Below, piece by piece: positions 1 to 24,582 of a stretch of DNA of 24,582 nucleotides. Within the stretch, counting starts at the first letter, position 1, and each line of letters starts with the position of its first letter. The notes below the pieces were generated by a model. It ran no database searches and was not told the origin of the DNA. It saw only the letters and a list, made by a program, of their open reading frames with translations. The DNA comes from a virus. Position numbers and translations under genes: made by a program. The DNA is taken from positions 1-24,582 of IMG/VR virus record IMGVR_UViG_3300036886_000291. One strand, given 5' to 3'.

Positions 1-1
1 C

Positions 2-553
2 TATTATCGGTATCCAGGTAGATTATATTATGCACCGAATGGCACAATGCTTACATTGGGCTATAAACAGCTTCATAAGCAGATTTATATTGATAATTTT
101 GGACAAATTCCGAAAGGATGTCATATCCATCATAAAGATTTTGACCATGACAACAATAGTCCCTCAAATCTTATTGCTCTCCCCGCACATGAACACGCGT
201 TACTTCATCTTAAACGAAATCACGCAAACCCAGAACAAAAAGCGAAATATTATAAGTGGCACAATTCTGAAGAAGGAAAAAAACAACTCAGAGCAAATGC
301 TTATAAAATGCAAAAAAACTCTCCAAAGCGAAAGCAAATATGCGAATATTGTAGAACAACTTTTACAACACAACATTCACAGCAGAAGTTTTGTGAAAAA
401 CATAAGAAATTTAAGGGGTATAAGAAAACAACTTGTGTTATTGATGGCATTTATTTTTGGCAAAAGAAAAATGGTTTGCGAACTACTCAAACCTGTTCAT
501 ATCGTTGCGGTTGGGAATTACGAAGACGCAATAGTTTACAGACTAACAGTTGA
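2..553 (+). CDS. HNH homing endonuclease, 5' end outside window
   Basis: The frame is open from the first bases, so the true start lies upstream; an internal ATG at 47 would cut into the domain. The HNH core is clear: HHKDFDHDNN followed by SNLIALPAHEHALLH gives the paired His, the Asn and the trailing His-x3-His of the HNH_3 type. Downstream is a zinc knuckle, CEYC...KFCEKH, and a second Cys pair with an Arg tail, CSYRCGWELRRR. Such proteins nick or cut DNA and spread their own gene or an associated intein. The last 25 or so codons overlap, in another frame, the intein/terminase ORF that starts at 471. Both overlapping reading frames carry family-like residues, so the overlap looks real and not a simple indel. 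It could instead be the endonuclease part of a contiguous intein broken by a frameshift. Confidence 0.85.
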   Translation, partial: YYRYPGRLYYAPNGTMLTLGYKQLHKQIYIDNFGQIPKGCHIHHKDFDHDNNSPSNLIALPAHEHALLHLKRNHANPEQKAKYYKWHNSEEGKKQLRANAYKMQKNSPKRKQICEYCRTTFTTQHSQQKFCEKHKKFKGYKKTTCVIDGIYFWQKKNGLRTTQTCSYRCGWELRRRNSLQTNS

Positions 554-758
554 AGAAGCACATCTTTATTATGCAAATGGAATCCTGGTTAGTAATACAC
601 AAGGTGAGGATCATAGTTACGATGCTTTGTCTTATATGCTTAAGGCTATTAGATGGGTTGACGCAAAGTTAGGTGGCGTTGAAAGAAAAGGCATGCTACA
701 ATCAAAAGTGGCTCATGTACAACCGGATCGTCCGATTCCACTGACGCAGTGGAACTGA
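471..758 (+). CDS. Intein C-terminal fragment fused to C-terminal end of terminase large subunit
   Basis: From the ATG at 471 the protein has 95 residues. Residues 1-42 match an intein C-terminal splicing half: a beta strand (PVHIVAV), block F (VYRLTVEEAHLYYANGILV) and a terminal Ser-Asn, followed by Thr as first extein residue (codon 597-599). Residues 43-95 begin TQGEDHSYDALSY, which resembles the conserved acidic Asp-Ala-Leu motif at the end of the TerL nuclease domain that cuts concatemeric DNA during packaging. A 42-residue half is the usual size of a split-intein IntC. The penultimate residue is Ser where His is typical. Upstream in this frame (30-470) I see no intein or terminase signature, only the shadow of the HNH gene. 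No Shine-Dalgarno is evident; an ATG at 444 is an alternative start. The IntN/TerL N-terminal gene would lie left of the window. Confidence 0.72.
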   Translation: MVCELLKPVHIVAVGNYEDAIVYRLTVEEAHLYYANGILVSNTQGEDHSYDALSYMLKAIRWVDAKLGGVERKGMLQSKVAHVQPDRPIPLTQWN

Positions 759-767
759 CATATATAT

Positions 768-947
768 ATGTGGCAACAGATTAAAGATTGGTGTTGGACA
801 GATAAGATAGAAACTGTACCTTTTACGCTTGAAGATACGGCAAAGGGTGTTGCCGATGCAATGGCTCATTATTGCGAAGTTTGTGATCGTGGCTTTACTA
901 CAGCTCATGGGTGTAAAAATCATAAGCGAATAAAGCATGGAGAATAA
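768..947 (+). CDS. C2H2 zinc-finger microprotein
   Basis: A 59-residue protein starting 9 nt after the terminase stop. Residues 36-57 read as a classical C2H2 finger: Cys-x2-Cys, a Phe four residues after the second Cys, then His-x4-His after a 12-residue gap (CEVC...FTTAHGCKNHKRIKH). The N-terminal 35 residues are Trp-rich and acidic. C2H2 fingers usually bind DNA or another protein; in a phage packaging cluster this could be a terminase or DNA accessory factor, but that is a guess. The start ATG follows a TATATAT run and has no Shine-Dalgarno. The next gene overlaps its end by 11 nt. Confidence 0.65.
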   Translation: MWQQIKDWCWTDKIETVPFTLEDTAKGVADAMAHYCEVCDRGFTTAHGCKNHKRIKHGE

Positions 948-1206
948 GAATAACGGGATAATTCCCATATCGGTATGGCTAACGCCCTCTACCCCCACAC
1001 TTCACTTCTGTATGATCTGTCGCTCAACTCTGCATATCAAACAGGAGGGTAAGCCTGATCAGATCATAGCCGGTATTGATGCTTCTAAGATGCAGGGCGG
1101 TATACGACCACTCCTTTTCCCTATTAAGGTGCGTTGCTTCGGCAGATCACAAATCCACGGTAATTGCCCCGCCTTATATATAATACAAGGGATAGTAGAG
1201 GAATAA
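937..1206 (+). CDS. Small zinc-ribbon-like protein, unknown function
   Basis: An 89-residue ORF overlapping the end of the zinc-finger gene. It has Cys25-x2-Cys28 (FCMICRS) and later Cys67 and Cys77 (HGNCPALYII), a layout compatible with a four-Cys zinc ribbon. Short zinc-ribbon proteins of this look occur beside packaging genes in many phages. No function can be assigned. There is no good ribosome-binding site; expression by coupling to the upstream gene is likely. It fills the gap between the zinc finger and the portal promoter. Confidence 0.5.
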   Translation: MENKNNGIIPISVWLTPSTPTLHFCMICRSTLHIKQEGKPDQIIAGIDASKMQGGIRPLLFPIKVRCFGRSQIHGNCPALYIIQGIVEE

Positions 1207-1212
1207 TATTTG

Positions 1213-1221
1213 TGATATGCT
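1213..1221 (+). promoter_or_regulatory. Extended -10 promoter of the portal gene
   Basis: TG-A-TATGCT lies 8 nt before the portal ATG at 1230. No -35 box is evident at the right distance. The spacing puts the transcription start at or next to the ATG, so the portal mRNA would be leaderless. This is one of the weaker examples of the pattern seen at 3607, 3818, 9859, 12126, 12375, 17392 and 20410. Confidence 0.45.
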
Positions 1222-1229
1222 AGTTTTAT

Positions 1230-3587
1230 ATGGACGAGCAAGTTGATTCGTATTTTGCCTCACAGGCGGTAAACCCGATTATCAGTAAGGATGAAGTCGA
1301 TATTTATCGTGATCCGCTTAATTTTGATTTAGACGATCTAACTTTCTTAGATTACGCTAAAAGACTAAAAAGAGAAGCTGATGAGTATTGGAATGACTCG
1401 GGACCTAAAGGCTATACACTCTCCTCAAGACGGGCGAAACTTGAGGCGTATTACTTCGGTCGGCAGGAGGGCGGAACAAAGAAGAAAAGATATTCCTCAA
1501 AAGCGCAGGATAACTTAGTTTGGGAGGCCAGCAGCTATCTTCGGGCAATGGCACTTTCACAACTGCCCGATATTACGGTTAAGCCGGGGCAAGACACGGA
1601 TGATAGCAAGAAAACCGCTGATGATATTAGTAAGATTGTAACCTCAGATATTCAGTCACGGGATAGAAAGCGTGTGTTAGGCCTGTCATTTAAACACCTG
1701 CCTGTTTATTTGACAGGAATTATTAAGCCATTCTGGAACCCACAGAAGGGAAAGTTTGGTGATTATGATTTCAAATCGGTCTTACCTGAGAATATAACCG
1801 CAGATTTCAGAGCAGCTTCAAATGACGTACGGGATATGGATTTTGTCTTTGAGACTTGTGAGAATACGGTTAAGGAGCTGGTGATGATGTTTCCTGAAAA
1901 AGAAAAGGATTTTTATACCGAGTTATACAAATGGGGAACGTTTAAGACAGAGGGAGGCAACGAGAATAATGAAAAGGGTATGAACACCAAGGTTAAGTAT
2001 GAGGAGGTATGGTTCAAGTGGTATGACCACCCTAAGGAGGAGAAGGATAAGAAGAAATGGGAGGAGATCATAGGTGTTGGCTGGTATTTCAACGGTTGCC
2101 TGTTTAGGAAAATCAAGCATCCTTATTGGGATTGGTCAGGTACACCTCAGACTTTCACTTATAAACTGCACGAGATTGATGAGGACACCTACAAGAAAGA
2201 GAAAACACCTGTTGAGTTAGATCAAGTAAAGCAGAGCATTATGACTAATCAGCCGATTGAGGGGGCACAAACTGAAAACATCTTTCATAATCATCTTGAT
2301 TACCCCGAGTTCCCTTATATTTTCTTAGGTATGGAGCAGTGGGGCAAGACACCACTGGACGAGACAAGCTGGATTGAGCAAAACCTAGCCATGCAGCAAA
2401 TTTATGATAAGCGTAATCAGCAGATTGATGAGACGATTGATAGGTCGCGAGGTAAGCACGTTTTCTCCTCAAGTGAGGGAATGACTAAAGACGATGTGTC
2501 AAATATGGACTTGTCAGATCCTAATCAGGATATCTTAGTCGATGGTGATGTGACTAAGGTGCATAACTTTATTCCCGGTGAGCAACCCTCTCCGGCTATG
2601 ATTCAGACTTCTTTGGATATCAGGGAGCGTATTTTTGATAAGGCGGGCATCCATCAGTCAACACGAGGACAGGTTAATAGCGATACGGCGGCTACTAATA
2701 ATCAGATAGCCAGGGAGGGTGATTTTACGCGTATGGATGATTTTGTGGATGACACCATCAACTATGCGTGTGAGAAGATGGCCAACTGGGAAATGCAGTT
2801 TATTAAGTTATTTTATACCGAGTATCACATGCGGCGAATCTTAGGACCGGATGGGAAATGGCTGGCAATTAAGCTACAAAGGGATCTATTAGATGATGGC
2901 ATGGAGGTAGTAATCTCAGCTTCAGGCTCAGATAAACTCAAGGCAGAGCAGCGAGCAATGGATATGGCTAAAATGAAGCTGATTGATCCGTTCAGGTTCT
3001 ACTCGGATGTTCACTCTTCAGATCCAAGAGGCAGGACAGTGGCTCTAATGAATTTTTTAATGAATCCGCAAATGTATTTATTGGATATTCAAAATGGCGG
3101 AGACGGACAGGGTAAGAACGGTTTGCAAGCAGCAGCGGGACAGGTTAACGGTGCGGCTAACCAAATGCAGGCAGGAGCGCAACAAGGCCAACAGCCTCAA
3201 CAAGGAGGGCAACAGGGAGATCCACAGGCTTTACAGGATATTATGATGATTGAACAGGGACAGATCCCGCCTCCTCCAACCCAGGTGAGCCCGGGGTATA
3301 TGCAAACTTTTACACAGTTCATGCACTCGCCTCAACTTGAGCAGCTAATGCAGCAGTTTGGCGGACAGTTTAAGCAGCAACTTCTAACATTCGCGCAGGC
3401 GGTAGCTCAGCTCGGACAAGCCGGAGGGCAACAAGCCGCTCCTGGACAGGCCGGGTTACCCGCTGCTCAACCACAGGGCGCAGCACAGTTTGGTGGAGGA
3501 GGCGGAAATAGTCCTGTCGGTCCGTTATCACAAAACCCCAGTCCCCAGAATACTTCTAAAATATCAGCTATTGCGGGACGTCGTTAG
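1230..3587 (+). CDS. Portal protein
   Basis: A 785-residue protein in the canonical place, between the terminase and the scaffold/capsid genes. Portals form the dodecameric ring at one capsid vertex through which DNA enters and leaves, and dock the terminase and the tail. The N-terminal and middle parts look like large podoviral portals: a helical start, then a segment around residues 185-235 (LPENITADFRAASNDVRD, then a TVKELVMMFPEK helix) typical of the portal wing, and a long helical region at about 380-560. From about residue 620 to the end it is disordered, rich in Gln, Gly and Pro with long Gln runs, and probably carries a flexible internal barrel or tail. Translation probably starts from a leaderless mRNA. 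The call rests on family resemblance, size and gene order. Confidence 0.85.
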   Translation: MDEQVDSYFASQAVNPIISKDEVDIYRDPLNFDLDDLTFLDYAKRLKREADEYWNDSGPKGYTLSSRRAKLEAYYFGRQEGGTKKKRYSSKAQDNLVWEASSYLRAMALSQLPDITVKPGQDTDDSKKTADDISKIVTSDIQSRDRKRVLGLSFKHLPVYLTGIIKPFWNPQKGKFGDYDFKSVLPENITADFRAASNDVRDMDFVFETCENTVKELVMMFPEKEKDFYTELYKWGTFKTEGGNENNEKGMNTKVKYEEVWFKWYDHPKEEKDKKKWEEIIGVGWYFNGCLFRKIKHPYWDWSGTPQTFTYKLHEIDEDTYKKEKTPVELDQVKQSIMTNQPIEGAQTENIFHNHLDYPEFPYIFLGMEQWGKTPLDETSWIEQNLAMQQIYDKRNQQIDETIDRSRGKHVFSSSEGMTKDDVSNMDLSDPNQDILVDGDVTKVHNFIPGEQPSPAMIQTSLDIRERIFDKAGIHQSTRGQVNSDTAATNNQIAREGDFTRMDDFVDDTINYACEKMANWEMQFIKLFYTEYHMRRILGPDGKWLAIKLQRDLLDDGMEVVISASGSDKLKAEQRAMDMAKMKLIDPFRFYSDVHSSDPRGRTVALMNFLMNPQMYLLDIQNGGDGQGKNGLQAAAGQVNGAANQMQAGAQQGQQPQQGGQQGDPQALQDIMMIEQGQIPPPPTQVSPGYMQTFTQFMHSPQLEQLMQQFGGQFKQQLLTFAQAVAQLGQAGGQQAAPGQAGLPAAQPQGAAQFGGGGGNSPVGPLSQNPSPQNTSKISAIAGRR

Positions 3588-3606
3588 ATTTGTTACAACT
3601 ATAGAT
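3571..3606 (+). promoter_or_regulatory. Sigma70-type promoter, leaderless start
   Basis: TTGCGG (3571-3576), a 17-nt spacer and an extended -10 TG-T-TACAAC (hexamer 3594-3599), then 7 nt to the ATG at 3607. The -35 box lies in the last codons of the portal gene. The predicted start site is at the ATG. Confidence 0.6.
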
Positions 3607-3795
3607 ATGCCGGCAAAATCAAAAGCTCAAGAAAGATTTATGGCAGCTATTGCTCACGGAAACCTGAAGAAAAAAGGTTTGTCTAAAGAGACGGCAGAGG
3701 ATTTTGTGGGATCAACCAAGGGATTGCCTGAGCATAAGAAGCCCTTGAAGAGTAAGATTAAGGAAAATATCAAGAAGAAAGTTGACAAAGAGTAA
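3607..3795 (+). CDS. Small basic DUF3008-like phage protein
   Basis: A 62-residue, Lys-rich protein. MPAKSKAQERFM, then a short loop, SKETAEDFV and TKGLPEH are the hallmarks of the short DUF3008-type phage proteins often found beside portal or terminase genes. Their function is unknown. The start at 3607 is chosen because the family pattern begins exactly there and a promoter ends 7 nt upstream; the frame is open further upstream (from 3490) but that part only shadows the portal. The last codons (VDK) hold the TTGACA box of the next promoter. Confidence 0.75.
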   Translation: MPAKSKAQERFMAAIAHGNLKKKGLSKETAEDFVGSTKGLPEHKKPLKSKIKENIKKKVDKE

Positions 3796-3811
3796 TTGTA
3801 TTGTATACACT
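3782..3811 (+). promoter_or_regulatory. Sigma70 promoter for scaffold gene, leaderless
   Basis: A perfect TTGACA (3782-3787), an 18-nt spacer and TACACT (3806-3811), then exactly 6 nt to the ATG at 3818. The -35 box is embedded in the final codons of the preceding gene. Confidence 0.75.
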
Positions 3812-3817
3812 TAATTT

Positions 3818-4717
3818 ATGGCCGATGATAAACAGCTAATTGCTGATGACTCCAAAGACAAAGCCCCTGAGATTAATTATCAACGAGATGTACACAATCC
3901 TGATTTGTCAGATATTGCCGCAGAATGGGAAGATACAGCCACGAAAACAACAGATAGCGCAAAGCCTGCTGAAGAGTTATCCCCAAAGAAAGAAGAAAAA
4001 CCTACAGAACCCGTAAAGCCTGTAGAGGCAGTAAAACTCCCCGAGGAACCCGTTAAACCTGTTATTGATGAGGAAAAGTTGACGGATAACATTACAAACA
4101 AGTTATTGGAGAAGCTAACACCTGAGGATGCAACCAAACAGGAGAAGAAAGATCTTAAGACGAAGCTTAGTGATTTAGAGGCAAAAGCTAAGGAGGAAGG
4201 GCGCGAGTTGACTTACACCGATGCTTTAGAGTTTCTAAGCAAAGAAACTAAAGAGTCGGTTAAGGAAGAGTTGAAAGAGGAAGTTAAGAAAGAAGTCTTA
4301 TCTGATTTGCAAAAGGAAGTGGACACCGAGGATGCCAAGACCAGGGAGCAACAGGCAGCACAGTTGAAACAACAAGAGACATTTACTAAGGAATGGGATC
4401 GCCAACTGGCCAGACTGGAAGAGGGAGGACAATTGCCCAAACCTACCGATATGAAGGATCCTAATGACCCGCGTGTTAAAGAAGAATTGGCGTTATTTAT
4501 TCAGATGCGGGATTATAATCTTAAACATACTGAGGCACCAATTCTTAATGTTGTAGAGTTTTATCATACAGCGTTTAAGTCGCCGACTAGCAAACCGCCA
4601 GGTGCTGATGCGCCTGTAAACGGAGCCAGAAGATCAGTGCAACCGACAGATGATAAGGATTTTACTTATCAATCCATGCACAATTCGAGCCTAGAGGAGC
4701 TGGCGGGAGCAAATTAA
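3818..4717 (+). CDS. Capsid scaffolding protein
   Basis: A 299-residue, highly charged protein directly upstream of the major capsid gene. The first 100 or so residues are disordered and rich in Glu, Lys and Pro (repeated KPVE/EPVKP). Residues about 100-205 are predicted as long helix/coiled coil (Lys/Glu heptads such as SVKEELKEEVKKEVLSDL). The C-terminus is a compact region with YNLKHTEAP and a basic-to-acidic tail. This is the usual make-up of phage scaffolds, which template the HK97-fold shell and are then expelled. No protease signature is visible. The role is inferred from position and composition. Confidence 0.72.
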   Translation: MADDKQLIADDSKDKAPEINYQRDVHNPDLSDIAAEWEDTATKTTDSAKPAEELSPKKEEKPTEPVKPVEAVKLPEEPVKPVIDEEKLTDNITNKLLEKLTPEDATKQEKKDLKTKLSDLEAKAKEEGRELTYTDALEFLSKETKESVKEELKEEVKKEVLSDLQKEVDTEDAKTREQQAAQLKQQETFTKEWDRQLARLEEGGQLPKPTDMKDPNDPRVKEELALFIQMRDYNLKHTEAPILNVVEFYHTAFKSPTSKPPGADAPVNGARRSVQPTDDKDFTYQSMHNSSLEELAGAN

Positions 4718-4726
4718 TTTTGCCTC

Positions 4727-4755
4727 TTGACAGGGGTTTAGTTATCTAATAACAT
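4727..4755 (+). promoter_or_regulatory. Strong promoter for major capsid gene
   Basis: A perfect TTGACA (4727-4732), a 17-nt spacer and TAACAT (4750-4755). The expected start is near 4762, which gives a leader of about 53 nt before the capsid ATG at 4815. This differs from most other promoters here, which leave no leader. Confidence 0.75.
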
Positions 4756-4765
4756 AATTATATTG

Positions 4766-4805
4766 ACAGCATATAGCTGATGAAAACTCTCTTAACTGAG
4801 AGACA
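4766..4805 (+). promoter_or_regulatory. 5' leader element and hairpin of capsid mRNA
   Basis: The leader starts with an 18-nt element (4766-4783, ending CTGATGA) that recurs with 15 of 18 identities at 8416-8433, at the same distance from the other long-leader promoter. It is followed by a CTCTC/GAGAG stem with a TTAACT loop (4789-4804), placed just before the translation start region. An ATG at 4780 opens a short out-of-frame ORF across the capsid start. The element may stabilise the mRNA or tune initiation; the function is inferred. Confidence 0.5.
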
Positions 4806-4814
4806 ATCAACTAT

Positions 4815-5921
4815 ATGGCATACGACGGAATACAATTTGGCAATAGAGTAGATAATCTAACTTACAATAAGATCAACGCTAAGGTTGTTGATACAGTCCT
4901 CAACTCTCGTACTTATGCTTCCCGACTTTTAGGAATGGGTAAACCATTCTCAGGCAAAACAATGGACTGGCCTGTCAAAGTGATTGCCAGTAACCAAGGA
5001 GAGTTTTTCACAGGTTTAGAAACACTTGCCTCTTCAGCATCGAACACCACAGTTGCCCTCTCATTCGCACATACAGGATTCCACCAACCGGCAGTTAGCA
5101 TTATGCTTGAGAGCTTTGCTAATAGTGGTGAGCAACAGGCTATTGATTTGGATGTGTTCAAACTGGAAGAGGCAATTGCCGAGGCAATCCAAACATGGGG
5201 TGTGGCAATTTACGGAACAGGTGTAAACTCTCAGCCTTTAGGTCTTGAAGCAATTGTTGATGATGGAACAAATAACGCCACTATCGGCGGACAATCACGA
5301 ACTACCTATACCGTACTTAAAGCAACGGTTAATGCTTTTGGTAGTGGTATCCTCTCACTTAGTAATCTCTCCACTCTTTATGATACGATTATCGCAGCCG
5401 GCTTGGAATCGGAAGAGCCCAATGTCCATTTGACTACAAAGACTGTTTTCTCTCTCTATGAGCAGCTATTAGCTCCTCAAGTTCGGGCTGATTATCAATA
5501 CGGTGGTTCAGTTGTCTTACCTCTTAGGGGCACTGAAGTAGTCAGACGCTCAGATCTTGGAGGACAAACTGGTTTCACCGTCTTAGCTTATCGTGCACGA
5601 CCTCTGTTAAGAGATGATGCAGCACCTAGTGGAAAGTGGTATATGCTTAATGAAAGATATTTTGGCTGGAGAGGTCGAACGACTATCCCTACTAAGTATA
5701 ATCAGATCTTACAGAAAGTGGATCTTGGCCGAAATAGTACCCTAGACGGTACGGCAGCCAGTCCTGATTATGCACCTCCATCCAGTGTGGGATGGTTCCA
5801 TCAACCCTACTTGCCTATTCCACAGCAAGCAGGACAGATAGCACGTTTCTATGCAATAGGACAAGTTTGCGGATGGCAGTTTAGACGACAAGGGAAAGGA
5901 ACCGGTATAACAACCGTTTAA
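4815..5921 (+). CDS. Major capsid protein (HK97 fold)
   Basis: A 368-residue protein right after the scaffold, with its own strong promoter and a structured leader. The N-arm (VDTVLNSRTYASRLLG) is followed by a strand-rich E-loop-like segment (KTMDWPVKV, QGEFFTGLETL), a long spine-helix-like stretch (DLDVFKLEEAIAEAIQTWG) and an A-domain-like region with VHLTTKTVFSLYEQLL. These features fit the HK97-type shell protein. There is no N-terminal delta domain of the cleaved type, consistent with a separate scaffold gene. Expression is expected to be the highest in the window. Confidence 0.85.
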   Translation: MAYDGIQFGNRVDNLTYNKINAKVVDTVLNSRTYASRLLGMGKPFSGKTMDWPVKVIASNQGEFFTGLETLASSASNTTVALSFAHTGFHQPAVSIMLESFANSGEQQAIDLDVFKLEEAIAEAIQTWGVAIYGTGVNSQPLGLEAIVDDGTNNATIGGQSRTTYTVLKATVNAFGSGILSLSNLSTLYDTIIAAGLESEEPNVHLTTKTVFSLYEQLLAPQVRADYQYGGSVVLPLRGTEVVRRSDLGGQTGFTVLAYRARPLLRDDAAPSGKWYMLNERYFGWRGRTTIPTKYNQILQKVDLGRNSTLDGTAASPDYAPPSSVGWFHQPYLPIPQQAGQIARFYAIGQVCGWQFRRQGKGTGITTV

Positions 5922-5924
5922 CAT

Positions 5925-6668
5925 ATGGCTAGAATAACAGGTCCATCAACATTATCAACAATAGATTTATACGCATCAACTACGACTCAACCGGGTCCAT
6001 TGTATGTAGGTCAAAAAATGGATGCGGCAGGTAAGGCTTTCAGATTTGCCTTAGCAGGGGCGTCAGCCTTAGTAGCGGGCAATTTACTTCAGGAAGCAGC
6101 TGAAAATACAACTTATGAGAATATGGTTATCGGTACTGCCGGAGCAGTAGGAGACACGTATCTTCAGGTTACAAATGGTACTGCCACTATTACCTCTCAA
6201 CAGTTTGAAGGCGGAACAGTCGGTGTCTATACGGCAGGAACAGTAGCGGTTGGCGATGAATATGTAATAACCTCTGTTACGGGAACGCTGACAACGGGTG
6301 GAGCATTGAAAGTCTGGCTTGATCGACCACTGCGCTATGCGGTAACAACCGGCGCAACGGTTAACATGAAACCAAATCCATGGGCGGGTGTTATCCAAGC
6401 ACCGGGAACTACTCAAACAGGTATGGCAGTTGGAGTCGCGATCTATGCAATCCCTGCTAATGCCTACGGATGGATACAGACACATGGAGAGTGCACGGTC
6501 TTATCTGACGGATCAACCTTCGCGGTAGGATCGGATGTCGGTACACCATCAGGAACAGCCGGATGTGTAACAGTTTTTGCAGCAGGTACGACACATCAAA
6601 GAGTAGGAGTTGTACGACAAGCTGCGGCAAGTGGACATGGAATTGCAATGTTCTTGCAAATTGACTAG
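5925..6668 (+). CDS. Capsid decoration / head stabilisation protein
   Basis: A 247-residue beta-rich protein of low charge starting 3 nt after the capsid stop. It is rich in Gly, Ala, Thr and Val and contains alternating strand motifs (VGDTYLQVTNGTATI, VGDEYVITSVTGTL, VNMKPNPWAGVI, RVGVVRQAAASGHGIAMFL). Proteins of this kind after the capsid gene are usually outer-surface cement or decoration proteins. There is no Shine-Dalgarno; the tight spacing suggests translational coupling to the capsid gene. The gene is followed by a rho-independent terminator. The exact family is not recognised. Confidence 0.6.
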   Translation: MARITGPSTLSTIDLYASTTTQPGPLYVGQKMDAAGKAFRFALAGASALVAGNLLQEAAENTTYENMVIGTAGAVGDTYLQVTNGTATITSQQFEGGTVGVYTAGTVAVGDEYVITSVTGTLTTGGALKVWLDRPLRYAVTTGATVNMKPNPWAGVIQAPGTTQTGMAVGVAIYAIPANAYGWIQTHGECTVLSDGSTFAVGSDVGTPSGTAGCVTVFAAGTTHQRVGVVRQAAASGHGIAMFLQID

Positions 6669-6690
6669 AGGAGTGTGTTTAGAGGATTTT

Positions 6691-6727
6691 GCCTCGTCCG
6701 CTAAGAATGGCGAGATGAGGCTTTTTT
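6691..6727 (+). terminator. Rho-independent terminator after capsid operon
   Basis: GCCTCGTC (6691-6698) pairs with GATGAGGC (6714-6721) with one G-U pair; the inner arm CGC/GCG extends the stem. It is followed directly by TTTTTT (6722-6727). The next start codon is only 6 nt further, with no visible promoter between. Confidence 0.85.
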
Positions 6728-6733
6728 AATAAT

Positions 6734-6931
6734 ATGGGAGTATTTACACATAAAGAAGAAGAGAAAGTTGAAACACCTTCTGAAGAGGTAAAAAAAGAAG
6801 AAGTGAAGCCTGAGACAGTTGCTGTTAATGCAGATCCTAGAGCTATGTATAATTGTTCTGATTGTAACGGTTTTGGTTTGAAAGATCAGTATACATTGTG
6901 TCCGAAGTGTGGGGGCACAGGAAAGATTTAA
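6734..6931 (+). CDS. DnaJ-type zinc-knuckle microprotein
   Basis: A 65-residue protein. Residues 5-35 are an acidic/lysine-rich disordered linker (KEEEKVETPSEEVKKEEVK). Residues 41-63 hold two CxxCxGxG motifs, CSDCNGFG and CPKCGGTG, like one zinc site of the DnaJ/Hsp40 central domain. No J domain is present, so it is not a co-chaperone by itself; it may bind zinc and a protein partner during head assembly. It starts 6 nt after the U-tract of the upstream terminator and has no Shine-Dalgarno, so read-through or a promoter I cannot see must feed it. The next gene starts 4 nt after its stop. Confidence 0.7.
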   Translation: MGVFTHKEEEKVETPSEEVKKEEVKPETVAVNADPRAMYNCSDCNGFGLKDQYTLCPKCGGTGKI

Positions 6932-6935
6932 TAAT

Positions 6936-8102
6936 ATGGCATCAACTACCTATATTGAAGATCGAGATGCGCCGGGTGTAAAACTGGCAAGAGTACTGGC
7001 AACCGCTGAGAATGTGGACTTTTCCGCTTCATCCGTAGTTGCGCTTCCCAGTGGCACGACGGTTGGCGGAACTTCCCTGTCCTTAGCTTCTCTAGGTTCA
7101 ATCACTGCTGCAACCTCTACGGCTTTTACAGTTGCCTCAACAGCCTCTAACTATGGCTTACAGATTGATGAGTCAACAGGTAGTGCGGTAACAGGTCTTA
7201 AGATCAAAGCAGCAGCAACAGGCAACGGTATAGCCTTATCCGCACTGGGTGGAACAAATGAGCCTGTCTATCTTGACGGCAAAGGAACAGGTGCCGTTCT
7301 AATTAACTCAATAAGTACAACCTCAGGTTTGGTGACTTTGGGTAATGCGACCTCTGTAGCCGGCGTATTAGTTAATGGTCCGACAACTATTACCTCAGCT
7401 TCTGCCCTGTCTTTGGCCATAGGACCAAATGGAGCAACTACGCCTTTATTTTCAGTTGACAGCTCAACCGGCTCAGCCGTAACAGGACTTAAGGTAACCG
7501 GTGCTGTAACTACCGGTACGGTAGCCGTAGCAGTAACGCAAACATCAGGTAATGCCAATTTAACTATTGATGCTAAGGGAACGGGAACAGTAGGTATCAA
7601 CACGGTTGGCACCGGCGCGGGCTTAGTAACAATCGGTAACACAACCTCAGTTGCGGGTGTATTTGTTAACGGACCGCTTCAGGGAATGGTTAAGGTGGCT
7701 GCCAGTTCGGGAAATACTACTCTTACAGCTGCTAAAAATAACTATTGTGTTTTATTTGATACGGCTAGCGGTAATACATTTACTCTACCCGCTCCTGTTG
7801 TCGGTCAAGTTTATGACTTTATCGTTTCGGTAAGTGTTACCTCTAACAGTCATAAAATTATTACTAACTCCGGCTCAGTCTATATTCAGGGAGGGCTGGC
7901 TGTGATGGAGGCCTCAGGAGCAACTAACCTTATGGCAATCGGAGACGGAACGGCTAATGTAGCCATCACCATGAACGGATCAACTACAGGCGGACTAAAA
8001 GGAACGAGTATCCGTCTTGTAGCTATTTCCAGTACGGTCTGGCAAGCACAAGGACTGGTTGTTGGCTCCGGCACTCTGGCAACACCATTTGCTAACAGCT
8101 AA
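6936..8102 (+). CDS. Head fibre-type beta-rich virion protein with internal duplication
   Basis: A 388-residue protein rich in Ser, Thr, Gly, Ala and Val, with almost no charged residues after the first 25. Two tandem repeats of about 74 residues are clear: residues 76-149 and 173-247, each with STGSAVTGLK near the start, DGKGTG/DAKGTG in the middle and (N)ATSVAGV(L/F)VNGP at the end. The C-terminal 130 residues (FTLPAPVVGQVYDFIVSVS...) resemble a fibre head or chaperone-like cap. This is the pattern of trimeric beta-helical fibres. It probably projects from the capsid or neck, since it sits in the head module far from the tail-fibre genes. The start at 6936 follows the genome's ATATGG habit. 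Confidence 0.6.
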   Translation: MASTTYIEDRDAPGVKLARVLATAENVDFSASSVVALPSGTTVGGTSLSLASLGSITAATSTAFTVASTASNYGLQIDESTGSAVTGLKIKAAATGNGIALSALGGTNEPVYLDGKGTGAVLINSISTTSGLVTLGNATSVAGVLVNGPTTITSASALSLAIGPNGATTPLFSVDSSTGSAVTGLKVTGAVTTGTVAVAVTQTSGNANLTIDAKGTGTVGINTVGTGAGLVTIGNTTSVAGVFVNGPLQGMVKVAASSGNTTLTAAKNNYCVLFDTASGNTFTLPAPVVGQVYDFIVSVSVTSNSHKIITNSGSVYIQGGLAVMEASGATNLMAIGDGTANVAITMNGSTTGGLKGTSIRLVAISSTVWQAQGLVVGSGTLATPFANS

Positions 8103-8107
8103 TCAAT

Positions 8108-8377
8108 ATGTACTATCATGTCGTAACCTCAGGTGCGGTTAACTTAGCCCAAAATAAAATACGTAAAGTTAGAGTTACGGTTAACGCTGCCTTAACGGGA
8201 ACGCTTATATTATCCGATGAGATAGCAACTGCAGGTACTCCGCTTATCGCTACAATTACCAATCCGGGAGTGGGAAATAGCTTTGAGTATTGGGATCTAA
8301 AAAATGGCTTAACAGCTAACGCTTCTACAACGTGCGATATAACTATAAATATTGACAGTAGCTACGGACCGAAATAA
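8108..8377 (+). CDS. Small beta-sandwich-type virion protein
   Basis: An 89-residue protein 5 nt after the fibre gene. The sequence has regular alternating strands (KVRVTVNAALTGTLILSDEI, TCDITINIDSSYG), which suggests a small jelly-roll or decoration domain. It is short, neutral and has no signal peptide or membrane segment. No family is recognised. The arrangement (fibre, then small beta protein) suggests a decoration or fibre-associated protein. The stop sits just before a strong TTGACA promoter. Confidence 0.5.
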   Translation: MYYHVVTSGAVNLAQNKIRKVRVTVNAALTGTLILSDEIATAGTPLIATITNPGVGNSFEYWDLKNGLTANASTTCDITINIDSSYGPK

Positions 8378-8378
8378 C

Positions 8379-8406
8379 TTGACAAAAGAATAAATTACTG
8401 TAATAC
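8379..8406 (+). promoter_or_regulatory. Strong promoter with long leader
   Basis: A perfect TTGACA (8379-8384), a 16-nt spacer and TAATAC (8401-8406). The expected start is near 8413, giving a leader of about 60 nt. It is one of only two promoters here with a long leader; the other drives the capsid gene. Confidence 0.7.
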
Positions 8407-8415
8407 TTATTCTTA

Positions 8416-8471
8416 ACAGTGTATAACTGATGACCAATATGGATAAACACAACGAGAGGAGAGTGATTTAA
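8416..8471 (+). promoter_or_regulatory. 5' leader element with upstream mini-ORF
   Basis: 8416-8433 repeats the capsid leader element (15 of 18 identical, same ACAG..TATA.CTGATGA core). An ATG at 8430 opens a 13-codon ORF (MTNMDKHNERRVI, with a second in-frame ATG at 8439) whose TAA stop at 8469-8471 lies 1 nt before the likely ACG start of the next gene. A Shine-Dalgarno-like GAGAGGAGAG (8454-8463) lies inside the mini-ORF. This arrangement suggests translational coupling. Confidence 0.45.
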
Positions 8472-8472
8472 T

Positions 8473-9108
8473 ACGGACGATATCTCCGAATACCTCGGTA
8501 TCAAAGCAAACCCCGAAGAAACAGCCACGCTTAAAGAGTTAGCTAGGCGTGCTAATGATCAGCTGCGGGTTTTCAATCCAACTAACAAGGATTATCAGGT
8601 AGCATGGGATTTATCAGGTGCCGGAGGGTATTTTATCGTTCCCGCCGCTACTAAAGATATTGGCTTCGGTCCCGGACAGAATGTGCACCCGCGTTATATT
8701 GCTTTCAAGTTCTTCAAAGAGATTTCAGCTATTATCCTCTCAGCTGAGATGCAGCTTAGAATTGAGCAGGAAAACGAGAGACGACTAAAAAATGGTATGA
8801 AGAAATTGGATAAGACCTTAGAGACCTCAGAAGAGCTAGGCTTTGTTTATGAGAATAAGCTGCAACCCACAGGACAAGAGAAGCTAATGGAGCTATTGCC
8901 TAAAATCATCTTAGGAGTAGAGCGTGAGTGGGGTATGGATCAAATCGCCTATAAACCTCGAGAAGACAGGGTTAAATGGGAAGATGTGATGGCAATAGTC
9001 AACAGACCAACGAACGGGGAAAGTAAGGCTTTACCAACTGAGGAAAAAGTGGAAACCAAAGAGGATGACGATCCGTTGAAGGGGGTAATGACAAGTGCTG
9101 ACATTTGA
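8473..9108 (+). CDS. Conserved-looking virion-cluster protein with apparent ACG start
   Basis: The coding frame is open from 8467 and is protein-like at once (DDISEYLGI, ETATLKELARRANDQLRVF). There is no ATG, GTG or TTG in it before GTG 8683, which would discard about 70 good residues. ACG at 8473 fits in place of ATG: it is followed by GAC as several other starts here are (ATGGAC), a purine-rich GAGGAG lies 11 nt upstream, and it sits 1 nt after the mini-ORF stop exactly as ATG does at 19685. From 8473 the protein has 211 residues. It has a beta part with YQVAWDLSG...YFIVPAA and a long charged helix (EMQLRIEQENERRLKNGMKK), ending in an acidic tail. A sequencing error (T to C) would explain it equally well. 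Function unknown; probably structural or assembly. Confidence 0.65.
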   Translation, partial: TDDISEYLGIKANPEETATLKELARRANDQLRVFNPTNKDYQVAWDLSGAGGYFIVPAATKDIGFGPGQNVHPRYIAFKFFKEISAIILSAEMQLRIEQENERRLKNGMKKLDKTLETSEELGFVYENKLQPTGQEKLMELLPKIILGVEREWGMDQIAYKPREDRVKWEDVMAIVNRPTNGESKALPTEEKVETKEDDDPLKGVMTSADI

Positions 9109-9319
9109 CTCTTTAAGGCGTAAAGTAGGCACGATTTTAGGTCAATCTGTTCCAGTCCATAGTTTAGAGGCGGTAATGAAGGAGACAGATACGCAAGGAC
9201 GGGTACAGAATAAGCAGCTGATTGCCCTATTTGTTGCCATGTATAATTATTTAGAAGAGAATGAGCCAAGCCAACCAACCAATCAAGCCCAAAGTGTGGG
9301 ACAAAATAAAGATCTTTAA
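9095..9319 (+). CDS. Small helical protein, unknown
   Basis: A 74-residue protein starting at GTG inside the end of the previous gene (14-nt overlap); GGGGGT a few bases upstream can serve as a Shine-Dalgarno. It is mostly helical (SLRRKVGTILGQ, KQLIALFVAMYNYLEEN) with a polar Gln/Asn-rich tail. It belongs to a chain of overlapping small genes between 8473 and 9837. No family is recognised. Confidence 0.5.
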   Translation: MLTFDSLRRKVGTILGQSVPVHSLEAVMKETDTQGRVQNKQLIALFVAMYNYLEENEPSQPTNQAQSVGQNKDL

Positions 9320-9545
9320 TCCCACCATGCGGGATTTTACTACCACCTATGATATCAATGAGGATGGGAGAGCCTTATCGTTTACTATCCATGCCTTAGA
9401 AGCTGAGGAATTTGACAAGCCGGTAGCAGAGCATCTAAAAAACCATTTGGCTAATCAGATTGCTTATCAAACTAGAGGCAGCGGTTCATTTGAGGCAGCA
9501 AAAGATAAGGCAATAGAAAAAATAGAAAGGAAAGATAATGGATGA
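9261..9545 (+). CDS. Small phage protein, unknown
   Basis: A 94-residue protein whose ATG lies 59 nt inside the previous gene. The sequence (KIFNPTMRDFTTTYDINEDGRALSFTI, then FDKPVAEHLKNHLANQIAY) looks like a small folded domain with a short helical end, and similar short proteins are common in head-completion regions of phages. GAAGAG just upstream is a weak ribosome-binding site. The function is not known. Confidence 0.55.
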   Translation: MSQANQPIKPKVWDKIKIFNPTMRDFTTTYDINEDGRALSFTIHALEAEEFDKPVAEHLKNHLANQIAYQTRGSGSFEAAKDKAIEKIERKDNG

Positions 9546-9837
9546 TTTGAAAAAAGCCTTTGAAACATTTTGTAAGAGTGCCGAGGAGATAATACTGCGT
9601 GAGAACGACTTGCTGGATAAGAAGTTGGCCCAGGTAGTCTCAGAGAAAAAAGATGCTTCATTACTCCATGAGCTGGAGACTAAGCTGGCAGTAGAGAAAA
9701 AAGACCTGGAAGCCAGAGAGCTTGTCTTATCAGCAGATAAGGAAAGGAATAGAGAGAAAACTCAATTACTTGAAACCAGAGAGAAAAGGCTGGAAGAGGA
9801 AAAAACCCGTCTTGCTTCCATAATGAATAATATCTAG
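9538..9837 (+). CDS. Coiled-coil protein, unknown
   Basis: A 99-residue, almost entirely helical and highly charged protein (DLKKAFETFCKSAEEIILRE, then long Glu/Lys/Arg heptads to the end). The ATG overlaps the previous stop by 8 nt, with GGAAAG upstream as ribosome-binding site. Its look fits a coiled-coil assembly or chaperone-like protein, but nothing specific is recognised. Confidence 0.55.
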   Translation: MDDLKKAFETFCKSAEEIILRENDLLDKKLAQVVSEKKDASLLHELETKLAVEKKDLEARELVLSADKERNREKTQLLETREKRLEEEKTRLASIMNNI

Positions 9838-9842
9838 TAATG

Positions 9843-9851
9843 TGCTACACT
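9843..9851 (+). promoter_or_regulatory. Extended -10 promoter, leaderless start
   Basis: TG-C-TACACT with the hexamer at 9846-9851, then 7 nt to ATG 9859. No convincing -35 box is visible. The same TGCTACACT occurs before the gene at 17392. Confidence 0.6.
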
Positions 9852-9858
9852 TTATTTG

Positions 9859-11028
9859 ATGAGTAACTTCACGCTAGATGACTCCCGAAAAGCCGTAGTA
9901 GGCGGTAAGTCTACAGTAACAGGTAATGCCGTCTCAATCGGCGCAATCCCGTTAGGTTCCACAAATGCTCTGGAAGTATCAATAGTTGATGGTTCAGGTA
10001 ATCAAATCACTACATTCGGAGGCGGAACACAGTATACCGACGCAGGAGCAGCAGCTACTCACCCAATAGGAACAGGAATAATCTTCAACAATGCCGGAAC
10101 ATATAATTTTGTTTCTCTCGCGCAAGGCCTACCTGTAACCCCTGCCACGGGAGCCTCTTTTGGTTCCAGTACAGCAGATGAGGCTACGTTTACACCCGGA
10201 AGTACAACAGGCGGGATTTCAATGGGAGTTTATCAAACTACCCCTTCTACAATTACTAATAATCAGGCTGCCGCTGTCGCAATTGACATAAACAGAAATA
10301 CTAAAGTAACTCAAGTGCAAACCCAAGCCCCCGCAGCCACCACCATGCAATCAGCAGCCGTGGCAAGTGGTAACGGTACGGTTCTCGCATGCGCAGGGTA
10401 TGCCTCAGTTGAGTTAAATATCACCGCCTCAGTAGCTATGAGTGGAGGGACACAGATCAACTTTGAATACTCCCCCGATAGTGGTACCACATGGGTAGCA
10501 CTTAGGTGTTTCAATGAAGGAACGACTACCTGGGCAACGACAACTACTGCTCCTGGCGTGTGGCGTGCCAGTGTCAATGGCATAGCAGGTTCTCAGGTGA
10601 GAGCTAGGATAAGTCTCTACTCGGCAGGAACGATAACCATCACAGGGCAGTTAGAGGTACAACCTGGTGTTATGTCTACAGAGTCAACCATGAGTACACT
10701 TCTAGCAGGAGAAAACCTTACTACTAATAGATTAAACAATGAGGAAGTTTATTCTTATGCTTCAATTACGACACAAACTACTACGGTTGTCAAAAATGCA
10801 GCAGGAACTTTAGCAGGTTTTCTTATCCCAACTCCTTTAGCAAGTGCGACAATCAAAGTATACGACAATGGAGCTGCTAGCGGGAGTGTGATGGTTGATA
10901 CGATTACTTTTCCAGCAGCTTTACTTAGTAGTGGTCCAGTTTTTGTTAAAGTAAATACAAGTTTTGCCACAGGTTGTACAGTAGTAACGGCTGGTGCTAC
11001 AATGGCAGTAGATGTTTATTACAGATAA
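9859..11028 (+). CDS. Beta-rich virion appendage protein
   Basis: A 389-residue protein low in charge and rich in Thr, Ser, Gly, Ala and Val. The N-terminal part contains SLAQGLPVTPATGASFGSS and GVYQTTPSTITNNQAAAVAI, a pattern I associate with phage surface or baseplate-type proteins. The middle has EYSPDSGTTWVALRCF, a typical edge strand pair of a small beta sandwich. The C-terminal part is another sandwich (ATIKVYDNGAASGSVMVDTI). The ATG at 9859 is chosen because the TGCTACACT promoter ends 7 nt upstream; a TTG at 9856 is in frame. It probably belongs to an external capsid or neck appendage together with the two genes that follow. Confidence 0.5.
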   Translation: MSNFTLDDSRKAVVGGKSTVTGNAVSIGAIPLGSTNALEVSIVDGSGNQITTFGGGTQYTDAGAAATHPIGTGIIFNNAGTYNFVSLAQGLPVTPATGASFGSSTADEATFTPGSTTGGISMGVYQTTPSTITNNQAAAVAIDINRNTKVTQVQTQAPAATTMQSAAVASGNGTVLACAGYASVELNITASVAMSGGTQINFEYSPDSGTTWVALRCFNEGTTTWATTTTAPGVWRASVNGIAGSQVRARISLYSAGTITITGQLEVQPGVMSTESTMSTLLAGENLTTNRLNNEEVYSYASITTQTTTVVKNAAGTLAGFLIPTPLASATIKVYDNGAASGSVMVDTITFPAALLSSGPVFVKVNTSFATGCTVVTAGATMAVDVYYR

Positions 11029-11030
11029 TT

Positions 11031-11336
11031 ATGAATTATACGATTGACAAAATTAATGATGACGGGACAATAAACGTAACTTTTGACATTGATGGAATAA
11101 GTCAATGTTTAGGTGGTATGCCTCTTGATAATTTAGACGCCTTAAACCAAAGTCTTTACGAGTATGGTCAATCTTATGAACAGGGATTAGTTAAAGTTAA
11201 TCTTGCAGTCGCCCCCGAAGTAGAAGCCCTAGTAGGACAGACCTACTCTCTTGAACAGGTGACAGACGCTAAAACAGGCATAGCCTCTATATCCTCAAGT
11301 ATGGTAGCTAAAGGAACGCTACAGAAAGGAAGCTAA
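11031..11336 (+). CDS. Small protein, unknown
   Basis: A 101-residue protein starting 2 nt after the previous stop. N-terminal strands (NYTIDKINDDGTINVTFDID) are followed by a helical middle and a Gly/Ser end. The composition is acidic. No family is recognised. Its stop overlaps the next start as TAATG. The frame is open further upstream (from 10974), but that part shadows the previous gene. Confidence 0.55.
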   Translation: MNYTIDKINDDGTINVTFDIDGISQCLGGMPLDNLDALNQSLYEYGQSYEQGLVKVNLAVAPEVEALVGQTYSLEQVTDAKTGIASISSSMVAKGTLQKGS

Positions 11337-12094
11337 TGCCACGCACAATCGCAGGAACTAGAACTAAAGCTGGTACTCGTACCCTCGCTGGTGCCCGTGG
11401 CCTCACAGGTAATATAGGAGGGGTTGTGACGAATGGGTTGGTAGGGTATTGGAAGATGGATGAGACGAGTTGGAATAATGTGAGTGGGGAGGTAAAGGAT
11501 AGTAGTGGTAATGGAAATAACGGAACAGGAAGCGGGTACAGCACAACCAGCCTACCAGCTGGCAAATACGGCAACGCCGGAACGTTTAATGGAAGCAATC
11601 AGTATGTAAGTATACCAGATAATAGCAATTTAGGTTCTTCGTATATGACTGTTTCTGCATGGATATACACAAGCACCTTCAATACAAATGGGTCAATTTA
11701 CAATAGGCGTACGGCTGATAATACGGGTGGAGTGACGATGCAACCATACAATACTTCTGGAAATATAATCTGTTATTTCTATATTGGTGGAATTTGGGTA
11801 TCTGTCGCCACTTCTATTGCACTTCCAGTAAGTCAGTGGGGCTTAATAACATATACTTATGATGGAAGCACTATCAAAGCATATGTTAATGGTATTCCGG
11901 CTGGGTCTACATCTGTGTCTGGAACAATTAATAATCCGACGTCTCCACTTGTTCAGATAGGAAAGAATGTTACTAGTGCAACAACATTCAACGGTCTCAT
12001 CGACGAGGTCCGTATCTACAACCGCGCACTCTCAGCCAGTGAAGTGCAGCAATTGTATTTAAGTAGCGGAGTGGGGAGGACGGGGGTAGTTTGA
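11336..12094 (+). CDS. LamG/concanavalin-like lectin-fold protein with N-terminal hexapeptide repeats
   Basis: A 252-residue protein. Residues 2-25 are a tandem hexapeptide repeat (RTIAGT, RTKAGT, RTLAGA, RGLTGN). Residues about 35-245 are a Laminin-G/concanavalin-like jelly roll: LVGYWKMDE, DSSGNGNNGT, AGTFNGSNQYVSIP, MTVSAWIY, TYTYDGSTIKAYVNG and FNGLIDEVRIYNRALSASEV are all signature segments. Such domains bind sugars, so the protein may hold the particle to a cell surface or glycan. AAGGAAG upstream and a TAATG overlap give it a normal ribosome-binding site and coupling. The first third of the LamG coding region is unusually G-rich on the plus strand compared with its neighbours, which hints at a recently acquired domain. 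Confidence 0.8.
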   Translation: MPRTIAGTRTKAGTRTLAGARGLTGNIGGVVTNGLVGYWKMDETSWNNVSGEVKDSSGNGNNGTGSGYSTTSLPAGKYGNAGTFNGSNQYVSIPDNSNLGSSYMTVSAWIYTSTFNTNGSIYNRRTADNTGGVTMQPYNTSGNIICYFYIGGIWVSVATSIALPVSQWGLITYTYDGSTIKAYVNGIPAGSTSVSGTINNPTSPLVQIGKNVTSATTFNGLIDEVRIYNRALSASEVQQLYLSSGVGRTGVV

Positions 12095-12119
12095 CAAATA
12101 GTAAGCTTATCTGTATTAT
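12091..12119 (+). promoter_or_regulatory. Near-consensus sigma70 promoter, leaderless
   Basis: TTGACA (12091-12096), a 17-nt spacer, TATTAT (12114-12119), then exactly 6 nt to ATG 12126. The TGA inside TTGACA is the stop codon of the LamG gene. This is the cleanest example of the leaderless architecture in the window. Confidence 0.85.
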
Positions 12120-12125
12120 ATCTTT

Positions 12126-12353
12126 ATGGACACACAAGCAGTTGCTGAACAAGCAGTAGACACCCAAACACCACCCGAAATGACACCACCTGTTGAAGAA
12201 AAGACACCTAACCAGAACTTCTTAGATAAATATCAAGCCTTAGTTGATGAGTTAGGCTTATCTTTTCATTACAGAATTGAGCATAAGATGGATTCGGACG
12301 GTTCTTTTAACGGGACTAATTATCAAATCATTGTCTTTGTTGCCCCCAAATAA
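12126..12353 (+). CDS. Small protein, unknown
   Basis: A 75-residue protein with a near-consensus promoter of its own. The first 30 residues are Pro/Glu/Gln/Thr-rich and likely disordered. Residues about 33-75 (LDKYQALVDELGLSFHYRIE...TNYQIIVFVAPK) look like a small alpha/beta fold. Similar short proteins appear in many phage genomes without known function. The strong private promoter suggests it is needed in quantity. A second promoter overlaps its last codons. Confidence 0.6.
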   Translation: MDTQAVAEQAVDTQTPPEMTPPVEEKTPNQNFLDKYQALVDELGLSFHYRIEHKMDSDGSFNGTNYQIIVFVAPK

Positions 12354-12368
12354 AATCTCTGCTACAGT
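12340..12368 (+). promoter_or_regulatory. Sigma70 promoter with extended -10, leaderless
   Basis: TTGCCC (12340-12345), a 17-nt spacer, and TG-C-TACAGT (hexamer 12363-12368), then exactly 6 nt to ATG 12375. Confidence 0.7.
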
Positions 12369-12374
12369 ATACTC

Positions 12375-13334
12375 ATGCGCTTAACTTATTCCTCTGCCTT
12401 AGCACAATTCTTAGATAATACTGGCAATACGGGAAGTACAGATGCTAATTTGATTGCCTTTTTTGGTCGCCAACTACAAGGACGCTATCAGATGGCTTTT
12501 TCAGAAATTAAGAATAAAACTACACAAACCACCTTTACAGGTACAACTGTAGTCGGACAGCAGTATTACCATTACCCGCCGGGGATTATAGAGATGGCTG
12601 ATTGTACGGTAACTATCAACGGTTTAGCCTATCCTGTTATTACGGATGATAGTATTTTGCAGTGGGATAGAATTAATTTGGTACTTATCTCAACAACCGC
12701 TATTCCTCAGTTTATTTTCCCCCGTAAAGATGATTTCGGTATCTGGCCTGTTCCGCAGGGGTTATATCCAATTACTATTGTAGTTCGTCTTAGAGATAGA
12801 ACGCCCTCAGTAGGTGATTATGTAACGGGAACCGTAACGTGTACCAATAACTCACAAACCGTAACGGGAGCGGGTACTACTTGGACTTCTGCCATGAACG
12901 GTAGGTGGTTTTGTATGAATGATAGTACGAAGCCCGGATATGGCTATTGGTATAGAATATCCTCTGTTCAATCAACCACGAGTTTGACGTTAGAGACTGT
13001 CTATGTAAATACTTCGGTAACGGGTGCATCGTACGTAATCGGCGAGACATTTGAGTTGCCCGAGGAGGTACACCCTAATATTGTAGATGGAGTGGTAAGC
13101 GATTACTTTTCAGGACCCCGATCTGACGTGGAGAAAGCCTCATGGTGGGAGAATAAGTATTGGACGGGCAACCCCTTAGAAAAGGAACGGGAGGGCAAGA
13201 AGTTTGCCGGAGGAATACTGGGCTGTCAGCAGAGATATGCTGGGAGAATTGAAGGTAGCATCGTTTGGAAGCACGGGATGAGTTCAGGCTTCTGGGAGAG
13301 AATGTGGGCATCCACTTTGAGCGCAGGAAGTTAA
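12375..13334 (+). CDS. Head-tail connector / adaptor-type protein
   Basis: A 319-residue protein. The first 95 residues (FFGRQLQGRYQMAFSEIKN...YYHYPPGIIEMADCTVTI) and the segment DDFGIWPVPQGLYPITIVVRLRD match the style of podoviral adaptor/tubular proteins, which carry a GIWPVP-like strand pair. An inserted beta module (about residues 150-215, TVTCTNNSQTVTGAGTTWTS) is the small domain often inserted in such proteins. The C-terminal part is helical and charged (PNIVDGVVSDYFSGPRSDVE). In podoviruses such proteins sit under the portal. The call is by resemblance and position. A terminator follows 7 nt after the stop. Confidence 0.5.
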   Translation: MRLTYSSALAQFLDNTGNTGSTDANLIAFFGRQLQGRYQMAFSEIKNKTTQTTFTGTTVVGQQYYHYPPGIIEMADCTVTINGLAYPVITDDSILQWDRINLVLISTTAIPQFIFPRKDDFGIWPVPQGLYPITIVVRLRDRTPSVGDYVTGTVTCTNNSQTVTGAGTTWTSAMNGRWFCMNDSTKPGYGYWYRISSVQSTTSLTLETVYVNTSVTGASYVIGETFELPEEVHPNIVDGVVSDYFSGPRSDVEKASWWENKYWTGNPLEKEREGKKFAGGILGCQQRYAGRIEGSIVWKHGMSSGFWERMWASTLSAGS

Positions 13335-13340
13335 AAGCAT

Positions 13341-13383
13341 ATCTTGATTTTACCACAGACATCTGATGTAGTCAAGATTTTTT
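13341..13383 (+). terminator. Rho-independent terminator
   Basis: ATCTTGA (13341-13347) pairs with TCAAGAT (13372-13378), followed by a T-run (13378-13383). The 24-nt loop holds a second small hairpin, ACAT-CTG-ATGT (13359-13369). The next ATG lies 6 nt after the T-run. Confidence 0.75.
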
Positions 13384-13389
13384 ACATAT

Positions 13390-15384
13390 ATGGCGGATTT
13401 ACCCGATATAGAAGACATAACAACAGGATGGTCGAATGGAATTAGCCAAAATAGTAAGACTTGGCTTCCTCAGAGTGGCCGGATGCTGCGTAATTTGGAG
13501 ATATTTAACGATACTGACTCGGTTACCTTAAAACCCGCTCCTATTAAAGACTCAGGCACAACTGTTACCGGTTTGGTCAAGTGGATAGAGAGTGCCTATC
13601 CTTATGAGTCTGCCGATGTACGCTACGCCTATGATGACAGCGGTAATATCTATAGAATAGCCTCAAATACATGGAGTCTAGACCACACAGTGGCCTCAGG
13701 GACACCCGTGGGGCAAGGAGAGGTAGTTTTGACTGATGAGCTGTTTTATGCAACAAGTACCACCATAGGGCGTAAGTTTCGCTTATCTAGTGGATCGGGA
13801 ACGTATAATGATGATTTCTTCTCGGACGGAACACATAATCTTGATGCCAGTGTCTCTGCCTCAGGTCAAACCTATACTCCGCCTGTTGCCATCTCTGAGA
13901 CTGCGCCTAACAGTGTAACCTATCAACCGGCTTTTGATCCTCTGGTCTCTATTCAGTTATACGTTACCGCTAAGGGAACGGGTAATTGGACTATAACTTT
14001 CCATGATAGCCTGAATAATAACCTGGGTACTGCCACTCTTAATAATGCTGCCATTACCAACGGGGCAATGAACACCTTTGTTTTCACTACACCGATTAGA
14101 ATAAATATCGGAGTAACTTATCATTTTCATGTGACCAGTACGGTAGCCGATGGGACACTCCAGACCGGGACTACCGCCGATTTATCAACCGCCCAGTACA
14201 ATACCTATTTTGGTATCTTAGTCTCAGATAGCCTGTACCACCCCATGAAGGTATTTACTAACGGTGTAACAGGGATTTTCGTTGTCGGTAACGATCATTA
14301 CTTAGGTACTTATGATAACTTAATCTATAATCCTAATAAAATAACCTTATTGCCCGGTTATAAGGTACGCGCTTTAATGACAATCAATAACTATATTGTG
14401 GCTTTTTGCTGGCGGGGATCGGCTATTGATAGTTTTGAGGACGGTTATGCTTTCTATTGGGATGGGATACAGCCGTACTATAACTTTGCCCGTCCTTTAA
14501 CTGAGGGACAGCCTAACGCGGTAGAAAATTTTAAGAATAGACTGCTGGGTATTTTCGGTAATATCGGTAATATTGAGATCGCGCCTGATGAGTCAAACCC
14601 GTTCAGAAAGATCCAACCGGCACCTAAGTTGACTAACGGCTATAGAACGGAGACATACCCGGGGGCTATCGGCATCTGGCTCTCCCGTGCCCTTTTTGGT
14701 TATGCCAATACCAATGATCCAAATGCGGGAGCGTACAATGATCCATCAGCTGGAGCCCATGTGGCAGGTGATACCTATACTCCGCCCTCAGGACTTGAGC
14801 CGGGGATTTACGAGTTTGGTAATCAATCGGATAGAGCCATAACCTATACGGCGGTTTCGACAGAGGTCTTAACTTTCTCTTTCACACCCAGTACAACTAT
14901 TGTTAATCCGACTGATTTTCAGATCGGTTGTATTGCCCCCTTTGGCCAGGATTGCTATTTTGCATACAAAGATGGAACGAACTATTATTGTGATCGAGTA
15001 AATAAAGTGAACAGTGCGTGTGCGTTTGGCTCGTTTGACAGCCTTATTAGTGATGAAACGTTCAATAAAATTGAACAGTTCAAACAACAGCCGGGAAAGA
15101 GTAAATTAGGCTTAAAGGTGCGTGTTACCTTTGCTCCCCTCCCAACAGGTTGTACTGTTACCGCTAAGTGGAGACGCAATAGAGATGCTGCCTGGACATT
15201 CGGTCAAAGTGTTGTGGCGGGAGCCGACGAAGCACATGCCTTTATAGGCGGAATTGCCGGGAAACGATATAGAGAGATTGAGTATGGCTTTGATATTACA
15301 AGTACGGGTGGTTTTCCAATAATTACCAGTATCGGTCTATTTTATCGCCCGTTGCCTCAGGAAGTGGCGGGAAAGGCATTATAA
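13390..15384 (+). CDS. Large beta-rich tail hub/tubular-type virion protein
   Basis: A 664-residue protein. The start (MADLPDIEDITTGWSNGISQ, then FNDTDSVTLKPAPI) and the recurring short strand-turn units (FTNGVTGIFVVGNDHYLGTYDNLI, YIVAFCWRGSAIDSFEDGYAFYWDG, FKNRLLGIFGNIGNIEIAPDE) are reminiscent of beta-propeller tail hub or DNA-stabilising proteins of podoviruses. Residues about 150-275 look like an inserted beta sandwich. It is a single continuous frame with its start 6 nt after the terminator T-run and no Shine-Dalgarno. It is probably a tail tube or nozzle component; a beta-propeller receptor protein is the alternative. Confidence 0.5.
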   Translation: MADLPDIEDITTGWSNGISQNSKTWLPQSGRMLRNLEIFNDTDSVTLKPAPIKDSGTTVTGLVKWIESAYPYESADVRYAYDDSGNIYRIASNTWSLDHTVASGTPVGQGEVVLTDELFYATSTTIGRKFRLSSGSGTYNDDFFSDGTHNLDASVSASGQTYTPPVAISETAPNSVTYQPAFDPLVSIQLYVTAKGTGNWTITFHDSLNNNLGTATLNNAAITNGAMNTFVFTTPIRINIGVTYHFHVTSTVADGTLQTGTTADLSTAQYNTYFGILVSDSLYHPMKVFTNGVTGIFVVGNDHYLGTYDNLIYNPNKITLLPGYKVRALMTINNYIVAFCWRGSAIDSFEDGYAFYWDGIQPYYNFARPLTEGQPNAVENFKNRLLGIFGNIGNIEIAPDESNPFRKIQPAPKLTNGYRTETYPGAIGIWLSRALFGYANTNDPNAGAYNDPSAGAHVAGDTYTPPSGLEPGIYEFGNQSDRAITYTAVSTEVLTFSFTPSTTIVNPTDFQIGCIAPFGQDCYFAYKDGTNYYCDRVNKVNSACAFGSFDSLISDETFNKIEQFKQQPGKSKLGLKVRVTFAPLPTGCTVTAKWRRNRDAAWTFGQSVVAGADEAHAFIGGIAGKRYREIEYGFDITSTGGFPIITSIGLFYRPLPQEVAGKAL

Positions 15385-15388
15385 CAAT

Positions 15389-15880
15389 ATGGATACGGAG
15401 AGTCAGGCTAATAATCTTTTTCCCTCTCAGGGTAAGGCTACACAACGCTCAGTCTTGCCTACGGCTGTAGCAAATGCCGCCTTTGGGCAAAACTTCATTC
15501 AAAATAGTTCTACTCAGATAGGCGGTCCGATCTCACTAAGTAACGGCTCCTCTTTGACTATTATGAGTATAATTACCGCCAACGCAAACCCCCTAATCCG
15601 CTTAGGCGCGCTCCCTTTCGCGTTAGTTTTCTTTCAGGGAAGCCTGAATACAAACAATATGATAGGCGTTACAATAACGGGTAATGGCTATTTATTAAAA
15701 GGTCCGTTTGCTATGCCTAACTTCTCTCCTCACGCTATGAGCACTCCTAAGACGTATGGCGGATCGGATGGCAGTAACTTAGTTTTTATGACCGAGTTAT
15801 ATAACGCTACGGGTTCGGCACAGACAATTTATTACATAACTAATACGCGCTATATTCAGCCGGGAGGTGCATCGTCATGA
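15389..15880 (+). CDS. Virion-cluster protein, unknown
   Basis: A 163-residue neutral protein 4 nt after the hub-type gene. It contains beta-rich segments (SLSNGSSLTIMSIITA, MIGVTITGNGYLLKG, QTIYYITNTRYIQPGG) that suggest a compact sandwich, with a disordered first 30 residues. No family is recognised; small tail or fibre-associated proteins of this sort are common. Its end overlaps the next start (ATGA). Confidence 0.5.
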   Translation: MDTESQANNLFPSQGKATQRSVLPTAVANAAFGQNFIQNSSTQIGGPISLSNGSSLTIMSIITANANPLIRLGALPFALVFFQGSLNTNNMIGVTITGNGYLLKGPFAMPNFSPHAMSTPKTYGGSDGSNLVFMTELYNATGSAQTIYYITNTRYIQPGGASS

Positions 15881-16050
15881 AAAAAATATACATTTACTCA
15901 GATGGTTCGGTGGCTATTATTGATGAGGATAGTCCACATAGTATTTACGTTAATGGAGAAAGTCCCATGGAAACTTTAGAGGCAACAAGTGATAATATGA
16001 ATAGATACTTTCCAAATTTATCAAAAGAGGTTAATATTAAGATAGACTAA
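15877..16050 (+). CDS. Small acidic protein, unknown
   Basis: A 57-residue protein (MKKIYIYSDGSVAIIDEDSP at the N-terminus, then YVNGESPMETLEATSDNM). It has an excellent GGGAGGTG ribosome-binding site 8 nt before its ATG and a 4-nt overlap (ATGA) with the gene before it, so it is clearly meant to be translated. The N-terminal strand-turn-strand may form a small beta hairpin. Function unknown. Confidence 0.6.
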   Translation: MKKIYIYSDGSVAIIDEDSPHSIYVNGESPMETLEATSDNMNRYFPNLSKEVNIKID

Positions 16051-16054
16051 CGAT

Positions 16055-16879
16055 ATGAGCTATAATCCAAACTTTGCACAAATCGGTGATTCATCAACAA
16101 ATAACGGTGGGGATTCAGGTGCTCGTGCCGCAGGATTTAGTGATTATGCAGATTACTTGAATAAAAAAGCGCAAAATGACGCACAATCCCCTTCTCAATT
16201 AGCGCAAAATGCTATCGATACCGCAAATCAGAATCAACAGAATGTACAAAACCAAATAGCGGGAGATAAGCAATCTGTTACTGATTTTCTGACAGGCTAT
16301 AAGGCCGATACCGCTAATGCAATTAGTAATGCCAATAGTACTTTTAATCTTCCAACCCTGACAAGTTCGGTCAATGCCTTGAATAGCAGGATTTCAGATC
16401 TTACTTCAAATTATTCAAACTCAGGAGCCGGAGGCTATGCCAATGCTAACCAAGTAGATGCTGCAATCAACTCTAGGTATCTGCCTCAACTTAGCGCGCA
16501 GACGGCAAACTTAAATAATGCTTCCCAACAAGCACAGACTCAGGAAAGTATCGCTCTTGCACCCGATGTGGCTCAAGGTACTCTTCTGGGAACACAAATA
16601 ACAACAGCCATGACAGGATTGACAACCACAGATCAACAGAGTCTGGATGCAGTTTTAGCTAAGTTGACCTCAGGGCAGGCTCTAACAACTATTGAATTAA
16701 ATCAGGCAAACACAATCGCACAGAAAGCGCTGGATAATTATTATGCTATTCAACAGAAACAGACTGTACCTGCAAGTGCGTCCACAGGACAGTACGAAGC
16801 TGTATACGATCCCGCGACTGGGAAAATTGTCGACCCGTATATGCTTGCTTCCCAAAATGGGGGGGTATATACTCCGTAA
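16055..16879 (+). CDS. Helical internal virion / ejection-type protein
   Basis: A 274-residue protein rich in Asn, Gln, Ala and Ser. Long helices dominate (SPSQLAQNAIDTANQNQQNV, GDKQSVTDFLTGYKADTANA, TTIELNQANTIAQKALDNYY). The low-charge Gln/Asn helical make-up and the location between tail-hub and hydrolase genes fit podoviral internal or ejection proteins that leave the capsid with the DNA. No signal peptide or clear membrane helix is seen. The C-terminus ends in a small Tyr/Pro segment (YEAVYDPATGKIVDPYML). Confidence 0.45.
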   Translation: MSYNPNFAQIGDSSTNNGGDSGARAAGFSDYADYLNKKAQNDAQSPSQLAQNAIDTANQNQQNVQNQIAGDKQSVTDFLTGYKADTANAISNANSTFNLPTLTSSVNALNSRISDLTSNYSNSGAGGYANANQVDAAINSRYLPQLSAQTANLNNASQQAQTQESIALAPDVAQGTLLGTQITTAMTGLTTTDQQSLDAVLAKLTSGQALTTIELNQANTIAQKALDNYYAIQQKQTVPASASTGQYEAVYDPATGKIVDPYMLASQNGGVYTP

Positions 16880-16882
16880 AGT

Positions 16883-17374
16883 ATGGCTGACTATTTACAC
16901 CCCGAAAGTTATGGTTTGAATTCTCAACCATCAATAAACAATCAAAAAACGGATTATCTTCACCCTGAAAGTTATGGTCAAGCTCAGGATCAAAGTTCAC
17001 AAATTCCTCAAGATGTACGTAGCGCCCAATCGGTAATTGGCTCACAAGGATGGAATGGATATTGTCAACAGTTTGTGGAACAAGTAGCTTACGGAAAATC
17101 AGGTATGTTTCCAACTGCACTGTCAGCTGCTCAATCTTACGCTCAGAATGGACAGCTTAATCAGGGGTTAGAAGGAGCAAAACCGGGGGATATTCTCTAT
17201 TGGAACGGGGAATCAACCGGAGGAGACGGTCACGCAAGTATCTATGAAGGGACAGATCCACAGGGTAATCCTATGATGATTTCAGCTACAGATACAGGGG
17301 TTCGTGAAGATAATGTTAGTCAATGGGCTAAAGATACAAACCAGCAATTATTGGGATTTGTTAGTACACAATAA
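16883..17374 (+). CDS. CHAP/NlpC-type virion peptidoglycan hydrolase
   Basis: A 163-residue protein. Residues 3-11 and 24-32 are an exact repeat, DYLHPESYG, encoded by different codons, so the motif is kept at protein level and may be a binding or processing tag. Residues about 50-163 look like a papain-fold CHAP/NlpC cell-wall amidase: Cys61 in GWNGYCQQFVEQ, KPGDILYW, His117 in GDGHASIYEG, and a following strand PMMISATDTGV. Placed among ejection-type genes rather than in the lysis block, it probably opens the wall during DNA entry. It has no signal peptide, as expected for a virion protein. Confidence 0.75.
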   Translation: MADYLHPESYGLNSQPSINNQKTDYLHPESYGQAQDQSSQIPQDVRSAQSVIGSQGWNGYCQQFVEQVAYGKSGMFPTALSAAQSYAQNGQLNQGLEGAKPGDILYWNGESTGGDGHASIYEGTDPQGNPMMISATDTGVREDNVSQWAKDTNQQLLGFVSTQ

Positions 17375-17385
17375 TATGCTACACT
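17358..17385 (+). promoter_or_regulatory. Sigma70 promoter with extended -10, leaderless
   Basis: TTGTTA (17358-17363), a 16-nt spacer and TG-C-TACACT (hexamer 17380-17385), then exactly 6 nt to ATG 17392. The extended -10 is identical to that at 9843. Confidence 0.7.
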
Positions 17386-17391
17386 TAATCT

Positions 17392-19683
17392 ATGGCAACA
17401 GGTAAACAAATGCCCATGATTCCACAAAGTAGCGGTAACGGCTTGTTAGATTGGATAGTAAAACCCGCGGAACAGATAGTTAAGCAGGCTTTACAACGAG
17501 GTTCACAATCAGGACAGGCACTTAATCCCAATAATACGGGAAACATGATTACGAAGGGAGTAAACGCAGTAGGACAGGCAGTTGGTAATACTCCCATTAC
17601 ATCAATTCCAGGCTCACCTACATATGGTCAGGCACTTGATTATATAAACGCGCCTGATCCTTCAACGGGAATTTCAATTGGACTTCCGGGACAAACATTT
17701 CTGAGTGGTGGTATGAAGAATGTCAATGATGTTGCTATGGGAGGATTGATGTTAGGGACAATGGCTGAGGGTGGAGTGGAGAAGCCCGATGAGGAACCAA
17801 TTACTCCGAAGTCAGAATTACCCAGCATTACAAAAACAGGAACTAAGATAACCCGCGATATGAGATTTAAACAAGGAACTGAGAACCCGGGAGCTTATAA
17901 GCAAACACTTCCACCAATGCCAAAAGCCAAACCACAATTCGCGGGAGAAGCGACAGCTCCATTAAATCCAAACGCTGAACAGTTGCCGCCGCAACAAGAA
18001 ATAAAACCACCTGTTAGTCAAACCCCGCCAGTTAATACAAGAGAGAGAACATATGCTTCAGGAAATGAAACTTCAGCAGATATCGCTGAGAATACTAAAA
18101 GAAATCTGCAATATACCGATGGTATACCCTCTCCAAAGACAAAAGCACAGGTAAACGCGACCCTGAATGGTTATGAAATTACAGGAAGTCTTGATAATCA
18201 ATTACAAGGGATTGAGGATCAAAAAGGGATTTTAAGTAAAGCCGCACAGGCGCAAGTCGCAGAAGATGGAGGGACAACAGCAAAGGCAGACTTACTTAAT
18301 AGAATGGTAAAAGACGTTACATATAATGGAAGTAAACATAATATCCCGTCAACTGAAGCAGCAAACGAAAGCTCCAAATATCTTAATGATGTTTATGTTC
18401 GGGCAACTGGTGGAGATTTAACAAAAATCAATGGTGATATTATGCCCCCAACAATTCCGGATACCATAGTTCAGAAAATGAAGACAATCATGGGGCAAGA
18501 CGCTTCTTTAACTTTTGGGAAAGATCCTACTACCTGGTCTACTTCTCAACAAATCGCCCGTTATGCGAGAAACTCATTTGACTCTCTTTTAGACCAAAGC
18601 CATCCTGAAGCCTCAACTCTTAATAACGATATGTCTGATTTGTATAAAGCGCAGGATTCTATCATGAAAGGAGCAAATAAGGAGAGTACGGCAGCACAAT
18701 CGGCTATACTAACGCCATCAAAGTCCCTTTTTGGTAAAGGTTATTCCGTAGCAAAAGATTTAGCAATAGGATATGGTAGTGCGAGGTTTTTAGGCATTGA
18801 CCCTGCAAAGTTAGTAAGTGGTAGTATTGCGGGGGCGCAACAATTGTTCAATGGTGGTGCGAATAACGTGCCCTATAAACCAGAAGATTATCAGGTAAAG
18901 ACCGACAGTAAGTATTATGCTAATCAATCCCATATATTAAGTAGTAGTATACCACGAACACAACAAGATGTCAAACCCGATCAAAATGGTAACTACCCTG
19001 TCGCTAATCCACAGAATATTTTTGACAACAATAATACGCCTCTTGGTATGAGTCTGAGTGATTATACGAAGCAAAATAACGATTTTGGCTTAAAAGTGAA
19101 ACAGGATATTATATTAGGACTGCAAGGAACGCCCCAATATGCTACCGATGCCCAAGCGTTAGATACCTTGCAAACTAGATGGAAAGAACAACCGGATATA
19201 CAAACAAATTATAATAAAGCCTCAGCTATAAGTTCATTAACCGCAAAAATTAAATCAGAAGTTGCGGGATTATCTGATAATTTATTAACTACCACAACTT
19301 TTGATAATTTAAGTTCAATAAACAACGGCACATATAGAGGATTAAAACAAGATATTCAAGATTTAGCATCTGCGTTTGGTACAGACCCTGAGAACATATG
19401 GCAGCAACAAAATAGCAAAGCATTAAAGGCGTCTCTCGATTCGATTGGACAACAAAATGCCTCTTTATGGAATCAGTATGTAAATTACAAAACCAGTAAT
19501 ACGGGGGCTTCTAATCTTAGTAATACTTCTTTGCAAACGCCTCCTTTAACACCGACTTCACCTCTTCCCAAAATGTCTCATCTTGATACAAGAATGGGGT
19601 CTGCAATAAGCGGTAGTAGTCCGCAGCAGGCGATGCAACAAGCACAGGGTATTGTTAATATGCAGATGCCGTCTATTCACTAA
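17392..19683 (+). CDS. Large internal virion (ejection-type) protein
   Basis: A 763-residue protein with its own leaderless promoter. Residues 1-210 are low-complexity and Pro/Gly/Gln-rich. Residues about 220-450 form a helical domain (NLQYTDGIP...YEITGSLDNQLQGIED, WSTSQQIARYARNSFDSLLD). A weakly hydrophobic stretch at about 460-490 (DLAIGYGSARFLGIDPAKLV) could touch a membrane. The rest is helical and ends in a Ser/Pro/Gln tail. Size, composition and place (after the hydrolase, before the fibres) match the large ejection proteins of podoviruses. It is too disordered at its ends and lacks the long uniform heptads of a tape measure. The next gene, with a RelA/SpoT domain, starts 1 nt after its stop. 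Confidence 0.5.
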   Translation: MATGKQMPMIPQSSGNGLLDWIVKPAEQIVKQALQRGSQSGQALNPNNTGNMITKGVNAVGQAVGNTPITSIPGSPTYGQALDYINAPDPSTGISIGLPGQTFLSGGMKNVNDVAMGGLMLGTMAEGGVEKPDEEPITPKSELPSITKTGTKITRDMRFKQGTENPGAYKQTLPPMPKAKPQFAGEATAPLNPNAEQLPPQQEIKPPVSQTPPVNTRERTYASGNETSADIAENTKRNLQYTDGIPSPKTKAQVNATLNGYEITGSLDNQLQGIEDQKGILSKAAQAQVAEDGGTTAKADLLNRMVKDVTYNGSKHNIPSTEAANESSKYLNDVYVRATGGDLTKINGDIMPPTIPDTIVQKMKTIMGQDASLTFGKDPTTWSTSQQIARYARNSFDSLLDQSHPEASTLNNDMSDLYKAQDSIMKGANKESTAAQSAILTPSKSLFGKGYSVAKDLAIGYGSARFLGIDPAKLVSGSIAGAQQLFNGGANNVPYKPEDYQVKTDSKYYANQSHILSSSIPRTQQDVKPDQNGNYPVANPQNIFDNNNTPLGMSLSDYTKQNNDFGLKVKQDIILGLQGTPQYATDAQALDTLQTRWKEQPDIQTNYNKASAISSLTAKIKSEVAGLSDNLLTTTTFDNLSSINNGTYRGLKQDIQDLASAFGTDPENIWQQQNSKALKASLDSIGQQNASLWNQYVNYKTSNTGASNLSNTSLQTPPLTPTSPLPKMSHLDTRMGSAISGSSPQQAMQQAQGIVNMQMPSIH

Positions 19684-19684
19684 T

Positions 19685-20395
19685 ATGTCAGCTACAAAAG
19701 GAGAATTACAGATCAATGATAGCGATATCCGTAAACATGCTCCTGATCTAATTAATGAAGGGACTCGCCAGAATCTAGCAACTTCGCTGCAAACTGTCCA
19801 TCAGATTAAGCCTAAGATTGATACCGTAATGCAACAAATTGCCAATCAGACAGGAACAACAATGAGTAGTCGGGTCAAAGATCCTAAGCAAATTGTTCGT
19901 AAAGTTGTCCAGAAGCGTATGGAAGACAGAAGTTATCAGTTGTCAAATATCAATGATTTACTAGGTTACAGGTTCACCACCGATCATGATAATGAAATAC
20001 CTAGAGTCAAACAGGAAGTTGAAAAAGCAGCTAAAAGCGGTGCGTTCGTGATTATTGCTCAACAGGAAAGAGATAAACAGGATTACAGAGCTTTTCATTA
20101 CGATGTCGGTTTTCCCATTCCTAATGGTAAGACAATAAGAGGTGAGGTTCAAATAATGAATGCCAATAGCGAGGCTCAGGCTGCCGTTTCCCATGACGCC
20201 CATTTTATTTATGGTGAGAAACCGCCAAAAGAGGTTCAGAAGAAACTGGATAAACAAAACGATATAGTACAGCAATTACCGCCAATTAAAGCTAAACAGG
20301 TGGCAAAAACACTGATTAACGCGCACAAGCAGATAAATGACAACCCGTTACCAAAAGGAGTAACAGATCAGGTACTTGCAAACGCAACGAAATAG
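19685..20395 (+). CDS. RelA/SpoT-fold nucleotidyltransferase-like protein
   Basis: A 236-residue protein. Residues about 60-180 follow the (p)ppGpp synthetase fold in order: Arg63/Lys65/Lys68 in SSRVKDPKQIVRKV (basic ATP-binding strip), Asp91-Gly94-Arg96 in INDLLGYRF (metal-binding Asp), Tyr134 and His138 in YRAFHYDV (base-stacking Tyr of the Gly-Tyr-x-Ser-x-His motif), Glu154-Gln156 in GEVQIMN, and His170/His173 in the AVSHDAHFIYG helix. The usual Gly and Ser of the YxSxH motif are Asp and Ala. No hydrolase, TGS or ACT domain is present, so it resembles a small alarmone synthetase or a toxSAS-type toxin. It starts 1 nt after a large virion protein, so it may be virion cargo. The start at 19685 is preferred; the frame is open from 19652. 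Confidence 0.78.
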   Translation: MSATKGELQINDSDIRKHAPDLINEGTRQNLATSLQTVHQIKPKIDTVMQQIANQTGTTMSSRVKDPKQIVRKVVQKRMEDRSYQLSNINDLLGYRFTTDHDNEIPRVKQEVEKAAKSGAFVIIAQQERDKQDYRAFHYDVGFPIPNGKTIRGEVQIMNANSEAQAAVSHDAHFIYGEKPPKEVQKKLDKQNDIVQQLPPIKAKQVAKTLINAHKQINDNPLPKGVTDQVLANATK

Positions 20396-20403
20396 TATAA
20401 ACT
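20376..20403 (+). promoter_or_regulatory. Sigma70 promoter, leaderless
   Basis: TTGCAA (20376-20381), a 16-nt spacer and TAAACT (20398-20403), then exactly 6 nt to ATG 20410. It lies inside the end of the RelA/SpoT-type gene. Confidence 0.6.
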
Positions 20404-20409
20404 TATATT

Positions 20410-20841
20410 ATGGATCCACAAGCAAATAGCGGAACATTTATGGGGGGCAACGGTCAGGGAAGTGCATTGTTACGTTTAATGAAGCTTAGAGCCATGACAC
20501 AAGGTGGCGGTGGTTCTGCCATGAACCAAAACACAGCCAACCCGGGAATGGTACAACCTGCCTCTCCTCCAACAGGTTCAGCAATGCCAGCGGGTATGGC
20601 ACAATCTCAATCACCTCAATTTCAAATGAGTCAACCGCCTCAAGGCGCAGTAGCCGAAAACCAAGCTCCTCAACAGGCACCCGTTACACCGGATACTAAC
20701 CTACAAATTGCCATGTCGGCGCTGGGGAATTACATAAAAGCTCATGGGGACGCACACAAGGCAATTCACGGTGTTGATCTACAAAAAGCCAGAGCTCAGG
20801 CCATGATGGCTCAGAATGCCCCACAACAAGGAGGTCAGTGA
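20410..20841 (+). CDS. Gln/Pro/Met-rich protein, unknown
   Basis: A 143-residue protein. About the first 95 residues are low-complexity (Gln, Pro, Gly, Ala and Met), apart from a short helix SALLRLMKLRAM. Residues about 96-135 (LQIAMSALGNYIKAHGDAHK and on) may form a helical hairpin. This looks like an internal or flexible linker protein of the virion. It has its own leaderless promoter and overlaps the next gene through GTGA. No family is recognised. Confidence 0.5.
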   Translation: MDPQANSGTFMGGNGQGSALLRLMKLRAMTQGGGGSAMNQNTANPGMVQPASPPTGSAMPAGMAQSQSPQFQMSQPPQGAVAENQAPQQAPVTPDTNLQIAMSALGNYIKAHGDAHKAIHGVDLQKARAQAMMAQNAPQQGGQ

Positions 20842-21023
20842 GTAACATAAGTACACCCTGGTCTGGTCAATCCGAACCATCTACCTTATGGAGCCGTCAA
20901 TCCGAACCATCTACTAATTGGCAACAACAGAATCTCCAACCCGCAGGGGGACTCTTACTGCTTCAAGACGGTGTTTCATTTTTTCTGCAACAAGATTCAT
21001 TAAGTATGATAAACTTTGAATGA
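20838..21023 (+). CDS. Repeat microprotein of the tail-fibre region
   Basis: A 61-residue protein starting at GTG, 5 nt after a perfect AAGGAGG and overlapping the previous stop. It carries Trp-spaced repeats (STPWSGQSEPSTLWSRQSEPSTNW region), partly backed by an exact 19-nt DNA repeat, and then GGLLLLQDGVSFFLQQD, a small strand-turn motif common in short phage tail-region proteins. Probably a fibre-attachment or chaperone-like component; no function is known. The tail fibre gene follows 1 nt after its stop. Confidence 0.6.
   Translation: MSNISTPWSGQSEPSTLWSRQSEPSTNWQQQNLQPAGGLLLLQDGVSFFLQQDSLSMINFE
20866..20914 (+). repeat. Exact 19-nt direct repeat
   Basis: 20866-20884 is repeated exactly at 20896-20914, 30 nt apart. 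It encodes the QSEPST repeat of the microprotein. The exact nucleotide identity suggests a recent in-frame duplication. Confidence 0.8.
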
Positions 21024-21024
21024 T

Positions 21025-21765
21025 ATGGCCAATTCGACTCTCTCAGCTCTAAGCGTAAAAACCTCTGTAAATACGGCAGACTTACTCTTAATCACCGACA
21101 GTGAAGATACAACACAGTCTCCTCAAGGTACCTCAAAATCATTAACGGTTGGGAATCTTTTTTCAGGAATTTCCATTGCGGGAACACAAATTACGGGAAC
21201 GCTGCCTTTCTCACAGATTACAGGTACGGTGCCTGTAGCTCAGGGGGGTACGGGAGCGGTAACACTGACGGGTATTCTTAAGGGCAACGGGACAAGTGCT
21301 GTGACAGCCGTCACTGCCCCCAGTGGGGCAATTGTCGGCACAACCGATACACAAGCTTTAACCAATAAAACACTTACAGACGCAACCAACTCTTTCCCGA
21401 CCAGTCTTGTTACACTTACGGGAACACAGACACTGACTAATAAAAGAATAACTAAAAGAGTTCTTTCTGCTGCTTCTTATACCACGGACACAGGAACTTC
21501 ACTTAATTGCGATAACTTAGATTGGTTTATAGTTACTGCACAAGCGGGGGCACTTAAACTAAATAATCCCACGGGTACGCCAACTGACGGTCAACTCTTA
21601 GGAGTTGCAGTAACAGGAACTGCTGCGCGCTCCCTCACATATGACACTCAATTTGTGGCTTCTACAACCGCACTTCCAACTACAACCGTGACAACCGCTA
21701 GGTTGAACATGCTCTTTTGTTGGTCAGGCGCGACTTCTCAGTGGATAATATTAGCCGCAGTATAA
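21025..21765 (+). CDS. Tail fibre / receptor-binding protein
   Basis: A 246-residue protein. The first half has classic fibre-shaft text: ADLLLITDSEDTTQSPQGTSKSL (partly), SQITGTVPVAQGGTGA, and the repeats QALTNKTL and QTLTNKRI. The C-terminal 100 residues (LNCDNLDWFIVTAQAGALKL, GQLLGVAVTGTAARSLTYD, ARLNMLFCWSGATSQWIILA) form a compact cap domain seen at the end of many fibres. The start follows the previous stop by 1 nt; TGA-TAAACT about 9 nt upstream may add an extended -10. It acts outside the particle, in host binding, probably with the polyglycine protein that follows. Confidence 0.75.
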   Translation: MANSTLSALSVKTSVNTADLLLITDSEDTTQSPQGTSKSLTVGNLFSGISIAGTQITGTLPFSQITGTVPVAQGGTGAVTLTGILKGNGTSAVTAVTAPSGAIVGTTDTQALTNKTLTDATNSFPTSLVTLTGTQTLTNKRITKRVLSAASYTTDTGTSLNCDNLDWFIVTAQAGALKLNNPTGTPTDGQLLGVAVTGTAARSLTYDTQFVASTTALPTTTVTTARLNMLFCWSGATSQWIILAAV

Positions 21766-21769
21766 TTTT

Positions 21770-22609
21770 ATGACAGCTTCAGTACAAGTATTAGTAATAG
21801 CCGGTGGTGGTGGTGGAGGCGCATCAGACCGTGCAGGTGGCGGCGGCGGTGGCGGTGGTTATCAATACGACGCAACTCATTCAATTACCATTAACAATCC
21901 CTATACAGTAACTATTGGTGGTGGAGGCAATGGTGCTAGTGGTCGTAATGTAATAGGTAATAATGGTAGTAACTCTGTTTTTGATACGATTACTGCTGTA
22001 GGTGGCGGCGGTGGCGGCGGTGGCGGCGAGTCTTTTGGAGCAAACGGAGGTAGTGGTGGCGGTGGAGCATCTAATGGCAATGAGGGAGGAGGCACTGGTT
22101 CCCAAGGACACAATGGAGGTATTGGTCTTGATGGAGGTGGAGGCGGTCCATGGAATGGCGCAGGAGGTGGAGGTGCTGGAGGAAATGGAGCAAATGCCGT
22201 AAATGGCAATGGCGGGAATGGTGGCGTAGGAACAAGTAATTCTATCTCAGGATCAGCGGTATTCTACGGTGGCGGCGGTGGCGGTGGTTCTGATAATCAA
22301 ACAGGGGGCTCAGGTCAAAACGGGGGAGGAAATGGTAGCACTGGTGTCGCAAATGGCGGAAATGCTACCGGACAAACAGGAGCAGGCGGAGGCGGAAATT
22401 CCGGTAATAGCAGTAGTAATGGTAATGGAGGTAACGGTGCGCCTGGAATAGTAATTATTTCAACTACAGTTGGTACTCTTTCACCAAGTCTAACAACAGG
22501 TGGATCTCATACTCAATCAGGTGGAAATGATATTTGGACATTTACAACGGGCGGTACATGGACACCGGCACTAATACCAAGTAATGGAAATTTCTTTCTA
22601 TTTTTCTAA
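21770..22609 (+). CDS. Polyglycine-rich receptor-binding-type protein
   Basis: A 279-residue protein of which residues about 10-230 are dominated by Gly runs (up to 9) mixed with Asn, Ser and Ala. The order of motifs (VLVIAGGGGGG, PYTVTIGGGGNG, VGGGGGGGGG, FYGGGGGGG, GAPGIVII) is that of the phage glycine-rich domain family, thought to form polyglycine-II helix bundles as in T-even gp38 adhesins. The C-terminal 50 residues (TTGGSHTQSGGNDIWTFTTGG) form a short strand end. It starts 4 nt after the fibre stop. It is probably an adhesin at the fibre tip; host-range variation is expected in the loops between Gly runs. Confidence 0.75.
   Translation: MTASVQVLVIAGGGGGGASDRAGGGGGGGGYQYDATHSITINNPYTVTIGGGGNGASGRNVIGNNGSNSVFDTITAVGGGGGGGGGESFGANGGSGGGGASNGNEGGGTGSQGHNGGIGLDGGGGGPWNGAGGGGAGGNGANAVNGNGGNGGVGTSNSISGSAVFYGGGGGGGSDNQTGGSGQNGGGNGSTGVANGGNATGQTGAGGGGNSGNSSSNGNGGNGAPGIVIISTTVGTLSPSLTTGGSHTQSGGNDIWTFTTGGTWTPALIPSNGNFFLFF
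21800..22450 (+). repeat. GGN low-complexity tract
   Basis: Long runs of GGT/GGC/GGA codons inside the polyglycine gene. The tract can change length by slippage or recombination. The minus strand reads as spurious proline-rich frames. Confidence 0.7.
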
Positions 22610-22629
22610 GAATCGAGGTGAAAAAATAT

Positions 22630-22782
22630 ATGGGTATCAAACTGGAATGGACAGGTATTATTTTTATTTTAGCATTATTACCGATGCTTGAAGCATTAGG
22701 ACTACACGGAAGTCCTGTTTTGGTTTTAGTTGGTGCAGTCATTGCTGTAATTGGTTGCGTATTAATGTGGCTAGATAAGTAA
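22630..22782 (+). CDS. Small membrane protein, possible holin/antiholin
   Basis: A 50-residue protein with two predicted membrane segments (TGIIFILALLPMLEAL and VLVLVGAVIAVIGCVLMWL) joined by a short Gly/His loop, and a short charged end (LDK). GAGGTG lies 9 nt before the ATG, a proper ribosome-binding site. Two-helix proteins of this size beside a lysin are often class II holins or antiholins, but it has neither the charged tail nor a family motif I can name. A second holin candidate lies at 24131. Confidence 0.6.
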   Translation: MGIKLEWTGIIFILALLPMLEALGLHGSPVLVLVGAVIAVIGCVLMWLDK

Positions 22783-22784
22783 AT

Positions 22785-22940
22785 CTACTCTTTTTGAACA
22801 TTATCGGTATTCTTTATTTTCGCTGTTATCATGCGGCAAATATCCCGAACACTTTTATTGTTCAAATAGTATTTGGTCAGTGTATACAGAATATACCCAA
22901 TTTCTTCTAATGTGAACGTAACTTGCTGGTCTTTTTCCAT
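22785..22940 (-). CDS. Minus-strand small helical protein, unknown
   Basis: A 51-residue protein on the minus strand, MEKDQQVTFTLEEIGYILYT at the start, then a helix KYYLNNKSVRDICRMITAKI and a charged end. It looks like a small two-helix protein and has good residue balance. It lies convergent to the membrane-protein gene (2 nt apart) and overlaps by 34 nt the end of another minus-strand ORF. Being one of only two minus-strand genes in a late block, it may be an early or regulatory gene. No ribosome-binding site stands out. Confidence 0.45.
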   Translation of the reverse strand: MEKDQQVTFTLEEIGYILYTLTKYYLNNKSVRDICRMITAKIKNTDNVQKE

Positions 22941-23065
22941 TGTTTTAGATTGTTCAAATATTTTATCCGTTTTCTATTCTTTATCCCGCCGGGAATGGTT
23001 AATAGATATAATACACCCTCTATGATTAGATAACGCGGGTCTGTGATAAAGTCAGGAATTTGCAT
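22907..23065 (-). CDS. Minus-strand small basic protein, unknown
   Basis: A 52-residue protein on the minus strand, MQIPDFITDPRYLIIEGVLY then LLTIPGGIKNRKRIKYLNNL and a basic tail. One hydrophobic stretch (RYLIIEGVLYLLTIPGG) may be a weak membrane or core helix. TATACA lies just upstream of the ATG as a possible -10. It diverges from the endolysin gene at 23100 with 34 nt between, so both promoters must share this short gap. The reading is less sure than its neighbour. Confidence 0.38.
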   Translation of the reverse strand: MQIPDFITDPRYLIIEGVLYLLTIPGGIKNRKRIKYLNNLKQWKKTSKLRSH

Positions 23066-23099
23066 TTTGTATAAAAAGAGTTTATTCTAATTTTACTCT
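23063..23099 (+). promoter_or_regulatory. Divergent promoter gap before endolysin
   Basis: On the plus strand TTGCAT (23060-23065), a 17-nt spacer and TATTCT (23083-23088) point to the endolysin ATG at 23100, giving a leader of only a few nt. On the minus strand TATACA precedes the 23065 start. Assignment is by eye. Confidence 0.4.
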
Positions 23100-24080
23100 A
23101 TGTTGTCTTTGCAAGAATTCATCACAAAGTATACGAGTCAGGTAATTGCTTTCCCCGGTTGCCCCGTCTCCTCCTGCATGGCAGTTCCCCACCAGTATCT
23201 TACTGAATGCTTTGGCCTAACAGATCCCCTGCTGCTTGCCGAACCAACCGCTGCTCAGGTTTGGACAAACTTTACTAATAACCCAGCCAGTCAGTATTTT
23301 ACCCCAATTGCTAATACGCCTCTAGGTATGCCTTCTCCTGGCGATATTGGTATCATCGGGGCAAACGCTCAAGGATGTAGGCAAGCAGGGCATATTTTTA
23401 TAGTTGTCTCGGCGACTGAGCAGGAGGTTACGGGTTTTGGTCAAGATTACCCATATGGCTCCCCTTGCAATATTAAGACTTTTACTTATGACGGTCTCAA
23501 CTGGCTTTCTCCAAAAAAACAGGGTGAGTTTGTCCCCGATGCGGAATTGGAGAAGCTGGTTAAAGAGTCAATCGGATTTGAAGAATTTATCACAAGGGGA
23601 TACAATAGTCCTAGTGATGTTGATACGAAGTTACAATCCTATACAACTCAAATATCTGATCTACAAAACCAGGTTGGTAAACTCACTTCGAGCAATGAGG
23701 CACTTCAGCTGGAAGTCCAGTCAAATAAGGATCAGATGGCTAAACTGGCAGATATTACTCAACAACAAGCTACGTCAGACTCGGTTGCAATTGATTCAGG
23801 GCTTAATGCGGCGGAAGCCTTAAAGAACGTAACTCAGGATATTAATGTGGTTGCCTCTGAATTAGGTACTACGTATCCCCCGGTCAAGAACTTAACAGGT
23901 GCTATCACAACGCTTCAGACTCAACTCAAGGCTGCTCAGATCGCACTAACGAAACAGGCGGAGATCAACAAGGCTCTAAAGGAAAGTCAGGAAAGAACAC
24001 AAGCTGTGGTAAATACCACCAAGGGTTTTTTTTCGCAAGCATTCCAGTGGTTAAAAAATCAGGTCTGGGTATCAAAATAG
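23100..24080 (+). CDS. CHAP-domain endolysin with coiled-coil C-terminus
   Basis: A 326-residue protein. Residues 1-150 are a CHAP-type cysteine amidase/peptidase: FITKYTSQVIAFPG, Cys26 in SSCMAVPHQYL, PSPGDIGIIG, His98 in QAGHIFIVV, then GFGQDYPYG and a closing WLSPK, with the usual Cys-to-His spacing. Residues 180-305 are a long coiled coil (ISDLQNQVGKLTSSNEALQL, TLQTQLKAAQIALTKQAEIN), in place of the usual SH3b or LysM cell-wall binding domain. The C-terminus has a Trp/Phe-rich end (FFSQAFQWLKNQVWV). No signal peptide is seen, so release needs a holin. It is likely the lysis enzyme; the coiled coil may oligomerise it or tether it. Confidence 0.72.
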   Translation: MLSLQEFITKYTSQVIAFPGCPVSSCMAVPHQYLTECFGLTDPLLLAEPTAAQVWTNFTNNPASQYFTPIANTPLGMPSPGDIGIIGANAQGCRQAGHIFIVVSATEQEVTGFGQDYPYGSPCNIKTFTYDGLNWLSPKKQGEFVPDAELEKLVKESIGFEEFITRGYNSPSDVDTKLQSYTTQISDLQNQVGKLTSSNEALQLEVQSNKDQMAKLADITQQQATSDSVAIDSGLNAAEALKNVTQDINVVASELGTTYPPVKNLTGAITTLQTQLKAAQIALTKQAEINKALKESQERTQAVVNTTKGFFSQAFQWLKNQVWVSK

Positions 24081-24091
24081 CTCTTGATGCC

Positions 24092-24120
24092 TTGACAATA
24101 ATCCGATTTGGGTCTTTAAT
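24092..24120 (+). promoter_or_regulatory. Sigma70 promoter for holin gene
   Basis: A perfect TTGACA (24092-24097), a 17-nt spacer and TTTAAT (24115-24120), 10 nt before ATG 24131. The leader would be at most a few nt. Confidence 0.6.
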
Positions 24121-24130
24121 AATATTAGTT

Positions 24131-24403
24131 ATGACAAGTTCGATTAAGTTTTTAACAACAAGTCTAATTTCCTATGTTACTGGATTACTGGCTGTGAGCG
24201 GCCATTTGGATGCAAGTAGCACAAATTCACTTACGATTGGTTTCCAGGACATCATAGGAGGAGTCCTGATCATAGCGCCTATACTTTATAACCTGGAACA
24301 ACACTCATGGATGGCAAAGAATAAATCTGTACAAACGACTACCACTCAAACCTCAACCCCTCCACAAGATACGACAACAACACAGGTTACACAACCTGCT
24401 TGA
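24131..24403 (+). CDS. Holin-like membrane protein
   Basis: A 90-residue protein with two hydrophobic segments (FLTTSLISYVTGLLAVSG at residues 7-24 and IIGGVLIIAPILYNL at 41-55) and a cytosol-type tail rich in Thr, Gln and Pro (TTTTQTSTPPQDTTTTQ). This is a usual holin shape. The promoter ending 10 nt upstream supports the start at 24131. The frame stays open back to 24047 (GTG, overlapping the endolysin end) and a longer form with one more helix is possible. It would open the membrane for the endolysin encoded just before it. Confidence 0.65.
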   Translation: MTSSIKFLTTSLISYVTGLLAVSGHLDASSTNSLTIGFQDIIGGVLIIAPILYNLEQHSWMAKNKSVQTTTTQTSTPPQDTTTTQVTQPA

Positions 24404-24415
24404 CATTTTGTACAT

Positions 24416-24435
24416 GCTTAGTTTCGCGACTAAGC
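24416..24435 (+). other. Perfect hairpin after lysis genes
   Basis: GCTTAGT (24416-24422) and ACTAAGC (24429-24435) form a 7-bp stem with a TTCGCG loop. No T-run follows, so it is not a classical rho-independent terminator; it may stabilise the 3' end of the holin mRNA or act with a factor. Confidence 0.55.
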
Positions 24436-24452
24436 AGGTATAAGAAGTTGAA

Positions 24453-24497
24453 CACATTTTGTGAATAGTTGACAAAGCTTAAAAAGTTTAATATAGT
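24453..24497 (+). promoter_or_regulatory. Consensus-strength promoter for a non-coding transcript
   Basis: A perfect TTGACA (24469-24474), a 17-nt spacer and TATAGT (24492-24497). Just upstream is a small inverted repeat CACA-TTT-TGTG (24453-24463) that could be a protein site. Transcription would start near 24504. No start codon with a reasonable reading frame follows in the window. Confidence 0.8.
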
Positions 24498-24503
24498 TTA
24501 AGT

Positions 24504-24582
24504 GCCTTTAGAGGCGGACGAAAGATAGAAGTATGAAGAATGAATCCCTAGGCTTGGGAGTCGTAGTTTCCTTCATACGACT
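24504..24582 (+). ncRNA. Candidate structured RNA, runs off window
   Basis: From the predicted start: a GCCT/AGGC stem (24504-24507 with 24512-24515); an outer stem GTATGAAG (24531-24538) with CTTCATAC (24571-24578); inside it TCCC (24545-24548) with GGGA (24556-24559). A competing 7-bp stem AGTCGTA (24559-24565) with TACGACT (24576-24582) uses bases of the outer stem, so two folds exclude each other. No ORF covers the region. It could be the 5' part of a large phage ncRNA or a leader/riboswitch of a gene to the right; I do not recognise a known family. Confidence 0.5.

What the first reader, a model, noticed from the sequence alone, without database searches (positions are those of the whole stretch)
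2..758. Split-intein terminase with a nested, out-of-frame homing endonuclease
The end of TerL is preceded by a complete 42-residue intein C-half starting at its own ATG (471), and the HNH gene overlaps it by 83 nt in another frame. Both frames carry family-like residues in the overlap (CSYRCGWELRRR in one, PVHIVAV in the other), so this is hard to explain by one indel. It matches the 'fractured gene' arrangement described for some phage split inteins, where a free-standing endonuclease lies between IntN and IntC genes. Here it would cut TerL just before its last catalytic motif, so packaging would depend on protein trans-splicing.
Basis: partly seen in the sequence, partly recalled or inferred. 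Interest (0 to 1): 0.78.

Follow-up and report, generated by a model that had tools for sequence, protein, structure and literature searches.

The report
Endonuclease gene hidden inside terminase intein
A phage DNA-packaging gene carries a self-splicing protein insert (an intein) whose DNA encodes a second protein, a homing endonuclease, in another reading frame; the same arrangement recurs in over 120 distinct phage loci and suggests how genes split by inteins could arise.

Summary
At the contig's left edge an HNH endonuclease ORF (frame 2, 2-553) lies wholly inside a second open frame (frame 3, 3-758). That frame continues into the intein C-half (ends N596|T597) and the TerL C-terminus. It has no stop before 756; frame 1 has 22 stops in 1-553. 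Complete relatives show one continuous TerL ORF holding both intein halves, with a full HNH gene nested out of frame. An HNH-seeded search of viral contigs gave 62 nested at +1, 1 nested at +2, 1 fractured and 17 without intein halves found.

Over 120 nested loci (<80% identity) the host frame has 0 stops against 251 expected from synonymous shuffling; 26 free-standing homologues have 179 against 183. Substitutions pile up at HNH codon position 3, so the HNH frame is under selection. AlphaFold gives pLDDT 94 for HNH; a relative's host frame gives a confident intein fold at both ends and disorder between.

Truly split versions exist in relatives (Lactobacillus CL2, Brochothrix BL3, Vibrio 1.238.A). 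Closest known: the 'hidden HNH' ShiLan element, which has no splicing domain. The window lacks its own IntN; translation, splicing and homing are inferred.

The parts
2..553 (+). HNH homing-endonuclease ORF (frame 2), 5' end cut off by the contig edge (about 20 residues missing); HNH residues H43/H44 at 128-133, N52 155-157, N56 167-169, H65 194-196, H69 206-208; zinc-ribbon cysteines C114, C117, C131, C145, C165, C169
   Evidence: Pfam HNH_3 7.3e-10; PHROG 15471 6.6e-21; alignment of 50 relatives; AlphaFold2 mean pLDDT 93.6; best PDB fold match I-HmuI, weak, E 0.21
3..758 (+). TerL/intein host reading frame (frame 3), stop-free from the contig edge to the TerL stop at 756-758; runs through the whole HNH ORF
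   Evidence: the same frame carries IntN and IntC in one ORF in relatives L001, L002, L007, L008, L170, L171
3..491 (+). host-frame linker between IntN (off the contig) and IntC; dual-coding stretch, protein sequence not conserved, predicted disordered, kept free of stops
   Evidence: 0 stops in 120 distinct nested loci against 251 expected; codon-position rates; pLDDT <50 for L001 intein residues 93-211 and 226-260
492..596 (+). intein C-half: strand PVHIVAVG, then VYRLTVEEAHLYYANGILVSN with terminal Asn 594-596
   Evidence: NCBIfam TIGR01443 27.1 bits, cut-off 15.6; alignments; Hint fold of the relative
489..553 (+). segment where both encoded proteins carry conserved family residues: HNH C-terminal zinc ribbon (frame 2) and start of IntC (frame 3); HNH stop TGA 551-553 lies inside the IntC VEE codons
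   Evidence: the excess of changes at HNH codon position 3 disappears in the last 12 HNH codons
597..758 (+). TerL C-extein starting at Thr+1, with the nuclease motif region EDHSYDALSY
   Evidence: 53% identity with L001 across intein C-half and extein; alignment; followed by portal 1230-3587 (PHROG 156) and major head protein 4815-5921 (PHROG 9953)

Best explanation
The region is the 3' part of a continuous, cis-splicing intein (class-1-like, Cys1 in relatives) in the phage terminase large subunit, at its last nuclease motif. The homing endonuclease of this intein is not an in-frame domain. It is a separate HNH gene nested in another frame (host frame = HNH frame +1). Proposed working: one mRNA is translated in the TerL frame to give TerL-N, Hint N-half, a featureless stop-free linker, Hint C-half and TerL-C, which splices itself to whole TerL. 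Internal initiation near the end of IntN gives the HNH protein, which would cut intein-less terL genes so that repair copies the intein in. Shown by sequence: the nesting, the phase, the stop-free host frame, selection on the HNH frame, and intact splice motifs in relatives. Inferred: translation of HNH, splicing, cleavage and homing, and that the window's missing 5' end matches its relatives.
For: (1) Relatives with both ends present have one TerL ORF with IntN and IntC and a full HNH gene nested out of frame: L001 664-3021/2208-2798, L002 3919-6312/5454-6062, phages LS06-2018-MD07, TJE1 and Highwayman. (2) HNH-seeded viral loci: 62 nested at +1, 1 nested at +2, 1 fractured, 17 with no intein halves found; no in-frame case. 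(3) 120 distinct nested loci: 0 host-frame stops, 251 expected by synonymous shuffling; 26 free-standing homologues 179 against 183; GC-matched contrast holds. (4) Substitution rates at HNH codon positions 1/2/3 = 0.34/0.29/0.53 over 10,269 codons, levelling in the last 12 codons over IntC. (5) AlphaFold2: HNH pLDDT 93.6; host-frame intein of L001 confident at residues 1-90 and 261-297, <50 for most of the stretch between, matching gp41-1 and Mtu RecA inteins. (6) Canonical intein ends in nearly all of the 117 loci where an end was found. (7) HNH starts: ATG in 108 of 116; strong Shine-Dalgarno 19% against 2.6% at control ATGs. (8) Window lies in a supported all-nested clade of 24. (9) Most host N-exteins match terminase families.
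Against: The window's own IntN and HNH start are off the contig. Most nested HNH genes lack a strong Shine-Dalgarno (free-standing homologues 52%), so how HNH is translated is open. 'Nested' loci were defined partly by an open host frame; the contrast with free and split homologues reduces but does not remove this circularity. The window's HNH has one zinc-ribbon cysteine position changed (D at residue 148), so it may be weakened. No splicing, cleavage or homing data exist here for any member.
Confidence: 0.86

Rival explanations
1. Fractured gene with a split intein: TerL-N+IntN and IntC+TerL-C are separate proteins, a free HNH gene lies between, and TerL is made by trans-splicing.
For: True cases exist in relatives: Lactobacillus phage CL2 (L179), Brochothrix phage BL3 (L175), Vibrio phages 1.238.A/1.245.O (L173/L174), L073, L201, L195. 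In several of these the IntC ORF starts inside the 3' end of HNH, as ATG 471 does here.
Against: Host frame open for the whole HNH stretch held; fractured relatives carry 4-13 stops in the +1 frame, except the freshly broken L204; no Shine-Dalgarno at ATG 471; the window's clade of 24 is all continuous.
Confidence: 0.07
2. An indel or assembly error in an ordinary in-frame HNH intein.
For: An indel can bring two frames together at an edge.
Against: No single indel can do it: both frames are open over about 549 nt and the same two-frame layout at the same phase recurs in about 120 distinct loci from many assemblies and isolates. No in-frame HNH intein was seen in this set.
Confidence: 0.01
3. 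HNH is the ORF of a self-splicing intron in terL, and the open host frame is incidental.
For: HNH genes are common in phage group I introns; the nearest solved fold is I-HmuI.
Against: No Rfam intron at gathering score in the window or seven relatives; splice-competent-looking Hint halves flank the HNH in the host frame; an intron need not be stop-free (0 against 251 stops).
Confidence: 0.02
4. The HNH frame is a decayed remnant and only the host frame matters.
For: The window HNH lost one ribbon cysteine; Brochothrix BL3 shows a truncated HNH.
Against: Changes concentrate at HNH codon position 3, the active-site residues are invariant in 50 relatives, and HNH folds with pLDDT 93.6.
Confidence: 0.04

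Closest known systems
ShiLan domain / hidden out-of-frame HNH in phage DNA methylases (PMC11855218; also Applejack gp54/gp55, PMC12613952)
   Same: An HNH gene lies in another frame inside a continuous host ORF that stays free of stops; homing proposed.
   Different: ShiLan has no detectable intein splicing domain and is thought to stay in the protein. Here the HNH sits inside a canonical intein, shares bases with its C-half, and recurs in terminases of diverse phages.
Fractured genes with split inteins and an endonuclease between the halves (Dassa et al. 2009; known from memory and from other papers' reference lists, not held here)
   Same: IntN, separate endonuclease gene, IntC; such arrangements are found in distant members of this family.
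   Different: In the window and its clade the intein frame is continuous and HNH lies on top of it, not between two genes.
Mycobacteriophage TerL inteins (PMC5050341)
   Same: Homing inteins in TerL; splicing and cutting were shown for some of those.
   Different: The two with shown cutting carry in-frame LAGLIDADG endonucleases, and all lie in the ATPase domain; these carry out-of-frame HNH and lie at the last nuclease motif.
HNH homing endonucleases of the HNH_3 / PHROG 15471 / I-HmuI type
   Same: HNH motif and zinc ribbons; free-standing homologues sit between terL and portal in phages such as PAE1, SN1 and FBPa53.
   Different: Here the gene is inside the intein and overlaps its coding frame.

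Membership tests
Intein (Hint superfamily, cis-splicing) | C-terminal block with terminal Asn followed by C/S/T | tested here: met
   Window HLYYANGILVSN|T; TIGR01443 over cut-off; relatives
Intein (Hint superfamily, cis-splicing) | N-terminal nucleophile and block B His in the same ORF | tested here: inconclusive
   Met in relatives (Cys1 and H63 invariant in 21 inteins); off the contig in the window
Intein (Hint superfamily, cis-splicing) | Hint fold from both halves | tested here: inconclusive
   Met for relative L001; the window holds only the C-half, which was not folded
Intein (Hint superfamily, cis-splicing) | Splices out of the host protein | not testable with these tools
   Needs expression
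Homing intein with in-frame endonuclease domain | Endonuclease in the same reading frame as the splicing blocks | tested here: not met
   HNH is in frame 2, intein in frame 3; 0 in-frame cases in the set
Fractured gene with split intein | IntN and IntC on separate ORFs | tested here: inconclusive
   Not met as far as the contig goes (no stop 3-755) and not met in its clade; 5' end missing
HNH homing endonuclease (HNH_3) | HNH motif residues and family profile | tested here: met
HNH homing endonuclease (HNH_3) | Cuts the intein-less target | not testable with these tools
   Needs cleavage assay
ShiLan-type hidden HNH insertion | Out-of-frame HNH in a continuous host ORF | tested here: met
ShiLan-type hidden HNH insertion | No splicing domain in the insertion | tested here: not met
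   Intein halves present
Group I/II intron ORF | Intron RNA core around the ORF | tested here: not met
   No Rfam match at gathering score

The most novel reading that the evidence does not exclude
Overprinted inteins are a widespread class in phage terminases and a source of split inteins. Because the endonuclease has its own frame, start and stop, the host-frame linker is free to gain a stop, and HNH's 3' end already supplies possible IntC starts (L204 is broken by one host-frame stop followed directly by ATG codons). One mutation may then turn a cis intein into a fractured gene. The nested state arose at least twice: at phase +1, and at phase +2 in the second intein of L011.
Probability: 0.45. 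Interest if true: 0.88.

Novelty: new variant of a known kind. Interest (0 to 1): 0.78.

Why it matters
Homing inteins are described with the endonuclease as a domain in the same reading frame. Here a large, diverse set of phage terminase inteins carries the endonuclease as a separate gene printed over the intein's linker, with real two-protein coding where HNH meets the intein C-half. Annotation tends to keep only one of the two genes: in TJE1 and Highwayman the HNH is not annotated at all. The mix of nested, fractured and free-standing forms in one HNH family makes a long-standing question, how naturally split inteins arise, directly testable, and offers many new inteins in an essential packaging gene.

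Tried and rejected
Looked for the TerL N-part elsewhere in the window: none (PF03354 none). A single-sequence HNH scan of viral contigs gave no relatives; alignment queries worked. L006 from the first scan holds a DNA polymerase III-like gene with inteins, unrelated. Group I/II intron tested by Rfam: none. A first Shine-Dalgarno count gave 38% against 2%, but GGTGAT at spacing 11 comes from conserved intein codons, so it was repeated with core motifs only: 19% against 2.6%. Two family searches failed on a wrong frame and were repeated. Dassa et al. 2009 is not held. One locus first classed fractured (L017) and several 'N only, open' loci were re-read as nested with a weak profile match at one end.

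Full report
Observation. The window is a whole virus record of 24,582 bases that begins inside the feature. Frame 2 holds an HNH ORF 2-553; frame 3 holds the intein C-half and the TerL end, stop at 756-758. Frame 3 is open from base 3, so both frames are open over all of HNH while frame 1 has 22 stops there. The IntC call is solid (TIGR01443 27.1 bits, cut-off 15.6), as is HNH. Downstream come portal and major head protein. No TerL N-part lies elsewhere in the window.

Relatives. A search with the IntC-TerL end found L001 and L002-L005, in which one ORF of 785 or 797 aa runs from TerL through IntN and IntC, with an HNH gene of 196 or 202 aa nested out of frame. Searches in annotated phages found the same in Rhodobacteraceae phage LS06-2018-MD07, Tetrasphaera phage TJE1, Acinetobacter phage Highwayman and a faecal phage contig. 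Alignment searches of viral contigs and genomes brought the total to about 160 nested cases at +1 besides the window, including overlapping fetches of the same contig; at 80% identity these are 120-121 distinct loci. The HNH-seeded viral scan, which has no phase bias, gave 62 nested +1, 1 nested +2, 1 fractured and 17 with no intein halves found. No case had HNH in the intein frame.

Not chance. Shuffling synonymous codons within each HNH gene predicts 251 host-frame stops in the 120 loci; there are none. The third frame shows 2037 against 2122 expected. Free-standing homologues have 179 against 183 and the group classed split 47 against 44. At GC below 0.5 free homologues average about 8 stops each, nested ones 0. 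The nested class is partly defined by openness, so the argument rests on the gap between classes rather than on the zero alone. For the window alone P = 0.039.

Which frame is selected. In 54 pairs of nested loci (some pairs from overlapping records), substitutions per HNH codon position are 0.336, 0.285 and 0.531; HNH position 3 is host position 2. The HNH protein is conserved and the host linker is not. In the last 12 HNH codons, which lie over IntC, the excess at position 3 vanishes (0.44, 0.31, 0.41), as expected where both proteins matter. In the window the shared bases encode HNH TCSYRCGW and IntC PVHIVAVG.

Structure. The HNH frame of the window folds with mean pLDDT 93.6; its best solved match is the homing endonuclease I-HmuI, weakly (E 0.21). 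The host-frame intein of L001 folds as a Hint domain from residues 1-90 and 261-297, with most of the overlap region below 50; matches are gp41-1 (E 3.6e-5) and Mtu RecA inteins, the latter spanning both halves. Intein ends are canonical across the family. Most host N-parts match terminase families.

Expression. The HNH start is ATG in 108 of 116 loci and lies near the end of IntN (median 20 nt past the profile end). Strong Shine-Dalgarno motifs precede 19% of nested starts against 2.6% of control ATGs and 52% of free-standing homologues. Internal initiation is therefore likely in some and unproven in most. HNH ends about 58 nt before the intein's end (median).

Evolution. HNH genes of this family also occur free-standing between terL and portal (PAE1, SN1, FBPa53) and between the halves of truly fractured terL genes (CL2, BL3, Vibrio 1.238.A and 1.245.O, L073, L201, L195). 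On the HNH tree the states change repeatedly: starred branches force at least 6 changes for nested, 7 for free and 3 for split (quick method). L011 carries two TerL inteins, the second with a nested HNH at the other phase, so nesting probably arose more than once. L204 is interrupted by one host-frame stop, with ATGs directly after it. In pairs with similar HNH, IntN is closer than TerL (0.56 against 0.41), which fits mobility, although pairs were chosen on HNH similarity.

Comparison with the known. The literature held here describes an out-of-frame HNH only without a splicing domain (ShiLan, PMC11855218; Applejack, PMC12613952), and TerL inteins in the ATPase domain, two of them with shown in-frame LAGLIDADG activity (PMC5050341). 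No paper found describes an intein with its endonuclease in another frame; most subscription papers could not be searched.

Verdict. The finding is real and more interesting than its title. It is most likely an intact overprinted intein, not a split one, with the window's own 5' end still to be seen.

Noticed in passing
L011 574-3808: One TerL ORF with two inteins at neighbouring sites, each with a nested HNH gene, in different phases (+1 and +2).
   Followed up: partly
L179 (Lactobacillus phage CL2) 454-2771; L175 (Brochothrix phage BL3) 708-2607; L173/L174 (Vibrio phages 1.238.A/1.245.O) 142-3874: TerL genes that look truly fractured by an intein with HNH (a remnant in BL3) between the halves; the TerL C-part is not annotated in CL2 and is called gp3 in BL3.
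   Followed up: partly
L173 142-3022: The same Vibrio TerL also has a first intein near the Walker A motif with an in-frame LAGLIDADG endonuclease.
   Followed up: no
L204 3281-4661: Host frame broken by a single stop with ATG codons right after it; the HNH frame also has one stop. Looks like a recent split or a decaying copy.
   Followed up: partly
window 19652-20395: RelA/SpoT-type domain (PF04607, 3.4e-10) encoded downstream of the structural genes of the phage.
   Followed up: no
window 11336-12094: Concanavalin A-like lectin domain protein (PF13385, 1.7e-32), perhaps a virion surface protein.
   Followed up: no
window 21770-22609: Very glycine-rich protein (GGGG runs) with a 30-nt tandem repeat at 22133-22192.
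   Followed up: no
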